Assembly: GCA_026390435.1 (NCBI GenBank)
Contig: JAPLFY010000041.1
Location: 1 to 64,000, forward strand
DNA: 64,000 bases
From: Pseudomonadota bacterium
GTDB lineage: Bacteria > Bdellovibrionota_B > Oligoflexia > Oligoflexales > CAIYRB01
Reading direction: 5' to 3'
Part shown: positions 1-64,000 of the stretch, in pieces
How the letters are laid out: every line of letters starts with the position of its first letter
Numbering within the stretch: the stretch's first letter is position 1
Position numbers and translations under genes: made by a program
Notes under the pieces: generated by a model
What the model saw: the letters and a program-made list of their open reading frames with translations, nothing else
Databases searched by the model: none
What the model was told of the DNA's origin: nothing

Positions 1-18
1 TTTCTTCGAGAGATCCGC

Positions 19-46
19 ACTTTACTCGTTTCGCTTTTTTTGTCAA
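19..46 (-). promoter_or_regulatory. Strong sigma70-type promoter reading out of the left edge (rrn-like, proximal)
   Basis: On the minus strand a perfect -35 box TTGACA (41-46) is followed after 16 bases by TAAAGT (19-24) as -10 box. An A/T-rich tract precedes the -35 box. Near-consensus -35 boxes with 16-base spacing and a TAAAGT -10 are typical of rRNA promoters in many bacteria. The transcript would leave the window to the left, so the rRNA identity of the target is an inference. Confidence 0.7.
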
Positions 47-112
47 CCCTTCACTTAACTTTTTTTCAAAGTCGTTCGGGGTCAGCGAACCGGCTCAGTG
101 CCGAGGAAGGTG

Positions 113-140
113 AATGTACGCTCCTCGAATTATTTGTCAA
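113..140 (-). promoter_or_regulatory. Second tandem promoter, same direction (rrn-like, distal)
   Basis: A second perfect TTGACA (135-140, minus strand) is followed after 16 bases by TACATT (113-118). Spacing and orientation match the promoter about 94 bases downstream. Two tandem promoters with perfect -35 boxes resemble a P1/P2 arrangement of a stable-RNA operon lying just beyond the left edge. It starts about 30 bases after the stop of the exonuclease gene, so it serves a new transcription unit. Confidence 0.55.
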
Positions 141-169
141 CAACTGCATCGCTCTTTTTCAAAATTTCT

Positions 170-946
170 TCAAATGCGTTTGAGATCATATTCAACTACC
201 AGCGGCGCATGGTCGGAAAAGCGAGCCTTGGTATATATCTCAGCCGACCGAACCTTGGGCGCTAGCTCCGGGGATATAACCTGATAATCAATTCGCCATC
301 CAACATTGTTCTCATATGCAGCGCCGCGATTCGACCACCAAGTGTACTGGTCAGCCTCTTGGTTAACGACACGAAATGCATCCACATACCCCAGGCGCCC
401 GAGAACGCTGTCCATCCACGCTCGCTCAAGTGGGAGAAAACCTGAGTTCTTTTTATTTCCGCGCCAGTTCTTTAAGTCAATTTCACGATGCGCTATATTC
501 CAATCTCCGCAAATTATGAAATGACGCTTACTTCGACGAAACCCTTCGAGCTTGTGCGTTAAATGATCGAGCATATCGTACTTGATATACTGACGCTCCG
601 GACTAGCCGAGCCTGACGGGAAGTAAATAGAAATTATTGATAGATCCGGATAATCAAGCTGAAGATAGCGCCCCTCTGATTCCAAAGATGGCAACCCCAT
701 ATCCGTGGTTATATTTTCCGGTTTACCCCGAGCATAAACTGCCACACCACTATATCCAGGGCGTTCCGCCAGATGAAAATGAGCTTCGTAGCCTTCCAAT
801 GCCGACGCTTCCTCAGGTAAATCCTCAAGCTTTGCCCGGACTTCTTGTAGACAAATGAAATCGGCCCCTTGTTCGACTAACCAGGCCCAAATGCCCTTGC
901 TTGTAGCAGAACGGATGCCATTCACATTGCATGTGATGACTTTCAT
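170..946 (-). CDS. xthA: Exodeoxyribonuclease III (AP endonuclease family)
   Basis: 258 residues, full length for the ExoIII/APE1 family of DNA repair enzymes, which cut abasic sites and degrade 3' ends. The N-terminus has the family pattern MKVITCNVNGIR followed by the metal-binding Glu in CLQEVRA. The centre has GDWNIAH (catalytic Asp/Asn pair), and the C-terminus has the RIDY and FSDHAPL motifs carrying the last Asp-His pair. The start is the ATG at 944-946. The gene stands alone on the minus strand between the tRNA-Thr gene and the outward promoters. Family assignment is secure; E. coli-like specificity is inferred. Confidence 0.95.
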   Translation of the reverse strand: MKVITCNVNGIRSATSKGIWAWLVEQGADFICLQEVRAKLEDLPEEASALEGYEAHFHLAERPGYSGVAVYARGKPENITTDMGLPSLESEGRYLQLDYPDLSIISIYFPSGSASPERQYIKYDMLDHLTHKLEGFRRSKRHFIICGDWNIAHREIDLKNWRGNKKNSGFLPLERAWMDSVLGRLGYVDAFRVVNQEADQYTWWSNRGAAYENNVGWRIDYQVISPELAPKVRSAEIYTKARFSDHAPLVVEYDLKRI

Positions 947-1189
947 GCTTGTCCTCGTTGATCAACGGATTTGGAAATTCCAGCCACACAAATAAGAGGT
1001 CGTTATCTAATACAAACGGAGGCTGAAATACCAAGGATAAAAATCCGCACATTCGAGGACCGGCACTTGAACATGACGAGTTGAGTTTTTTTGTGGGAAC
1101 TAGTCCCAACAGTGTCCCATTTCAGAATTTACGAGACATTGAGCGCGGATTGAAGGGATGTATCTAGTTGAGTTTAGGGCGAATTTACC

Positions 1190-1265
1190 TGGAGCCGTTG
1201 ATGCGATTTGAACGCACGACCTGCTGATTACGAATCAGCTGCTCTACCAGCTGAGCTACAACGGC
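1190..1265 (-). tRNA. tRNA-Thr (anticodon CGT)
   Basis: A complete 76-base cloverleaf on the minus strand. The 7-bp acceptor stem GCCGTTG/CAACGGC is followed by an unpaired T and an encoded CCA. The D arm contains the GCTC..GAGC stem, the anticodon stem is GCTGA/TCAGC with loop TTCGTAA (anticodon CGT), and the T arm has the TTCAAAT loop. CGU reads ACG threonine codons. Upstream on the same strand, TATAAC (1288-1293) is a plausible -10 box; I see no good -35 and no clear U-rich terminator. Confidence 0.97.
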
Positions 1266-1345
1266 GCTTTCCCAACTTGAGGTTAGGGTTATACCCAAGG
1301 AAGAGTCGACATTACCAGACTTTTTTTCCGCCCACCGCTACCACA

Positions 1346-2368
1346 CTAGCTAGTTGGGAGCTCCTCAATCCGCAGGGGCCTCATGATCCGCAACACTTCC
1401 GTAGGTCGGGTGGTCTGCTGAGACTGCTGCTGACGAGTCAAATACTTAGGAAACAGTATCTTACCGTCGCCTGTGGCAAGAAGCGGCTGCCCATCGACAA
1501 CCCCCAGGCGCTCCCCGGAACGGACTTCACGAAAATTCTCAAGCCCCTCAATAAGCTCGACAAATCCTGTTTCCGGCCAGGGCACAATCGATGCCCAAGT
1601 ATATAAATCTGCCTCATAGCTAATGACCCGCCTGCGTAAGCCGTCCTCGTCACCAGCACAAGTCATAGCTGCACTTCTAATCGCCCACAAAGCGGCATCA
1701 ACACCAACCGCAATCTGATATGGATCGAGGCCGTTTTGGCCCAGCTCCAGGGAAATCCCTGTACCTCCTTGGCTGATTACATACTCATCCGAGCACATGC
1801 CTTCGGCAGAAAACGGCTTACCCCAGTGGGTGACAACCGTCAGCCTAGGCATGACTTGGCGGGCAAAGGCGAGACTTTGAACACTGTATGGAAAAATAAA
1901 GAAGGGCCGATCTGAGCGCCTCATCGTCTGGTGAAAGTCGAGAATATAGGCCGTACGCTTAAGAACGTTCATAAGCTCGACGGCACGCCGCTCCTCCCGC
2001 AGCTGAGGGTCCTGGCGGGCAAAGCTACGATTTAAATCGCGCTCCAGAAACCGCTTGTTTTGTCTGGCCGCCCAAGGATTGCCGAGGACAAAAGCGACAG
2101 GGAGATTCAAATTGATACTTCCGGCAGCGATATGACTCAGTGTGTCATTAAGGACCGCAGCACCGGCCCACTCATTGCCGTGCGTAATCCCCATTAACGT
2201 GAGACCGATACTCTTACCAACCGGCAAACTCACTGCCGTGCGGCGCGGCTTTAGTAACCAACCAAATTCGCACAGGCGCTCAATGGTCAAATCACCACTT
2301 AAACTCGAACTATAGTCGCTAAAAAAACTCTCAAAGCGCTCGATCTGTACATCGATCTCAGCTGCCAT
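1346..2368 (-). CDS. Succinylglutamate desuccinylase/aspartoacylase family hydrolase
   Basis: 340 residues. The zinc-carboxypeptidase-like core is visible: THGNE at 62-66 supplies the His/Glu zinc ligands, RDLNR at 110-114 is the conserved Asn-Arg substrate-binding segment, and DFHQT at 144-148 supplies the third ligand His146. Family members remove acyl groups from N-acyl amino acids (AstE, aspartoacylase). The C-terminal 100 residues form the usual small beta domain. No arginine-succinyltransferase pathway genes are nearby, so the substrate cannot be named. ATG start at 2366-2368 with AAAGGA about ten bases upstream. Confidence 0.82.
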   Translation of the reverse strand: MAAEIDVQIERFESFFSDYSSSLSGDLTIERLCEFGWLLKPRRTAVSLPVGKSIGLTLMGITHGNEWAGAAVLNDTLSHIAAGSINLNLPVAFVLGNPWAARQNKRFLERDLNRSFARQDPQLREERRAVELMNVLKRTAYILDFHQTMRRSDRPFFIFPYSVQSLAFARQVMPRLTVVTHWGKPFSAEGMCSDEYVISQGGTGISLELGQNGLDPYQIAVGVDAALWAIRSAAMTCAGDEDGLRRRVISYEADLYTWASIVPWPETGFVELIEGLENFREVRSGERLGVVDGQPLLATGDGKILFPKYLTRQQQSQQTTRPTEVLRIMRPLRIEELPTS

Positions 2369-2571
2369 GCTTATCTATCCTTTTACTATATTCGGCTACC
2401 CGCCATGGTCGCCACAATCACAGGCATCGTCTTTTTAAGCACTCTGTCACGGTGTCTGGCGTCGATGCAACGGCCAATAACAGCGGAGCAACAACCGGAT
2501 CAACAGAGTCTCTACTGGAGAACCCAAGTTGATTCCGCTAGACTCATAACGATTCGCCACGAAAGGGATGC

Positions 2572-2910
2572 ATGTTGATACGTCCGAACAAGACCCTCTT
2601 GAAGTCCTGTTTTGCACCCATACTACTTGCAACCGTGGCGGCAGCTACAGTTGCATGCGACCCGGATGGAAAAAAACAATGCGCTTGGGTGTTAGAGCCA
2701 GAGCCAAAACTAGAAGGCCAGGCTGAACCTGGATTCATCCCAGTCTGCGCCCGCAACCGCACGGCGATGAAAGAGGACTGTCGGCTTCAGTCAACTCTAG
2801 AATACGCCGAAAAAGTATATGGCAAAAAATTTCGGTATGTGGACTTACGAGTGGCGACCGTCGGTCGGCCACGCACTATCACTAAAATCAAGTTTTGCGA
2901 TGGCGATTAA
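2572..2910 (+). CDS. Small exported Cys-containing protein, function unknown
   Basis: 112 residues with an N-terminal hydrophobic segment (about 8-28) ending in ATVAC, which could be a poor lipobox at Cys29 or a plain signal peptide. Four further cysteines (37, 59, 69 and near the C-terminus) could form two disulfides in the periplasm. AAAGGG sits five bases upstream of the ATG at 2572. The next gene starts two bases after the stop, so the two are almost certainly co-transcribed. I do not recognise the family. Confidence 0.7.
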   Translation: MLIRPNKTLLKSCFAPILLATVAAATVACDPDGKKQCAWVLEPEPKLEGQAEPGFIPVCARNRTAMKEDCRLQSTLEYAEKVYGKKFRYVDLRVATVGRPRTITKIKFCDGD

Positions 2911-2912
2911 TC

Positions 2913-3527
2913 ATGAACTTAGTTAATAAGAACATCTCGAAGTCCCTACCTTGGCTCGTCACTGCAGTGGTGATAAATGCATGTGGGTGCGTTTTGACTC
3001 AGGGTCAAACTCTAAATGCTGAACCTGAGCCCGGCATGCAAGCTGCGGCGCAGGAACAAACGCAGCCAAAGGCTCGGGCGTTAAATCAACCAGAGACCAT
3101 ACCCTCGCCTTGGCACAAATTACTGGTTGCTCGTCTAGGCAACGCTCCAGGTCAGTTCACTGAGGCCTGGGGCTTATTTAGTTCCGGCGGCTGGGCCGAT
3201 GCAGGCCAGCTTTTGGTGATGGGAAATCCTGGAAAGGGACAATTCCACGTTTACGTAATCAAGCCCGGTGCTAATGAAATCTCAAGTGACCGTCACTTAA
3301 GCGCAGAAGAGTTTCGAAGAACTCTGGCCCCAGCTCTTAAAAGTGCAGAAGACCTATCGGATTTAGCTCCAGTAGCATTTGATGCTCTGACCTTCTACTA
3401 CGAACACGTATCAGTCACCGCCGATGGTAAAGTCGTCATCGGTAAGCGGCTTATTATTCGCTCCACAGCAAAAATTAAATCTCCTGCCCATGAGACTATA
3501 GTCACGGCCTTCCGAAAACTACGCTAA
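2913..3527 (+). CDS. Exported protein of unknown function
   Basis: 204 residues from the ATG at 2913, two bases after the previous stop; an in-frame TTG at 2895 is less likely. Residues 1-35 look like a signal peptide (KSLPWLVTAVVINAC with a basic N-terminus), followed by a Gln/Pro/Glu-rich linker to about residue 65. The remaining mature domain (from about PSPWHKLLVARLG) has mixed alpha/beta character and no motif I recognise. Together with the preceding small Cys protein it forms a two-gene unit convergent with the receiver-TPR gene. Confidence 0.65.
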   Translation: MNLVNKNISKSLPWLVTAVVINACGCVLTQGQTLNAEPEPGMQAAAQEQTQPKARALNQPETIPSPWHKLLVARLGNAPGQFTEAWGLFSSGGWADAGQLLVMGNPGKGQFHVYVIKPGANEISSDRHLSAEEFRRTLAPALKSAEDLSDLAPVAFDALTFYYEHVSVTADGKVVIGKRLIIRSTAKIKSPAHETIVTAFRKLR

Positions 3528-3542
3528 GCACGTAGGCATGGC

Positions 3543-4745
3543 TTAACCGGCCTTCGGCGTCTGCATAGCTTTTTCTAGCTGCTCTAATGCATGCTTTGCT
3601 TTATCAAAATCCGGCTCTAGCTGGAGGCATAGCTTCAGATTCTTAAGCGCCGCTTGATAGCCCTCGGCTGTCTTGGTGTGGATGTGTGCCAGAGCAATAT
3701 TGAAATAAATAAGATAGTTTTTCTTGAACTGCGGATAAAATTTCAGGGCTCGGCCGTATTCTTGTAAAGCCTCCCCCCCCTGGTTGTCTTTTGAGAGCAT
3801 CACACCTTTATTGTTGTAAAAACGAACGATCTCCATAGGGGTCGTGGTGTCTTTACCCAAGGCAATCGAATGACTATCGTAACCGCGGTCATAAAGCTTA
3901 GAAAACATATCGAACTTTAAATTGGGCTGATCGGGGCTTAAATCAATCATCTCCCGCATTTTCTTCACACTATTATCTGGCTCATTGAGCTCCAAATAAG
4001 CATCTGTCAGTTGTTCGATTCTGGACATATTCTGAGGCGCCACACCATCAAGCTGCTCTAAAAGAGGCTTAGCTTCTGCAAATCGGTTTAGTCGCATCAG
4101 CATGGTTGCTTTCGCATTCATTAGCGAAGCATTCTTGCTGTCCTTCTCAATCATTGGATTAATCAAGGTGAGTGCGTCTTCGTATCGCCCAGCTCGCTCA
4201 AAAAGGCCGTACAAAACTGAAATCCCCTGACTCCCTAGCTCTGGCAGCTTCTTTTTCACCGCCTCGATGGACTTATCTAGGTCATTGGTCTTGTCATAGT
4301 AATGCAGAACTTTAGTCTTCAACTCCTGGAAGGCCAAAAGTCTACGTCGAGTGGCCATCCCGCGCTGTAAAAAAGGCAGAAGTTGGATCACAGAAAACGG
4401 CTTATATAAAAGTTCGATATCGCCGAGTTCTTCCATGAGCCCGAAATTGGAACCGACCATCTTGTTGCCTGTCACCATCACGAAAGCCACACAACGGCGA
4501 TCCAGCACCTCGTGACTCCGCCAGCGCTGGACGAGAACCAATCCTGGCAGCGGCTTGAAATCAATGGAAACCAAAACGACATCGTACCGAGTCTGATTGA
4601 AGTAATAGAGCGCAGTGTCCAAGGTAGTAGCCTTGTCGATGACCACTTGGTGGCGCGCCAAAACTTCTTCAATACCAGCTGCCGTCGACGCATCGTCATC
4701 GACTAAGAGAATCCTCTTGGGCAAGCCATTATCGTTTTGGTTCAT
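3543..4745 (-). CDS. Receiver-domain/TPR protein with atypical phosphoacceptor site
   Basis: 400 residues. The N-terminal 125 residues have a CheY-like receiver fold: acidic triad DDD at 16-18, conserved Thr in MVTG (92) and Lys in YKPF (115). The beta3 segment VVLVSIDFKPLPG places Ser60 where the phosphorylated Asp normally sits, with Asp62 two residues later. After a linker, residues about 150-395 are built of TPR-like helical pairs (for example LMNAKATMLMRLNRFAEAKPLL), a protein-interaction scaffold. There is no DNA-binding or enzymatic output domain, so signalling is presumably by protein contact. Divergent from pfkA with a 93-base gap. Confidence 0.85.
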   Translation of the reverse strand: MNQNDNGLPKRILLVDDDASTAAGIEEVLARHQVVIDKATTLDTALYYFNQTRYDVVLVSIDFKPLPGLVLVQRWRSHEVLDRRCVAFVMVTGNKMVGSNFGLMEELGDIELLYKPFSVIQLLPFLQRGMATRRRLLAFQELKTKVLHYYDKTNDLDKSIEAVKKKLPELGSQGISVLYGLFERAGRYEDALTLINPMIEKDSKNASLMNAKATMLMRLNRFAEAKPLLEQLDGVAPQNMSRIEQLTDAYLELNEPDNSVKKMREMIDLSPDQPNLKFDMFSKLYDRGYDSHSIALGKDTTTPMEIVRFYNNKGVMLSKDNQGGEALQEYGRALKFYPQFKKNYLIYFNIALAHIHTKTAEGYQAALKNLKLCLQLEPDFDKAKHALEQLEKAMQTPKAG

Positions 4746-4838
4746 CCACTCCCCCTACTAGCTTTGTTCATCGGCAGCAACTGGACAAAACTTAAGCGAT
4801 TTGCTGAGCCGATACAAAACTGATATCATTAGGGAATT

Positions 4839-5909
4839 ATGACCAAGAAGCATTTGAAATTGGGCCTTTGTACGGGCGGGGGCGATTGCCCCGGCCTGAA
4901 CGCAGCCATACGGGCCGTGGTGCGTACTGCCGTTTTTAACCACGGATTCGAAGTTTTGGGCGTTCGTTATGGGCTCACCGGGCTATTACAACCAGAAACT
5001 GCCAAAACTTTGACGCTGAATACAGTCGATCATATCCTCACTGCTGGAGGCACGATACTCGGCACCAATAATCAGGGTAGCCCATTTCGCAATCCAGCTG
5101 AAGCGGAGGAGATGATCTCGCGCATCCGCACCAATTGGCGCAAGCTAAAGCTGGACGGCATGATCGTGATTGGTGGCGATGGTACCCAGTTTATGGGGAA
5201 ACACCTATCGATGGCCGGCTTTCCAGTCATCGGCATCCCCAAAACCATCGATAATGACTTAGTTGGTACCGATCATACGATTGGATTCGCCACAGCCGTC
5301 GATATCGCAACAGATGCCGCCTGCCGGTTAGGCACATCCGCAGAAGCTCACGACCGCATCATGATCTTGGAGGTCATGGGGCGAGATGGGGGGCATATAG
5401 CATTGGCAACTGCTATAGCTAGCGGAGCCAACGCAGTGCTCATTCCTGAAATACCGTATTCGCGAGAGGCGCTGATTCAGCATTACCGGCGCCATCAGGA
5501 GTCGGGCCGAAATCACTTCCTGATCATTGTTGCTGAGGGCGCGATCGCGATTGGTGGCGAGCAAATGTATAGTGCCACCGCAGGAAATACTAAAGTTCTC
5601 GGGGGCGTCGGCAGTCAGGTCGCCAGAGACTTACACTCCGCCTCGGGCGTCGATTCCCGCGTAGCAGTGCTCGGGCATGTGCAACGAGGCGGAGCCCCTA
5701 ACGCCGCAGATCGGCTGTTAGCGACTACATTTGGTGCACGCGCTGTGGAACTAGCTGCAGCCGGGGAATTTGGCGGCATCGTTGGAATCAGAGCAGGCAA
5801 ACTCGTAACAATACCGTACAGCACTCTCACCGATAAACGGCGAATGCTCGGCTCAAAAGATCCAATGATAATAACCGCCGAAGCCACCGGCATTAGTTTA
5901 GGCCGGTGA
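4839..5909 (+). CDS. pfkA: 6-phosphofructokinase
   Basis: 356 residues. Phosphorylates fructose 6-phosphate in glycolysis. GGGDCPGLN (13-21) is the nucleotide loop, GGDGT (112-116) the phosphoryl-donor site, and PKTIDND (134-140) holds the catalytic Asp138. The residue after GGD is Gly115, as in ATP-using enzymes (PPi enzymes carry Asp), yet Lys135 is present where E. coli PfkA has Gly. The Gly/Lys combination is known from the ATP-dependent group that includes actinobacterial enzymes. ATP use is therefore likely but inferred. Confidence 0.93.
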   Translation: MTKKHLKLGLCTGGGDCPGLNAAIRAVVRTAVFNHGFEVLGVRYGLTGLLQPETAKTLTLNTVDHILTAGGTILGTNNQGSPFRNPAEAEEMISRIRTNWRKLKLDGMIVIGGDGTQFMGKHLSMAGFPVIGIPKTIDNDLVGTDHTIGFATAVDIATDAACRLGTSAEAHDRIMILEVMGRDGGHIALATAIASGANAVLIPEIPYSREALIQHYRRHQESGRNHFLIIVAEGAIAIGGEQMYSATAGNTKVLGGVGSQVARDLHSASGVDSRVAVLGHVQRGGAPNAADRLLATTFGARAVELAAAGEFGGIVGIRAGKLVTIPYSTLTDKRRMLGSKDPMIITAEATGISLGR

Positions 5910-5941
5910 TCTAAGGCAGTTACTTATTGCTTAAACTGGTC

Positions 5942-6076
5942 TTAGCGCCAGCGGCCGTTAGGCTGCTTTTTGCGACCAGGGAATTGCCTGCGTTTGCGGC
6001 GAATACGTAACTTCTTCTTCGCGCGGTAACGTGCCGATTTGTTGCGATTGCGCGCTGGGCTTGTGCCTTTTTTCAT
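5942..6076 (-). CDS. Very small, highly basic protein (44 aa)
   Basis: An ATG at 6074-6076 opens a 44-codon frame ending in TAA (5942-5944). The protein begins MKKGTSPARNRNKSARYRAK and ends KKQPNGRWR. More than 40% of residues are Lys or Arg, and there is no acidic residue. AAGGGAG lies about ten bases upstream of the start. The composition suggests a nucleic-acid- or ribosome-binding peptide, but I do not recognise a family. It is convergent with pfkA and shares bases with its terminator. The good ribosome-binding site and codon structure support a real gene; function is unknown. Confidence 0.6.
   Translation of the reverse strand: MKKGTSPARNRNKSARYRAKKKLRIRRKRRQFPGRKKQPNGRWR
5950..5971 (+). 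terminator. Rho-independent terminator of pfkA
   Basis: About 40 bases after the pfkA stop. AGCGGCC/GGCTGCT form a 7-bp stem (one G-U) around a GTTA loop, followed by TTTTT. It lies inside the 3' end of the oppositely oriented small basic gene, so the same bases encode Lys-Gln-Pro-Asn-Gly-Arg on the other strand. Confidence 0.55.
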
Positions 6077-6099
6077 GACCTTATATCTCCCTTAGAGCG

Positions 6100-6747
6100 T
6101 CAGAAGCGATAACCTAACGCCACGTTCATGCCATTGAAAGAACCGGTACTTTTGGCAAACAGCTCGATTCGTTGCTTCTCGCTGCTGCTCTTCGTACCCT
6201 CTCCACTGAAATCTGCCTGAATATCCTTCTCCGTGGCAAAAAGTGCGCTGTCGAAAAGCGGCACCTCAAAGTCCACAAAGAACTCTTTTTGGAGGCTGAT
6301 GCGTATACCAAAATCTGCACGATAATATAAGCCGTTTTTATCGGTCTCGGTATAACCATTGGCGGCAGGGGTTGCGATCTGTTCACTGCGGAATGACCCG
6401 CTGGCTAATGCATAGGGCTCGACCCGGTCACTCAACTTCTCGAAATAATAGCGAATACCACCGCCCAAGCCGAGATTAGCGGTGTTACTGGGAACGATTG
6501 GAGCAGCACTTTTACTATAGTTAATTAATTCTAACGCTCCCTCGGCGTACCAGTACCAGGGCCCATCGATTCTATCAGCGTACCGAAGACCAGCACCGAA
6601 TTGTGTCGTCGAGAACGAAGTCGAGTCATTAGACTTATACACCGCGTTCCGAAAAGCACCGGAAAGGAAACTAACTTCAGGCGATGCTAATCCAGGTGCC
6701 GAAGCGCAAAAAAGGCCAGCAGCCAGTAAAAACGATCTAAATCGCAT
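6100..6747 (-). CDS. Outer-membrane beta-barrel protein
   Basis: 215 residues with a clear signal peptide (MRFRSFLLAAGLFCASAPGLAS, cleavage near residue 22). The mature part has alternating hydrophobic/polar strands, Tyr/Gly-rich turns (GLGGGIRYYF) and ends in VALGYRF, the terminal Phe typical of BAM-assembled barrels. Size suggests an eight-stranded barrel of the OmpA/OmpW type. AGAGGAGGA five bases upstream of the ATG is an unusually strong ribosome-binding site, implying abundant synthesis. No specific function can be assigned. Confidence 0.75.
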   Translation of the reverse strand: MRFRSFLLAAGLFCASAPGLASPEVSFLSGAFRNAVYKSNDSTSFSTTQFGAGLRYADRIDGPWYWYAEGALELINYSKSAAPIVPSNTANLGLGGGIRYYFEKLSDRVEPYALASGSFRSEQIATPAANGYTETDKNGLYYRADFGIRISLQKEFFVDFEVPLFDSALFATEKDIQADFSGEGTKSSSEKQRIELFAKSTGSFNGMNVALGYRF

Positions 6748-6973
6748 ATTTTCCTCCTCTTAGAATCTGCTCTCTGTTATCAAACCCAGCTCAGGAAATT
6801 GCAAGAAAAGTTTGTCAACTCATCAGTATAAGTAGCGGCCAGCAGATCGCTGAAAAGCACCTCCACAGGGACGCATTCGGTGTCGGATATAGTCACGTGA
6901 GTGAGTGCCACGCCCGCTAAACCGTGCTACACTGCGTCGATTGAATGACCACAAATGCACCCGGGCGGCAGTG

Positions 6974-7489
6974 ATGACTGAAGATGTCTCCGTTGAACTA
7001 CTCACGCCAGTAACCGAGGCCTTCGTAAAAGACCTTATTCGCCGGAACTTGTCAGGCTACGAGGAAGCTGGCTCGGTACTAGCAGCAACATTCCGTCGTC
7101 TGACCAATCTACTTAATGTGTACCGTGGCGAGGGAGCCAGCTGCTTTGTGCTGCGCAACCGAACAACCGGTGAATGTATCGGCTGCGCCGGAATCGGCCC
7201 TTTGCACGGTCTATCTCCGTCTGAAGGGGTGGGCGAAGTGCGCGACTTAGTCCTTGAAGAGAGCTATCGCGGCCGCGGGTATGGTGCCGTTATTCTGAAG
7301 CATTGCATCGATGCTGCGAAGGATTTGGGCTACCGCCGACTATATTTAGAAACCACGCCACAAATGGAAAAAGCCAAAAAGCTCTTTGTGCGTTTTGGCT
7401 TTCGACCAGTGACCCAGGCCCAAACTGCTGCGGCCAGCGCCCGACCGCAAGAGGCTACGCCAGGTTATTTTATCCTCGAGAACCTGTAA
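6974..7489 (+). CDS. GNAT-family N-acetyltransferase
   Basis: 171 residues from the ATG at 6974; the frame also opens at a GTG at 6905. The acetyl-CoA-binding motif A is [15 protein letters not shown] (a V-x-x-x-x-R-G-x-G-x-G/A variant) followed by helix [13 protein letters not shown], and motif B is [20 protein letters not shown]. The order and spacing are those of single-domain GNAT enzymes acting on small molecules or N-termini; the substrate is unknown. The 3' end overlaps the convergent lipoprotein gene by about 20 bases. Confidence 0.85.
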
Positions 7490-7973
7490 CTTTAGCCGCC
7501 ACCTTGGCGATATCACAGCTGACTCGCAAGCCCTCGACATTCGCTGTATTCGACAAAGTCAAAACGCCTGAATGAGGGCGTCCCGAAGCTGCTGGTTGGT
7601 ACATCGCGGTCAATACACCCGAAGAAAAGCCCAGAAAGCTTTGACCGCGTTCAGAAAGCGCTCCGTGACCTCGCTCATTGGTGCTCAATGACTCGCTTTT
7701 TTTGCCAACAGTGCGTGACACACTGACCAATACATCCTGCCCCTCGTTAGTCTCACTGACCGCACCTTGAACGGTGATCGTATAAGTGGCGGGGTCATTC
7801 ACTGACTCTGCAGACTGGCATACTACAGTCCAATTGCCAGCATCGGAAACCGATGGGGCCGTTTCCGGATCATCCGTGCGATCACTTGCAGAACGGCTGG
7901 CAGAGCTGTGCACTTTACAGCCCAACAGGCTGGAACCAAGAACAATTATGGTAGCGCAAACATGTTTCAACAT
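7470..7973 (-). CDS. Lipoprotein of unknown function
   Basis: 167 residues from the ATG at 7971-7973, chosen because AGGAAG lies seven bases upstream and the next residues form a lipoprotein signal ([19 protein letters not shown]; lipobox LLGC, Cys19). The mature part has a Ser/Asp-rich linker and then a mostly beta domain with two cysteines (in VVCQS and VSCDI) that could form a disulfide. The open frame continues upstream to 8222 through a pyruvate-carboxylase-like segment that I regard as a separate remnant. No family recognised. Confidence 0.72.
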
Positions 7974-8033
7974 ACTACTTCCTATCTTAGTCTTCAGGTC
8001 TTTAGCAAACTTTTGATAAGCAAAGTGATGAGT

Positions 8034-8177
8034 TAAGCTAAAGCGGTCTTCGTGCGAATATATCGCTATCGTTCGAATATTTAGCTCAGTAGCAGCTCTC
8101 AGTAACCGAACAGCAATCTCGCCTCGATTAGCCACCAGCCGCCGCTTGAACGGCGGCGGGTGAGCTTTGCCAGTCAT
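8034..8177 (-). pseudogene. 5' remnant of a pyruvate carboxylase (biotin carboxylase) gene
   Basis: From an ATG at 8177 the minus strand encodes [19 protein letters not shown] and then [18 protein letters not shown]. This is the N-terminal signature of biotin carboxylase domains in pyruvate carboxylase ([11 protein letters not shown]...E.GI.T.AIYS..D). Similarity stops after about 40 codons; a short HFAYQK stretch may be a relic of the downstream DEAYQ segment after a deletion. A complete enzyme needs more than 1100 residues. The open frame runs on into the downstream lipoprotein gene, so automated calling may fuse the two. Confidence 0.7.
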
Positions 8178-8235
8178 AAGTAATTCTAAAGGTCGGAACA
8201 CAGTCGCATCGATCAGGAACATACGTTGCTGAGCG

Positions 8236-8940
8236 TTAGAACCGCACTCGCAGACCGATGTCCGCCGCCGGCAAGTTAGCCAGCATTTGACGGCCTACTA
8301 GCCGTGAGGTGCCATTGCGCGTCACCGAACCGACGTCAAACTGCAACTGCGTCCAGCTTAAACCCGCCGTGAAATCGAACTTACCTGCGATTGGTGCCAC
8401 CAGCTCCCAACCAAGCATCCAGGCTAGACCGCTGAGCCTGTCCGACTTCTCTTTGCCGGTACCGTTATTTGGTTCGATGCCAAAAGTAGCAAATGCGGGT
8501 CCGACGCCGGCCTTTAGAACACCAAACATATCGCCGCCTAAACTATAACCGTGGCCGAATTTCGCCATCCCGCCGTAAAGACCACTCAGATCAACCTTGC
8601 CCCCGAGAGTATTACTACCGGGCAGTCGGTACGTCACACTGCCAGCGAAAAGTTCTGCACTAACCTCGATACGAGACCAGCTACCGGAGCTTGCTTGGAA
8701 TCCAGGCTCCACAGTTGTTAAGAAGGCGACTCCGGGCGTGGCCCCCGCATCAGTCGTCCGGCCCTGCCCAACTTTAGCACCCACACCGATAAAGAGACCG
8801 CCGTCATTAGTCGGCTTACTCGAAACTCCGGTGACCTGTACTTCGTCTGGAGTAAACATGTCGCCAGCCGCTAAAACTACCGGTGATACTAGGAAACTAG
8901 CCGCTATGATTAGGGACTTAGAAAAACGCAGAGACTTCAT
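8236..8940 (-). CDS. Outer-membrane beta-barrel protein
   Basis: 234 residues with a typical signal peptide ([21 protein letters not shown], cleavage near residue 25). Gly-rich amphipathic strands follow ([31 protein letters not shown]), and the chain ends in ADIGLRVRF with a C-terminal Phe, the usual BAM signal. ATG at 8938-8940 is preceded by GAGGTGG. It resembles the barrel protein at 6100-6747 in type, not obviously in sequence. Role unknown (channel, adhesin or structural). Confidence 0.7.
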
Positions 8941-9097
8941 TTCGCCACCTCATTGAAAACAGTCCACATCAGATGTCGTGAAAGTTTGCCACTAGGCCTA
9001 CCAAGGGGATAGGAAAATCTTCGGTACCATAAATCGCCCTTGCTTTTGCCGCTGTATTCTCTTAGGTTCCCGAGTTCATAGAGCTTCGGGAGATGCC

Positions 9098-9262
9098 ATG
9101 GGTTCACCTACAAAAAAACACAAGACACGCCGCGTGGCCAAGTTGGCAAAACAAGGCAACAAACGCAAAAATCAAATCCGTCTGCACGGAACTACAGCCC
9201 CAAACTTGCCGCTGAATAAGCCAAACGCTAACGAGCTGAAGCAATCGGCAGCTAAAGCCTAA
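9098..9262 (+). CDS. Small, highly basic protein (54 aa)
   Basis: The ATG at 9098 is preceded by CGGGAG with seven-base spacing, an excellent ribosome-binding site. The 54-residue product starts MGSPTKKHKTRRVAKLAK, continues with a basic segment (GNKRKNQIRLHG) and has a less charged tail (PLNKPNANELKQSAAKA). A basic head and Asn/Pro-rich tail recall ribosome-associated small proteins, but there is no zinc motif as in L32/L33/L36 and I cannot name a family. It lies upstream of and in the same direction as the coaBC-like gene, with a 69-base gap. Confidence 0.65.
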   Translation: MGSPTKKHKTRRVAKLAKQGNKRKNQIRLHGTTAPNLPLNKPNANELKQSAAKA

Positions 9263-9331
9263 TTGGTTGACTGCAAAGGCAGGTCCTCGCTACTGTGAGT
9301 CCTTCACTTGCAGCACGACGCAGGATCGCCG

Positions 9332-10585
9332 ATGACGACCGTATCGCCAATGAAGACCGTGGGCACGGCCTATAGCAGCGACCTCATGGTCGAACGTAGG
9401 TCTGATGCCCTAGTTGATCGGAACCTGGACGTTATAGTCTCGGGCTCCATTAGCGCAGTAGAATCGGTCCGCTTTATACGCTGCCTCAGACGACTGGGCG
9501 CAAACGTAACTCCCTGGCTTACCAGCGGCGGAGCCCAGTTTGTGACCCCCATGGCTCTCGCGTGGGCCGCTGGTCGCGACGTACGACGAGAGTTTAGCGG
9601 GGATGCTTCTCATATCGCTCTTGGCGATGCCTGTCTTGTTGCCCCAGCCTCAGCCAATCTGCTGGGCAAATGCGCCAATGGCTTAACGGACACACCCGCG
9701 ACAGCGTTAGTGGCATCTTATCTCGGCAGCGGCAAACCAGTGCTCATGTTACCAAACATGCACGACAGTTTAGTCCAAGCGCCAGCAGTCAGTAAAAACA
9801 TCCAAACTCTCATGGACATGGGAGTGCATCGCCTAGCTTCCCGCCGGGAAGAGGGTAAGCAAAAGTTCCCCGATCCTGAGATTTTAGCTGATGAGGCGGC
9901 GCATCTGCTGAACCGTAGCCGTGCGAATCGAGCCTCTGCACTCATCACACTAGGCACAACCAGAGGCTACATCGACGATGTCCGCTACCTCTCAAACTAT
10001 TCAACCGGTACCCTCGGATCATTAATTGCCGAAGAACTTTTTCGCTTAGGTATACATACCCATATTGTGGCAGGCCCCTGTCCACGCCAACCGCGAGTGT
10101 ATGGTTCTTTGGCATCAGTCTTCACCAATGAGGACATGGCAGAAAAAGCTACTGACGCTCTCAAAGCCGGGGCTGTGGCAGCTGTACTTGCAGCATCAGT
10201 CCTAGATTTCAAGCCGGACCACAAGCAAAGCGGCAAGATCAGTAGCAGCTCGACAGAGCACATGACGGTCAACTTAGTCCGCACCCCTAAGATCATCGCC
10301 GGAATTCATCCAAGCTCTGGTATCAAGGTTGGTTTTAAACTGGAAACAGGCTTAACCGAACAAAGAGCCAAGGAACTGGCTAGTGAATATATTGCCAAGT
10401 ATGGCCTTAGTCTCATGGTGCTCAATGATTTGGCGCACGTCGATGCTGAAAGACATACAGCCCTGTTAGCAACAGCAGCTAGCAACAAGCAAGAAATTTG
10501 TCTGGTCGAGCTATCCGGCAAGCGGCAAGTCGCACACGCAATAGCCCATCACGTCGCACACGGGATCCATGCAGCTGGAGATTGA
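9332..10585 (+). CDS. CoaBC-like protein (phosphopantothenate-cysteine ligase with degenerate decarboxylase half)
   Basis: 417 residues from the ATG at 9332; an in-frame TTG exists at 9308. Residues about 30-195 are a flavoprotein (CoaC/HFCD) domain with active-site-like His94 (SHIAL) and an APASANLLGKCANG segment. The PAMN motif that holds the catalytic Asn reads PNMH (141-144), and the Cys loop usually found near residue 158 is replaced by a Cys-free EEGKQKFPDPE segment. Residues about 200-410 are the CoaB ligase: ITLGTTRGYIDDVRYLSNYSTG, a conserved Lys in SGKIS, and GFKLET. Ligase function in CoA synthesis is likely; decarboxylation is doubtful. Confidence 0.8.
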   Translation: MTTVSPMKTVGTAYSSDLMVERRSDALVDRNLDVIVSGSISAVESVRFIRCLRRLGANVTPWLTSGGAQFVTPMALAWAAGRDVRREFSGDASHIALGDACLVAPASANLLGKCANGLTDTPATALVASYLGSGKPVLMLPNMHDSLVQAPAVSKNIQTLMDMGVHRLASRREEGKQKFPDPEILADEAAHLLNRSRANRASALITLGTTRGYIDDVRYLSNYSTGTLGSLIAEELFRLGIHTHIVAGPCPRQPRVYGSLASVFTNEDMAEKATDALKAGAVAAVLAASVLDFKPDHKQSGKISSSSTEHMTVNLVRTPKIIAGIHPSSGIKVGFKLETGLTEQRAKELASEYIAKYGLSLMVLNDLAHVDAERHTALLATAASNKQEICLVELSGKRQVAHAIAHHVAHGIHAAGD

Positions 10586-10591
10586 GCAACT

Positions 10592-11326
10592 ATGAAGGTG
10601 CTAAAAGGCCTCTATTTCTGGACCATGACTACTGTGGTTACGCTTGTGCTTTTTTCCCTGATAACTTTGTTGCATGCCTGGGAAAGCATCCGCGGCAAGG
10701 AAAAAGACGGCCGCTCGGTGCATGGGGTCGCCTCTTTGTGGGGGAAAATCATCATTCGGCTCATGCCGGGCTGGACCTGCGAGATTGAGGGTAAGGAAAA
10801 CCTCCCTCAGGATCATCAGCCCATGGTGATCATTGCCAATCATGAAAGCATGTCGGATATCTGGGGAATCTACTACCTTGGGATTCAATTCCGCTGGCTA
10901 AGCAAGGACGCTGTGTTTCGCATTCCTGCGATAGGACAAGCCATGCGATGGGCGAACTACGTCGCCGTTGATCGCAGCAACCGGCAGAGTGGCGTAGCCG
11001 CCCTCGCTGAAAGCGCCAAGAGACTTCAGCAGGGCGTGTCGATGTTCTTTTTTCCGGAGGGCACAAGATCGCTCGATGGTACGATCAAAGCTTTCAAAAT
11101 TGGGGCTTTTCGTTTGGCCTACACCGAGAAGGTGCCAGTACTACCCGTGGCTATTCATGGTGCTGGCGCAATGCTACCAAAACATTCCTGGGTACCAGGA
11201 AGGGCGAAAATTCAAATCAAAGTACTTCCAGCCTTGCCAGCTCCCGCAGAACACGAAGATATCGAAGTATATGCCGAGCGAGCAAGACAACTAATCATTG
11301 CAGCTCACAAGACTCTGGTTAATTAG
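10592..11326 (+). CDS. plsC: 1-acyl-sn-glycerol-3-phosphate acyltransferase
   Basis: 244 residues. Transfers a fatty acyl chain to lysophosphatidate in phospholipid synthesis at the inner membrane. An N-terminal membrane helix (about 10-30) precedes the catalytic NHESMSD motif (H84-x4-D89) and the glycerol-phosphate-binding FPEGTRS motif (154-160). The length is typical of PlsC. It starts six bases after the CoaBC-like stop and is probably co-transcribed with it. The 3' neighbour is convergent. Confidence 0.92.
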   Translation: MKVLKGLYFWTMTTVVTLVLFSLITLLHAWESIRGKEKDGRSVHGVASLWGKIIIRLMPGWTCEIEGKENLPQDHQPMVIIANHESMSDIWGIYYLGIQFRWLSKDAVFRIPAIGQAMRWANYVAVDRSNRQSGVAALAESAKRLQQGVSMFFFPEGTRSLDGTIKAFKIGAFRLAYTEKVPVLPVAIHGAGAMLPKHSWVPGRAKIQIKVLPALPAPAEHEDIEVYAERARQLIIAAHKTLVN

Positions 11327-11360
11327 TGCCTGACGCTAAGAATCGCACAGGCGCCAGCCT

Positions 11361-12524
11361 CTAGTTCACTAGGTAGACAACGATATTTTTCAAAAGCTGG
11401 ATGGTATCATCACTTAAATTACTCCATCCCGCATAGTATCGCGGCAAGTTCGCCTCTAAAACAACCTTGCGAGCAAGCACCGTCCCCACAGAAATACTGG
11501 CCTGATTTAGATTGTCCGTAGCCAGTACTGAGAAAGCTGGAAGTGCTGCAATTTTGTCACCGTGTGCGGGCGTCCCGCCGACCATCAACTGATCGGCGAC
11601 CGTCTTTACGCCATTTGCAAATATCGGATGGGCACTGTTGAACTGAGTGTCGCTTAAGCTCGAGATCAAGCTCACACCTCGCATAGGGTTCAAAATATTG
11701 CCTTGCGGCTGTATGGTAGAAAATACGGTTCCTAAGTTTAATTGCTGCGTTAAAATATTCGCATGCGAAATTGATCCGAAGCCTACCCCAATAAACAAAC
11801 TAGCCTTGCTGACATTTATTTTGTTCAGAATTTGAGCAAAAAATGGATCCGTGATTGGTACGTCAGCACTATCTGAACTAGACCCAGATAGCAGCCAAAT
11901 CTGGGTGTATGAGGTCCAAGTTGGATCAGCAAACGCCTTTGAAAAAAATGGGCTGCCCGTCGTAATCGAGGTGGCCGGGGAAACCAGCTCGGTATTAATG
12001 ACATTGCTGCGTTCGCTGCCTTGCACAGCGGTTGTGGCTGACCGCACAAAGTGATGATACTCCATTGCGACGGTGCCCTTGCAGTCAAGCGAAAGCCCGT
12101 TCACTATGCGATCTACAAAGTCACCGCCATCACCGGACCACCAACCAGATTTAAAATCGAGCACTAAGATCTTGGCATTTTTCTGCGGACAAACTGGAAT
12201 TGGCCTCGGCACCACCGGAGTCGTCGGAACCGACGGAGGCACCGGAGTCGTCGGAACCGACGGAGGGACATCAGTTACCGCTGGCGCGCGGACTGGAGCG
12301 TCAGATGCTGTTGAAGTAGCGACTGGGACAGGTAGTGTGACTGCGGGTGCAGGCACCGCTTGAGTTGGCGAGCTGACCGCTGTGGCATCTGCTGCTTTAC
12401 CATCCGGCGCAGCCGTCGGTAAGGTGGTGGATTCTGGTAAATTGTTTTTTGCGCTGAAGTTACCATCGCTGCCGCATGCCAGCGTCGTTAGCGCAATGAT
12501 CACGCTTAGAATTGCTCTGAACAT
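11361..12524 (-). CDS. Lipoprotein-like exported protein with Pro/Thr repeat linker
   Basis: 387 residues. Signal segment MFRAILSVIIALTTLAC suggests lipidation at Cys17, though the lipobox is not perfect. Residues about 25-110 are a low-complexity Ala/Pro/Thr/Val linker containing two copies of VPPSVPTTP. The globular C-terminal domain (about 115-387) starts AKILVLDFKSGWW and ends ANLPRYYAGWSNLSDDTIQLLKNI, with alternating beta/alpha segments. The pattern hints at a flavodoxin-like or class I glutamine-amidotransferase-like fold; that is inference only. Convergent with plsC. Confidence 0.6.
   Translation of the reverse strand: MFRAILSVIIALTTLACGSDGNFSAKNNLPESTTLPTAAPDGKAADATAVSSPTQAVPAPAVTLPVPVATSTASDAPVRAPAVTDVPPSVPTTPVPPSVPTTPVVPRPIPVCPQKNAKILVLDFKSGWWSGDGGDFVDRIVNGLSLDCKGTVAMEYHHFVRSATTAVQGSERSNVINTELVSPATSITTGSPFFSKAFADPTWTSYTQIWLLSGSSSDSADVPITDPFFAQILNKINVSKASLFIGVGFGSISHANILTQQLNLGTVFSTIQPQGNILNPMRGVSLISSLSDTQFNSAHPIFANGVKTVADQLMVGGTPAHGDKIAALPAFSVLATDNLNQASISVGTVLARKVVLEANLPRYYAGWSNLSDDTIQLLKNIVVYLVN
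12214..12267. repeat. 27-bp direct tandem repeat, two copies
   Basis: Two adjacent 27-base units beginning ACCGGAGTCGTCGG differ only at their last base. They lie in frame within the Pro-rich linker of the lipoprotein gene, so copy-number change adds or removes nine residues (VPPSVPTTP) without breaking the frame. Confidence 0.9.
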
Positions 12525-12818
12525 GATACGTCCCCCTCTATTGGCGCATCACCGCCGACACTCGCCATAAAGGGTTTCGACACAATTTAATAAATCTTAA
12601 AGTTATGATCAAAAAAGCAAAGGTAACAGAAAGTTATCAACTTGCTTTGAAAATCGCAATAAGAAGGCGCCCCGAACTTAATGGGATTTGAAATCGCAAG
12701 ATATTGATTTTAAACAACAATTAACCAGAGCGCGCGGACTAGCGAAATCGCTGCTTTTTTCGTCCACAGCTGCCATGTTACTTTTTCAGGGAAAAGTACA
12801 ATTTGAAAGGCTACACCC
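12525..12818. other. A/T-rich intergenic region between divergent genes
   Basis: 294 bases separate the start of the lipoprotein gene (minus) from the start of the CcmI-like gene (plus). It is richer in A/T than its neighbours and must hold promoters for both. I see no convincing -35/-10 pair, no small coding frame and no RNA-like fold. A weak direct repeat of AAATCGCAA occurs near the middle. Confidence 0.5.
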
Positions 12819-13247
12819 ATGCGCATCTTCCGGAGTCTCACTGTCATGGCCAGCATTTGCTTGGCACCGCTAGCTGCCGCCGAAGGCACGAAAAAATTTG
12901 CTGACATCGAAGTAAGCCTCGATGACTCAGCACTACTTAAAAAAAATACGGGAATTCGGACTCTATATGTGACAATTTATGACGCATCAAGCAGCATGCC
13001 GATGCCTTATGGTGCTGTGAAAGTAGACCTGGATAAAGATGCCAAAGGCACCTTTTACAAAGCCGAACTCAGCAGCGAGAATGTCACTGTGATGAGCGGC
13101 GGCGAGATACCAAAAAAGCTGCGCATTAAGGCTCGTCTCGACAAAGACGGTTCCGCCGGACGCGACGAGGCCGGCGACCTTGTGGGAATCGCCGACCAAG
13201 TTGCTGCGGGCTCAAAAGTAAAAATCGTCATTAACAAAGCGATTTAA
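12819..13247 (+). CDS. Exported protein resembling the CcmI/CycH C-terminal domain
   Basis: 142 residues: a signal peptide (RSLTVMASICLAPLAAAEG, cleavage near residue 22), then one beta domain. The order of elements matches the periplasmic C-terminal domain of the cytochrome c maturation protein CcmI: VSLDDS, TLYVTIYDASS-MPMPYGAVKV, a hydrophobic strand, LRIKARLDKDGSA, AGDLVGIADQVAAGSKVKIVI. CcmI proteins normally also have two membrane helices and TPRs, absent here, and no cytochrome maturation genes are nearby. The resemblance is by eye only; a role as apocytochrome or ligand binder is speculative. Confidence 0.55.
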   Translation: MRIFRSLTVMASICLAPLAAAEGTKKFADIEVSLDDSALLKKNTGIRTLYVTIYDASSSMPMPYGAVKVDLDKDAKGTFYKAELSSENVTVMSGGEIPKKLRIKARLDKDGSAGRDEAGDLVGIADQVAAGSKVKIVINKAI

Positions 13248-13264
13248 TTACTTAAGGCTAAATC

Positions 13265-14629
13265 TTAGCGCTTCAGATTGATGACCTCTTCGTACATGGT
13301 ATCTGTCGTGGTAATCGATCTGGAGTTCGCTTGGAATCCACGCTGAGTCATAATCATATTGACGAATTCAGCGGCCAAGTCGACGTTGGATTCTTCAAGG
13401 GACGATGCATAGATAGAGCCGCGCGCTGCTGTTTGGGCCATGCCAACTTTTGGTGGTCCCGACTCAATCGTCGAATAAAATTGATTATGCCCCGCCTTTA
13501 ATAAACCATCCTGATTCTCAAATGTGGCTAGAACCACAGCTCCTAGAGGTCGAGTTAACCCGTTGGTGAAAATCCCGCGAATCGTCCCGTCGACTTCAAT
13601 TCGCAAAGACTTAATATTTCCGGATTCATAACCATTCTGCTGGTGAAAGTTGGTATTACTTTTCGCTGCGATCGATGTACTGGCGCCAACGCCGTTTCCA
13701 CCCTCAGCAATACTCTTGCCGAAATCGAAGTCAATTTTCTGGCCCTGTGTCACACCGCCAGCAAAGTTAACTTCCGTCATTTCTACTTTATTTTCGAGAA
13801 GCACGCCTTTGGGATCGAATTTTAAAACCCCTTTGCCGATCTCTTTTAACTTAGCATCGCCAGCATCTGAGACCTCAGATCCATCGACTGTGGCATGCCA
13901 CTCCCAGGTAATCCCCTCGGCATCGTCCATTCGCTTAAAAAAGGTCGTCACTTGGTGTGAGCCACCCTGACTGTCAAAAACAGTAATGTTACTGTTGTAA
14001 TTCGACATCAACTCAGGCTTGCTTATATCGAAGGCCTCAGGTGAAATCCGTGAACGCGAGTCTAGGTTGATCCCCATGAGCAAATGTGACGTGGGAGCTG
14101 GAGGGATTGAGTTCGTGTCCAGGTGAATGTCCTGCACTCGCGTCGACATCGCACCATACTCATTGGTTAGGTATCCTTGAACACGTCCGCCACTGGTGTC
14201 AGCAAGGTAACCGTCTTTATCAATTAAGAAGGCACCACTGCGGGTAAAAAACTGCCCCGCTGACTCCTGTACGCCGGCCTTCGTCTCCAGACGATTATTT
14301 GCGATCGTCCCGACATCACCGTTAGCACGAGGATGGCTCACCATAAAAAAGCCACTACCTTGAATGGCTAAGTCGGTAAGGTTATCCGTCACCGCCAAGC
14401 CACCCTGCGAATGCATCGTGCGCACACTGGTTAGTCGAGCACCACGACCGATGGCACTTGAGGTCGTGCCAGTCGACATGTCACCGGACAGGATGTCCGA
14501 AAACTCAGCACGGTCCTTTTTGAAGCCTTTGCCGTTAGCGTTCGCAATGTTGTTTGCGATCACCGCCATGCCATCGGAGTTAGCAGATAGTCCAGTGATA
14601 CCACTGTACAGCGATTGGCTGATTGCCAT
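13265..14629 (-). CDS. flgE: Flagellar hook protein FlgE
   Basis: 454 residues. The N-terminus SLYSGITGLSANSDGMAVIA followed by NNIANANGKGFKK is the rod/hook signature. Soon after comes the DLAIQGSGFFMV segment shared by FlgE/F/G. The C-terminus SNVDLAAEFVNMIMTQRGFQ followed by ANSRSITTTDTMYEEVINL is the FlgE-type coiled-coil end. Length and the variable central domain fit a hook protein rather than FlgF/FlgG. It lies at the 3' end of the leftward flagellar cluster, separated from fliS by a hairpin, so it may have its own promoter in the 189-base gap. Confidence 0.9.
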   Translation of the reverse strand: MAISQSLYSGITGLSANSDGMAVIANNIANANGKGFKKDRAEFSDILSGDMSTGTTSSAIGRGARLTSVRTMHSQGGLAVTDNLTDLAIQGSGFFMVSHPRANGDVGTIANNRLETKAGVQESAGQFFTRSGAFLIDKDGYLADTSGGRVQGYLTNEYGAMSTRVQDIHLDTNSIPPAPTSHLLMGINLDSRSRISPEAFDISKPELMSNYNSNITVFDSQGGSHQVTTFFKRMDDAEGITWEWHATVDGSEVSDAGDAKLKEIGKGVLKFDPKGVLLENKVEMTEVNFAGGVTQGQKIDFDFGKSIAEGGNGVGASTSIAAKSNTNFHQQNGYESGNIKSLRIEVDGTIRGIFTNGLTRPLGAVVLATFENQDGLLKAGHNQFYSTIESGPPKVGMAQTAARGSIYASSLEESNVDLAAEFVNMIMTQRGFQANSRSITTTDTMYEEVINLKR

Positions 14630-14776
14630 GCGGTTACTCTCCCCTGTAGCTAAGGTAAAACAATAGTTACCAAAGAAAAACGCTACAGATACAGACTAGC
14701 ACGGGGTTCAGACGATGGAAGATTGTTGTGAAAACACATTAATTGATCGACATAGGCTGAAACAGAGGGGGCTCGG

Positions 14777-14806
14777 CGTGGTCTTGCGCCGAAGCGCAAA
14801 ACCACG
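14777..14806 (-). terminator. Strong hairpin downstream of fliS
   Basis: Two 13-base arms (14777-14789 and 14794-14806; one G-T pair) enclose a 4-base loop, 13 bases after the fliS stop. There is no U-run on the minus strand, so it may be a Rho-assisted terminator, a processing or stability stem, or a separator between fliS and flgE expression. Confidence 0.5.
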
Positions 14807-14818
14807 AAATGATTACTT

Positions 14819-15331
14819 TTAAGCGGTAAATTTCAATGCTGTCTGAGCTTTACCTTCAGCTTTAGTCGCCTGTGCCGGCGTTGCGCCGCCACCCTGCGTT
14901 TGCTGTTCCAGAAAGACTTTGTATTCTTTTGGCTGCAGTTTTGCTGAGGGTATTCCGTCTGCCCGCGGATTTTCGACGATATCTTTCCAAGCTTCGTAGA
15001 GCGTGAAAAGAAGTTTTTCAACTGATTCGAGGCATGCCACATCGTTCTTAATGTTGCCCTCGATAAGTTTATCAATCATGAACACGTAGAGATTCTCTAA
15101 GTCAATTGCAAGCTGGCCACCTGCTTTGAAATCAAGCGTAGCCATCAGCTCTGACAAAATTGCAGTAGCCTTGCTGATGTACTTGCCCTTTTCTGCGACC
15201 TTTTTTTGATTCATTGCCACGATGGCGTGCTTAACGAAGCGAATAGCTCCCTCATACAGCATGAGGAGGACCTTCTCGCGGCTCGCGGTAGTCACTTGTG
15301 TTTTTTGGTACTGACTATATGGATTACTCAT
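14819..15331 (-). CDS. fliS: Flagellin export chaperone FliS
   Basis: 170 residues. FliS binds the C-terminus of flagellin in the cytoplasm and keeps it unfolded for export. The N-terminal NPYSQYQKTQVTTASREKVL and LMLYEGAIRFVKHA helix are family hallmarks, followed by LSELMATLDFKAGGQLAIDL. The C-terminal 45 residues (after VEKLLFTLYEAWKDI) are an extra Gln/Ala/Lys-rich tail beyond the usual ~130 residues. The gene follows fliD after 12 bases, so the two form an operon. Confidence 0.93.
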   Translation of the reverse strand: MSNPYSQYQKTQVTTASREKVLLMLYEGAIRFVKHAIVAMNQKKVAEKGKYISKATAILSELMATLDFKAGGQLAIDLENLYVFMIDKLIEGNIKNDVACLESVEKLLFTLYEAWKDIVENPRADGIPSAKLQPKEYKVFLEQQTQGGGATPAQATKAEGKAQTALKFTA

Positions 15332-15343
15332 AAATTCCCCTTA

Positions 15344-16690
15344 TCAGCCCCCTCCCTGGGACTGACCGCTACCCAGCCTTTGCGCCAGAAATTGACCTTG
15401 AGCTTGGAGATTATTCATTTGGCTTTCGAGTGACGAGAATCGCCGTTTGATCGCCTCTTCCTTCTCTCCCAACTGCCTCTCCTTGTTCGCGATTGCCTTG
15501 TCTTGGGTCTCAATGATGGTATCGAGTCCCCGCATCTTACTTCGCAGAACCCCGGAGCCCGGATCCCGGAGCTCTTTAATTTTCTGCGTGATGCGCTCTG
15601 CGACACCGTCACCAAACTTAGAACGAATAAACAAATTCGCGACACTGTCATAATTGTCGGTCAATGCGGCACGAACTTTAGACTCATCCATATTTAATTC
15701 GCCGGTCTTTGGGTTGGTGCTTATCCCAATATCAGATAGATTCTGAAATTTTCCGGGAGGTGCGCCGCCAGGAAACATGCCAGTTTGAAGGCTGCGCATG
15801 ACCTGCCTAACCGATGCATCACCAGCTAGTGGCCCAGGCTGCTCTTGCTTAGGATCTTTGGACTGTTCGTTGGAAAACTTCACAATTTCGTTATATTTCT
15901 CGACGAAACCTTTAATCCCGCCAACCGTCGCATCCAAATCATTCACAACACTCACCTGAACTCGTGTACCAGGCTCCGCGCGTTTGACATGGAACGAAAC
16001 GTTCTCGAGCAATTCGTTCAGATTATTTTCATCTGCGGTAACAGGAACGTCCTCAAATAGAACGTCCAAGTTTCGGCCCGTCACCTGGTTCTTAAACTCG
16101 AGAAAAGTGGTGTCCTCGTCGATGTGAACCGTAGCCTCTTTACCTGATTTTTCGCTGACGACTAGCAGCCGATACGGTTCTGGCTTAAATCCAGTATTGA
16201 TTACCATCGCCCGGACACCGGATTCAGAGTCGTTGATTTGCTGAGCCACCTTCTCTAGCGTCGACCCTGGCTCAATCACCACGTCGACGGGCTCTTTGTC
16301 TTCTCGCTCAATAGATAGGTAGCCAAAGCCAACTTCAGTTTTATCTTTATCTGGAAATCCAAACGCTAGTTTTTTATCAGTTCTGGCCATCCCACGAACT
16401 TCAAATTCATAACTACCTAGTGCGGCTGGACCCTTAATAACGCCTTCAATAATGTCAGGATGAGATGATTCCACCTTCAAATGGTAGAAATCGGTCTTTC
16501 CTCTGATCCCCGAGGCAGCCTTATCAAGGTCCGCGATCATCTTTTGAAGTTTGTCGACTTCCTTCTTCTCTGCGACCACCTTCTCTTTGCGCTGCTTGGC
16601 CTGCTGAATTGGGATTTTTTCAACCTCAATCAGTTTATCGACAGTTTTGTCGAAACCAAAGCTGGATACACCACGCATTCCCATAGCCAT
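15344..16690 (-). CDS. fliD: Flagellar filament cap protein FliD
   Basis: 448 residues. FliD forms the cap at the filament tip that folds arriving flagellin. The N-terminal coiled coil (FDKTVDKLIEVEKIPIQQAK), the central domains (YEFEVRGMARTDKKLAFG) and the C-terminal pattern (LSDIGISTNPKTGELNMDES) are family features. The long C-terminal coiled coil (DTIIETQDKAIANKERQLGE, then RRFSSLESQMNNLQAQGQFL) matches the leg domain. The start has GAGG five bases upstream. It heads the fliD-fliS pair. Confidence 0.92.
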   Translation of the reverse strand: MAMGMRGVSSFGFDKTVDKLIEVEKIPIQQAKQRKEKVVAEKKEVDKLQKMIADLDKAASGIRGKTDFYHLKVESSHPDIIEGVIKGPAALGSYEFEVRGMARTDKKLAFGFPDKDKTEVGFGYLSIEREDKEPVDVVIEPGSTLEKVAQQINDSESGVRAMVINTGFKPEPYRLLVVSEKSGKEATVHIDEDTTFLEFKNQVTGRNLDVLFEDVPVTADENNLNELLENVSFHVKRAEPGTRVQVSVVNDLDATVGGIKGFVEKYNEIVKFSNEQSKDPKQEQPGPLAGDASVRQVMRSLQTGMFPGGAPPGKFQNLSDIGISTNPKTGELNMDESKVRAALTDNYDSVANLFIRSKFGDGVAERITQKIKELRDPGSGVLRSKMRGLDTIIETQDKAIANKERQLGEKEEAIKRRFSSLESQMNNLQAQGQFLAQRLGSGQSQGGG

Positions 16691-16768
16691 TCAACCTCAA
16701 AATTGCGGGACCAATGTTACAATGGGGCGAATTGCCTAATAGAGATTCATGATGAGAGAGCACTGACA

Positions 16769-17683
16769 ATGTCGATTTTTCATCCACAGACCTCCGCACA
16801 AAGAGAGCAACGCGATGTTCTGCTTGCCTCATCTCTAAGACCAGACGGCAGCCATTTTCCTATTGCTGCGGAATATCCGTTGGTGCTCAGCGAAAATGGC
16901 ACGCAATATAGCTTCTGCCTTGGAGAGCCAGAGGCTCCGCTTGCACATGCGAACTTGTGGCCTCGCAGGCTCATAAGTCAGACCCATGACGTAGTGTTAA
17001 CTGTTGGTTTGATCGGTAACGTAGCCACAAGTTCGGATCATCGTGGCCAGGGACTCATGCGCGCACTTTTTTCTGAGTTGAAATCAGCAGCATCTGCGCA
17101 AGGCTTGGAAGGACTAGTATTATGGAGCGACCTAGTTGAATTTTATCAAAAATTGGGCTTTAAGTCATGCGGTAGTGAGCTCCGCTGGCAGTTCAGCCGC
17201 GACAAATTACGCTCACTTTTCCCTCGTCAATCAAACTTTGCAAAAATAAAAAACTTAAGCACACACGAGGCACAACGCCTGTTGTCACTTAGGTACCCCG
17301 TGCCGTTTACCTTGGACCGAAGTCCACAGGAGTTCCAGACACTTATTACCATACCTGAGGTGACGATTTTAGCATCAGATCGCAAGGACGCCACCTTTGT
17401 GATTTTAGGCAAAGGTTGCGACATGACCTGCGTGGTACATGAATGGGGAGCGCCTTCTGCTGAAGCACTTCTTATGGGTATGCTAGCAGCCGCTGAAGCC
17501 GCTGATTTACCAGAAATTGTTTTGCTAACGCCAAAAACTTTGGCGCAATCTTGGTCCCAAAAAATGCGTCCGCACGCAGTTGCTCAGGCCGAACATAGCA
17601 TGGCACTAAGCTGGTGGCCGGATCACTCACCCGCACCAGACCTATTGGCCTCCAGTTTTATCTGGGGCCTAGACTCAATTTAA
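16769..17683 (+). CDS. GNAT-family acetyltransferase (Eis-like)
   Basis: 304 residues from the ATG at 16769; the frame is open much further upstream but there overlaps fliD. The N-terminal GNAT half has VGLIGNVATSSDHRGQGLMR (motif A, acetyl-CoA pyrophosphate loop) and LVLWSDLVEFYQKLGFKSCG (motif B). The C-terminal half is a divergent second domain. Arrangement and length recall Eis-type enzymes acting on small amines. It is the only rightward gene inside the leftward flagellar cluster; a flagellar role is possible but unproven. Confidence 0.8.
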   Translation: MSIFHPQTSAQREQRDVLLASSLRPDGSHFPIAAEYPLVLSENGTQYSFCLGEPEAPLAHANLWPRRLISQTHDVVLTVGLIGNVATSSDHRGQGLMRALFSELKSAASAQGLEGLVLWSDLVEFYQKLGFKSCGSELRWQFSRDKLRSLFPRQSNFAKIKNLSTHEAQRLLSLRYPVPFTLDRSPQEFQTLITIPEVTILASDRKDATFVILGKGCDMTCVVHEWGAPSAEALLMGMLAAAEAADLPEIVLLTPKTLAQSWSQKMRPHAVAQAEHSMALSWWPDHSPAPDLLASSFIWGLDSI

Positions 17684-17697
17684 TGATGTTTAAGTTC

Positions 17698-18543
17698 TTA
17701 CTGATTCTGTAGCAGGGCTAACGCCATCTTCGGCACATTGTTGGCCTGAGCCAACACAGAGGTACCAGCCTGCATAAGTATGTTGTGCTTGGTCATCTCA
17801 GCAGTTTCGTCCGCAATATCTACATCTTTAATGCGTGAGCGAGCGGCCGAAAGGTTTTCAACCGAAATACTCAAGTTGCGAATCGTAGAATTGAGCCGCC
17901 CCTCAATGGCACCTAGCTCGGACCGAGTCGCAGACACATTTTCGATTGCAGTATCGATTTTAGCCAAGCTTTTTTGAGCCGCGTTTTTGCTTGATACGCT
18001 TAACTCTTCTAGACCGAGTTTATCGGTGTTCACATCTAGTCGATAGGCTTCAAACGAAATTCGGTCGACACCTAGTAAGTTTTCACCACCAGTATTGACC
18101 TGAAAGTCGAGCGAGCCACCGGTACCGTCCAGTAGATAGGTACCGTTGAACTCAGTAGAGTTGGCGATTCGATCGACCTCGTCTTTGAGCGACTGATACT
18201 CACCGTCGAGGAACTTACGCTCCCGCGGGCCGATAGTATCACTGGCCGCTTGCACTCCGAGTTCGCGTAAGCGGACGAGGATATTCTGGACCTCGTTCAG
18301 TCCACCCTCGGCTACCTGAATCAACGACACGCCATCAGAGGCGTTTCGTTGAGCCTGCATCAAACCACGGACTTTAGCCCGCAGCTTTTCAGAAATGGCA
18401 AGACCGGCCGCGTCGTCTCCGGCGCGATTAATACGGTATCCACTAGACAAACGCTCCAATGAGCGATCCAGAAGTTCTCTGGTCTCGCGCAAATGTCGTT
18501 GAGACACTAGCGACGAGACATTCGTCGCGATTCTCAGGCCCAT
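17698..18543 (-). CDS. fliC: Flagellin
   Basis: 281 residues, short for a flagellin, so the surface-exposed variable region is small. The conserved N-terminal D0/D1 part (MGLRIATNVSSLVSQRHL, LERLSSGYRINRAGDDAAGL, ISEKLRAKVRGLMQAQRNA) and the C-terminal part (NLSAARSRIKDVDIADETAE and the final VPKMALALLQNQ) are intact. GGAGGAAG nine bases before the ATG is a strong ribosome-binding site, as expected for an abundant protein. A single flagellin gene is visible in this window. Confidence 0.96.
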   Translation of the reverse strand: MGLRIATNVSSLVSQRHLRETRELLDRSLERLSSGYRINRAGDDAAGLAISEKLRAKVRGLMQAQRNASDGVSLIQVAEGGLNEVQNILVRLRELGVQAASDTIGPRERKFLDGEYQSLKDEVDRIANSTEFNGTYLLDGTGGSLDFQVNTGGENLLGVDRISFEAYRLDVNTDKLGLEELSVSSKNAAQKSLAKIDTAIENVSATRSELGAIEGRLNSTIRNLSISVENLSAARSRIKDVDIADETAEMTKHNILMQAGTSVLAQANNVPKMALALLQNQ

Positions 18544-18741
18544 GCTTCACTTCCTCCGGCTTCTGGCGGAAATGGCTCACAATTTAATAGATGGATGACT
18601 TGATAGGTCCCCTGATTGGAGTTCAGGGTGTTGGAAGGGATATCGAGGATAGATATTGCTCTACGTTCAGGTTAGCACATCCTGCCGCTTAGATTCAATA
18701 TTCTGCCTACATATATCCTCAGACTGATCTTAGTTTAGATC

Positions 18742-18778
18742 ATAAAAACCCTAAATATCCACCCAGATACTTAGGGTT
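18742..18778 (-). terminator. Rho-independent terminator of the Gld-type ABC operon
   Basis: Arms 18747-18759 and 18766-18778 pair over 13 bases with one mismatch around a 6-base loop; on the minus strand the stem is followed by TTTTTAT. It lies 36 bases after the DUF4340 stop and before the flagellin promoter region, insulating fliC from the upstream operon. Confidence 0.85.
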
Positions 18779-18813
18779 AACAAAAACATTTCAGCTAACA
18801 AAAAGACTAAAAA

Positions 18814-19842
18814 TCAGCTCTTCTTAGCCTCACCGAGGATAGCTTCGATATCTTTTTCGATCGACTCAACTCGCCCGGACTGCAACTTTGCATGCATCTT
18901 CAAAAAATCACTAGTGACCCAGTAGACCGGCTTGTCACCTGGAGCTCTTTTGAAGACCATGCGATCCACAGTCTTGCCGTCCTTCTCCAAGACTATAGTC
19001 AGGAAGGGCTTGATATCTTTAAGCCCTTGCTCATCAGCCGGAGCAGCATATTCAGTGAGCCGCAGTTTAAATATGCGGTCCATGAAGTTGTCATAGGCTG
19101 GCTTTGCTTTAGCTGCGGCATCATTCTCATCGGCCCAGATCAGCTCGCCTGCCTGATCTCGCTTGCTATGGTCTATCCTTTTACTGCGACCCTCGACGCT
19201 GATCTCCACTTTAGCAACGTCATCAGGCTCTACATTCACAATTCGTCGCTCATATAGCCTGACCGGTGCCCGCTCAAGATTTTCGATATTAATATCTTCG
19301 ATCAGCAGAACCTTCGCCTTGGATCCCAGCTCCTGCGCAAACCGGTTGCGACTACCGTAGCTACGCTTGCCTATACGCAGAACAAGATCCTTGTTACCGG
19401 CGCTTTTAATCGTAAACGTATCTTTTGCATCTTTCAGTCCATAATCCGCCATCTGCTTGTCATCGACAGAGTCAAGGACTCGCACGGCAAAGAGTGGACT
19501 AAAACTTTTGAGTAAATCATCCATCTTTGGATTAGCAAGGAAACGCTCGGTCGTTATTTTAGACGCCGGAGGTGGGGCCTTGTCATCCTTTGGTACATGC
19601 GGATTTACTGGCGGAATTTCTGTTTTAGTATGAGTCACTAAGAATCGTTGATCTTCTGCACGCTTAACGGCCACGACTTCAACATCTGCAGTCTTAAGCT
19701 GCACCTCAGTAACCGTATTTGGGTCCACGGTCATGACTGAGACAGCGTCTTCTGAGGCCTCAGGAACGGGCAATGACGCCCAGTAAGCGACTCCAAGGCC
19801 AGCTGTCAGCAAGGTACCGTAGATATAGAGATCAGCCCGCAT
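18814..19842 (-). CDS. DUF4340-containing membrane-anchored protein of Gld-type ABC operon
   Basis: 342 residues: one N-terminal membrane helix (LYIYGTLLTAGLGVAYWASL) and a large, mostly beta extracytoplasmic region with two similar halves of DUF4340 type (MADYGLKDAKDTFTI, LRIGKRSYGSRNRFAQ, and in the second half LKDIKPFLTIVLEKDGK). Proteins of this family regularly follow GldG-like genes. Its ATG overlaps the stop of the GldG-like gene (TAATG), indicating translational coupling. Substrate and partner are unknown. Confidence 0.82.
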   Translation of the reverse strand: MRADLYIYGTLLTAGLGVAYWASLPVPEASEDAVSVMTVDPNTVTEVQLKTADVEVVAVKRAEDQRFLVTHTKTEIPPVNPHVPKDDKAPPPASKITTERFLANPKMDDLLKSFSPLFAVRVLDSVDDKQMADYGLKDAKDTFTIKSAGNKDLVLRIGKRSYGSRNRFAQELGSKAKVLLIEDINIENLERAPVRLYERRIVNVEPDDVAKVEISVEGRSKRIDHSKRDQAGELIWADENDAAAKAKPAYDNFMDRIFKLRLTEYAAPADEQGLKDIKPFLTIVLEKDGKTVDRMVFKRAPGDKPVYWVTSDFLKMHAKLQSGRVESIEKDIEAILGEAKKS

Positions 19843-21749
19843 TAGACTCCACCCTCTTGCTTGCCCTTAGCCCTAGCATTCCGACGGCGTGTAGCAATAA
19901 ACCCGGCTCCCAAGACCAAAAGTGGTACGACCACTACTGTGCCCTGGAACCAGTAGATATCTTCTTTCTTACTCAGCCGGACCTTGACGTCCTCTTCACT
20001 GGCTAGTTGGCCCTGCAACTCTGCCTGACCGACAAGCCATTTAAGGCTGTCGGCAAAGAACAAAGCATTGCCCACATTACGTACCAGACCGTCAGCAATA
20101 GCTGAAGCATCAGCAAAGGCAACAACTCGCCCCTGATGCAGCGATTTCTTATCAGCATTCGGACTCGTTGCATCCTTAGGTTTATTTTTTAGCTCAGCAG
20201 CTACGCCAATCGCGTAAAACTGGCGCTTCTCATCAGAATCAAATTTAAAATTGCGGTTGATATCCGCATAGGTATCGCCCATCGAGCGTACCGTCTCGGC
20301 AGCACTCCATGTGCCATTGTCCGGCGTCACCTTGAAGTAGCCGCTCTGGTAAAGCAACACAGCCACCCTTTCGTCGTGACGCGACAGACTGCTTACCGAC
20401 TCATGAGAGGTGAAGATATTACTGAAAATGACCCACGCATCAGACGGACTATGGGTGACGACGACGTGATTTTTATCGCTGGCCAGTGGAACTGGCTGAA
20501 AATCAATGCCCAGCTCTCTAAGGAATCCATAGAGCGGTTGATCCTCGCCGCCTACCGGTACTAATTCACCGGTCGGCTTCTCGATATCAAGGAAAGCCAT
20601 CAAATTGCCGCCGCCGTTGACATAATTGCGCAGCGCATCGATCTCTTCCTTCTGAAACATCTGATTCGGACCGACAATCACAACCGCGGCAGCATCGTCG
20701 GGTACCGCTGTGGCACTGCCTTCTGCAATACCAAAAAGTTTGGTTGTGTAATTCTGCTGGCGCAAAAACCCCTCTAGCATGGTTAACGAGCGCAGCGGTG
20801 TATCACCTACTTCGCCAATCCACGAGGCCTCGCCATGTCCCCTCGTAAAGTAAATCGTATGCTTTGTCGACGTGGTCTCGAGGAATGCCTTTTGGAATTC
20901 GCCGTCGAGTTCGCGCAGAGTCTTCTTTGCCTTGGCCAAAGTTGTGCCAGTATCGATGCGCGCCTTCTTACCCTTCATATCGAGAAGGATCAATCCGTTG
21001 CGGGCAACGCGATACTCTTCCGCTTGGACCGGGTTGATATCTTTATCAAACCAGAGGAGTTTCACTTTTGGTTCTAACTTTGCGATAGATTTGAAATAAC
21101 TCTCAATCACATTTTTGACTTCATTGCTTTGCGGATAGAACAAGGCAATGGTCAAGTCGCTGCTTAACGACTTCACCATGTGTTGGGTTGCTTCGGATGG
21201 AGAGCTAACTTTGAGATAGCTCCAGTCGCTTTGAGCATCCTTCTTATCGCCGACATAATTAACAGTAACGAGGAAAGAAAGTAACAAACCGACCGTTGTC
21301 CAAGACAGCATGGCTCTGCCAACACGGTTTGGTTCCGCGAATTCACCGCGCCCTGTGGCTCGCATCGCCCATTCAGCACCAACACCCGCAGCGAGACTTA
21401 CGATCATTAACACCAACCAAGCTGCGAGCAGAATCTTGCTCACTGGTGTCTCAGGCGTCGTGTTGTCACCAAGTGCTTTCGCGTAGCCAAGGTAACAGCA
21501 TAGGCTGGCTAATAATCCGAGCTGCCAAAGGCTCAGAATGCGCCAACCCTTGCCTTCATTCGGCCGTGGCTTTGTGGCTGTGATCGCCAAAAAGACAGTG
21601 AATAGCCAACTAAGCGCTACCACTGCAACCGCCGCTATGCGGAGGCCAACATGGTAACTCTCAGAACTTAAGTATCGCTCGGCAGCATAGAGGACAATCA
21701 ATCCGATTATCGTCAACGGCAGCCTTAGACCAGCCAGCAAAGTAACCAT
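19842..21749 (-). CDS. GldG-like ABC transporter auxiliary membrane protein
   Basis: 635 residues from the ATG at 21747-21749, which overlaps the permease stop (TGATG); a GTG twelve bases upstream lies too close to the ribosome-binding site. Four hydrophobic segments (about 1-175) are followed by a large periplasmic domain with IYFTRGHGE and VVIVGPNQMFQKEEIDALRN, characteristic of the GldG/ABC_transp_aux family. A last membrane helix (VVVVPLLVLGAGFIATRRR) lies near the C-terminus. In Bacteroidetes GldA/F/G take part in gliding; in proteobacteria the role is mostly unknown. Confidence 0.85.
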   Translation of the reverse strand: MVTLLAGLRLPLTIIGLIVLYAAERYLSSESYHVGLRIAAVAVVALSWLFTVFLAITATKPRPNEGKGWRILSLWQLGLLASLCCYLGYAKALGDNTTPETPVSKILLAAWLVLMIVSLAAGVGAEWAMRATGRGEFAEPNRVGRAMLSWTTVGLLLSFLVTVNYVGDKKDAQSDWSYLKVSSPSEATQHMVKSLSSDLTIALFYPQSNEVKNVIESYFKSIAKLEPKVKLLWFDKDINPVQAEEYRVARNGLILLDMKGKKARIDTGTTLAKAKKTLRELDGEFQKAFLETTSTKHTIYFTRGHGEASWIGEVGDTPLRSLTMLEGFLRQQNYTTKLFGIAEGSATAVPDDAAAVVIVGPNQMFQKEEIDALRNYVNGGGNLMAFLDIEKPTGELVPVGGEDQPLYGFLRELGIDFQPVPLASDKNHVVVTHSPSDAWVIFSNIFTSHESVSSLSRHDERVAVLLYQSGYFKVTPDNGTWSAAETVRSMGDTYADINRNFKFDSDEKRQFYAIGVAAELKNKPKDATSPNADKKSLHQGRVVAFADASAIADGLVRNVGNALFFADSLKWLVGQAELQGQLASEEDVKVRLSKKEDIYWFQGTVVVVPLLVLGAGFIATRRRNARAKGKQEGGV

Positions 21750-22477
21750 CAGCCCTGCCACCTCCGAGCCTCAAGCGCACGCACAGAACACTCTAGGAAA
21801 AATACAACAACGCTTCCGTAATAAATCACATCACGCGTATGAACAATGCCCTGCGCGAACGGTACAAAATGTCGGTTGTGGATCGCTAAATAACCAAAAA
21901 GTTCTTTTAGCGGCGGCGACACCACATCAGCCACCATCCACAGAATTAGAAAAGTCACTAGGAATAATGCACCCGTGACACCGGCAACTAACTGATTTGG
22001 TGAAATTGCTGACGCAAACAGGGAAATTGAAATGGCACAGGCGCCGAGTAAAGTAAGCATGAGGTAGCCGGCTGCTAGGTGACCGAGAGATACCTTGCCA
22101 ACCATAAATACTAAGCCAGGCATGTACAGTGATAGAAGCTGAATGATTAACGAGAAACACAGCGCCGACAGAAATTTACCGTAAACAATTTGACGTTCAC
22201 TGATAGGTGAGGTGTAGAACAGGACGAGGGTGCCGTTTTGTTTCTCCTCGGCTAAAAGCCGCATCGCCAAAAACACTCCTGCAACCATGGTCATGCCAGA
22301 GGCAAAGTAGAAATAATCGGCGAGTACATCAGCGGATACTTTGGGCTGATTACCAACGGCGTAAGCATTAAACAGCAAACCTTCGATAAATAGAGCTGCG
22401 GCGCAAATAACATAGCCCATCCAAGTCGAAAAATAGGCGCGCAACTCACGTCCAGCCACTAGAAGGCACTTACCCAT
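21749..22477 (-). CDS. ABC-2 type transporter permease (GldF-like)
   Basis: 242 residues from the ATG at 22475-22477, which lies nine bases after GGAGG and overlaps the ATPase stop by eight bases; a GTG at 22483 sits too close to that site. Six hydrophobic segments fit an ABC-2 permease, with the conserved cytoplasmic stretch RLLAEEKQNGTLVLFYTSPI (E/K-rich sequence before TM3) typical of GldF/NosY-type permeases. It forms the membrane channel with the ATPase encoded upstream. Confidence 0.88.
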   Translation of the reverse strand: MGKCLLVAGRELRAYFSTWMGYVICAAALFIEGLLFNAYAVGNQPKVSADVLADYFYFASGMTMVAGVFLAMRLLAEEKQNGTLVLFYTSPISERQIVYGKFLSALCFSLIIQLLSLYMPGLVFMVGKVSLGHLAAGYLMLTLLGACAISISLFASAISPNQLVAGVTGALFLVTFLILWMVADVVSPPLKELFGYLAIHNRHFVPFAQGIVHTRDVIYYGSVVVFFLECSVRALEARRWQG

Positions 22478-23411
22478 GGGCACGCTCCTCCACCGGCTTA
22501 ATCAGCTTCATGAACAGACCCTCCAAACCGGCCTCCCCACGGCTGAGGCCGAGTAAACCGGCACCAGCATCCACCGCAACTTTCGCGACCTGCGCGCGAA
22601 CGTCACCCGTAGTATCAAGAGAGAAACGCTCACCGCCTTGACCGGGTATATAATTTACCGCCGACACCCCACTAATGGCCCTGAGCCGCTCAGCTAAGCC
22701 ATTGGGTACGGTAGTCACGTCGAGGCTGAGACGCATGCTCTCAAACATTTTGGACTGTAAAGAGGCTTCGGAACCTTCAGCCACCAAACGTCCGTGGTCC
22801 ACTACTAAAACACGGTCGCAGGTACGCGTGATCTCGGACAAAATGTGACTCGACAAAACAACAGTGTGCTGTCCGCGCAAAGATAAGATCAAATCGCGCA
22901 TCTCGACTATTTGCACCGGATCGAGACCATTAATTGGCTCATCAAGGATGATCACTTTGGGATTATGGACCAAGGCCTGGGCAATGCCGACACGCTGACG
23001 AAAGCCGTGCGACAGTTCGCTGATGCGAGCTAGACCTACCTCATTTAGGTTGGCCTTATCCTTGACGATACCGACGCTACTAGCGACGCTCTTATGATCG
23101 ACGTTCTTTAGTTTGGCAACGTAGGTTAGGTAACTGTCGACCGTCATCTCATCATAGAGAGGCGGGACATCAGGAAGGTAGCCGATCAGACGACGAATAG
23201 CCTGAGGATTAGTATCCACAGAGTAACCACCAACTGTTGCGCGCCCAGAGGACGGCAAAAGAAAGCAGCCGAGGATCTTAAGAATCGTACTCTTACCGGC
23301 ACCGTTTAGGCCCAGCAAACCGACGATCTCGCCCTCCGCTATCGTGAAGCTCACTCCGTCTATGGCTCGACGGCCCAAATACGACTTGCTGAGACCTTCC
23401 GCGACGATCAT
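22470..23411 (-). CDS. ABC transporter ATP-binding protein (GldA-like)
   Basis: 313 residues. Walker A GLNGAGKST (34-42), ABC signature LSHGFRQR (133-140), Walker B VIILDEP (153-159), and a switch His in VVLSSHILSEI are all intact. The 80-residue C-terminal extension is a separate alpha/beta domain common to ABC-2 ATPases. First gene of a four-gene operon with overlaps of 8, 1 and 1 bases. The 138-base upstream gap holds its promoter, but I cannot pick out a clear one. Confidence 0.93.
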   Translation of the reverse strand: MIVAEGLSKSYLGRRAIDGVSFTIAEGEIVGLLGLNGAGKSTILKILGCFLLPSSGRATVGGYSVDTNPQAIRRLIGYLPDVPPLYDEMTVDSYLTYVAKLKNVDHKSVASSVGIVKDKANLNEVGLARISELSHGFRQRVGIAQALVHNPKVIILDEPINGLDPVQIVEMRDLILSLRGQHTVVLSSHILSEITRTCDRVLVVDHGRLVAEGSEASLQSKMFESMRLSLDVTTVPNGLAERLRAISGVSAVNYIPGQGGERFSLDTTGDVRAQVAKVAVDAGAGLLGLSRGEAGLEGLFMKLIKPVEERAHG

Positions 23412-23594
23412 CGATAACCCAAAAAGCTAATTTGTCAGTTCATTACTTATAATCCACGATGCAAGATACACGTGGGCTAGTCAATCTGTTATTGAAGTCA
23501 GCAAGCGAAACCTTGTCGAGACAAAATGAGGCCAATTGGTCTATAGATCATGCTTAAGACCTTATTATCCGCGCCAGAGAGAGGTTATCTGACC

Positions 23595-24584
23595 ATGGTT
23601 AAATTGAAAAAAATTGCTTCGTTGATGGCAGCGCCTTTGATTATAAGCCTTTTATGCGGCGTATTTATCGGCGCAGTTGGATTACGCTCAGAGGTAGCCG
23701 AAGCGCGCATCGGCGGCGGACGGAGTATGGGCAGGGGTAGCAGCCCAAGCATGCGGCGACCATTATCCTTCCCACCAGCCATGGGGCCGCAAGCGCCGCG
23801 GAATGATTACCAGGCTCCTGGCGGCAGTACCTTTGGAAACAACTCCTACCAGCCGCGTCCAGCATTTCCGGGCGAAGCGCCACGCGGCGGTTTTTTGCGT
23901 AACATGGCAGGAGGACTTGCCGGAGGATTCCTCGGCAGCATGATGTTCAACTCAGTCGGACGAGCCATGGGCGGCGGATCTCCAGGCATGGGAGGCGGCG
24001 GCGGCGGCGGAATGGGTATGATCGATATCCTGTTATTAGCTGGCCTTGGCTATTTGCTTTTTCGTTGGTGGCGCAGTCGCCAGCAGCTAAATACGGCGCC
24101 CGCCAACCGCGACAGTGTCGTCAACTTCCGCATGCCACAAGACGACTCTGCACCGCTAGCAAACGGAGAAACCGCTTTAGCTGGAGGTCCAACTTTGGAC
24201 GCGGATCAGGCTACGGACCTTTTCTTCCGCGTGCAAGGGGCATGGACACGGCGGGATCTGACTTCGGTTAGCAACCTCATCGGCTCCGACGTAGCAAAGG
24301 AACTTGAGAAGGATTTGAACGAATTAAAGACCAACAAGCAGATCAATCGTTTGGAAAACATTAGCGTTCGCGGTGTTGACATCGGACCAAGCTGGTCAGA
24401 GTCGGGGATGAATTTAGTCACTGTTAGGTTTACCGCTAATCTCCTCGACTACACCGTCGATGAAGTGAGCCAGCAAGTCGTTGCGGGTAGCGACACAACT
24501 CCGATCAAATTTGTCGAGGACTGGACCTTTTCCCAATCGATTGGAATACAGGAATGGCAACTGGCAGGGATCGCCCAAGTTTGA
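23595..24584 (+). CDS. Tim44-like domain membrane protein
   Basis: 329 residues from the ATG at 23595 (GAGAGG nine bases upstream); the frame opens 45 bases earlier. A signal/anchor helix (MAAPLIISLLCGVFIGAVGL) is followed by an Arg/Gly/Pro-rich linker (GGGRSMGRGSSPSMRRP), a Gly-rich hydrophobic stretch (MAGGLAGGFLGSMMF), a second helix (IDILLLAGLGYLLFRWW) and a C-terminal Tim44/MBA1-like domain (about 215-329; ends in VEDWTFSQSIG...WQLAGI). Such proteins occur widely in proteobacteria with unclear function. It precedes secDF in the same direction. Confidence 0.8.
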   Translation: MVKLKKIASLMAAPLIISLLCGVFIGAVGLRSEVAEARIGGGRSMGRGSSPSMRRPLSFPPAMGPQAPRNDYQAPGGSTFGNNSYQPRPAFPGEAPRGGFLRNMAGGLAGGFLGSMMFNSVGRAMGGGSPGMGGGGGGGMGMIDILLLAGLGYLLFRWWRSRQQLNTAPANRDSVVNFRMPQDDSAPLANGETALAGGPTLDADQATDLFFRVQGAWTRRDLTSVSNLIGSDVAKELEKDLNELKTNKQINRLENISVRGVDIGPSWSESGMNLVTVRFTANLLDYTVDEVSQQVVAGSDTTPIKFVEDWTFSQSIGIQEWQLAGIAQV

Positions 24585-24608
24585 TTCCGTGACACTGGAT
24601 ACTGCTGC

Positions 24609-24632
24609 CATTGCGGACCGGTCCGGGCAATG
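24609..24632. repeat. Inverted repeat between the Tim44-like gene and secDF
   Basis: CATTGC and GCAATG arms flank the perfect 10-base palindrome GGACCGGTCC, giving an 11-bp hairpin with a 2-base bulge. No U-run follows. It could act as a weak terminator or RNA stability element. Confidence 0.35.
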
Positions 24633-24726
24633 GTCGACGAAAATTATGCTGCAACTTGCAGTTCTTCAAGGTAATGCTTTAGCGAGTGGTCCAAACATTA
24701 ATCATCTCTAAGTTGTAGGGCAAACT

Positions 24727-27477
24727 ATGAACCCGTTGCGTTGGCGTTTGCTGTTTATCGGCGCCATTACTGTTTGGGCGACTTACATCGTCGCCCCCTC
24801 GATCATCTACTTTGCAACCCCTAAGGAAATCCGGAACTCGGAAGAGGAGATGGCTAAACGCATCCCTTCTTGGTTGCCACAGAAACATGTGTCGCTTGGC
24901 CTAGACTTGCAAGGCGGTGTCCAGCTGGTCCTTGGCGTCAATACAGCAAGTGCAGTGGACAACAAGCTCAGCCGACTCGGTACTGAAACACAGCGCTGGT
25001 CCGACGACAACAAAGAGGGCGTCGCCAAGGCTTACAACGTCGGCGGCAAACAAGTCCTGCGCATAGAGCTAAAGGACGGCGTCGACACTGCGACATTTAA
25101 AGATAAGTTCCGCAAGGAATTCCCTGGCATGGTACAGGCCAACCGCACCGGCCAAACCCTAGACTTCTCCTTTGAAGATGAGCAGATGCGCCGCATCAAG
25201 GCGAGCGCTATCGAGCAAGCCGAAAAAGTGGTGCGCAGTCGGGTGGACAAATGGGGCGTCAGCGAGCCACTCATCAATCGCCGGCAAGCCGACAACTCAA
25301 TTCTTGTCCAGCTTCCTGGATTCAAGGACCCAACAAAAGCGAAGGAACTTCTCGGCCGCACGGCCCAGCTAAAATTCAAGCTGGTAGACGATCAGTTCCG
25401 CGGTTTTGAGAATCTCACTGACCTACCCGCTGGCGTAACCCTAGGCAACAATGGCGGTCAGAGCGCCTTGATTAGCGAAGATCGCCAGGCGCTGCAGAAT
25501 TACGCCAAAGTGAAAGTTCCGGAGGACCGGCAACTCTTCTACCACCGCGAAGATATCGCTGGTGGCAAAAAATCCCGCTACACCACTTATGTTGTAGAAG
25601 CGTCCACAGAAATCGGTGGCGATGACGTTCTCGACTCTTTTGTCACTGAAGACAATCAGGGCTTAGATCACAGACCCCAAGTATCCATGAAGTTCACCGG
25701 CCCAGGCGGCAAGCGCTTTGGTGACGTCACCGGTGCAAACGTCGGTCACCGTCTTGCAATCGTTTTAGATGACGAAGTGGTGTCGGCACCTAATATTCAG
25801 TCAAAAATCGCTACCGGCCAAGGCGTGATCACCATGGGCAACCGTGGCAGCTGGCAGGACACCTACAATGAGGCGAACCAACTTGCCCTGATTCTAAAAT
25901 CGGGTGCTTTGCCGGCGACCATTGAGGTTTTAGAAGAGCGCCAGGTAGGTGCAAGCCTCGGGCCTGAGCTTGCCGACGAAGGCATCAAAGGCGTCTTGCT
26001 TGGCCTGTTCCTTGTATTTGCTTATATGGTCTACCACTATCGTCGCCCGGGCATGCTGGCCTGTGCAGCCCTGCTGCTGAACGGCCTTTATCTGCTCGGA
26101 CTCATGGCGATGTTTGGCTTTTCGCTATCCCTGCCCGGAATCGCCGGCTTCGTGCTGACCTTAGGCATGGCAGTGGACGCCAACGTTTTGATCAACGAGC
26201 GCATTCGCCAGGAACTGGGCGAAGGCAAGAGCTCGAAAAAGGCTATTGAAAACGGCTTCGGACGCGTCTTCTGGACCATTTTTGATGCGCATGTGACCGC
26301 TTTAATAGCTGGTTTTGTTCTACTTGAAACCAACCCCTCGGGCCCGATCCGCGGCTTTGCCGTCACCCTGATCATCGGCCTCTTAGTCTCGCTGTTTACC
26401 TCACTTAACTGTACCAAGGCATTCTTTGAACTCGTAATGGCTCGGTCCAAAAGCGACAAAGAAGTTCGCCAGTGGCTGGGTGAGCGCGCCATCGAGAAGC
26501 AGCGCCATAACTTCAATATCAACTTTGCCAAGTATTCGTTACCCTTCACCGCTTTCTGCGGCGTCTTGATCGTAGGCACGCTTGGACTAACTTTAGTACG
26601 CGGCCTAAACTGGGGCGTCGATTTCGCCGGTGGTACCGAAGTACAAGCGCGCTTTGCTGCCGATGTTCAGCCTACCGAGCTAAATGCCATCGCCAAAAAA
26701 GTTGGCCTGCGGCAAGTGACTCTGCAGGCGCTAGGTGGCGGTAATCGCCAATATCTGATGCGTTTCGGCATGGAAGATATCGAAGCCACCGGAGGCAAAG
26801 AAGTCACTCAGCAAGACGAGCAGACTAAAGGCCAGGAGTTAAAGACTGCACTTCTAAGTGACCTGGCGACCAAGAAGCCAGAGATCCTCTCCATCGACTA
26901 CGTCGGCCCGCAGGTCGGCAAGGAATTACGAAGCCAAGGCGTCGCCAGTATGCTGGCGTCGATCTTCTTCATTCTGCTGTACGTAGCCTTCCGCTTTAAC
27001 ATTCGGTTTGGACCAGGCGTACTGATCAAAATGTTTATCGATGTATTCTTCGTACTTGCGTTCTACCAGATGTTCTGGCGCTCTTTCGACCTGACCTCGG
27101 TGGCAGCGTTCCTGACGATCATCGGATACTCTGTAAACGACACCATCGTGATCTTCGACCGGATCAGGGAAAATCTCGGCAGCCATGCACGTAGGCCGCT
27201 GCTCGAAAACATCAACATCTCACTCAACGAGACCCTCACTCGCTCGCTCAACACATCGGGCGTGACGCTGGTATCGCTGATTGGGATTATGATTTTCGGC
27301 TCGGGTCAGATTTGGAACTTTGCCGCAGCTATGGCACTCGGTATTGTCGCAGCAACTCTGACATCAACATTTGTCGCCAGCTTCTCACTGGTCTGGTTCG
27401 ACAACTGGAATGCCAAGCGGACGGCAAAAAAGTCTACGCAAAACAGCCAAGTGCAAGGCTCACCAGCTCGTAGCTGA
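24727..27477 (+). CDS. secDF: Protein translocase SecD-SecF fusion
   Basis: 916 residues, both proteins of the proton-driven SecYEG accessory complex in one chain. SecD half: TM1 near 10-30, LGLDLQGGVQLVLGV, a large periplasmic P1 domain, then five helices beginning at GVLLGLFLVFAYMVY with AGFVLTLGMAVDANVLINER. SecF half begins near residue 580 (FTAFCGVLIVGTLGLTLV) with GLNWGVDFAGGTEVQARF and SVNDTIVIFDRIREN. Fusion is common in some Gram-positives, Bacteroidetes and certain delta-type lineages, whereas most proteobacteria keep separate genes. No yajC is adjacent. AGGG precedes the ATG. Confidence 0.95.
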   Translation: MNPLRWRLLFIGAITVWATYIVAPSIIYFATPKEIRNSEEEMAKRIPSWLPQKHVSLGLDLQGGVQLVLGVNTASAVDNKLSRLGTETQRWSDDNKEGVAKAYNVGGKQVLRIELKDGVDTATFKDKFRKEFPGMVQANRTGQTLDFSFEDEQMRRIKASAIEQAEKVVRSRVDKWGVSEPLINRRQADNSILVQLPGFKDPTKAKELLGRTAQLKFKLVDDQFRGFENLTDLPAGVTLGNNGGQSALISEDRQALQNYAKVKVPEDRQLFYHREDIAGGKKSRYTTYVVEASTEIGGDDVLDSFVTEDNQGLDHRPQVSMKFTGPGGKRFGDVTGANVGHRLAIVLDDEVVSAPNIQSKIATGQGVITMGNRGSWQDTYNEANQLALILKSGALPATIEVLEERQVGASLGPELADEGIKGVLLGLFLVFAYMVYHYRRPGMLACAALLLNGLYLLGLMAMFGFSLSLPGIAGFVLTLGMAVDANVLINERIRQELGEGKSSKKAIENGFGRVFWTIFDAHVTALIAGFVLLETNPSGPIRGFAVTLIIGLLVSLFTSLNCTKAFFELVMARSKSDKEVRQWLGERAIEKQRHNFNINFAKYSLPFTAFCGVLIVGTLGLTLVRGLNWGVDFAGGTEVQARFAADVQPTELNAIAKKVGLRQVTLQALGGGNRQYLMRFGMEDIEATGGKEVTQQDEQTKGQELKTALLSDLATKKPEILSIDYVGPQVGKELRSQGVASMLASIFFILLYVAFRFNIRFGPGVLIKMFIDVFFVLAFYQMFWRSFDLTSVAAFLTIIGYSVNDTIVIFDRIRENLGSHARRPLLENINISLNETLTRSLNTSGVTLVSLIGIMIFGSGQIWNFAAAMALGIVAATLTSTFVASFSLVWFDNWNAKRTAKKSTQNSQVQGSPARS

Positions 27478-27513
27478 TTGCCCCTTCACTGTCTTAGCGT
27501 AAAACCTAGCCGA

Positions 27514-27795
27514 TTAAAGCAGCTCCATCTCAGTGATGGAGCTGGCCGCTAGTCTGTCCGAGTATTGGAAGTCTGAGGTCGGGATAACGTCGTTCCGTTG
27601 GCCGGCCGTCTTAAACGTCATTAAATAATGATCACAGGTCGTGTAGTCAAAACCGGCAACGAATGGATAGTGCTGGCAGTCGATCTGCTGCGCTTCTTTC
27701 ATCCTAAGACCACAACGGTTCTTGAACTCGATGGTTTTACCATCGCTTCCCGCTTGGCCATGACGGACATGATGGGGACACTTCTTGCAATTCAT
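27514..27795 (-). CDS. Small Cys/His-rich protein, putative metal binding
   Basis: 93 residues from the ATG at 27793-27795, preceded by GGAGGG with eight-base spacing; the frame extends 17 codons further up without a ribosome-binding site. CxxC at 3-6 (NCKKCPHH), then Cys28, Cys40 and Cys54 with nearby His8, His9, His12, His42 and His56. This layout suggests a zinc or Fe-S site. No signal peptide, so cytoplasmic. I do not recognise the family. It is convergent with secDF; a 10-bp inverted repeat (27520-27544) overlaps its last codons. Confidence 0.65.
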   Translation of the reverse strand: MNCKKCPHHVRHGQAGSDGKTIEFKNRCGLRMKEAQQIDCQHYPFVAGFDYTTCDHYLMTFKTAGQRNDVIPTSDFQYSDRLAASSITEMELL

Positions 27796-28079
27796 GCCAG
27801 ATCCCTCCAAGTAAGCACTGAGTCGATGACCAATATCAATCTGCAATGCAGGTCACTCAGGCCAATGCCCGCCCCGCATCACTATGCAGCTCTTATTTCT
27901 ATATCCTTGGGATTACTCCGATCTTAGCGAGGGACAACTTCAGTTGCAACCGGAAAATATTGTTATTTTTGGGGAAAATGCTTTTTTGCTGAGCTACAAA
28001 AGGAGCCTCTTCCCTTGCGATATCTGGTACTTTGCGTTAGGCTCAGGGAGAATTTTGACACCGTTTAGGGGATCTGCTC

Positions 28080-28922
28080 GTGGCTTGGTTAAACCGAGAA
28101 AAGGCACCTCTCACCAAAGGACAGCGTACCGACACACCAGACGGGCTTTGGGAGCGCTGTACTAATTGCAGCGAGATCATTCTCAAGCGTGACTTCAGTC
28201 TGAATCAGAATGTCTGTACAAAATGCGGCCACCACTTTTCCTTGCCGGCAGTGGAGCGGATTCAGCACTTCCTGGACCCCGATAGCTTTGAGGAGATGGA
28301 CGCTGAGCTGTGCTCCACCGATCCGCTGAAATTCTCCGACAACAAGGCATACAGTGTTAGGCTTGCCGAGACCTACAAGCGCACTGGCCAGTTTGATGCC
28401 TTTTTCGCTGGACGCGGTCGACTGAGTGGCAGATCCGTTCAATTGGGTGTATTCGACTTTCAATTTATGGGCGGCAGCATGGGCTCCGTCGTTGGGGAAA
28501 AAATCGCGCGCCTATATCTCCGTGCCGCGGCTCAACGAGAACCCGCCATTATCTTTTCGTCTTCAGGCGGCGCTCGGATGCAGGAGGGCATTTTAAGCCT
28601 GATGCAGATGGCAAAGACTTGCGCAGCCCTAGCCAAATTACGCGAAGCACGCGTTCCCTTCATCTCGGTGTTAACACACCCGACTACAGGTGGTGTAGCC
28701 GCTAGTTTTGCAACTCTCGGTGACGTGAATATTGGGGAACCTGGAGCACTCATCGGCTTTGCCGGACCACGAGTGATCCAACAGACCATTCGGGAAAAAC
28801 TGCCCGAGGGCTTTCAGCGCTCTGAGTACCTACTTGAGCATGGCATGTTGGACATGATCTGTGATCGGGAGTCGCTGCGACCACAAGTGACCAAGATACT
28901 TGGCATGCTGATGCCGCTATAA
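28080..28922 (+). CDS. accD: Acetyl-CoA carboxylase carboxyltransferase subunit beta
   Basis: 280 residues, standard length. Makes malonyl-CoA with AccA for fatty acid synthesis. The zinc ribbon is intact (C27, C30, C46, C49), followed by the crotonase-like core with FMGGSMGSVVGEK, SSSGGARMQEG and HPTTGGVAASFA. The start is a GTG with GGGGAT about six bases upstream; the next frame, folC, begins 23 bases after the stop. accD-folC is a frequent gene pair in bacteria. Confidence 0.96.
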   Translation: MAWLNREKAPLTKGQRTDTPDGLWERCTNCSEIILKRDFSLNQNVCTKCGHHFSLPAVERIQHFLDPDSFEEMDAELCSTDPLKFSDNKAYSVRLAETYKRTGQFDAFFAGRGRLSGRSVQLGVFDFQFMGGSMGSVVGEKIARLYLRAAAQREPAIIFSSSGGARMQEGILSLMQMAKTCAALAKLREARVPFISVLTHPTTGGVAASFATLGDVNIGEPGALIGFAGPRVIQQTIREKLPEGFQRSEYLLEHGMLDMICDRESLRPQVTKILGMLMPL

Positions 28923-28945
28923 AACGTCATTTTTGAGCCGTAATT

Positions 28946-30322
28946 ATGACTCGTGATTTTGGCCTAATCGCCTCAGAGGCTCCAGAGTTAGCCGCGTTAT
29001 TTGCTCGTAGGCCTCAGGTGATTAAGCCTGGGCTTAGCCGGATCGAGGCGGCGTTGGCGGCACTTGATAGCGAGGCGCTGCTAGCAACGCCCACTGTGCT
29101 AGTCGGCGGGACTAACGGCAAAGGCACTACCAGCGGCTTTCTCTGGCAGTTAATGACTGCTTTGGGATGGCAGACAGGCCTATTTACATCTCCTCACCTG
29201 CAGCACTTCACTGAACGTATTCAAACTAGTCAAACGCGTGTCGATAATAAGCTGCTGGTCAGCGAGCTGCACAAATTAGAGCAAGACTTACCGCCAGCCA
29301 TATTCGAACCGCTGTCTTTCTTTGAAATTAATACTTTATTAGCACTGCGTGTCTTTTTCAGAGCCAATACAGACCTAAATATTTTGGAGGTCGGCCTCGG
29401 TGGACGCTGGGATTCAACCAACGTGACGCGACCTTGCCTCTCCATCATCACCAGTATTGGCTTGGATCATCAACAGTGGCTAGGTACGACCACAGAGGCG
29501 ATTGCCCGCGAAAAAGCCGGGATCATGCGTCCAGGATGTCCCGTGATCTGGGGCGGGGAAAACGCTGGAGATATTTCTGCCATTAAAACCCTGCGTCAGG
29601 AAGCCACTCGCCAGCGGGCTCACCTCTGGGAACAGGGGCGGCACTTCACAGCGAACGAAGATGGCCTCACCTTCCTACTTCCCGGATGTAAAGCAGGCCA
29701 TTACCCTTGGCCCACGGTAGCTCGCCAGTGGCCCCCCTTCATGCGCGACAACTTCGCCAAAGCGTGTGCGGCGATGGTCTGGCTGCTGCAATCCGATGCA
29801 ACGCTTAAGGTTCGTCAAAGACTTGGCATCACCGACGCCAATACAGCATTGGCTGATGCGATTGCAGCTATCGATGCCGGTATCGTCCGCGTCCCATGCT
29901 GCATGCGAGGACGCTTTGAAATCACCAGTGTACCCACTCATGATCATGGACCACGACGCGTGTTGCTGGATGTTTGCCACAATATCCCCGGAGCTGAGGC
30001 TCTGGTTGCCGGTATCCGAGCATCAGGTCTTTTGGAGCAAAATAAAACGCTCCCTGGCCTAGTGTCGATCTTAGCAGACAAGGACTGCGACGAAGTGTTG
30101 GATGTTTTACGCCAGGTCCTAGCACCGCTCACCCTATTCACCAACACCGGCGAGCGGAGTTGGACCCCCGCGAGGCTTGCCACTCGTCACCGCGATCTGC
30201 CGTTCCTAGGCAGCTTCGCCGAGGCATGGGCAGTTCCTGTCACCGCCCATCCTACGGTCATCTGCGGCTCAGTACATGCGGTCGGCGAGGTAACCGCAGC
30301 GCTCGGGATCGCTCTCGACTAG
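28946..30322 (+). CDS. folC: Folylpolyglutamate synthase/dihydrofolate synthase
   Basis: 458 residues. Mur-ligase-type ATP-dependent enzyme that adds glutamate to (dihydro)folate. ATP loop GGTNGKGTT, folate-binding SPHLQHFTERI, metal site GLGGRWDSTN, the catalytic Lys region AREKAGIMRPG, and the C-terminal domain start LLDVCHNIPGAEAL are all present. Follows accD and probably shares its transcript. No frame damage. Confidence 0.94.
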   Translation: MTRDFGLIASEAPELAALFARRPQVIKPGLSRIEAALAALDSEALLATPTVLVGGTNGKGTTSGFLWQLMTALGWQTGLFTSPHLQHFTERIQTSQTRVDNKLLVSELHKLEQDLPPAIFEPLSFFEINTLLALRVFFRANTDLNILEVGLGGRWDSTNVTRPCLSIITSIGLDHQQWLGTTTEAIAREKAGIMRPGCPVIWGGENAGDISAIKTLRQEATRQRAHLWEQGRHFTANEDGLTFLLPGCKAGHYPWPTVARQWPPFMRDNFAKACAAMVWLLQSDATLKVRQRLGITDANTALADAIAAIDAGIVRVPCCMRGRFEITSVPTHDHGPRRVLLDVCHNIPGAEALVAGIRASGLLEQNKTLPGLVSILADKDCDEVLDVLRQVLAPLTLFTNTGERSWTPARLATRHRDLPFLGSFAEAWAVPVTAHPTVICGSVHAVGEVTAALGIALD

Positions 30323-30417
30323 AGTACGAATTACTCTCAATAATGCTCTAGGACTTGGCGTCGAAAAGTTCGGTCCAAATAGTGGCTTCGTAACTCCGGG
30401 CGGTGTAACATCAGCCG

Positions 30418-33400
30418 ATGAAGCAAGCTGTAAGGACCGGAATATATAGCTGGATCCGCATGGTCTTGGCGATTTATTGCCTGGCCTTGGGCGGGCTATA
30501 TCCACATGCCCTAGCCGCAGAGACTGAGGTCAACACTCCTGCATCACCGAAAGATCTCGGACAACAACTTTTTTTCGACGGTCGGACAACGTCATTCAAC
30601 CGTGACATGAACCGACAAATTTTTGAAGGCGACGTCGTCATGATTGGTGCCGGCACACTGATTGGCGCCGACAAAATCACTCTGGATCGCACGAGCAACG
30701 TGGCCAATGCTGAAGGTTCCGTAATCTTACTAAATCGCAATTCCCTCTTCATTGGCGATACGATTACCTACAATCTCGCCACGAATGACTTTTTGATCTC
30801 AAATGCCTTGATGCTGGCTAATGATGCCGTAGAGATTGAGCGCATTACCCAAAAAGTTTTCGGCTTCGGGCCCACTGAGGTCGCATTCGCGCAGTCGAGG
30901 CAGCAAAAAATCGCGGAGGTTGATCAGCGTTTAGCCGCGATTCGCCGAGAAGTGGCGCGCATCGGGGAGCCAAACGAAGACCTCATCGGCCGTTATGCCC
31001 TACTCCTGGAGCAGCGCAACCTAATAGAAAAATGGGCGAGCCCCGGACTGGCGGCGATACCAGCTGACAGACGGGACCTAATCAAACGCCGGCGCCAATT
31101 CTGGAAACACAAGAAAAGTGATGCCTCGACCAAAGGCTTAGCAACATTTACCGCCTATTTACACATCGAGGGCAACTCCATCACCCGAGTTGACGGCAAC
31201 GACTATGCCGCACGAAACGCCCTGTTCACTCCTTGTTTATGTGAGCGTGGCGAACGTCCAGCCTGGGCATTTCGAGCCGATCAGGTAGACGCCCAAATCG
31301 GCGGATATGCTGACCTGAAAAACGCTGTGCTTGAAATTAAGGGTATTCCCGTCCTTTACCTGCCCTACATGAAGTTACCACTAAAAGAAAAACGGCAGTC
31401 CGGGTTTCTGATGCCAGTCACTGGGTTTCAACAGGTCACTGGCACCACATATACTCAGCCGATCTTTTTTGACCTTGGTCCAGACAAAGACGTCACCGCC
31501 ACCACTGATTTCTTTCAAAACCGTGGCACCCGCCTCGGCCTTGAATACCGTGTCCAACAGCGAATTGACTCTGGTTGGAATCTGAAAATTGAGGGTATTC
31601 GCGACAGCCTATGGATGGATCAAATTGGCACGCGAGAGACTCTTGGCGACATGTATAGGAGCGGTTACTCGGCCTATCGCGACAACGTCACTTTGCCGCC
31701 CTTAAGTGACGAACTGACACCTTTTGACCTTACCCGACAGTCCTTGCGCGATCGCGCATATTGGGAGCAAGGCGGCTTTAAAGGAAACAAGTACGGGAGT
31801 ATTTCAAAGCAAATCGATAACTACATGGCCACTCCGCGAAATTCGTGGCGCGGCCTGACCAGCTGGCGTGGAGTGACATATCTGGCGCCGCGTCTGTCTT
31901 TTGTCAGCAACGGCGAGGTCAATTCGGATCACCGCTATACTGAAGAACTCTTCCTTCCAGACAATTTCGAACGTGCCTTGAACGGTGGTCTAGCAGCTAA
32001 GTCCTTTGCGCCCGCACACGCTCAGCTGCACCTGGACGGCCGTGAATTTTACGCCGGAATCGGCAGTCTGTACGGTGATAATTTCCTCACCAACCAACGC
32101 TATGAGGGACAACAAATCCCCATGGATCTTAAGGTTCAGTCTCGCTACTTTCAGCTAACTCCCGCCAACTCATTAGTGCCCATTTATGCTCAGTTGCTCG
32201 GCGAGGCCATGCAGATTTCACAGGCGACGGCCGACGATAAATTGCTGGACACTCCCAAACCCGATCAAATAGCCGAAAACCTCGGTGGCGGTAGCTGGCG
32301 GCGCGTGCAACTGGCGACGGTGTCGCCGCTGGTTACAGACTCGATTGTGCAACTAAATCATTTCACTGAATTTGAGCAGCGTTTTATCGAGCACAAAGCA
32401 CTTTCCCCGAATCACAGCCGTATTGGCTCTTGGGTGACTGGATTTGAGTTCCGACTGCCGATTGATGGCAGAGGCCATGCCCCGCAATGGCTCCGAAGTA
32501 ACGAGTGCGAGGCCGCAACAAAAGACAAGAAGCCTCTCCCTCTGCAGTGCCCCCTTCCTGGAGATCCGGCACCCGAGCAGTATATTCACCACTCCATGGA
32601 CTGGAGACTGCGGATCGCTAGCCGCCCAGTGGCAGTAAAACAGGGTCCTTATGCGAACGCTGCCGCTAACTACCGGACTTATTTTGCGACTGACGCAAAA
32701 AACCCCGTGCCTGCCTTTGCCGACGTCGACAGCGATGTTCCAGACGAGGAGCGCCTAAATCCATATCAACGAATGACTCTAAGCACAGACCAGACCTGGA
32801 ACATCCAGTCAGAGGGCTGGCAGAAGATTGCGGGCAACTATTTACAAGCGACGGTACCAACAAATGAGACTCTACGCGAAAGAGCCCAGCGTGAACTAGC
32901 TTATGCCCTCGAGAGACCGGTCAGTAACGTCTCTTCCATGTATGATGAAAATACTCAGCGCTGGTTTATTGACCGCTTCCAATTAGTCACAAAAGACACG
33001 GCTACGCCCTTAAGACTGCACGCGGATATCGCCTACGATTTCCGCGATGCTAAACTTCGTGAGCAGCTCAAAGAGCAAAATGCGCAGCTCCCGACTGGAG
33101 CCTCGCCCACAGTATTGGTTGAGCCGTGGAAGCCGATCAACGCCAGCTTAGGAATGAATCATGAAGGCTGGTCGCTAAACTTAGGCACCATTTACAACAT
33201 TTACCGCCACGCCCCCCTCACTGAATCTATTTATCTAACCTCACCCTCGTTTATGCGTACAACTGCAACCGTCGGCTATACCCTAACGAAGAGCTATCAA
33301 TCTAATAGCAGCATTTTTCAACGAACAAATATTGAGTCTTTAGCGGTAGATACAGGGATTATCCCCCACTTCACTGGCTTCATCCGCATGGGCAGGCAAA

Positions 33401-33639
33401 AAATCGATGGCCGCCCCACCGACTACACAACCACCCTCCGCACTGCCTTCGGCGTCAAATATGCGTCACCTTCTGCATGCTGGGGACTCCAGTTTGCTCG
33501 CGAAAAGGATTATAGTGTCTTAGAGAGCCAAGCTAATTACGTCCTGCGTTTATCAGTTATCTTTATGGGTCAGGAGCGTCCACTGCCCGACATGTCAGGC
33601 AGCGTCGTTCAACAAACGAGTAGCGAGCGAACCCTGTAA
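30418..33639 (+). CDS. lptD: LPS-assembly protein LptD with helical insertion
   Basis: 1073 residues, against about 780 in E. coli. LptD is the outer-membrane barrel that inserts lipopolysaccharide on the cell surface. Signal peptide 1-34; the beta-jellyroll starts near residue 50 (QIFEGDVVMIGAGTLIGADK). Residues about 141-242 are a charged helical, probably coiled-coil insertion (QQKIAEVDQRLAAIRREVAR) that splits the jellyroll. The jellyroll resumes and leads to YLPYMKLPLKEKRQSGFLMP, the best-conserved family motif. Cys273, Cys275 and a C-terminal SACWGLQF may form the inter-domain disulfide. The lptE gene is 0.8 kb downstream on the other strand. Confidence 0.93.
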   Translation: MKQAVRTGIYSWIRMVLAIYCLALGGLYPHALAAETEVNTPASPKDLGQQLFFDGRTTSFNRDMNRQIFEGDVVMIGAGTLIGADKITLDRTSNVANAEGSVILLNRNSLFIGDTITYNLATNDFLISNALMLANDAVEIERITQKVFGFGPTEVAFAQSRQQKIAEVDQRLAAIRREVARIGEPNEDLIGRYALLLEQRNLIEKWASPGLAAIPADRRDLIKRRRQFWKHKKSDASTKGLATFTAYLHIEGNSITRVDGNDYAARNALFTPCLCERGERPAWAFRADQVDAQIGGYADLKNAVLEIKGIPVLYLPYMKLPLKEKRQSGFLMPVTGFQQVTGTTYTQPIFFDLGPDKDVTATTDFFQNRGTRLGLEYRVQQRIDSGWNLKIEGIRDSLWMDQIGTRETLGDMYRSGYSAYRDNVTLPPLSDELTPFDLTRQSLRDRAYWEQGGFKGNKYGSISKQIDNYMATPRNSWRGLTSWRGVTYLAPRLSFVSNGEVNSDHRYTEELFLPDNFERALNGGLAAKSFAPAHAQLHLDGREFYAGIGSLYGDNFLTNQRYEGQQIPMDLKVQSRYFQLTPANSLVPIYAQLLGEAMQISQATADDKLLDTPKPDQIAENLGGGSWRRVQLATVSPLVTDSIVQLNHFTEFEQRFIEHKALSPNHSRIGSWVTGFEFRLPIDGRGHAPQWLRSNECEAATKDKKPLPLQCPLPGDPAPEQYIHHSMDWRLRIASRPVAVKQGPYANAAANYRTYFATDAKNPVPAFADVDSDVPDEERLNPYQRMTLSTDQTWNIQSEGWQKIAGNYLQATVPTNETLRERAQRELAYALERPVSNVSSMYDENTQRWFIDRFQLVTKDTATPLRLHADIAYDFRDAKLREQLKEQNAQLPTGASPTVLVEPWKPINASLGMNHEGWSLNLGTIYNIYRHAPLTESIYLTSPSFMRTTATVGYTLTKSYQSNSSIFQRTNIESLAVDTGIIPHFTGFIRMGRQKIDGRPTDYTTTLRTAFGVKYASPSACWGLQFAREKDYSVLESQANYVLRLSVIFMGQERPLPDMSGSVVQQTSSERTL

Positions 33640-33653
33640 GCAAAGGATTCTGC

Positions 33654-34433
33654 ATGCAGCGCATTGCACCTCATGAGCCGCTAAAACTGGCAGGATTCAA
33701 CAACCTCACGAAAGCACTGAGCTTCAATCTTTATGACTTTTGTGTCGCCAGAAATGAGTCCGAGCGGCAGTCCTATATTGCGTATATTACCGAACGCTTT
33801 AACGCCAAAAAGATAACCAATATCCTGACTGGTATCTGCGCCATCATCGAGGCTCAGGTGCTAGCAATCTCAGATCAGAACTACGAACCCTGGGGCGCAA
33901 GCTCCATGGTGCTTATGAGCGACACCAAAGGTGGCGGATTACTTCCTCAAGGCCAATGGCAGGGAGCATCGCTACACCTCGATAAGAGTCATATTTGTGC
34001 CCATACCTATCCCGATTTTCACGGCGGAGGCACAATTTGTTCGTTTCGGATTGATATTGATATCTCGACTTGTGGAGAAATCTCACCACTAAAAGCCTTA
34101 AATTATATGTTCCAACGGTTTGATGCCGATGTGGTCGTCATTGATTACTCTGTCCGAGGATTTACCCGAGATCTTGCCGGCAAACGTGTCTATATGGATC
34201 ATCAGCTTAAAAGCATTCAAAACTACATCGAAGACAGGACCTTGCGTGATTACTACTGCGTGGACTTAGCCTTACAATCAGACAATATCTGGCAGACCAA
34301 AATGCTACGCGTGCGCCAGAATACACCAAGCTATTTCCGCGATCCTGTCGACCCTGAAGCACCAGCTGTTCGGGAATACATGAACGCTGTAAACCGCGAA
34401 ATGCGTGGTGTCCTGCACATGTGGCCAGAGTAG
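33654..34433 (+). CDS. speD: S-adenosylmethionine decarboxylase proenzyme (E. coli type)
   Basis: 259 residues, colinear with E. coli SpeD (264). Supplies decarboxylated AdoMet for spermidine synthesis. The self-cleavage site is LDKSHICAHTYP; cleavage before Ser112 yields the pyruvoyl group. FNNLTKALSFNLYD, ISPLKALNYMFQRFD and VIDYSVRGFTRD are further family segments. It begins 15 bases after lptD with AAAGGA upstream, so it is likely co-transcribed. No spermidine synthase gene is nearby. Confidence 0.95.
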   Translation: MQRIAPHEPLKLAGFNNLTKALSFNLYDFCVARNESERQSYIAYITERFNAKKITNILTGICAIIEAQVLAISDQNYEPWGASSMVLMSDTKGGGLLPQGQWQGASLHLDKSHICAHTYPDFHGGGTICSFRIDIDISTCGEISPLKALNYMFQRFDADVVVIDYSVRGFTRDLAGKRVYMDHQLKSIQNYIEDRTLRDYYCVDLALQSDNIWQTKMLRVRQNTPSYFRDPVDPEAPAVREYMNAVNREMRGVLHMWPE

Positions 34434-34456
34434 AGATATCTCGTCGGCAATGTTGA

Positions 34457-35158
34457 TCAGCGAACAAAGATCCCGTTAACGAAGTCTTTAGCTATGTTAT
34501 CCGACATATGTTTGAAGGCTTCCCGGCTGGCCTCTTCATATCGCAAGTGGTCATTGAAGGTAGTCGTGATGCCGCTGGCTGCGTGTAGGGCTCGAAATCC
34601 CGTCGTCACTGGATAAACTCTGCGACTTATCAGTTGCCTGGTATTCAGATTCCACGCCTCTATTTCAACTACGGTAGTTAAACTGCCTTGATCACGAAAT
34701 TTACCCGCCTGAGTCAATTGACGAAAGTCACTAGGCAGCGGCGGCGGGCCGCCGCTGAAAGGCTCAGGATCTTTGATTTTGACAACGCCCTGACTGTTTA
34801 GATCGTTATCTAAATTGCTACCTACTGCAGCTACGCTCGCTTCTCTGATGTGAGCTCTTATCAGTGCATCAGCCTGACTCTGACCCACTAAATGCCAATG
34901 ACCATCAGCAGCAAAAGCCCGCTGCAAGCTTTGCCAAAGCATCTCGTGAGGCAACACTTCCCGACTAGTGTCAAAGACCGCTTCTACAGCCACCGAATGC
35001 ACTCCAGCGGGCGGCCGCAAATGCTGGTTGGTGAAACGGTAGGCGCAACTATTAACCAACTCTAAAAATACAGCAAATACCGCAACTCTTCTGATTAGTT
35101 GACAATAGATGTTCGCTTTTTTGCGGCGACTGAATACACTCAAGAGACGTTCACCCAC
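34457..35158 (-). CDS. lptE: LptE-like LPS-assembly lipoprotein
   Basis: 233 residues from a GTG start; the true start is uncertain because no ATG lies in frame near the N-terminus. Hydrophobic signal with Cys38 (LVNSC), then the LptE pattern CAYRF...LRPPAGVHSVAVEAVFD..., HEMLWQSLQRAFAADGHWHLV, and a C-terminal amphipathic helix. LptE plugs the LptD barrel and aids LPS insertion. Convergent with speD, close to lptD. About 20-30 residues longer than usual. Identity is by pattern and context. Confidence 0.72.
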   Translation of the reverse strand: MGERLLSVFSRRKKANIYCQLIRRVAVFAVFLELVNSCAYRFTNQHLRPPAGVHSVAVEAVFDTSREVLPHEMLWQSLQRAFAADGHWHLVGQSQADALIRAHIREASVAAVGSNLDNDLNSQGVVKIKDPEPFSGGPPPLPSDFRQLTQAGKFRDQGSLTTVVEIEAWNLNTRQLISRRVYPVTTGFRALHAASGITTTFNDHLRYEEASREAFKHMSDNIAKDFVNGIFVR

Positions 35159-35191
35159 ATTTCAAATCCTCTGTCGTCAAAGGCGTAGTTT

Positions 35192-35698
35192 ATGCCCATG
35201 TATAGCGCCGACAAAGATAAATTCGTCAGTAGCCTGGTGATTTCTTCACAAGCAGCTGCGCTGCGGGATGTTGATAGGTGGCTCAGTGAAAATCAATATG
35301 ATAGTGCTTATGACGGTGACGGCTGGCTTTGGAATCAATCCGTAGAGGTAACTCAGATCCCAGACCCCGGTGACACCCGGCGTATTGAATGGCAATTGAG
35401 GATCCAACTCCAGACGCAAATGTCTGCTCAAGATCTCGTAACTCAGGACGTGCTATCGCCGGACCAAGATGCCCGTTTGCTATCAATTATCGGCGAGTCC
35501 TTGGTGCCCATGGCCATGAAGCCATCAAAGTACCGTGCGGCCACCGAATCAGCGGCCCGAAGCCTGGTGGCAGAGCTTTTGCCTAAGGTCAAGGAAACGT
35601 TCAAAGAATATCAACTTAAAAACGTAAAAAGAGCCTTGGTCCACCGCTGGGTGGATGAGAATTGCAGTTTTGATCGTCTAAGACCGAAAATTGGTTGA
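35192..35698 (+). CDS. Conserved-looking soluble protein of unknown function
   Basis: 168 residues, no signal peptide or membrane segment. Acidic/polar, with an alpha+beta N-terminal half (AALRDVDRWLSENQYDSAYD, IEWQLRIQLQTQ) and a helical, basic C-terminal half (VKETFKEYQLKNVKRALVHR). No motif known to me. Divergent from lptE with only 33 bases between starts, so promoters must overlap coding sequence. An ATG three codons in is an alternative start. Confidence 0.6.
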   Translation: MPMYSADKDKFVSSLVISSQAAALRDVDRWLSENQYDSAYDGDGWLWNQSVEVTQIPDPGDTRRIEWQLRIQLQTQMSAQDLVTQDVLSPDQDARLLSIIGESLVPMAMKPSKYRAATESAARSLVAELLPKVKETFKEYQLKNVKRALVHRWVDENCSFDRLRPKIG

Positions 35699-35797
35699 CG
35701 CTAGGCGGCCAGGTTTAATAATGGTCAGATATCGGAAGAAGTTTGATGGCCAGGTTGTGCCTGGACCAGTAATTTCCCCCTCGTTGAAGGCGAACCC

Positions 35798-36268
35798 ATG
35801 GATCTCGTTCCAGAAAACCTCGGCGGAGCCGTTGTTTTCAACCTCAATAGCTCCAGCGGCTCCAGTAAAACTGTAAGCGGCAACTGCGGTGAATTTGCGG
35901 TGGCAATCCATAACTGGCTAATGAACACCGAGGTTCGCTATGTCCTTCTCGACCTTCAGGACGAGAAGGAAATCTGCCCGGCGTTTTTGGAAGAGGTGAT
36001 GCAGCTGTCAAAACGCATGCGAATCCCCTTCCTATTTGCCGGCGTCATGGAGAAGCCACGCAAGATCCTCGAAGCTTACGACTTCATGCGTCGCTGGCCG
36101 ATCTTCATCACCCCAGAAGAGGCGGTGTCCTACCTCGAAGAAAAACACCCTGGTGCCACCAAGGTGTCCCTCGATGGTCTGGAGTTTGGCACAGCGATCG
36201 CAACCAGCCGCGGCCGCAACGGCGTAACGCCTGAAGCAGACGGAGCCGATGCTGAGGCGGCCGAGTGA
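35798..36268 (+). CDS. STAS-like domain protein
   Basis: 156 residues. A beta-strand/helix alternation (GGAVVFNLNSSSG, VRYVLLDLQDEKEICPAFLE, EVMQLSKRMRIPFLFAGVME, KILEAYDFMRRWPIFITPEE) resembles STAS domains of anti-sigma-factor antagonists and signalling proteins. The usual phosphorylated Ser in D-x-S is not present at the expected spot (DLQDEKE), so phospho-switching is doubtful. The C-terminal 30 residues are a charged Ala/Glu/Asp tail. AAGG eight bases before the ATG. Assignment is by fold pattern only. Confidence 0.5.
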   Translation: MDLVPENLGGAVVFNLNSSSGSSKTVSGNCGEFAVAIHNWLMNTEVRYVLLDLQDEKEICPAFLEEVMQLSKRMRIPFLFAGVMEKPRKILEAYDFMRRWPIFITPEEAVSYLEEKHPGATKVSLDGLEFGTAIATSRGRNGVTPEADGADAEAAE

Positions 36269-36273
36269 CTAGC

Positions 36274-37467
36274 TCAGCCCGTCAGCTTCTCTAAATCCCT
36301 AGAGATCACGCGCAGATTCTCCCGAACAGTCGGGAGCTGCGATGCGTCAGGGAAATTTTTGATAGCATCTTCCAGAAACGCTTTGGCCTGTTTCAGATAT
36401 TCAGCTCGGGTCTTTGGATCGCTAATTGGCATTGCGGTCTGAAACGCTGCCGCAGCCTTACGACGCAGGTCCTGGACACCCAGATTGCTGAACTCTTTAA
36501 TCTTGTCCTGGGCCTTCGCGTGTACCCCACTGCTGCTTGGAATTCCGCCCGCACGCTGCACGGCTGCCCGGAAGTCCCCGCGATCAGCCATAGCCTGAGC
36601 CTCTGCTAGAGCATTATCACTTGAGTTTAGCAGTTGCGGCACAGTGCCAAGCACAGGCACTACTTCGGCTCCACTGGCTGCGCCTGGAATGGCTCCGGTA
36701 GCTGGAGGGCCCGATACCTGGGCCGATCCGGGTGGTCCGGCTATGCCCGTCGGCGTCGATACCGCCGGCGCTGGCAGCACGACTGACAGCTGTTGCCAAC
36801 CCACCATATGCTGACGTAAAGCCGCGGTGATTGCGGCTTCAAATTCTGGACTATGCGGGCTCGCATTAAGCGCTGAGATAATTTGTTGTGCAACAGGCAT
36901 CGAGCCTAGCAGAGGATTGTCCCTGATCGCTGCAGCCAACATCACACCGCGCTCGCTACAAAGTCCCTCCAGTGAGATTTGCGGAGTAAGGCTTTTAGGC
37001 TCAGCAGCTACCGGTCCCTTTTCGATATCTGACTCTTGAAACGTGACTTGGTTCTGGTGCCTGGGGTGCAGAACCATCTTGGTCAAGCCAAGCACAACCG
37101 CGGCCTCGGTGACTGAGCCCGGCACTGGACTCAGCGGCAATTGATTGACGAGTTGACGATCTGCATCCGTAAACGGGGTGTCGGTGCCAGAGTTGCGCCT
37201 AACAAACGCAAGCTGATCATCGGTGTTCGGCAATTGGGTCGTCGATGGCGCAGCCAAAGTTACAGCCGGCTTCGTTTCCTGAGGGGTAAGCGTGGGCAAA
37301 GATTTACTGCCAGCCTTAGGGGCGCCGATAGCCAAATCATCGAGCTTTTCGTCACGAGAACGCTGGGCGGCACACGCCCAACTGATCAATAAAACACCAG
37401 TGATCACAACGCGGCCAGCAATAGCTCGCCGTCCACCGGAGTTGTCGCGCGCAGCAACCTTCACCAT
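36274..37467 (-). CDS. Exported or lipoprotein with helical C-terminus, function unknown
   Basis: 397 residues. A hydrophobic segment (AGRVVITGVLLISWAC) ends at Cys32, a possible but imperfect lipobox. Residues 35-300 are rich in Ala, Pro, Thr and Gln with little predicted order, including a Pro/Gly stretch (TPTGIAGPPGSAQVSGPP). The last 100 residues form TPR-like helices (AEAQAMADRGDFRAAVQRAG, YLKQAKAFLEDAIKNFPD). Convergent with the STAS-like gene and followed upstream by the outer-membrane barrel gene with a 54-base gap; possibly one operon with it. Confidence 0.6.
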   Translation of the reverse strand: MVKVAARDNSGGRRAIAGRVVITGVLLISWACAAQRSRDEKLDDLAIGAPKAGSKSLPTLTPQETKPAVTLAAPSTTQLPNTDDQLAFVRRNSGTDTPFTDADRQLVNQLPLSPVPGSVTEAAVVLGLTKMVLHPRHQNQVTFQESDIEKGPVAAEPKSLTPQISLEGLCSERGVMLAAAIRDNPLLGSMPVAQQIISALNASPHSPEFEAAITAALRQHMVGWQQLSVVLPAPAVSTPTGIAGPPGSAQVSGPPATGAIPGAASGAEVVPVLGTVPQLLNSSDNALAEAQAMADRGDFRAAVQRAGGIPSSSGVHAKAQDKIKEFSNLGVQDLRRKAAAAFQTAMPISDPKTRAEYLKQAKAFLEDAIKNFPDASQLPTVRENLRVISRDLEKLTG

Positions 37468-37521
37468 GCCTCACCTCATGTGCAACATCATGTCTCATCA
37501 TATCATGGGCCGGATCAGAGA

Positions 37522-38757
37522 CTAGAAGTTCAAAGATAGGGACGCTAAAAACCGCCTATCCTCAATCGCCTTTGATGTCGAGGAAACATCGACACCATAA
37601 GTAGCGAAGTCGACGTCTAACAGACCAAAATTAAAGTTGAAACCTGAGGTCACAAAGCCTTGGTTCACCCCCACGCGCACAGCATACTCTGGCAAAATCA
37701 GCGGATTGCCAACAAAGAGCTCAAGCCCACCGTGAATGAGCGCGCTAAAGGGAATATTTTTTAATCCGTACGAAGCACTCCCATAACCGAGAGGCAAATT
37801 ATGTGCGTCCAAGGCAAACCGCAAATTGACCGAATGCGTGATGCGCGGCGTGATCGAAAGGCCAACTCGCACATCTGTCGGATCCACCACGGAAAGCGCA
37901 TCCTCGTTACCAAAACTTCCTTGGAATTTGTTTCCACATACGTTTTGGCGGGTTTGACTATAAGGATTTAGATAATCTTTTTTACATCCGGTAGGCAAAT
38001 TCATGACCGCAACACCGACAGTCGGGAACCAGAAGTCCGCTATCGTGTAAAGGAAACCGGCATCTAGTCCTATGCCCTCTGATTTATTTGAATCCTTGCG
38101 GAGATAAGCGCTCATCGCGGTCTTGTCCACCAGGTTAGCTGATGGAATTCGATTCTCGTAGGCATAGCGGGCGATAGGGCGAACTTGAAATGCCGCATTT
38201 AGACGATTAGACGGATCCGTCCAACCAAAAGTAAGAACAGCCCCAATGTCTGAAATTGCATTAACGCTGGCTACCGTCGGTGTATCTGACTCGATTAACG
38301 CCGAAACTACGGTGTTAGTGTAAACACCGAAAGCAGCCGGGGCATCGCGGCCAAAATCAAAAAGCGTTACGGGAAACATCGAGGCCCGCGCCCAAAGCGG
38401 CTTATCAGCGATATTCTTGGCCGTACTCAAAACACTCGCGATACTCTTGTCCTGGGAGCTACTAAAAGCCTGATAAAATTGCTGAGTATTGGAGTTAGCC
38501 CCGACGATGAGATTGGGCAGCTTAGTCACATTTAACACGCCACGGGTCCGAGCCTTGCGCGAGCGCCCAATCCCAGCAGGATTGGTCCAGATGGAGCTTT
38601 CATCATTAGCCACAGCGGTAAATGCGCCGCCCATGCCAAGAGGCCTCACGGCTCCGAAGGAGCCCCCAGGAATCTCTTCCGCCTTTGCCATGACAGGCAA
38701 AAGTAATAAGGCGGCTACCAACCAGCCACGAATGTTAAGGATTCGGCTGTCACTCAT
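37522..38757 (-). CDS. Outer-membrane beta-barrel protein of PorV/FadL/TraF-like type
   Basis: 411 residues with a signal peptide (GWLVAALLLLPVMAKAEE). The mature N-terminus SFGAVRPLGMGGAFTAVAND followed by ESSIWTNPAGIG is the hallmark of the FadL/PorV-like barrel superfamily, whose N-terminal part plugs the barrel. Amphipathic strands continue to a C-terminal ...LASLSLNF. A CKKDYLNPYSQTRQNVC loop could hold a disulfide. Overlaps the preceding helix-turn-helix/coiled-coil gene by eight bases, so they are translationally coupled. Substrate unknown. Confidence 0.75.
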   Translation of the reverse strand: MSDSRILNIRGWLVAALLLLPVMAKAEEIPGGSFGAVRPLGMGGAFTAVANDESSIWTNPAGIGRSRKARTRGVLNVTKLPNLIVGANSNTQQFYQAFSSSQDKSIASVLSTAKNIADKPLWARASMFPVTLFDFGRDAPAAFGVYTNTVVSALIESDTPTVASVNAISDIGAVLTFGWTDPSNRLNAAFQVRPIARYAYENRIPSANLVDKTAMSAYLRKDSNKSEGIGLDAGFLYTIADFWFPTVGVAVMNLPTGCKKDYLNPYSQTRQNVCGNKFQGSFGNEDALSVVDPTDVRVGLSITPRITHSVNLRFALDAHNLPLGYGSASYGLKNIPFSALIHGGLELFVGNPLILPEYAVRVGVNQGFVTSGFNFNFGLLDVDFATYGVDVSSTSKAIEDRRFLASLSLNF

Positions 38758-39421
38758 GGTGCATGGCCTGCTGGGCCATAGTGCGCGCTAGCATCTCTAG
38801 ATCCTCACTCTGCTGCCTCAGTCTACGGATCTCCATGTCACTGGCGGCAAGCTTTGCTTCCAGGCTAGCAACTTCAGTATCGCGCTGCTGGCGCACAGCA
38901 AGTAACTCAGTATCCTTCGACACAATGACCGCGTCCTTCATCTGAATCAAAGCATCAGACATTTCACATACGCGTTTCATCGATTGATCGGTGAGACGCA
39001 GAATTTCGCGGTTTTCTTCTTTCGCAAGGCTGAGGTGATCCAGTAGCAGCGCCAACTCTGGAGAGCTACTACGCTCGCCAGATAAGCCAAGAAAATCTGC
39101 GCCCGAACGCTCCTGCGTTGCACCAACACGAGTTGGACTTGGGGTCTGGCCTGGCAAGGGTGGCAGGTCGGCCAAGGTCGCCTCGATACTCGAAGGGGGA
39201 TAAATCAGTAGACGCCCCTGATGAGTGCGCCCTAGTAGCTCACCATGGCGAATACGCCTCCAGATCTCAGTTTCACTGAGAAGGAACTTTTCGGCGTAGT
39301 CCTCGATTGGCATCCCATCATCTGCAGCGGAAGACGCAAGCCCCTGGTCCTGCTGGCTGTCGTGATTGCTTTGAGGATTTTTGCCAGAATCGAGTGAACT
39401 CTGCGAAGTTGTCTCTCGCAT
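38750..39421 (-). CDS. Helix-turn-helix and coiled-coil protein
   Basis: 223 residues. After a polar N-terminal 35 residues, IEDYAEKFLLSETEIWRRIRHGELLGRTHQ then RLLIY resembles the winged helix-turn-helix of MerR/excisionase-type DNA binders. A Pro/Ser-rich linker follows, and residues about 125-220 are a continuous coiled coil (HLSLAKEENREILRLTDQSM, TEVASLEAKLAASDMEIRRL). No signal or membrane segment. The coupling of such a gene to an outer-membrane barrel gene (8-base overlap) is unusual. GAGGGG just before the ATG. Confidence 0.6.
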   Translation of the reverse strand: MRETTSQSSLDSGKNPQSNHDSQQDQGLASSAADDGMPIEDYAEKFLLSETEIWRRIRHGELLGRTHQGRLLIYPPSSIEATLADLPPLPGQTPSPTRVGATQERSGADFLGLSGERSSSPELALLLDHLSLAKEENREILRLTDQSMKRVCEMSDALIQMKDAVIVSKDTELLAVRQQRDTEVASLEAKLAASDMEIRRLRQQSEDLEMLARTMAQQAMHHE

Positions 39422-39546
39422 GCACCCCTCATCAAGATTTCTGCTTAGCCTCTTTATTTTTAACTCAGGTTACCCAGTCGTGCAACCGATCAGCTAGGGG
39501 GGGTACTCCCCACGTAACCCTGCGGTCCGACTGCTGGAGGCCGTTT

Positions 39547-41883
39547 ATGGTTAAGATCCTGAGGACATGGCTGAAAAAGCATCGTGGACGAGCTGTCCTG
39601 GCGGCTATCTGCACTTCGATAACTCTTGGCTGCGCTGCCTTGCTTTGGGACGAATACACTAGGCCAACCAGCGGCAGCGTGATCTCGGTCCTTGAAAACC
39701 GCCTGCTTGATTGGCGATTTCGCCTCCGAGGTGCGAGAAAACCCACTGGCAAAATTGGGATTCTCGCAATTGATGAAAAGTCCCTACAAAAACTTGGCCG
39801 TTGGCCGTTCGCCAGAAAACACTATGCCCGACTCTTTGAAAACCTGCAGACGCTTGGTGTCAACTGGGTGGGGCTAGACTTAGTTTGGAGCGAACCAGAG
39901 CGGGCCTTGCTCGAGGATATTTCCGACCACGTAAAACGCCTATCCACTTTAGACGGGGCTAACTGGTCGCAGGCGACCGGCGAACTTAGTCAAATCAACA
40001 AAATCATGCAATCCAGCCCAGGCGATCAGTCGTTAAGGTTCGCCATTAGTCGAACAGACAAGGTGATCCTAGGCTACGCATTTTATGGATCACGCCACGA
40101 AGCTACGCAGTTAGGTAAAGATCCTTTCAAGGGACTTCCGGCCATGCTGGATTCCGCGATTCAAGCCGTGGTCATACCGGATGGCTTAGAGTTAGACGAC
40201 TACCCAGACATCCGCGCTTATGGATTGATCCCTAACATCCCGGCAGTTGCTGAAGCTGGTAAACATTTTGCATTCTTTAATAACGAGCTGAGTGCTGACG
40301 GGATTTATAGATGGGCACAGCTCGTTCGTAGTGTTGATAATCATCTTATGCCGTCGCTGAGCCTAAAGTTAGCGGCAGCGGTGCTTGGGCGAGAACCAGT
40401 AGTGTTTTTCAATCAATTCGGGGTATCGGACATCTCTCTGGTCAATCCCAATGACGATACAGATTTGATAAAAATACCACTTGATATGAAAGGTCGCGGT
40501 CGATTGTTAATCAATCACCTTGGACCGCGCCAGTCGATTGAACACTTTAGTCTAGCTGATATCTACGATATGACGCTGGACGAGGATCAAAAGCAGCGCC
40601 TGAAAGGCATGAGCCTCTTGCTGGGGCCCACCGCACTTGGCATCAACGATCTTCGCGCAAATCCATTTGAAGCTGGATTTGACGGGGTCGAACAACATGC
40701 TGCTGTGGCCGACAACATCATCTCTAAACAATTCATGCGTCGCACAGACTCCATCTATAAAACAGAGTTCCTATTGATGCTTGGCATCTTTCTGCTCTTT
40801 ACGCCTCTAATGATATTCGGGAGCGCCGCCATTTCGGGCCTCAGCGTCCTAATCTTTTTGATCGGCTACTACTACTTCGATAAATATTTTTGGTTCAATC
40901 GCGGTGAATGGGTATACATGGGCATGCCGGTGCTCCAGATCAGCAGTCTTTTTATTTCCACAACGCTATACAAGTACCTGACTGAGGAACGTGAGAAGAA
41001 AAAGGTGAAAAATGCTTTTGGGCTCTATCTTAGCCCAGACGTGATTGGCAAAGTGCTTAATGATCCCGACGCACTAAAACTCGGTGGCGAGAAAAAAGAG
41101 CTAACCGTCTTTTTCTCCGACGTCCGTAGTTTTACTACGATCTCAGAAAGCCTGACGCCGGAAAAACTTTGCGAATTGATGAACGATTATTTCACACCAA
41201 TGACATCCATCATTCTCCGCTCAGGAGGAGTCCTAGATAAATACATAGGTGACGCGGTGATGGCATTTTGGGGAGCGCCACTGCCTGTGCTAGGTCACGC
41301 TGACATCGCAGCAAAATCGGCTCTTCAGATGCTTTACGCCCTCGACAAACTGAAGGTTGATTTAAAAAACAAAGGCATGCCGACCATCGATATTGGTATC
41401 GGACTAAATACGGGCCTGATGTCAGTTGGCAACATGGGCTCGCATGAACGATTTTGCTACACGGTCATGGGCGATGCGGTGAATCTCGGAGCTCGCTTAG
41501 AGGGATTGACCAAAGAGTACAGTATTAAGATTATGATTAGCGAGTTCACTAGGAGGCAGCTATCGGCAAACAACTTCTTGGTCCGCGATCTTGATGATAT
41601 CCGGGTCAAAGGTAAGTTAGAGCCAGTTAAAGTATTCGAGCTCATGCGGCCCGACATACTACCGAACGAAATGGCCATCAAGACTCTGATCGGCGAATTC
41701 GAAGAAGGCCGCATTGCCTATCGCCACCAGACTTGGGCTGTAGCCAAAAAGCATTTCATGAATGTGTTGACCATCCGACCTGACGATGGACCAGCCCACT
41801 TGTACCTAGCCCGAATCGCCGAACAAGAGAAAACAGCTCACATTCCTAATTGGGACGGCGTCTACAACTTTAGCCACAAGTAA
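39547..41883 (+). CDS. CHASE2-domain adenylate cyclase
   Basis: 778 residues from the ATG at 39547, six bases after GGAGG; the frame extends 80 codons upstream without a start site. One N-terminal membrane helix, a periplasmic CHASE2 sensor (VISVLENRLLDWRFRLRGAR, IGILAIDEKSLQKLGRWP, VGLDLVWSEPE), three more helices (about 405-480) and a class III cyclase domain (about 515-690). VFFSDVRSF holds the first metal Asp, DKYIGDAVMAFWG the Lys and second Asp, and YTVMGDAVNLGARLEG the Asp and transition-state residues. Lys plus Asp indicate ATP rather than GTP. A helical TPR-like tail follows. Confidence 0.92.
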   Translation: MVKILRTWLKKHRGRAVLAAICTSITLGCAALLWDEYTRPTSGSVISVLENRLLDWRFRLRGARKPTGKIGILAIDEKSLQKLGRWPFARKHYARLFENLQTLGVNWVGLDLVWSEPERALLEDISDHVKRLSTLDGANWSQATGELSQINKIMQSSPGDQSLRFAISRTDKVILGYAFYGSRHEATQLGKDPFKGLPAMLDSAIQAVVIPDGLELDDYPDIRAYGLIPNIPAVAEAGKHFAFFNNELSADGIYRWAQLVRSVDNHLMPSLSLKLAAAVLGREPVVFFNQFGVSDISLVNPNDDTDLIKIPLDMKGRGRLLINHLGPRQSIEHFSLADIYDMTLDEDQKQRLKGMSLLLGPTALGINDLRANPFEAGFDGVEQHAAVADNIISKQFMRRTDSIYKTEFLLMLGIFLLFTPLMIFGSAAISGLSVLIFLIGYYYFDKYFWFNRGEWVYMGMPVLQISSLFISTTLYKYLTEEREKKKVKNAFGLYLSPDVIGKVLNDPDALKLGGEKKELTVFFSDVRSFTTISESLTPEKLCELMNDYFTPMTSIILRSGGVLDKYIGDAVMAFWGAPLPVLGHADIAAKSALQMLYALDKLKVDLKNKGMPTIDIGIGLNTGLMSVGNMGSHERFCYTVMGDAVNLGARLEGLTKEYSIKIMISEFTRRQLSANNFLVRDLDDIRVKGKLEPVKVFELMRPDILPNEMAIKTLIGEFEEGRIAYRHQTWAVAKKHFMNVLTIRPDDGPAHLYLARIAEQEKTAHIPNWDGVYNFSHK

Positions 41884-42006
41884 TCAATTTAACTACTATT
41901 TTTTATCTTGCTAAAGAAAATCGGTGGCCGCCCGATAAGAGGGAAGGAGTTGGCATGCTTTTAGTGAGCTGCCGCATGCCCTTAAGGGAATCCCAAGGAG
42001 TCAACG

Positions 42007-42435
42007 ATGCGTCAGAGCAACCGCAACCTTCGTGCCAATCCAGCTTGGATTCGCGCTCCTCGCGTAAACATCGACTTAATGGTGCAATCTAAAACCATTG
42101 GCACCAACACAGATTATAGTTTGTATACGGAAGACGTCTCACGATCTGGAATCCTTCTCGTGTGGGAACGCGAAAGCCGTGTTCCGTTTATTGTGAACAC
42201 GCTGATCGAGATGACCATCGATCCCGCCGGTGAACACCTCGGAAAACCTGTAAATTGCTTGGGCAAGGTAGTCCGAAGAGAAGCTACTGGTGAAGCCGGC
42301 GGTCACGGAACGCGACTTGGCATTCAGATTGTGCAGATGGAAAATCTAGATCTGAACGTCTGGGAAGGCTGCCTTAAAGAATTGGAACAACGTTTCGGCA
42401 TCGAGCCAGAAACCACTACCAAAGCTGTAGCTTAA
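42007..42435 (+). CDS. PilZ-domain protein
   Basis: 142 residues. PilZ domains bind cyclic di-GMP. A basic N-terminus IRAPRV (Arg16, Arg19) is followed by DVSRSG (43-48), matching the D/N-x-S-x-x-G motif; the first of the paired arginines of RxxxR is less regular. Strands NTLIEMTIDP, VNCLGKVVRRE and RLGIQIVQM complete the barrel. AAGGAG seven bases before the ATG. Lies between the cyclase gene and proC, all rightward. Confidence 0.82.
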   Translation: MRQSNRNLRANPAWIRAPRVNIDLMVQSKTIGTNTDYSLYTEDVSRSGILLVWERESRVPFIVNTLIEMTIDPAGEHLGKPVNCLGKVVRREATGEAGGHGTRLGIQIVQMENLDLNVWEGCLKELEQRFGIEPETTTKAVA

Positions 42436-42541
42436 CATAACCCCGCAATACCGCATCAGATGACCTGTGGCGCTTTGTCGTGATATGTTTTTTTAGTTAG
42501 TAAGATTTCACGACTTAATCAGTCTTGCACAGGTCGAATAC

Positions 42542-43357
42542 ATGGCAATCAAAGACACCGCTCTGGAAGCATCCGTACTAATCATCGGCACAGGTAACAT
42601 GGGCGCGGCATTAGCCAGGGGTCTGAGTGGTAGCGGCTTTCGTGTAGCGATTCACGACATCCATAGCGACAGAGTGGCTGAGCTAGCGGACAAACATAAA
42701 ATCCGAGCAGTGACCGATCCCGCAGCTGAGCTCGCTCACATTTCAGCCGTGATTTTCTGCGTTAAGCCACAGGATCTTAGCACTGTTACATCACCACTGT
42801 CCGGCAAGATACTAGACTCCACGCTGGTGATTAGTATTTTGGCTGGAACACCGATTTCAGCCGTAGAAGAAGCCTTAAATTTTAAAGGTGCTGTCGTACG
42901 GGCGATGCCTAATATAGCTGCGACCGTTCGCGCCGCAGCGACTGCTATGAGTGCAAACGAAGCATGCACCGATCAACAAAAGATGCTTGCTGAGCGCATA
43001 TTCCGCGCTATAGGTGAGGCGGACTGGATCAAAGAACCCCTACTCGACGCCGTCACTGGCCTGTCAGGAAGTGGACCAGCATATCTCTACATGGTAATTG
43101 AGGCACTCACCGACGGCGGTGTCAAAATGGGCATCCCTCGCGCTCTAGCTGCACGTCTAGCAACGCAGACGGTTTTGGGATCGGCATTGTTGGTCAAAGA
43201 AACTGGGTTGCACCCGGCTATCTTGCGCGACCAAGTCACGACCCCAGGCGGAACCACTATTAGTGCTATCCACGAACTGGAAGAGCGCGGCCTTAGAGCG
43301 ATGTTGATCAGTGCTGTTGAGACAGCAACAAAACGCTCAGCGGCCCTACGCAAGTAA
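42542..43357 (+). CDS. proC: Pyrroline-5-carboxylate reductase
   Basis: 271 residues. NAD(P)H-dependent last step of proline synthesis. Rossmann loop GTGNMGAALARG begins at residue 16, FCVKPQD follows the NADP-binding half, MPNIAATV is the substrate loop, and the C-terminal signature SGSGPAYLYMVIEALTDGGV then TPGGTTISAIHELE is intact. Its last seven codons and stop lie inside a long RNA hairpin. Single-gene unit apart from possible read-through from the PilZ gene. Confidence 0.95.
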   Translation: MAIKDTALEASVLIIGTGNMGAALARGLSGSGFRVAIHDIHSDRVAELADKHKIRAVTDPAAELAHISAVIFCVKPQDLSTVTSPLSGKILDSTLVISILAGTPISAVEEALNFKGAVVRAMPNIAATVRAAATAMSANEACTDQQKMLAERIFRAIGEADWIKEPLLDAVTGLSGSGPAYLYMVIEALTDGGVKMGIPRALAARLATQTVLGSALLVKETGLHPAILRDQVTTPGGTTISAIHELEERGLRAMLISAVETATKRSAALRK

Positions 43358-43372
43358 GCGCAGGGCCGCTGA
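43337..43372 (+). terminator. Long hairpin spanning the proC stop codon
   Basis: Arms 43337-43351 and 43358-43372 pair over 15 bases with one mismatch around a 6-base loop that contains the proC stop codon. It is the strongest hairpin I found in the window. No U-run follows, so it may protect the mRNA 3' end or work with Rho rather than terminate by itself. Confidence 0.5.
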
Positions 43373-43449
43373 TGTATTACAGATTTATAAAGTTTGCTTA
43401 TTTCGTGGTGGCAACAGCTACTGGGTCACGGTCTAGTATAATTAAAAGA

Positions 43450-43737
43450 CTACCGACAAGGAGCGAGCAGGCGCTCTAGCTCAGCTACAGAAATTCCACG
43501 AATCAAAATACCCTTCTCACGGCAAGTTTGCCCACTAATGAGCTCAATCTGACTACGCTTTAGACCGAGGGCTTTTTGAATCACTTCGCAAATTGCTACA
43601 TTCGCCCGCCCATCTTCAGGTGGAGCCGACACGGCAATCTTTAGCGCGTCGCGAAATACTCCCTGAATCCCAATGCGGCGCGCCCCTGGCTGAGCTCGCA
43701 CAGCCAACACGCAACCTTCTGGATGCGCCTTAATCAT
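43450..43737 (-). CDS. DUF167 (YggU) family protein
   Basis: 95 residues from the ATG at 43735-43737; a GTG directly before it is possible. The family core is clear: VRAQPGARR, LKIAVSAPPEDGRANVAI and LISGQTCREKGILIRG, with an alpha/beta fold of about 90 residues. Cellular role is not established; related genes often sit next to proC or yggT-type genes, and proC is the neighbour here, convergent and 92 bases away. Confidence 0.88.
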   Translation of the reverse strand: MIKAHPEGCVLAVRAQPGARRIGIQGVFRDALKIAVSAPPEDGRANVAICEVIQKALGLKRSQIELISGQTCREKGILIRGISVAELERLLAPCR

Positions 43738-43767
43738 CACGAAGCTCGATGACTCCGCACGCTAAGA

Positions 43768-44067
43768 TCAAGGTGCACCTAGCTCTTCTGAGCTTTCGTC
43801 GGTGAAGTCCGATTCCGCGCCTTCCTCTAATCGCCATTCTTCCGCAAGCAAGACGATTCCCTTCGGCGAATCAAGAGCCGGAACCAGAAGATCAAAGAGA
43901 CCCTCTGCAAAACTCAAATCCGCTTCGTCTTCAATCGTCGAGGACTTGTCCTCTACGACCACTCCTGTCACACCGCGGTGCAAAAGGAAACTACGCGCGG
44001 TAGCTGCGTCTTCATAGTTAGGATACGTCGCAATACGAATTAGATCCGGTGTGTGATCTTGGCTCAT
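43768..44067 (-). CDS. DUF2007-like putative signal-transducing protein
   Basis: 99 residues from the ATG at 44065-44067, which has GGAGG six bases upstream; the frame extends 18 codons further and would overlap clpA. DLIRIATYPNYEDAATARSF then LLHRGVTGVVVED is the DUF2007 pattern (small alpha/beta domain), followed by an acidic tail (EGAESDFTDESSEE). Biochemical role unknown. Lies 50 bases downstream of clpA on the same strand and may share its transcript. Confidence 0.65.
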   Translation of the reverse strand: MSQDHTPDLIRIATYPNYEDAATARSFLLHRGVTGVVVEDKSSTIEDEADLSFAEGLFDLLVPALDSPKGIVLLAEEWRLEEGAESDFTDESSEELGAP

Positions 44068-44117
44068 AAGTATCCTCCGCTGACTAACTTCAGACATACG
44101 CTCGGCAGCATGGAGGG

Positions 44118-46442
44118 TCAAGTCAGAAACTTAAAGCTGAGTTCATCGTCAACCAAATCGACATTGACTTCCCCGCCACCAGTTAGCTTGCCAAATAGCA
44201 GTTCATCAGCGAGAGGTTTTTTTAACTTATCTTGAATCAGTCGATTCAGCGGCCTTGCCCCGTAAGCTGGATCGTAGCCCTTTTGCGCCAAGTAGCGCCG
44301 CGCCGACTCCGAGATAGCCAACACGACGCGCTGTTTAACCAGCCGCCTGGCTAGCTCAGCAACAAATTTGTCGACGACAAGGAGGATAATATCTTCGCTA
44401 AGTGGATTGAAGGAGATGATCGCATCGAGACGATTGCGAAACTCAGGACTAAACATATCCTTGACAGCCTGACTCTCACCCGAACCCACGCCAACTTCTC
44501 GTTTGAAACCAATTGAGCCATGGAGTAACTCCCTGGCCCCAGCATTCGTAGTCATAATCATGATCACGTTGCGAAAATCAGTCTCCCGACCGTTAGCGTC
44601 GGTAAGAGTACCGTGGTCCATCACTTGCAGCAGGATATTCTGAATCTCAGGGTGAGCTTTTTCGATTTCATCGAGAAGCAGCACAGCATGGGGCGACTTA
44701 TTAATCGCCTCTGTCAGCAGGCCACCCTGGTCAAATCCGACATAACCCGGGGGGGCTCCGATCAGCCGCGACACGGCATGGCGCTCCATGTATTCCGACA
44801 TATCATAACGAACAAATTCAACGCCCATGATCGTTGCCAATTGCTTAGCAACTTCTGTCTTTCCCACACCGGTCGGACCGGCAAAGAGAAAACTCCCGAT
44901 GGGCTTCTCCTCGTCGCGTAGACCGCTGCGAGCTAACTTAATTGCTGCGCTTAGGGCCTCGATAGCAAGATCCTGGCCAAACACCACTCTTTTTAATTCA
45001 TCGGCTAAGTTCTTTAAACTTTCGCGGTCTGTTGCATTGACCTTTTGCGCTGGAATACGCGCCATTTTCGCGACGATCAGCTGGATATCGGTGGGTGTGA
45101 CTCGCGGCGTTTTTCCACTCTGACCTTTGCGTGGCTTAAGCGCAAAAGCTGCCCCCGCTTCATCAATCACATCAATGGCAGAATCTGGTAATTTGCGTTC
45201 ACGCAAATGCCGCTGAGCTAACTCGGCCGCCGAACGCAGGGCTTCTGCCGTATAGACTACGTTATGATGATCTTCGTATCTTGACTTTAAACCACGCAGA
45301 ATCTTGATGGTGTCATCGAGTGAGGGCTCATCTACATCAATCTTCTGAAATCGCCTAGCCAAAGCATGATCGTTTTTAAAGTGCTGCCGATACTCTTTGT
45401 AGGTGGTCGAGCCAATGCAACGTAATTGACCAGATGACAATGCAGGCTTCAAGAGATTCGATGCATCAAGTGCGCCACCAGAGACAGAGCCTGCGCCGAT
45501 CACCGTATGAATCTCGTCGATAAAGAGGATCGCCTTTTTCCGCTTCGACAACGCCTTCATCAAATCTTTGAGCCGTTGTTCAAAGTCGCCACGGAAGCGC
45601 GACCCCGCTAACAGCGAGCCCATATCCAGGGAGTAAATCTCTGCATCTTTAAGCGGCTCAGGAACTTTGCCATCCGCAATACGGAGTGCTAGGCCTTCCG
45701 CAATAGCTGTCTTTCCTACACCAGCATCACCAACATAAAGCGGATTGTTTTTACGGCGACGGCAAAGCACTTGCAAAGTGCGCTCTAGTTCAGCCGCACG
45801 CCCAATCAAGGGATCAATTTTGCCCGCTCGTGCCCGCGCCACAAGATCTACTGTATAGAGCTTCAGCGGCTCTTTGCCTTGCCGTCCCTCGCGAGCCTCC
45901 TCTTCCCCCACACTGGACTTCGCATCCTCTTCCTCAGATGGCTGGTCGTCGTCGCCAGGAGGGAGACTTCGGGGACCACCGTCAGCAGTGTCCTCATCGA
46001 AATCAACGCCGGATTTCGCGACACCATGCGCGATATAATTGAGCACATCAAAACGTGTTATGTTTTGCTTCTTGAGAAAATAAACCGCAAACGACTCTCG
46101 CTCAGAAAAAATCGAAACAAGTAGGTTGTCACCACCGATTTGATCTTTACCCGCAGATCGAACATGCTGGGCGGCGCGCTGAATAACTCGCTGAAAAGCT
46201 AAAGTAGGCTGGGGCATCTGACCAGCACTCAACAGTTCGCTCGTATAATTCTCCACGAAGTAGTCTTCGATATATTGACGAGTTACTTCGATACTGGCGC
46301 CACAAGCTCGCAATGCTTTTGCTGCCGCGTCATTTAAAAGAAGGGCATAAAGTATATGTTCTACCGTGACAAATTCATGGCCACGGCGTGACGCCTCACT
46401 CACTGCCAAGTTGAGGCTTATTTCAAGCTCAGGACTAATCAT
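44118..46442 (-). CDS. clpA: ATP-dependent Clp protease ATPase subunit ClpA
   Basis: 774 residues. Start placed at the ATG at 46440-46442 because GAGGAG lies six bases upstream and the protein then begins [11 protein letters not shown], matching the known ClpA N-terminus; an ATG two codons earlier is too close. N-domain 1-145, an acidic linker (about 148-190), AAA+ module 1 with GDAGVGKTA (near 238-246), and module 2 with GPTGVGKTE. Unfolds substrates for ClpP, which is not in the window. clpS follows ten bases upstream on the chromosome. Confidence 0.95.
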
Positions 46443-46452
46443 GGGCATCTCC

Positions 46453-46767
46453 TCACGCTCGCTCCAGCGTACACTGCAGCGGATACTCTTGCTCGCGCGC
46501 AGCCTCTGTCACCTGAGCGACTTTAGTCTCGGCGATCTCATAGGGATAAATACCACATAATCCCATTCCTTTGTGATGTACTGCCAACATGACTTCTGTC
46601 GCTTGCGCATGAGATTTATTAAAAAATCTCATTAGAACATCGACCACAAATTCCATTGGAGTATAGTCATCATTGTGTAACAGGACTTTGAATAGACTGG
46701 GGCGCTGAACTCGCGTGTCCCGCTCCGCTAATACCCCACCTTGACCGCCCTGATCATCCTGCTCCAT
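46453..46767 (-). CDS. clpS: ATP-dependent Clp protease adaptor ClpS
   Basis: 104 residues from the ATG at 46765-46767 with AAAGGA six bases upstream; another ATG five codons earlier is possible. The N-degron-binding pocket is conserved: KVLLHNDDYTPMEFVVDVLM and the AVHHKGMGLCGIYPYEIAET segment. ClpS hands N-end-rule substrates to ClpA, and the gene directly precedes clpA in one operon. The N-terminal extension is Gln/Gly-rich. Confidence 0.95.
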   Translation of the reverse strand: MEQDDQGGQGGVLAERDTRVQRPSLFKVLLHNDDYTPMEFVVDVLMRFFNKSHAQATEVMLAVHHKGMGLCGIYPYEIAETKVAQVTEAAREQEYPLQCTLERA

Positions 46768-46821
46768 GTGGTCCTTTCGCATGCTAAAGCCGTTAGGTTA
46801 GTTCTACCTATGCGAGGGGCC

Positions 46822-47538
46822 TCACTCAAGCCGGATAACGACACGGCGATTAATTGCTCTAGCTTTCTTCAGCGCCTCACCGCTGAGGCCCTTGATGGGA
46901 ACCTTGGGTTTGGTCTGAGCGTAAGCATGAACAGTCATGCGATTCTCATTGACTCCGCGGGCCTTAAAAGTATTCACCAAGGCAATCCCACGCGCCGAGC
47001 TGAGCTCCCAGTTTGACTGATACTTGCCCTTCCCCACCGGCAAGTCGTCGGTATGCCCCTCGAAAATCAAACGATAGTCGCCTGGAGCGCTAGCTATGGC
47101 ATTCAAAACCACTCCAACCTGGACCTTAGCCTGAGGGTTAAGCTCAGAGGAGCCAGGATTGAAGATGAGTTGGTCACGGAATTCGATGTTAAGACCCATA
47201 ATATCGGTGGTTACGAAAGCGACGTCTTCGAGATGCTTTTGCTTAATCAAGGTGCGAATCTTGTCTGAAAGGGTTCGAAGGTTCTCCACGGGAACCGACT
47301 TTGCTGACAGATCAACGTTGGCTTTTTGCTCTTTAATGGCTGAGTTGAGGTTGTCGTATTTATGTTTATTTGGCGTCGAATAGGACAGCTGCAAAACAAA
47401 AAATGACATAAGTATTAGACTCATGTCTGAAAAGGACATGAGCCAAAGACCCTCACCTTTATGGACTCTAGAGCGCCGACGCTGGATGGTGATGGGGGCA
47501 TCACCCTGGCTGACTTGATCTTCGCTAGGCTCAGACAT
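46822..47538 (-). CDS. motB: MotB-like stator protein (OmpA-type peptidoglycan-binding)
   Basis: 238 residues from the ATG at 47536-47538, overlapping the motA stop (ATGA). A short basic cytoplasmic N-terminus is followed by one membrane helix WLMSFSDMSLILMSFFVLQ with Asp38 at the proton-binding position. The C-terminal OmpA domain has FEGHTDDLPVGKGKYQSNWE and SSARGIALVNTF, which anchor the stator to peptidoglycan. Together with motA it would form the ion-driven flagellar stator; a non-flagellar TolR-like use cannot be excluded. Confidence 0.9.
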   Translation of the reverse strand: MSEPSEDQVSQGDAPITIQRRRSRVHKGEGLWLMSFSDMSLILMSFFVLQLSYSTPNKHKYDNLNSAIKEQKANVDLSAKSVPVENLRTLSDKIRTLIKQKHLEDVAFVTTDIMGLNIEFRDQLIFNPGSSELNPQAKVQVGVVLNAIASAPGDYRLIFEGHTDDLPVGKGKYQSNWELSSARGIALVNTFKARGVNENRMTVHAYAQTKPKVPIKGLSGEALKKARAINRRVVIRLE

Positions 47539-48323
47539 CAAGCGCCTCGCTTGTTCGCCGGAGGCGGTGCTCCACCGCCTCGCTCTTTGGCTCCATAACT
47601 CTTCACTAAATCCTTAAGATGCATCGAGGATTTTTTACCTTTAATATTGAGCACACCCTCGACCACCAACATATCGATTTCGAGACTTCGTTCCGCCTCT
47701 AAGGCGATCTTCTCGGCCCATGGCGCATAGATAATAGTGCCCAGCCCCAAGCCATATAAGGTGGTAATCATCGCCAAAGCCATGTTCGAGCCGATCTTTG
47801 CTGGATCTTCCATGTGCGAAAGCATACCAATCAGACCCATCAATGTTCCGATCATCCCCACACCTGGGCAAATGCGGGACATATTTTCGAAGAGATTGGA
47901 CGCGAGTTGCATGCGAGTTTGCTTAAGATTGACTCGCGCCATAAGATTGTTGCGAATCTCTTCTACCTTAAAATCGTTGACAATGAGCGCTAGTCCGTCG
48001 CGCAATAGGTCATATTTAGCTTTATTGCGATATTGAATAATGACCCCAAGCCCATCACTGCGTGCTGCCTTTGCAGCGTTGGTCAAAATTTCGATCACTT
48101 CTTCGTGATGCTTGGCCTGCTTGCTGAACATCGAAGACATGAGTAGGCGAATGCCGGTCAATAAATCACCGAGCGAGTGTGACAGCAGCATAATGCTTGG
48201 AGGCCCGACCATCAGCAGTACAAATGCCGGCATAGAAAAATAACCGTGAAAGCCGCCCCCCTCATTGAGGAAGGCGTATCCAATAGCAAAGATGATTCCG
48301 GCGAGTCCGATTAGAAGTGACAA
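47538..48323 (-). CDS. motA: MotA-like stator protein
   Basis: 261 residues from a TTG start with AGGGG about eight bases upstream. Four membrane segments: LLIGLAGIIFAIGYAFL and FVLLMVGPPSIMLLSHSL near the N-terminus, and ICPGVGMIGTLMGLIGMLSH and MALAMITTLYGLGLGTIIYA in the second half. The cytoplasmic loop between helices 2 and 3 carries the charged torque-generating region. The C-terminal tail is Gly/Pro/Lys-rich. First gene of the motA-motB pair, far (30 kb) from the flagellar filament genes. Confidence 0.9.
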   Translation of the reverse strand: MSLLIGLAGIIFAIGYAFLNEGGGFHGYFSMPAFVLLMVGPPSIMLLSHSLGDLLTGIRLLMSSMFSKQAKHHEEVIEILTNAAKAARSDGLGVIIQYRNKAKYDLLRDGLALIVNDFKVEEIRNNLMARVNLKQTRMQLASNLFENMSRICPGVGMIGTLMGLIGMLSHMEDPAKIGSNMALAMITTLYGLGLGTIIYAPWAEKIALEAERSLEIDMLVVEGVLNIKGKKSSMHLKDLVKSYGAKERGGGAPPPANKRGA

Positions 48324-48613
48324 GGGTTGCCCCTATAATCGCCCATCACAAAGAGATGGATGAGGCTGAAAGAAAGAAGATCGCTTCTGCTCCTATTTTA
48401 AGCCCGCCGCTGCGCAGTGTCAGCGGGCAGAAACTGCCGCCCCAGTGATGCTGAAAACTGCGACCTACCAATGCTGCGAATGCAGGGTTGACCGCTACCG
48501 TTAATAAATGCTAAGGAAAAAAAGAGAACTTTCGGAATATTCAATAAATTCAAGCGGCGCCCGCTGACGTACCAACTTGTGTGCGGCTACGGTTCTAACG
48601 CCGCTAAACCGTG
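48324..48613. other. Intergenic region between motA and the regulator gene
   Basis: About 290 bases between divergent genes. There is an imperfect GC-rich hairpin near 48403-48430, and a TTGACC box (48488-48493) on the plus strand without a convincing -10. I see no coding frame with codon structure and no RNA gene. Confidence 0.45.
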
Positions 48614-48626
48614 GATCTCAGAGATC
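48614..48626. promoter_or_regulatory. Operator-like dyad upstream of the HTH regulator gene
   Basis: GATCTC-A-GAGATC, a perfect 6-1-6 dyad, lies 20 bases before the ATG of the XRE-type regulator, in the position expected for an autoregulatory operator. Only one copy is seen in the upstream region; binding is inferred. Confidence 0.35.
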
Positions 48627-48645
48627 TGGTCGAGGGCGTTTGACC

Positions 48646-49563
48646 ATGAAGAAGGCGACAGAAATAAAGTACCCTAATTCGGCAAACCTCTTTCAGTTTT
48701 GTCGTCGCGTTCTCGATCAAAAATTCGGTGGCGTCCGCGTTATTGACCAAGACATCGGTCAGATTCTCGGCTTTGACCCAGCCGATTGCAGCCATTGGAA
48801 AAAGGGGAAAAAGAATGTGCGCTCGATCCAAGCTATGAAATCGATCGCAGAGCACCTTGGCATCGATGAACGCTTGGTTATTGATGTCGCTGCCGGCGAT
48901 TTAGACGATGCCGAAGCTTTTTATGAATTCAACGGATATGGCGCTTTTAGCATAGACCCAAAAGCCTTCGATGCAGCGAAAAAGGACTTCTATCGCCGCC
49001 ATTCCGCCACTTGGAGCAAGGATAAGGAGGCCGAATTTAAAGACGCCTCAACTATCAACGAAGCTGCCGTCGATCAGGCCGTGGAGGCTATCCACAAACG
49101 CATCGGATTCAGTGAAGCACCACTCTACTTACCTGAGATATCCGCTGCATTTCCCGAGCTATCACTGTCCCCCACCGAGGCCGAACCAAATAGCGACAAC
49201 AATAAGTCCCAAACCATAACGATTAATCATCGAGGTGCGCAAACCCAGGTTATCTATAGACAAGGCAGCGAACTAAAACCGTTCATGCGCTTTCAAATAG
49301 CTAAAGCACTGGCGTCTCACTTCCTTCCCGATCTCAGATCAAAGACAGATAAAATTCCAGAATTCACGGCTCATCTGATCGATGTTCAAAGCAACCTATT
49401 TGCCGCCAAACTTCTGGCGCCAGCCAATCTAATTCGTAAGGAGATCGCTCAGGTAAACGTGGCACGAGACGTAGTGACACAGCTAGCGGAGGCATTCTGG
49501 GTATCCAAGGCCTTCATGAACATGAGACTCAAAGATATCCTACAAAATGCGCACGCCTTATAA
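48646..49563 (+). CDS. XRE-type regulator with degenerate ImmA/IrrE-like domain
   Basis: 305 residues from the ATG at 48646 (GAGGGCG about eight bases upstream); the frame opens 69 bases earlier without a ribosome-binding site. Residues about 10-75 form a helix-turn-helix (IDQDIGQILGFDPADCSHWK, SIQAMKSIAEHLGI). The C-terminal half (about 165-305) has the layout of ImmA/IrrE metallopeptidase domains, but where HExxH is expected it reads RFQIAKALASHF, and the later segment is LIDVQSNLFAAKLLAPANLI without the metal-binding Glu. It is thus probably a non-catalytic sensor or scaffold. Confidence 0.65.
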   Translation: MKKATEIKYPNSANLFQFCRRVLDQKFGGVRVIDQDIGQILGFDPADCSHWKKGKKNVRSIQAMKSIAEHLGIDERLVIDVAAGDLDDAEAFYEFNGYGAFSIDPKAFDAAKKDFYRRHSATWSKDKEAEFKDASTINEAAVDQAVEAIHKRIGFSEAPLYLPEISAAFPELSLSPTEAEPNSDNNKSQTITINHRGAQTQVIYRQGSELKPFMRFQIAKALASHFLPDLRSKTDKIPEFTAHLIDVQSNLFAAKLLAPANLIRKEIAQVNVARDVVTQLAEAFWVSKAFMNMRLKDILQNAHAL

Positions 49564-49737
49564 TTTAGACCGCCCCAACTAAATATCCAACTATCTGTTT
49601 TTCCTAATTTATTCTAAGGTGTGGGCAGTCTAGCAAGGCCTCGCCTTGCCTCTATTTATAATTTTAATTTCAGAAAGCTAAACTGCTGCCGATAACTTGG
49701 GTGGGATAAGGGTGTTGAGGTAGTTTAGGGACACTAT

Positions 49738-50745
49738 ATGAACATAAAGAAGCAAAATCTTTCCTTGTTCGGGGCACTGATAGCAGCCTTTTGCTGCGCC
49801 GTAGCTGGGCGGGCTGTCGCGCAATCGACCCCCGAGGAGCCCGAAGCCATGGCTGCGCCTGCGCCCCAACCTGAGCCCGCGGTTGAAGCCGCCCCAGAGC
49901 CAAGTGCTGCTGGTGCATCCAAAAAAGACAAAAAGACGAACGATGTAGAGACCGACTTCCCGCCGGTTCCAGATACCCCAGGCATCCGCAAAACATTCTC
50001 GAAGAGCGAATTCGCCAAGATCTGCGCTCAGGTCGAAGGCAAATTGATTGCATATTATGACGATATATACCGCGTCGAGCAGTGCCACAGACGTCAGCTT
50101 CGCGATAATAAAACAGTCTATAACCTGCAGCGGGAAGGTCACCGCGTGCAAGACGTAGACAGCGATGTGATTGCAGCCCTGCCAGAGGGTGAACCGTTAG
50201 ACGAGGCTATCACGCTAAAAAATGCGCGTGGCTGCAATAAACTCGACGGAACTTACGTGACCTATTCTAACGTAGACGTCTATTTCGTCGAACATTGTAA
50301 GAAGCGCATCTTTCCTGACTGGATGAGCTACATCAAGCACCGCGAGCGCAGACATGACAAGAAAGGCGAAATCCTTTCGCTTAGCTGGATTGAATTCGAC
50401 CGATTGCCACCGGGCCCACCAATCCGCTCGATAGTCGACGATATGTTTGCGAAGATGCTCTCGGGTGAGGCAGGGGTTGAAGTCATCCCCGTCGACGAGG
50501 CGTGCGCTGGCTTGGAAGGCAAAATTTCTTCTTATTACTCCTACCTGTACCGCGTAGAAAAATGCCGCAAACGTGAGATCACCTCGCCAGAGCTCTTCCT
50601 AAAGAAAGCGGGAGTCAATAAAATTGCTATCTACGAAATGAGTAGCGAGCAGTGGTTATCACTTCCGAATGGGGCGCCGATCTCGACTAAGCCCGACGTG
50701 GCCCCACAAGCTCCGATCGAATATAAGCCTAAGTGGCGTAAATAA
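49738..50745 (+). CDS. Exported protein with three Cys-containing repeats
   Basis: 335 residues: signal peptide 1-28 (LIAAFCCAVAGRAVAQ), an Ala/Pro/Glu-rich linker to about 75, then three related repeats. Each has a Cys, a Gly a few residues later, a Tyr-rich middle and a closing Cys-x-[KR]-[KR] or close: CAQVEGKLIAYYDDIYRVEQ-C, CNKLDGTYVTYSNVDVYFVEH-C and CAGLEGKISSYYSYLYRVEK-C. Each repeat is followed by a segment with a small Leu-Pro-x-Gly/P motif (ALPEGEPLD, RLPPGPPIR, SLPNGAPIS). One Cys pair per repeat suggests disulfides. I do not know the family. Confidence 0.7.
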   Translation: MNIKKQNLSLFGALIAAFCCAVAGRAVAQSTPEEPEAMAAPAPQPEPAVEAAPEPSAAGASKKDKKTNDVETDFPPVPDTPGIRKTFSKSEFAKICAQVEGKLIAYYDDIYRVEQCHRRQLRDNKTVYNLQREGHRVQDVDSDVIAALPEGEPLDEAITLKNARGCNKLDGTYVTYSNVDVYFVEHCKKRIFPDWMSYIKHRERRHDKKGEILSLSWIEFDRLPPGPPIRSIVDDMFAKMLSGEAGVEVIPVDEACAGLEGKISSYYSYLYRVEKCRKREITSPELFLKKAGVNKIAIYEMSSEQWLSLPNGAPISTKPDVAPQAPIEYKPKWRK

Positions 50746-51004
50746 TTACTCGCGTGCCTAGCAATCCACAATGCTGGGGTAGCCAAAGCGCATCGCTTCC
50801 GCACGGGTGTCAAACCTGTTTACACCCCAAGCCTCCTCCTCAAAATAAAATTATTCAATTTAACCTGAGCGTTAGGCGTTAGGGCCGGCTTGGCCCGTGA
50901 CTTGCTCCTTAGGTCTACAGGACGGCCAGAAGTGGTCGCCCAGTCCTGCTCCCCGCTGTTGCTGAGTTTCTTTTACGCCTGACTGTCCAGGCCTTTACCC
51001 GTGG
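50746..51004. other. Intergenic region, no gene recognised
   Basis: 259 bases between the three-repeat protein and the His/Lys-rich gene. A 30-codon open stretch on the minus strand (50758-50850) reads protein-like but has no start codon. No terminator with a U-run is visible. If the downstream gene really starts at 51155, the gap is about 410 bases. Confidence 0.4.
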
Positions 51005-51532
51005 ATGCCGAAAGTTATGTCGAGTCAAAAGCCAACGCACGCCATTAAGCAATTCAAGGTCAAGCCTAAGTCGAAGTCCTTGTTTGGAATAAGTAAATGG
51101 TTCCGCCTGCCAGTCAAAAACGCTGCCTCCCCGCTGATTAAAGGAAACAAGATCATGAAGCCCAAGTCTCGTCGTTCATTCAAAGCCCTAATGATTGCCC
51201 TAGTGATTACACTAGGCGGGGGCTATGCCGTTTACCGCAATATGTTCATGCCAAAAGTTCAAGTTCAGCATGTCGCGAGACAATGGCTAGATAACTCAGC
51301 CGGTAAAAGCACCCAAGTATCCTCGTCCCGTAAGCCTATAAGACCAGCTTACCGGGCAAAACATAGTCGCCCCAGCCGCATCATGGGCTGCCATATTCCA
51401 AGACACCATAAAGCAACGAAGCACCATTTAGCCAAGCACTCTAAGAAGCATAAAGGCAAAAAGCATCGCTTAGCCCACAAAAGCTCACGTCGCGCCCACA
51501 TGCACCAAACGACCTACCGCGCATCTAACTGA
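51005..51532 (+). CDS. His/Lys-rich single-span membrane protein
   Basis: 175 residues if started at the ATG at 51005. An ATG at 51155 has the better ribosome-binding site (AAAGGA) and would give 125 residues starting MKPKSRRSFKALMIALVITL. One membrane helix (ALMIALVITLGGGYAVY) is followed by a strongly basic C-terminal region with more than ten histidines (PRHHKATKHHLAKHSKKHKG). Such tails can bind metals or polyanions; no family is recognised. The theoretical charge is very positive. Confidence 0.5.
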   Translation: MPKVMSSQKPTHAIKQFKVKPKSKSLFGISKWFRLPVKNAASPLIKGNKIMKPKSRRSFKALMIALVITLGGGYAVYRNMFMPKVQVQHVARQWLDNSAGKSTQVSSSRKPIRPAYRAKHSRPSRIMGCHIPRHHKATKHHLAKHSKKHKGKKHRLAHKSSRRAHMHQTTYRASN

Positions 51533-51632
51533 ACTTCGATGCCAAGTGCTGACCAGTGAGGCTCGCCACCGGGCCTCGCACTTTGAAGTGTCCTTGACAA
51601 AGACTTCTCCGACGTACTACTAAGGCCGCCTT

Positions 51633-51932
51633 ATGATTTTAACACGTAAACAAGTTTGCCACTTACGCGGTCTTGCTCACCACCTCAGCCCTGTCGTCCA
51701 GATGGGTAAGGCCGGCTACTCGCCGAGCCTGATTAACGAGGTGAATAGAAACCTCACCTCTCACGAACTGATCAAGGTTCGTCTGAGTGCGGATGATGCA
51801 AGTGAATTTAACAACTTAGCGGATGAATTGGCCGGTGAGACGCAAGCCTCTCTAGTCCAAACCATAGGCCGCATTGCGGTGCTTTACCGCCGCGGCGAAG
51901 GCGACAAGATCAAAATCAAATTCAAACACTGA
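51633..51932 (+). CDS. yhbY: YhbY-type RNA-binding protein (CRM domain)
   Basis: 99 residues, the usual length. CRM-domain protein associated with pre-50S ribosomal particles in E. coli. LTRKQVCHLRGLAHHLSPVV then QMGKAGYSPSLINEVNRNLT contains the GKxG loop (GKAG), and ELIKVRLS and VLYRRGEG complete the fold. AAGG eight bases before the ATG. Stops three bases before the convergent proline dehydrogenase gene. Confidence 0.93.
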   Translation: MILTRKQVCHLRGLAHHLSPVVQMGKAGYSPSLINEVNRNLTSHELIKVRLSADDASEFNNLADELAGETQASLVQTIGRIAVLYRRGEGDKIKIKFKH

Positions 51933-51935
51933 AGT

Positions 51936-53144
51936 CTATAGCCGCGCGCGGAGCTTTCTAGCCCGCCTGCGGAGCTCAGCATCAATCAGCTGCAGTTCTC
52001 GGCCAGCTTGGCCAGCGACTGCGCTGTTTTCTTCTGCCCGGCGCACTAAGTAGGGTAGAACCGAGGCGACAGGACCATAGGGTACGTATTTAGACGTATG
52101 GTAGCCTTGAAACGCTAAGTTGTAGGTCAAATTGTCGCTCATGCCCAGCAACTGAGACATTTCGATGCGGTCGTCATTGGCTTGTAGACCAGCTGCCTTC
52201 ATCAGCACGGTTAAACGACGCAGCGAGTCTTCGTTATGGGTCCCGACAAAGAGCCCGAAATCATCGATGTGCTTGATACAGAGCTCAACAGCAGCATCAA
52301 AAGCCGCATCAGTTGCCGCCTTATTGACGTGAATTGGACTAGGCAAACCCAGCTTGGACGCACGGAGGCGTTCCTTCTCCATATACGCACCGCGCACCAG
52401 TTTCACACCAACCCTGAATCCCCGCGCTTGTGCCCGTTCGTGCAGCGACTGCAAATAATCGAGGCGATCAGCACGGTACATCTGAACCGTATTATAGATG
52501 ACCGGCTTCTGCCGATTGAACTCAAGCATCATCGACTCAACCAGACGGTCGATTGCTACCTGTAGCCAAGTTTCCTCCGCGTCGATAAGCAGACGCCTAC
52601 CGGCAGCCGCACTAGTCGCACACAGGTCTCTCACTCGCACTTCCACGCGCGCCCATTCCTGCTGCTCGGACTCGCTAAGAGGTTCAGCCGTAGAGGCTTT
52701 CGCCAGCAGGTCAAAGCGGGCCACACCGGTCATCTTAAATACATTGAATGGCATCAAAGATGTCGACTTCGACTGGATGATGGCTCTTTTCGTTTCAGCG
52801 ACTGCTGCCTCATAAGAAGCCTCATTACCGAGACCCTCGACAGAATAATCGAGCACAGAGCGAACCTTGCTTTTGCCCAATTCACTGACTGTCTGGGCAC
52901 AATCTTTAATCGTGACACCTCCACAAAATTGGTCAAAAACGGCAAGCCTCACAAGTGACGTAACGGGCAGGCGACGCGCCAAAGCCCAGTCAATGAGGTG
53001 TGTGCCTGACTTGATCAGAAGTGGGAAATTGAACGAGGTGAAGAGGGCCCTCGCCTTAAGCAAAGTAGCCGTTGAGCGAGATTTGAACGCCACTTCGGTA
53101 TTAGAAAAATCGATGGGTAAATCGACAGATGATTCTTTGTGCAC
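51936..53144 (-). CDS. Proline dehydrogenase
   Basis: 402 residues from a GTG at 53142-53144, preceded by GAGAGG at six bases; the open frame extends 55 codons further but those lack PRODH character. The N-terminal FSNTEVAFKSRST, FDQFCGGVTIKDC and VRSVLDYSVEGLGNE match mono-functional PRODH of the eukaryote/Bacteroidetes type. The barrel motifs KLVRGAYMEKER, GTHNEDSLRR, QLLGMSDN and YVPYGPVASVLPYLVRRAEE (FAD and proline binding) are intact. Oxidises proline to pyrroline-5-carboxylate; no P5C dehydrogenase gene is adjacent. Confidence 0.9.
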   Translation of the reverse strand: MHKESSVDLPIDFSNTEVAFKSRSTATLLKARALFTSFNFPLLIKSGTHLIDWALARRLPVTSLVRLAVFDQFCGGVTIKDCAQTVSELGKSKVRSVLDYSVEGLGNEASYEAAVAETKRAIIQSKSTSLMPFNVFKMTGVARFDLLAKASTAEPLSESEQQEWARVEVRVRDLCATSAAAGRRLLIDAEETWLQVAIDRLVESMMLEFNRQKPVIYNTVQMYRADRLDYLQSLHERAQARGFRVGVKLVRGAYMEKERLRASKLGLPSPIHVNKAATDAAFDAAVELCIKHIDDFGLFVGTHNEDSLRRLTVLMKAAGLQANDDRIEMSQLLGMSDNLTYNLAFQGYHTSKYVPYGPVASVLPYLVRRAEENSAVAGQAGRELQLIDAELRRRARKLRARL

Positions 53145-53336
53145 AATTTGCCTCTCATAAGGGTACCACCCGTATATTAAAAGTGTATCAGCTTGCCCAC
53201 TGCTTTCTCGAAGGCTCGAGACACTTGTAGAAAATTCAATGAAATTGGTAGAATAGCGTGCAACAGCAGCTACACAAAGACACCCACAGTGCCAGTTAAT
53301 TTCAGCCACGAGGTAGGATCATGCCTATCTCAGGTC

Positions 53337-53873
53337 TCAGGCGGATGGACGGTCAGAACGGTAGTCGATGACACAGGTAGCGCTCAAATGATCGTGTAAC
53401 GCCTGGCAACGCCTGTTGAATAGCATCATTAAAAATCCACCTCCAAGCAACGCTAGCCCAAGCAGCTTACCTATGATCTCGCGCATGAGAACCGCACCGA
53501 AAGACAACTGCGGCCCCCAATCTGTTCTGATCACCTTCAAACCAACGATTCGCTTTCCTAGCGTCTGACCATTCACCCAAGTCGGCCATACAAAATATAT
53601 GATGACGGGAATGATCTTAAGAATGACGCTTAGAATCACTAATCGCGAGGAGTGCCCATAGGCCTCTAGCTGTTCGGTGTAGCGGGCAAAGGGAATACTA
53701 ACTAGCAAATTCATTGGGCCGAAAAAAGCTAGATCTAGCGTGATCGCATACCACCTCTGTACTACGCTAGCAGGACGATAAACACTGAAGTCCTCCGCAA
53801 CGATTAATGGCGCCCGTGGCATAGGTCTAAACTTTAGCGGTGTTGTCGCGATTTGATGACTAATTCTTCCCAC
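53337..53873 (-). CDS. RDD-family membrane protein
   Basis: 178 residues from a GTG that overlaps the rhomboid stop (TAGTG), with GAGGT seven bases upstream. The RDD pattern is visible: VVQRWYAITLDLAFFGP (Arg and Asp in TM1 region), NGQTLGKRIVGLKVIR and RRCQALHDHLSATCVI (final Asp). Three membrane segments. RDD proteins are thought to be small channels or transporters; the substrate is unknown. Coupled to the rhomboid gene. Confidence 0.85.
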   Translation of the reverse strand: MGRISHQIATTPLKFRPMPRAPLIVAEDFSVYRPASVVQRWYAITLDLAFFGPMNLLVSIPFARYTEQLEAYGHSSRLVILSVILKIIPVIIYFVWPTWVNGQTLGKRIVGLKVIRTDWGPQLSFGAVLMREIIGKLLGLALLGGGFLMMLFNRRCQALHDHLSATCVIDYRSDRPSA

Positions 53874-55531
53874 TATGCGGACCTCAACTCAAGGTTACTT
53901 AACCAGGCCCCAAATCTTGCCGCCAACGGCGAATTTAAGTGCAGCTTCAGATAGGAGCTTGCCGATCTCATGTTTGCGGTCGTATCTGCGAGCTGACTGA
54001 TCAAATCTGCGCAGTAACTTTCAACCTGCTCGTAGCTGGACGAGAGCGGATACTTCATCAGGAACAGATCGTATAAACGCAGGGCTACCCATGGGTTCGC
54101 ATGCGTCACTGAAAAGTTCGCTAACGTCAAAATAGTTTTTTGACCAGCGTTTGCTAAAAACAGTTGATAGGGAATCGTGACAGGAAGTCTCTCGACGAAC
54201 TGACTAGCAAGAGCCACGTTACCAGCTCGAGTATTCATCGCACAAAACGTGGCTAAGTGATCACGCAGAAATTTACTGATCTGAGCCTTAATACTTGTTC
54301 CATAGTGAACTGGATTCTGCGGAATCCACCGCAATGCAGCGGCACACCCTATTTCGCGCACACGCAAATTCTCTGGGTTACGCTCTAACATCCGGTTAGC
54401 AAATGCTAATTGCATTCCCAGGCTGCGCATACCCTCTAATCGGCGCAAATCATCTAATTCGCTCTCATAAATAAACGTCTTTGGTAACCTTCGCCAATTT
54501 ACGATCGCAAGAGCGCCGAGCGCCCCCGCTAGAAAGCCCGTCACATGGGCCATATGTGCAACATTTACCAGGCGGAGTCCGCTGAATCCGTTGTCTAGTC
54601 CACCAGCTATATCTGCGAGTACAAAGAATAGCGGGAAGCAGTAGCGAACCTCCGCAAAAAATGACGAACCCAAATAAATCCGCCTGGGCAACCAAACGAG
54701 AAACCGCATTCGACTATGAAAGAAGAAGACGTAAAACATCCCCATCATTGCACTTACGTTGGCCGATGCACCCAAGGCAATCGTATCGTATCCAGCGAAG
54801 AATTGAGTGTGAACAATCATCCCTAGACTTCCACCAAGCAAAATAATTGCCAGATAAAGTAATCGATTCGTTCTTTGCTCTGCGTAAATGCCAAATATAA
54901 GAAAGGCCAGCAAGTTACCTAACAAATGGCTTAAACTTCCGTGACGCAGTTGCGACCACGCTACCGAACCAAGATTAATATTCCCTCGCACTAAACACTG
55001 TGCGTTCATGCATAAGCGGCGTAATTCCGCGAGATATCGCTGTTCAGCTTTCACATAATTTGAGTACGTTGAAAGTAATTTGACGGCCGGCGACCCAAAC
55101 GGTTGTGCTGCCGAAAACGACCAGACCATCTCTTTGTACTTAAAACACAAAGGCGACGCTCCACAGTGACTGAACCGATCACGGAGAGTACTCGCATGAC
55201 CTTGTTCGTCCCCGAGTCCCTCAAAATCTTTCTTAGATAATTCGGGGACGCCGTCCCGAATCTTGGTTTTATGGGGGAACCCAGTCCGAATCAGTACCGC
55301 ATAGCGTTCGCACAGACTGGGCTTACCATGTTTACCGAGGCAGTATTCGACAAAAAGTTTACGTGCTGCATCGCGTACACCAGTTTTTGCAGCGGCTGCG
55401 AAGATCCCATCAGTGATCTTCTGCTCAGAGCGGTCGACTACAAAAGCACCAATCCATACGCTCGCCAACATGAGCGTTACAATTGGCATGCGCCTAAGCT
55501 TGGTTCCTAAACCTAATGGCAGTATCAGCAT
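53873..55531 (-). CDS. Rhomboid-family intramembrane serine protease with long C-terminal tail
   Basis: 552 residues from the ATG at 55529-55531 (AAAGGA five to six bases upstream). TM1 (about 15-32) is followed by a 160-residue hydrophilic loop rich in Cys and charged residues, then the rhomboid core. HGSLSHLLGN holds H197, H202 and N206; ALGASANVSA the nucleophile Ser256; AHMAHVTGFLAG the catalytic His329. The last 200 residues are helical, soluble and probably TPR-like. Large loops and the tail are unusual for rhomboids. The RDD gene is coupled downstream. Confidence 0.85.
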   Translation of the reverse strand: MLILPLGLGTKLRRMPIVTLMLASVWIGAFVVDRSEQKITDGIFAAAAKTGVRDAARKLFVEYCLGKHGKPSLCERYAVLIRTGFPHKTKIRDGVPELSKKDFEGLGDEQGHASTLRDRFSHCGASPLCFKYKEMVWSFSAAQPFGSPAVKLLSTYSNYVKAEQRYLAELRRLCMNAQCLVRGNINLGSVAWSQLRHGSLSHLLGNLLAFLIFGIYAEQRTNRLLYLAIILLGGSLGMIVHTQFFAGYDTIALGASANVSAMMGMFYVFFFHSRMRFLVWLPRRIYLGSSFFAEVRYCFPLFFVLADIAGGLDNGFSGLRLVNVAHMAHVTGFLAGALGALAIVNWRRLPKTFIYESELDDLRRLEGMRSLGMQLAFANRMLERNPENLRVREIGCAAALRWIPQNPVHYGTSIKAQISKFLRDHLATFCAMNTRAGNVALASQFVERLPVTIPYQLFLANAGQKTILTLANFSVTHANPWVALRLYDLFLMKYPLSSSYEQVESYCADLISQLADTTANMRSASSYLKLHLNSPLAARFGAWLSNLELRSA

Positions 55532-55732
55532 GGGCGTCCTTTCTCTAGCGGGCACGCGCCTTCACTGACTGGTTTCGGAGTTTTCCAAAAAGCCTTTAGG
55601 AGATTTTTGAGTTATTGCTATTTCAACTTTAATTTCAATGGCTTAGCGCAAACCTTACGCGCGGCTATAGACCGCTGGCGCGCAAGCTAGCGGCTATGCG
55701 CATCGAATTAGTGTCTTTACCTGATTAACAGG

Positions 55733-56389
55733 TCATTCCCTAATGACCAGCCGGTCGAGAAGGTGGTTCTGACCGGGAACAACGGGCGGAAAATGCGGTG
55801 CGATGATTTGCCCGCAGCGGGCAATGGCGGCACATAGCCCAGATCCCATTTGACGCTTTTTCAGAGCATTTATTAATATTCCAACCACCTCTACCCAGGT
55901 TTCCTGCGGATACTTCGCCGCAATGGCCTGATCCGCCAGCACGACAGCTCGACGTTCTACCATCGATACAAATAAGAGTATGCCAGTGGCTCTCTTGGTA
56001 CGGCCGATACCCTCACGCAGAAACTCGGACTGCGCCCTTCGCCACACCTGCAGTTCAAGTTCGGCACTTGGCGTCAGTAAGCGAGTGAGCACATCCAAAC
56101 GACCGAGAGCCCAGCCCAACGCAGCGAGAACCCCAAGGCCAAAGCTCATCTTGAGTACCGATAGATCTAGGTGGAATTCGACGACAACCGCACTGGCGAA
56201 AAACCATAGTAACAATATGCACACCGTAGCGACATGACTGGTCATCGTCGATTTGTGAACGATCACCGGAACTATCTCACCATCTGTGGCACGTTCTACT
56301 TGCTGAATCAGCGAGGTGATTTGTTCTAAATCGACCGGATGCAACGTGTGTTTTAGCCAAGCCGGAATATAACTTTGGGTATTCACCAT
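55733..56389 (-). CDS. TPM-domain membrane protein
   Basis: 218 residues. The N-terminal ITSLIQQVERATDGEIVPVI is the start of a TPM domain, interrupted by two membrane helices (about 53-97), then the rest of the domain (RTKRATGILLFVSMVERRAV, VVGILINALKKRQMGSGLCA). This split-TPM arrangement occurs next to YgcG-type proteins. Its ATG overlaps the stop of the preceding TPM gene. Function unknown; often adjacent to LemA. Confidence 0.82.
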   Translation of the reverse strand: MVNTQSYIPAWLKHTLHPVDLEQITSLIQQVERATDGEIVPVIVHKSTMTSHVATVCILLLWFFASAVVVEFHLDLSVLKMSFGLGVLAALGWALGRLDVLTRLLTPSAELELQVWRRAQSEFLREGIGRTKRATGILLFVSMVERRAVVLADQAIAAKYPQETWVEVVGILINALKKRQMGSGLCAAIARCGQIIAPHFPPVVPGQNHLLDRLVIRE

Positions 56390-57141
56390 TTTCCCGATGC
56401 GCCTCCGCCAGAGAAACCGCCACCACCGCCAGAAAATCCGCCGCCGCCACCGGAAAAGCCACCACCACCGCTAGAATAGCCACTGCCACCCCAGTAGAGA
56501 CCACCGGATCCGATGCGGCGACCGCGCCCCATGCCCCCTGGACCGCTGCCGCCACCGAAGTAGTGCCTGAGTACAAGGACAATGAGCACCAACATCACCA
56601 GCAAGAGGCTCGGTCCGTGCCTCTGGCTAAGCTGCTCAGGCGCGATATCATCTAATGAAAATCCTGGGTCCGTGTGCTGTAAGATTGCGGCGACACCAGC
56701 GACTATACCCGTGGAGGGATCGCCAGACCTAAAATAGGGGATCATAACTCGGTCGATGATGCGACGGGAGTGCGCATCAGTCAACTGGCCCTCCAGTCCT
56801 TGCCCAACCTCAATCCGAATCGATCTGTCTGCGGCTGAGATTAGAAGCAGCACGCCATTGTCTTTGGTACCAGTGCCGAGCTTCCATGTGTCCGTAACTT
56901 TGATGCTCGCCTGCTCGATGGGAATGCCATGCAGCTGATCGACCGTCAGCACCACTACCTGACTACCACCCTGGCTCCACAGTGAGCGGAGGGCAGAAGC
57001 GAGCTTCTGCTCGGTCACTGGGTCCATTAGATGGGCAGTATCCATCACAGGACTAGTTAGTGGCGGCGGCACAAACTCCGCCCGGGCTGCTGGAGCAGCC
57101 GCGAGTAACATGCTTGCCAAGATAAAAAGCAAGGCTCTCAA
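56383..57141 (-). CDS. TPM-domain protein with Gly-rich tail (YgcG type)
   Basis: 252 residues from a TTG that overlaps the lemA stop (TTGA). Signal peptide (ALLFILASMLLAAAPAARAE), then the TPM domain (PPLTSPVMDTAHLMDPVTEQ, SQVVVLTVDQLHGIPIEQAS, LLLISAADRSIRIEVGQGLE), a membrane helix (LLLVMLVLIVLVLRHYF) and a tail of repeated FSGGGGG units. The architecture is that of YgcG/BA42-like TPM proteins. Second gene of the lemA-TPM-TPM operon. Confidence 0.88.
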   Translation of the reverse strand: MRALLFILASMLLAAAPAARAEFVPPPLTSPVMDTAHLMDPVTEQKLASALRSLWSQGGSQVVVLTVDQLHGIPIEQASIKVTDTWKLGTGTKDNGVLLLISAADRSIRIEVGQGLEGQLTDAHSRRIIDRVMIPYFRSGDPSTGIVAGVAAILQHTDPGFSLDDIAPEQLSQRHGPSLLLVMLVLIVLVLRHYFGGGSGPGGMGRGRRIGSGGLYWGGSGYSSGGGGFSGGGGGFSGGGGGFSGGGASGKW

Positions 57142-57755
57142 AACTCTACCTTAGGCGCTGCCTCTACCGCCTTTTGCTCGGTCTCGCTTAACGCCCACTG
57201 AGGCATTTTTTCAAAATGGTAGAGCAAGGAATTAGTCCAACTAGTAGGGGGCACCGTAATCAAATTATTGAAGTCCTTTATGGCCTCAATATGACGCTGC
57301 CTAGCAACAGTGATGCGGTTTTCGGATCCCTCTAGTTGGGCTTGTAGGTCCCGAAAGTTTTCGTTGGCCTTAAGCTCGGGATAGCGCTCTGTCACTACCA
57401 TCAGTTTGCCCAGAGCCTGACTGAGTTGGCCTTGCGCCGCCTGGAACTCCTGCAGTTGCGCCGGCGTGACTTTACTAGGGTCGATCGTAATCGCCGACGC
57501 CTTAGCCCGCGCCTCCGTCACAGCCGTCAAGGTCTCCTGCTCATGCGTGGCATATCCCTTCACCACCTGCACAAGATTAGGTATGAGATCAGCTCGCCTC
57601 TTATACTGGTTGGTTACTTCAGCAGTGGTCGCTTCCACATTATTTTTGGATTGGGGAATTTGTTGCCAGCCACAGCCGGTGAGCAGGATTGCAGCGCCCA
57701 AAAGAGCCGTAGAAAGAGCCGTAGAAAGAGCCGCACCCAAGGAACGCTTAGCCAT
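57138..57755 (-). CDS. lemA: LemA-family lipoprotein
   Basis: 205 residues with lipobox LTGC (Cys28). The helical LemA core is typical: QYKRRADLIPNLVQVVKGYA, ETLTAVTEARAKA and SENRITVARQRHIEAIKDFN. Most LemA proteins have an uncleaved N-terminal helix, so a lipobox is a variation. Function is unclear, possibly membrane stress response. GGAGG six bases before the ATG. The signal region carries a short direct repeat (ALST twice). Heads the lemA-TPM-TPM operon. Confidence 0.92.
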   Translation of the reverse strand: MAKRSLGAALSTALSTALLGAAILLTGCGWQQIPQSKNNVEATTAEVTNQYKRRADLIPNLVQVVKGYATHEQETLTAVTEARAKASAITIDPSKVTPAQLQEFQAAQGQLSQALGKLMVVTERYPELKANENFRDLQAQLEGSENRITVARQRHIEAIKDFNNLITVPPTSWTNSLLYHFEKMPQWALSETEQKAVEAAPKVEF

Positions 57756-57795
57756 TTAATCCTCCGCGTCGTGATCCCAAACGCAGAACTTACCA

Positions 57796-58569
57796 CTACC
57801 AAGCCCGCGAGCCAATCGCGCAGAATGCCCGCAGCCAATAGGAACATCCAGGCTGATCAATGGCCTGCTTTAAGCTCATCGCATTCTTAAGTGTCTCAGC
57901 ATCGCATTCGCTGTCGCGGTCGCTACAGATTAGATTGCGGACACATTTCTTCGCCGCGCCGTTTTTATCCTGCAACTCTGCCCATACTTGGCTAAGCGAC
58001 TGCACTGACTTGTCTGGGCACTGAAAGGTATCTTGATAGCCGTCTGGGCAGAACCTATCAAGCACCATAGCTGCGCAGCCACGGTTTGCCGCTTCTCGCA
58101 GCCTCGATGCCGTGCGAAGGTCACTGCCCGCACACAGCCCCACCTTACCGTTACAAACATAAGAGCCCAAACACCGATCCAGACTGCTGCCTAACTTCCG
58201 GGCTTTCGTGACTGTCTTAATGACGGTTTGGTCAGCTGCAACACAATCATTCACTGCAATTGTGGACTTAGTTACGCTCACTTCGAGCAATGCGAACCCT
58301 TTTATGGGTCCCGAACAGACCACGAGACAGCCGCAAGACTTGGCCTGAAATCCCTGACTCACACAGCTGTCTGCGAAAGCTTTGGGATCCTTGTATTGCT
58401 GACAGCTTGCGGGTGGCTGATCGCAGCTTTGCACCACTCCACTTGGATCGTACCAGCGTTTTTCAACATCTAGGTCTCGACTTTCAGCACCGGGCTTATC
58501 GAGACCACGACAATTAGCCAGCAGCCCGAACAGCAGAAGACTCCAGAAATACTTAGATCGGAAGAACAT
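57796..58569 (-). CDS. Cys-rich lipoprotein with duplicated domain
   Basis: 257 residues; signal with lipobox LANC (Cys20). About 20 cysteines. Residues from about 130 hold two similar units: RCLGSYVCNGKVGLC...GCAAMVLDRFC and KCVRNLICSDRDSEC...GCSYWLRAFC, each C-x5-C-x6-C-x18/19-C-x7/8-C. This implies a periplasmic disulfide-stabilised repeat domain. No family recognised. Starts two bases after the transglycosylase stop (co-transcribed), with AAAGG upstream of the ATG. Confidence 0.68.
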   Translation of the reverse strand: MFFRSKYFWSLLLFGLLANCRGLDKPGAESRDLDVEKRWYDPSGVVQSCDQPPASCQQYKDPKAFADSCVSQGFQAKSCGCLVVCSGPIKGFALLEVSVTKSTIAVNDCVAADQTVIKTVTKARKLGSSLDRCLGSYVCNGKVGLCAGSDLRTASRLREAANRGCAAMVLDRFCPDGYQDTFQCPDKSVQSLSQVWAELQDKNGAAKKCVRNLICSDRDSECDAETLKNAMSLKQAIDQPGCSYWLRAFCAIGSRAW

Positions 58570-58571
58570 AA

Positions 58572-60008
58572 CTAACCTTTCAAGTCACGAATCTTAAGCA
58601 TCTGACCAGTGGCGACCGCGTTACGACGAAGGCCATTCATCCGCTTTAGGTCTTGAATCGTCACTCCGAAGCGTCTGGCAATGGAATGCAAACTATCGCC
58701 GTTACGCACGCGGTATTGATGACCGTATTGATGATCGATCGCAGATGCACTTGAAGTTTGCGAAATTTTATCTTGGGTGACTAAGGCCAGTCGCATGCCC
58801 GGCGTCAATCGCGAAGACTGAAGCCCGTTAATCTGCCGAATGCGTTTCACCGACAACCCATAATTTGATGCGATTCGGGGCAGAGTTTCCCCGCGCTCAA
58901 CCAAATGTACGGAGGGATGTTCTAACTCATTTTTAGCGACGTTTTTCAGCCCGCGAATGCGCATTGCTAACAGTCGAGCGTGTAGCCCTTCCACTTTACT
59001 TTGTTCAGCAGCTGGGACCCAAATTCTATAGGTACCGGCATCGGGCGGCGTCATCCCTCTTAAAAGATTGGGATTAAAATCTTTCAAAACGCTCACGGGC
59101 ATGCCGCTCAGTGCGGCGATATCCGTTAACTTCACTGGCGCCGGCACGGCAACAGTGACAAGCTCTGGCATGGACTCTGGGCTAAGTCCCTCGAATCCAT
59201 ATTTTTGTGGATTGGTCCCGATCATCGTAGCAGCTATGAATTTAGGAATGTAATTCATAGTCTCATTGGGCAAAACTTTGCGTCGGGCCATCTCCCAAAA
59301 ATCCCGCGTCTTAGACCGCATGATCGTGTTCATGATGCGGCCCTCGCCTGCATTGTAGGCGGCAACGGCCAGATACCACGAGTGAAAGACGTTATAGAGA
59401 TCTTTCATATAGAGAGCTGCTGCAACCGTGGAACGCAGCGGATCACGGCGTTCGTCGACATAGGAATCGACGCGCAAACCATAACGCCGCCCCGTCTCGC
59501 GCATAAACTGCCAGATCCCCACAGCTTTTGCCCTTGATGTGGCTGAGGTAGCAAAACCGCTTTCAATCATCGCTTGATAATAAATCTCCGGCGGAACACC
59601 CTGCTCACGCAAAGCAGCCATGATCTGCGGTTTATACTTTTCACCACGCTCAAGAAAACGCTGAAAACGCTCGCGATCTTTGACAGTAAAGAAGTCGATC
59701 CAACGCTCTACTTCCTGATTGATTTCAAGCGGCAGTTTTCCGGCAGTAGCATCAGTGATTTCATCTGGGGTAATCGGACGATTGATTGCATCGCTACTAA
59801 ATGTGCCGTTTTTCTCAATCGCCGCATTTACTGTGTTGATCGGCTGCTCGACAGCAAGTTCATTGTCAGCAACATTTTTCTGAGCAGCATCACTGGCCAC
59901 TACTTCTTTGACGATCGGGTCATCGCGTGCCGAAGTGCAGCCGATTAGGAGAGCGGCAGCTGTGATCAGAGTTAATACATAGCGATCGCTAACACAGCGG
60001 ACTAGCAT
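58572..60008 (-). CDS. MltD-like lytic transglycosylase with two LysM domains
   Basis: 478 residues from the ATG at 60006-60008 (AGGA upstream); a TTG 21 bases earlier is possible. Lipobox LIGC (Cys24). The catalytic SLT domain has YYQAMIESGFATSATSRAKA (Glu is the acid) then VGIWQFMRETGRRYGL, and YLAVAAYNAGEGRIM. Two LysM modules follow near the C-terminus (LVERGETLPRIASNYGLSVK and YRVRNGDSLHSIARRFGVTI). It cleaves peptidoglycan glycan strands, probably anchored in the outer membrane, and is first in the unit with the Cys-rich lipoprotein. Confidence 0.93.
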   Translation of the reverse strand: MLVRCVSDRYVLTLITAAALLIGCTSARDDPIVKEVVASDAAQKNVADNELAVEQPINTVNAAIEKNGTFSSDAINRPITPDEITDATAGKLPLEINQEVERWIDFFTVKDRERFQRFLERGEKYKPQIMAALREQGVPPEIYYQAMIESGFATSATSRAKAVGIWQFMRETGRRYGLRVDSYVDERRDPLRSTVAAALYMKDLYNVFHSWYLAVAAYNAGEGRIMNTIMRSKTRDFWEMARRKVLPNETMNYIPKFIAATMIGTNPQKYGFEGLSPESMPELVTVAVPAPVKLTDIAALSGMPVSVLKDFNPNLLRGMTPPDAGTYRIWVPAAEQSKVEGLHARLLAMRIRGLKNVAKNELEHPSVHLVERGETLPRIASNYGLSVKRIRQINGLQSSRLTPGMRLALVTQDKISQTSSASAIDHQYGHQYRVRNGDSLHSIARRFGVTIQDLKRMNGLRRNAVATGQMLKIRDLKG

Positions 60009-60210
60009 GTAAGATCCTGTTGCAATCAACTAATTCAGATGGGATCACACTGAGGAGCTCTGTAGCACCAATGCTAGTAATTCTACCACGAATGGCGGAA
60101 ACAGGTGGCGATGAATGGGCTCATCTAGTCTTGATGATTTAGAAATAACGTCTATTTAGCAGGTTTGACTAAACTCATTTTTTCATATCCCAGGTCTCGC
60201 GTAGTCCACT

Positions 60211-60242
60211 CAACGCTGCTCAGAGGCCTCTGATCGGCGTTG
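60211..60242 (-). repeat. 32-base near-palindrome just after metH
   Basis: CAACGC and GCGTTG form the outer arms, and a perfect 14-base palindrome TCAGAGGCCTCTGA lies at the centre, with three mismatched bases between on each side. It begins three bases after the metH stop. No U-run. It may end or stabilise the metH mRNA, or be a protein-binding dyad. Confidence 0.45.
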
Positions 60243-60244
60243 GG

Positions 60245-63200
60245 TCAAACCCGATCGTCGTAACCCAGATTTGGCGCGAGCCAGCGTTCTACTTCCGCAA
60301 TCGTCATACCTTTGCGTTGCGCATAGTCCTCAATCTGATCGCGCCCGATCCGACTGACACGGAAATAATGAGCATCAGGATGGGCGAAGTAAAGTCCGCT
60401 AACTGAGCTGGGTGGCGTCATGGCCATAGACTCGGTCAACTGAATGCCCGCATTTTTTTCTACAGACAGCAAATCCCAGAGCAGAGACTTCTCGGTATGG
60501 TCAGGACACGCAGGATAGCCAGGAGCCGGGCGAATCCCCCGGTATTCCTCTTTGATTAACTTTTCGATACTTAGATCCTCGGTCTTACCGAAGCCCCAGT
60601 TTTCTCTTGCCTTCTTGTGCATCAGCTCAGCCATTGCTTCCGCAAAGCGATCTGCCAATGCCTTAGCCATGATGCTGGAATAGTCATCCCCGCGATCTTT
60701 GAAAGCGTCGGCATAGGTGTCCGCCTCGGGCCCGGTGGTCACGGCGAAAGCACCGATGTAATCTCTCTGCGGTACGGACGCAGGAGCGATGAAGTCTGCT
60801 AAAGAGAGATAATCGTCACTATCTTTTTTTGCTTTTTGCTGCCGAAGAAAGTGCAGTATCTCGAGCTTTTGTTGCCGATTCTCGTCCGCATACACCTCAA
60901 CATCATCACCCACACTCGCCGCTGGCCAGAATCCCAAGACCGCGCGGGGCCGAAAACGTTTATTAGCGACGATATCTTTGAGCATCACTTGGGCATCTTT
61001 AAACAAGGCGCGCGCCTGCTGCCCCCACTTCTCGTGCTCAAGAATTCCAGGGTATAGGCTTTTCAAATCCCAGGCCCAAAAGAAGGGCGACCAGTCGATA
61101 TAGGGGATCACCGCCGACAAAGGCAGGTCGTTAAATACTTGAACCCCTAACACCTCGGGACGATCTATTCGGACCTTTGACCAATCTGTTTTAAAGGCTT
61201 TGGCGCGCGCTGTTGCGATTGGCAATAGGTCACGCTCGTCACTTTGGCCAGCGAACCTTTTCCTGATTTTCTCCTGCTCAGTCCTGATCTGAGCGATATA
61301 ACCATCGCGCTTGGCTGGATTGACTAGGTCACTAAGGACATTAACCACTAATGATGCATCAACCACATGGGTCACAAGCCCATTGTACTTGGGCGCGATC
61401 TTAATCGCGGTATGAGCTTTGCTAGTCGTAGCGCCACCAATCAATATGGGGATATCAAAACCTTGGCGCTGCATCTCTGATGCGTTATGAATCATTTCGT
61501 CTAGCGATGGAGTGATCAAGCCACTCATGCCGACGGCAACGGCACCCACTGAACGAGCAGTCTCGAGGATCTTCTCGCAGGAAACCATAACTCCGAGATC
61601 GATAACCTCGTAATTATTACAACCCAGAACCACGCCCACGATATTTTTTCCGATATCATGCACATCGCCCTTCACCGTCGCGATGACAAATTTGCCCTGT
61701 ACGCGGGTAACCCTGCCTTCAGCCGCTGCCTTAAGACGCTGCTCCTCCATAAAAGGCAGGAGGTAAGCGACGGCCTTCTTCATCACACGGGCACTCTTCA
61801 CCACTTGCGGCAGGAACATCTTGCCGGCACCAAACAACTCGCCCACGACCTTCATGCCGTCCATGAGCGGACCTTCGATGACGTCCAGTGGCAACTCAAC
61901 TTGCTGGCGCGCCTCTTCGGTATCTTGATCGATAAAATCAGTAATACCCTTTACCAGAGCATGAGAAAGCCGCTGCTCGACCGTCCCGCTCCGCCAAGAT
62001 TCTTCTTCTTTTGTTTTTATTTTGCCCTGGTTTTTGACCGTTTCCGCATAATCAATGAGGCGCTCGGTCGCGTCCGGCCGGAGGTTAAGTAATACATCCT
62101 CGACCATAACGAGGAGTTCTTTATTAATCTCCTCATAAACTTCAAGCATACCGGCATTGACAATCCCCATGTCCAAACCGGCATTAATCGCGTGATATAG
62201 AAACGACGAATGCATCGCCTCGCGGACCACGTTGTTACCGCGGAATGAAAAGGAGATGTTACTCACCCCACCGGAAGTTCTAACACCCGGACAAAGCCGT
62301 TTGATTTCTCCAACAGCCTCGATGAAATCAACCGCATAGTTATTATGCTCTTCCATACCGGTTGCGACGGTGAGGATATTGCAATCGAAGATGATATCTT
62401 CTGGCAGCATCCCGAGACGTTCAGTCAATAATTTATAGGCCCTGACGCATATCCGCACTTTTTCGTCTTTAGTCGCCGCTTGGCCCTGCTCATCGAATGC
62501 CATAACGATGACGGCGGCACCGTAGCGCATACACAGCTGCGCATGCTTGAGGAAGGTCTCCTCACCTTCTTTCAAGCTGATGGAGTTAACAATGCACTTG
62601 CCTTGAACGCACCGTAAACCAGCCTCAATCACTGACCATTTTGAACTGTCAATCATAATCGGAACCTTGGAAATATCAGGTTCCGAAGCAATTAGATTGA
62701 GAAAGCGCGTCATGCACGCTTCACCGTCCAGAAGTCCTTCATCAAAATTCACGTCAATGATATTGGCGCCGTTATCGACCTGCTGACGCGCAACACTCAG
62801 AGCAGCGTCAAAATCATTAACCTTAATCAACTGTGCAAAGCGTGGTGATCCCGTAACGTTGGTGCGTTCACCAATCATGACAAAGGAGGTACGGTCTCCA
62901 GCCAGAGTGAATGGCTCTAGCCCGGATAAACGAGTAGCAGAAGACACCTTGGGTATCACCCGCGGCGGCATACCACGAACAGCATCGGCAATGGCGCGAA
63001 TGTGGTCAGGAGTGGTGCCGCAGCAGCCGCCAACCATGTTGATAAATTTTGACTCGGCAAACTCTTTAAGTTGTCTTGAGGTGTCGGCCGGTTTTTCGTC
63101 ATAGCCGGTGTCACTCAGTGGATTAGGCAATCCTGCATTTGGATAGCAACTGATATAACAATCAGCAATTTTTGAAAGCTCTTCGATATACGGGCGCATC

Positions 63201-63970
63201 TCTCGCGCGCCAAGGGCGCAGTTAATGCCCACGCTAAGCGGACGCGCATGCCGGACTGACGACCAAAAGGCACTGATGGTTTGCCCAGAAAGAGTACGTC
63301 CCGATGCGTCTGTGATGGTTACCGACAACATCACGGGAAGACGTTTTCCGTAGGCATCGAAGAACTTCTCAAGAGCGAAGATTGCGGCTTTCAAATTCAG
63401 CGTATCAAAGGTCGTCTCGGGCAGTAATAGATCGACACCGCCCTCGACCAAACCAGCGATTTGGTCGTAGTAAGCATCGACTAGTTCATCAAAAGTAACC
63501 GCTCGATAAGCCGGATTATTAACATCTGGGGACAGGGAACAAGTGCGATTTGTCGGTCCTATGGCACCAGCCACAAAGCCGGTGCGACCGGGATGCCGAC
63601 GCTCAAATTCCGCGACAGCGTCGCGCGCCACGCGAGCAGCTGCGACGTTGAGTTCATGAGCAACACTCTCCAAGGCGTAGTCGGCCTGGGCAATAGTCGT
63701 GCTGCTGAAAGTGTTGGTCTCAATGATATCGGCGCCGGCTTCGAGATACTCTAAGTGAATCGTTTTGATAATGTCCGGACGAGTCAATACGAGCAGGTCA
63801 TTATTGCCCTTGAGATCGCGGGAGTGATCCTTGAACCGCTCACCACGAAAATCGTCCTCTTCCAGCTTGTACTGCTGGATCATCGTGCCCATGGCACCAT
63901 CAATGATGACAATTCGTTGCGCTAAAATATCGCTCAGCTGCTGCGTAGTCACGTGCTCAGTCACTCCCAA
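60245..63970 (-). CDS. metH: Cobalamin-dependent methionine synthase
   Basis: 1241 residues counting from a TTG at 63968-63970; GTG codons at 63964 and 63952 are also possible and the true start is uncertain. Four modules in order: homocysteine domain (Cys251 and Cys316-Cys317 bind zinc), methyltetrahydrofolate domain (about 355-620), cobalamin domain (about 655-900, [10 protein letters not shown] with ligand His771) and AdoMet reactivation domain (about 910-1241, [14 protein letters not shown]). Full length and undamaged. It converts homocysteine to methionine. No riboswitch is visible because only 30 bases lie upstream. Confidence 0.96.
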
Positions 63971-64000
63971 ATCGTAAATCCAAAAGACCGGTCTAACGCG

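Follow-up and report, generated by a model that had tools for sequence, protein, structure and literature searches.

Among the described systems with which the protein analysed here was compared are the periplasmic repeats of EccB, which belongs to type VII secretion, and PlyCB, a phage lysin domain. The account of EccB1 (PMC4769845) describes repeats of 51-57 residues, each composed of a four-stranded sheet and two helices; one of the repeats weakly resembles PlyCB (DALI Z of 5.0). Its authors suggest that these repeats could bind peptidoglycan, an idea that is echoed in PMC6986878.

A protein composed of three short repeats, here called units, is encoded in the window (the whole stretch of 64,000 nucleotides that was analysed). 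The EccB1 repeats, R1-R4, are short sheet-plus-two-helices elements of an envelope protein (PMC4769845), an arrangement that the unit may resemble, but the fold matches between them and the unit are insignificant. In addition, the disulfide that this source describes for EccB1 is located in the core domain (PMC4769845), whereas the three-unit protein probably has one in each repeat. Unlike the three-unit protein, EccB has a predicted transmembrane helix in addition to its core domain. A second likeness is that to tandem repeats devoid of Cys pairs. The three-unit family is nameless in the libraries searched, yet it is a variant of this existing, uncurated repeat.

The three-unit protein and its gene

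The open reading frame (ORF) at 49738-50745 (+) starts with ATG and codes for 335 amino acids (Table 1). The signal peptide has a basic start, a hydrophobic core and AVA preceding Q. A hydrophobic N-terminal stretch is also present in many other members of the family, often with AxA-Q-D/E at its end. Once the signal peptide is removed, the mature protein would consist of a flexible linker bearing three tandem units. The linker differs among members in length and in sequence (alignment A2), and the C-terminal tail is missing or unlike in many of them.

Table 1. Features of the three-unit gene and of the sequences adjoining it (positions in the window).
Feature	Position	Strand	Evidence
HTH/M78-type gene	48577-49563	+	PF06114 at 22.6 bits, cut-off 22; HTH by inspection
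Terminator-like hairpin	49633..49649	+	between HTH/M78-type gene and three-unit gene
Signal peptide (residues 1-28, MNIKKQ..RAVA|QSTP)	49738..49821	+	sequence; cleavage site by inspection
Linker (residues 29-92), Ala/Pro/Glu-rich, then charged	49822..50013	+	member alignment A2
Unit 1 (residues 93-159)	50014..50214	+	unit-profile match 50017-50205, E 1.2e-23 (this unit is itself a row of the profile)
Unit 1 Cys codons	50023-50025 and 50083-50085	+	
Unit 2 (residues 163-234)	50224..50439	+	unit-profile match 50227-50433, E 1.7e-22 (this unit is itself a row of the profile)
Unit 2 Cys codons	50233-50235 and 50296-50298	+	
Unit 3 (residues 253-320)	50494..50697	+	unit-profile match 50494-50694, E 2.0e-22 (this unit is itself a row of the profile)
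Unit 3 Cys codons	50503-50505 and 50563-50565	+	
C-terminal tail, short, Pro-rich, and stop codon	50698..50745	+	
Small Lys-rich ORF	51005-51532	same strand as three-unit gene	no Pfam match

The original prediction placed in this ORF three repeats that have diverged but keep one Cys pair each, and the analysis bears it out. The Cys residues of the units are 96/116, 166/187 and 256/276; two others, Cys 19 and 20, are within the signal peptide. Self-alignment of the protein gave pairwise BLOSUM62 scores of 57 (units 1 and 2), 95 (units 1 and 3) and 53 (units 2 and 3), against a mean of about 23 for shuffled unit pairs, and the observed score was reached in none of the 1000 shuffles of each pair. 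When profiles of the units (39 members each) were compared by hhalign, the E values were 9.1e-15 (1 vs 2), 2.7e-19 (1 vs 3) and 6.1e-15 (2 vs 3). Unit alignments, shuffles and profile comparisons thus confirm that the three-unit repeat is genuine.

In the window protein, the motif can be written as C-x3-[ED]-G-[KT]-x3-Y-[YS] .. Y-x-V-E-x-C-x-[KR]-R .. L-P-x-G-x-P-[LI], with Cys spacings of 20, 21 and 20 residues in units 1, 2 and 3, respectively. The Leu-Pro-x-Gly/Pro element that had been noted after the second Cys is the end of each unit. The predicted unit size of 75-100 residues, however, needs correction: homology between the units stands, but the homologous core comprises about 65-72 residues, the larger figure having included linkers.

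Distribution of the three-unit protein

The full-length profile (39 rows) matched 55 of the 58 genomes of the window's phylum and none of the 325 genomes outside it. In this count over 383 genomes, up to six first-look candidates were scored per genome; with all candidates scored in the phylum alone, the result was again 55 of 58. The phylum genomes without a full-length match are G025 (93% complete), G040 (75%) and G057 (72%). A search with the single protein gave 55 of 56, including G040 (E 0.099), whose weak match to the leader region is not counted. The window's relative L002 is 96% identical.

As a rule there is one gene per genome. Of the 56 phylum genomes matched by the unit profile, 52 had exactly three matches, the exceptions being G001 and G051 (four each) and G037 and G040 (one each); in G001, a second contig carries a fragment. 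In eight genomes, all candidates were scored, and no further place with convincing units came to light; two extra matches in G048 had E values of 0.43 and 0.81. The three-unit protein is, therefore, a lineage-wide, single-copy hallmark of its lineage, which is probably the class Oligoflexia, and it can serve as a single-copy marker for this little-studied group. A search for 16S genes gave none in the window's genome and detected them in two of four relatives. Its once-per-genome presence is most simply explained by vertical descent, as judged from its occurrence.

One family of the order (f11) departs from this picture. The protein was not found in G025, a single recognisable and strongly diverged unit is present in G037, and the match in G040 is weak and fragment-like. 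This pattern may reflect a lineage-specific decay.

Conservation of the cysteine pairs

Fifty-three members were parsed. They represent all 55 genomes with a match except G056 and the genome of the window itself, for which L002 stands in; two of the 53, L052 and L053, look identical. The Cys pairs at the aligned columns are complete in 158 of 159 units, half lost in none and absent in one. The only absent pair is that of L055, although the usual six Cys are present in its three-unit region. Counted from the first Cys of unit 1 up to the C-terminus, a stretch that amounts to 12,385 residues over the 53 members, each protein has exactly six Cys. Only Cys is invariant or nearly so when 39 members are aligned. 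Partners are 20-21 residues apart in most members (38 of 39 for unit 1 and 37 of 39 for unit 2), and in unit 3 the spacing is 20 in 33 of 39.

Such concerted conservation without stray Cys is as expected from three structural disulfides formed in an oxidising compartment, and strongly suggests three intra-unit disulfides, one per unit. Of the disulfide machinery, the search covered DsbB (PF02600), which was detected in only one of nine genomes, eight of which carry the three-unit protein; this counts against the disulfide reading.

Selection acts differently on the two parts of the protein. Between the window and L002, the dN/dS ratio is 0.042 for residues 89-320 (five nonsynonymous and 30 synonymous changes) and 0.56 for residues 1-88, the leader and linker (12 nonsynonymous and seven synonymous), as estimated by the Nei-Gojobori method from the few changes available. 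The units are therefore what selection keeps.

A basic character is common at the three positions that follow the second Cys. The fraction of the 53 members with Lys or Arg at these positions is 0.55, 0.68 and 0.51 in unit 1, 0.71, 0.90 and 0.88 in unit 2, and 0.58, 0.85 and 0.72 in unit 3. The net charge of the three-unit region ranges from -8 to +28, being positive in 40 of the 53 members; a simple charge-driven mechanism is therefore not uniform across the family.

Comparison with named families

The original prediction knew of no named family with this pattern, and searches of Pfam, NCBIfam, PHROGs and PDB sequences uphold that view. For the window protein, Pfam gave no family at E<=10, and the best matches in NCBIfam (0.075; 12 bits, cut-off 350) and PHROGs (0.12) are below-cut-off noise. 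The best PDB sequence matches, 0.21 with the window protein and 0.03 and 0.43 with profiles, are also noise. In individual scans of the 39 members, each Pfam family appeared in at most two of them among the best 25 of 31 families by member count, and each NCBIfam family in at most one. The strongest single-member matches were to Sel_put (3.1e-4), Rhabdo_M2 (4e-4), Evr1_Alr (4.1e-4) and TIGR00295 (8.6e-4), which are unrelated families. A match of the repeat to an established domain family was thus looked for and not obtained.

Relatives of the three-unit protein were not found in viral contigs (three query alignments) or in plasmids (best E of 0.9). Word searches on titles and the beginnings of abstracts gave no description of the three-unit family. 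The profile libraries searched contain no family for the three-unit protein, nor for the repeat superfamily to which it is linked.

Relatives of the unit devoid of cysteine pairs

A repeat of the unit's kind without Cys was expected to exist. When the unit profile was run over the 383 genomes, 14 genomes outside the phylum gave matches at E<=0.1, against roughly 32 expected by chance. One of them, G322, belongs to another phylum and showed four unit matches; searched alone, it gave five, all within one open frame of 2485 codons (L072, G322:C203:6000-13756). The part of this protein that was analysed contains 15 profile matches, 10 of them of positive score. Its repeats are of two alternating types, eight of type A and seven of type B, the type A repeat being 'DLIRMTGDLTVYYIQNGQRRGIPGETF..LLHFSQ.NVKEITQTQMNTISLGTALPS'. 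The array is followed in the same frame by sequence that on inspection is of the YD/RHS type.

Summed over the G322 array, the unit profile A3 reaches 100.3 bits, with 13.5 bits for the best single repeat; none of 243 control ORFs exceeded 4.8 bits. The part of the unit past the second Cys reaches 36.3 bits on its own, against 4.8 in the controls. Residue shuffles gave a positive match in 0 of 200 cases. In hhalign comparisons with type A, units 1, 2 and 3 had E values of 1e-7, 1.8e-8 and 5.9e-5, respectively, whereas control versions of type A (one reversed and five column-shuffled) gave 0.044-0.77 with unit 2. Against type B, units 1 and 2 had E values of 8.9e-5 and 3e-5; unit 3 (E 0.14) did not match.

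The repeats without Cys were in turn searched in the 383 genomes, where matches were found in G322, G144 (E 1.3e-6) and G246 (E 0.001). The last value is near chance, since it would arise about once in 383 genomes, and G246 is linked through the Cys-less profile only. The Cys-less form is probably also present in G144 and G246, as judged from these matches. At 86-589 (+) of locus L075, G144 has an open frame of 168 residues with a hydrophobic start and apparently two Cys-less repeats, for which neither Pfam nor NCBIfam gave a match. In the partly masked G246 locus (L076), apparent repeated domains precede the Cys-less repeat.

Besides G322, the outside-phylum unit matches are those of 13 genomes with E values of 0.01-0.1. 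Four of these (G217, G148, G370 and G065) were opened: one has a match of 20 residues with 15.1 bits, and in the other three no ORF of at least 60 residues scored more than 5 bits. No Cys-less repeat was found in plasmids at E<=0.001 and 0.01, in phages at E<=0.01, or in viral contigs.

The repeat of the G322, G144 and G246 type can be summarised as 'VYYIQNGQRRGIPxxTFxLLxF...VxEIT...L', and its elements follow the same order as those of the unit over about 60 residues. The tandem arrangement is also common to both: the window protein carries three units, and the G322 array has many more copies (15 profile matches). The G322-type repeat, however, lacks the Cys pair and has Asn-Gly or a similar turn where the unit has its second Cys. 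Such a turn without a Cys pair is not a feature of the three-unit family, in which 158 of 159 units have Cys at both positions. Given the profile link to the G322 repeats, the best reading is that the unit is a lineage-specific member, with Cys, of a repeat superfamily that is uncurated and is found in unrelated bacteria.

Pfam provided no convincing model for the G322 array. The best score, that of Dna2_Rift (8.2e-7), was discarded, since no single stretch passes and the value seems to add up weak matches to individual repeats. One G322 repeat is matched by positions 72-117 of the 118 of PHROG 9616, a phage protein of unknown function (E 1.7e-7). This PHROG is absent among the three-unit protein's own PHROG matches.

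Predicted fold

A full-length model built from two near-identical sequences had a pLDDT of 33 and was useless. The model of one unit, whose input was six rows (the three units of the window and of L002), reached a pLDDT of 64 with the order (short helix)-beta-beta-beta-alpha-alpha-beta. Foldseek found nothing significant for it in PDB or BFVD (best E of 0.67 and 0.71), and none of the 94 chains compared by VIA-align reached a Z of 2. With modest confidence, the unit may fold as a short helix, a small β-sheet, two short helices and a closing strand at L-P-x-G-x-P-I; the strands of the sheet are predicted around G-K-x-V-x-Y, around V-Y-x-V-E and in the basic stretch past the second Cys. A disulfide in each unit would link its beginning to the turn that follows the V-Y-x-V-E strand, where the relatives devoid of Cys have Asn-Gly.

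Possible role of the protein

Taken as a whole, the protein is tentatively regarded as an exported, Cys-clamped, three-unit protein that acts passively in the cell envelope, either in binding or as a scaffold, a reading to which we give slightly less than an even chance. A periplasmic or surface location is suggested by the signal peptide. The proposal of a new periplasmic domain holds in part: a periplasmic location would fit the signal peptide and the paired Cys, but the novelty is only half right, because unrelated bacteria have forms of the unit that lack the Cys pair. An envelope-binding role is only moderately likely; it is suggested by the export, the universality of the protein in its lineage, the basic cluster by the second Cys and the fact that a large protein that looks exported contains the repeat. 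In such a role, having three units would increase the avidity for a partner that is itself repetitive, be it the cell wall or a surface polymer, and the Arg/Lys cluster adjoining the second Cys of each unit would be the candidate contact. Were the cell wall to be what the units bind, the protein would be a new organiser of the envelope that is specific to its lineage, and its three units would offer a defined minimal case for the study of larger repeat arrays.

A wider version of this reading, in which the protein is a class-defining structural envelope protein with disulfide-locked wall- or polymer-binding units, and in which these units derive from an ancient, uncurated superfamily of wall-binding hairpin repeats that was also the source of EccB, PlyCB and tandem arrays of giant surface proteins, is unlikely. 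Slightly less probable still is a true relationship of the units to the EccB repeats and PlyCB, with a function in peptidoglycan anchoring. The element order of the unit model is similar to that of the EccB1 repeats, and EccB chains of six PDB entries (5cyu, 5ebc, 4kk7, 3x3m, 7np7 and 7nps) are among the 50 Foldseek rows listed. However, these matches have E values of 3.2-9.6 and probabilities of at most 0.08, and their recurrence means little because other, unrelated proteins take up comparable numbers of these 50 rows (BamB, eight; birnavirus VP1 polymerase, five; Cj1041c, five). Besides, the unit profile scores 0.8 bits on one EccB protein, and hhalign of the units against the EccB repeats (one protein, poor alignment) gave E values of 0.07-0.29 with a probability under 1%. 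PF05108 (EccB) has no match in the window protein and is present in one of the 383 genomes. The likeness to EccB and PlyCB is thus a lead, unsupported by sequence.

Alternatively, the protein could be a surface or secreted adhesin directed against hosts or prey and not a housekeeping envelope protein, which also seems unlikely, to about the same degree as the wider version. Spirobacillus cienkowskii, described as a parasite (PMC12321486), is a probable member of the lineage. Moreover, the Cys-less repeats are located within large exported-looking proteins, accompanied by YD/RHS-type sequence in G322 and by other repeated domains in G246 (by inspection). However, adhesins usually show expansion and variation, and the three-unit protein is a near-universal, single-copy protein with mostly three recognisable units that are under strong purifying selection. 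It is quite improbable that the Cys pairs are redox-active, or that they bind a metal or cofactor, as they would in a periplasmic protein of the thiol-disulfide or metal-handling kind. The export of the protein and its six conserved Cys would suit this function, as would weak matches to the Evr1_Alr sulfhydryl oxidase family (E 4.1e-4) and SelR (0.027), each in one of 39 members, but these are single members amid scattered unrelated families. The spacing of the partners in most members leaves no CxxC active site between them, homologues without Cys exist, and nothing but Cys is invariant or nearly so in the alignment. A thiol-disulfide oxidoreductase with CxxC and a thioredoxin fold was rejected on this spacing and on the absence of any Pfam match for the window protein. 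That the whole pattern is due to chance or to an annotation artefact is extremely improbable, being already refuted by the shuffles, the profile comparisons, the phylum-wide conservation and the dN/dS ratios.

Gene neighbourhood

The three-unit gene is solitary. MotA- and MotB-type genes and ClpS are located upstream on the opposite strand, and beyond them there is an ORF of 776 residues that resembles ClpA by inspection. No promoter-like site was found directly upstream of the three-unit gene. The terminator-like hairpin that precedes it is weak evidence for a separate transcript, two terminator-like sites having been found against a mean of 2.2 in shuffles.

Among 53 loci (the window included), examined with flanks of 1.5-3 kb for most of them, 10 have an HTH/M78-type gene nearby, 10 a motA-like gene and eight a clpS-like gene. 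This neighbourhood is partly common to some loci of the same order, and other neighbours are found outside that order within the class. Since neighbours differ between orders, there is no operon pointing to a function. The M78/IrrE-like match of the HTH-like regulator is borderline, and in the window this gene adjoins the motA-type gene.
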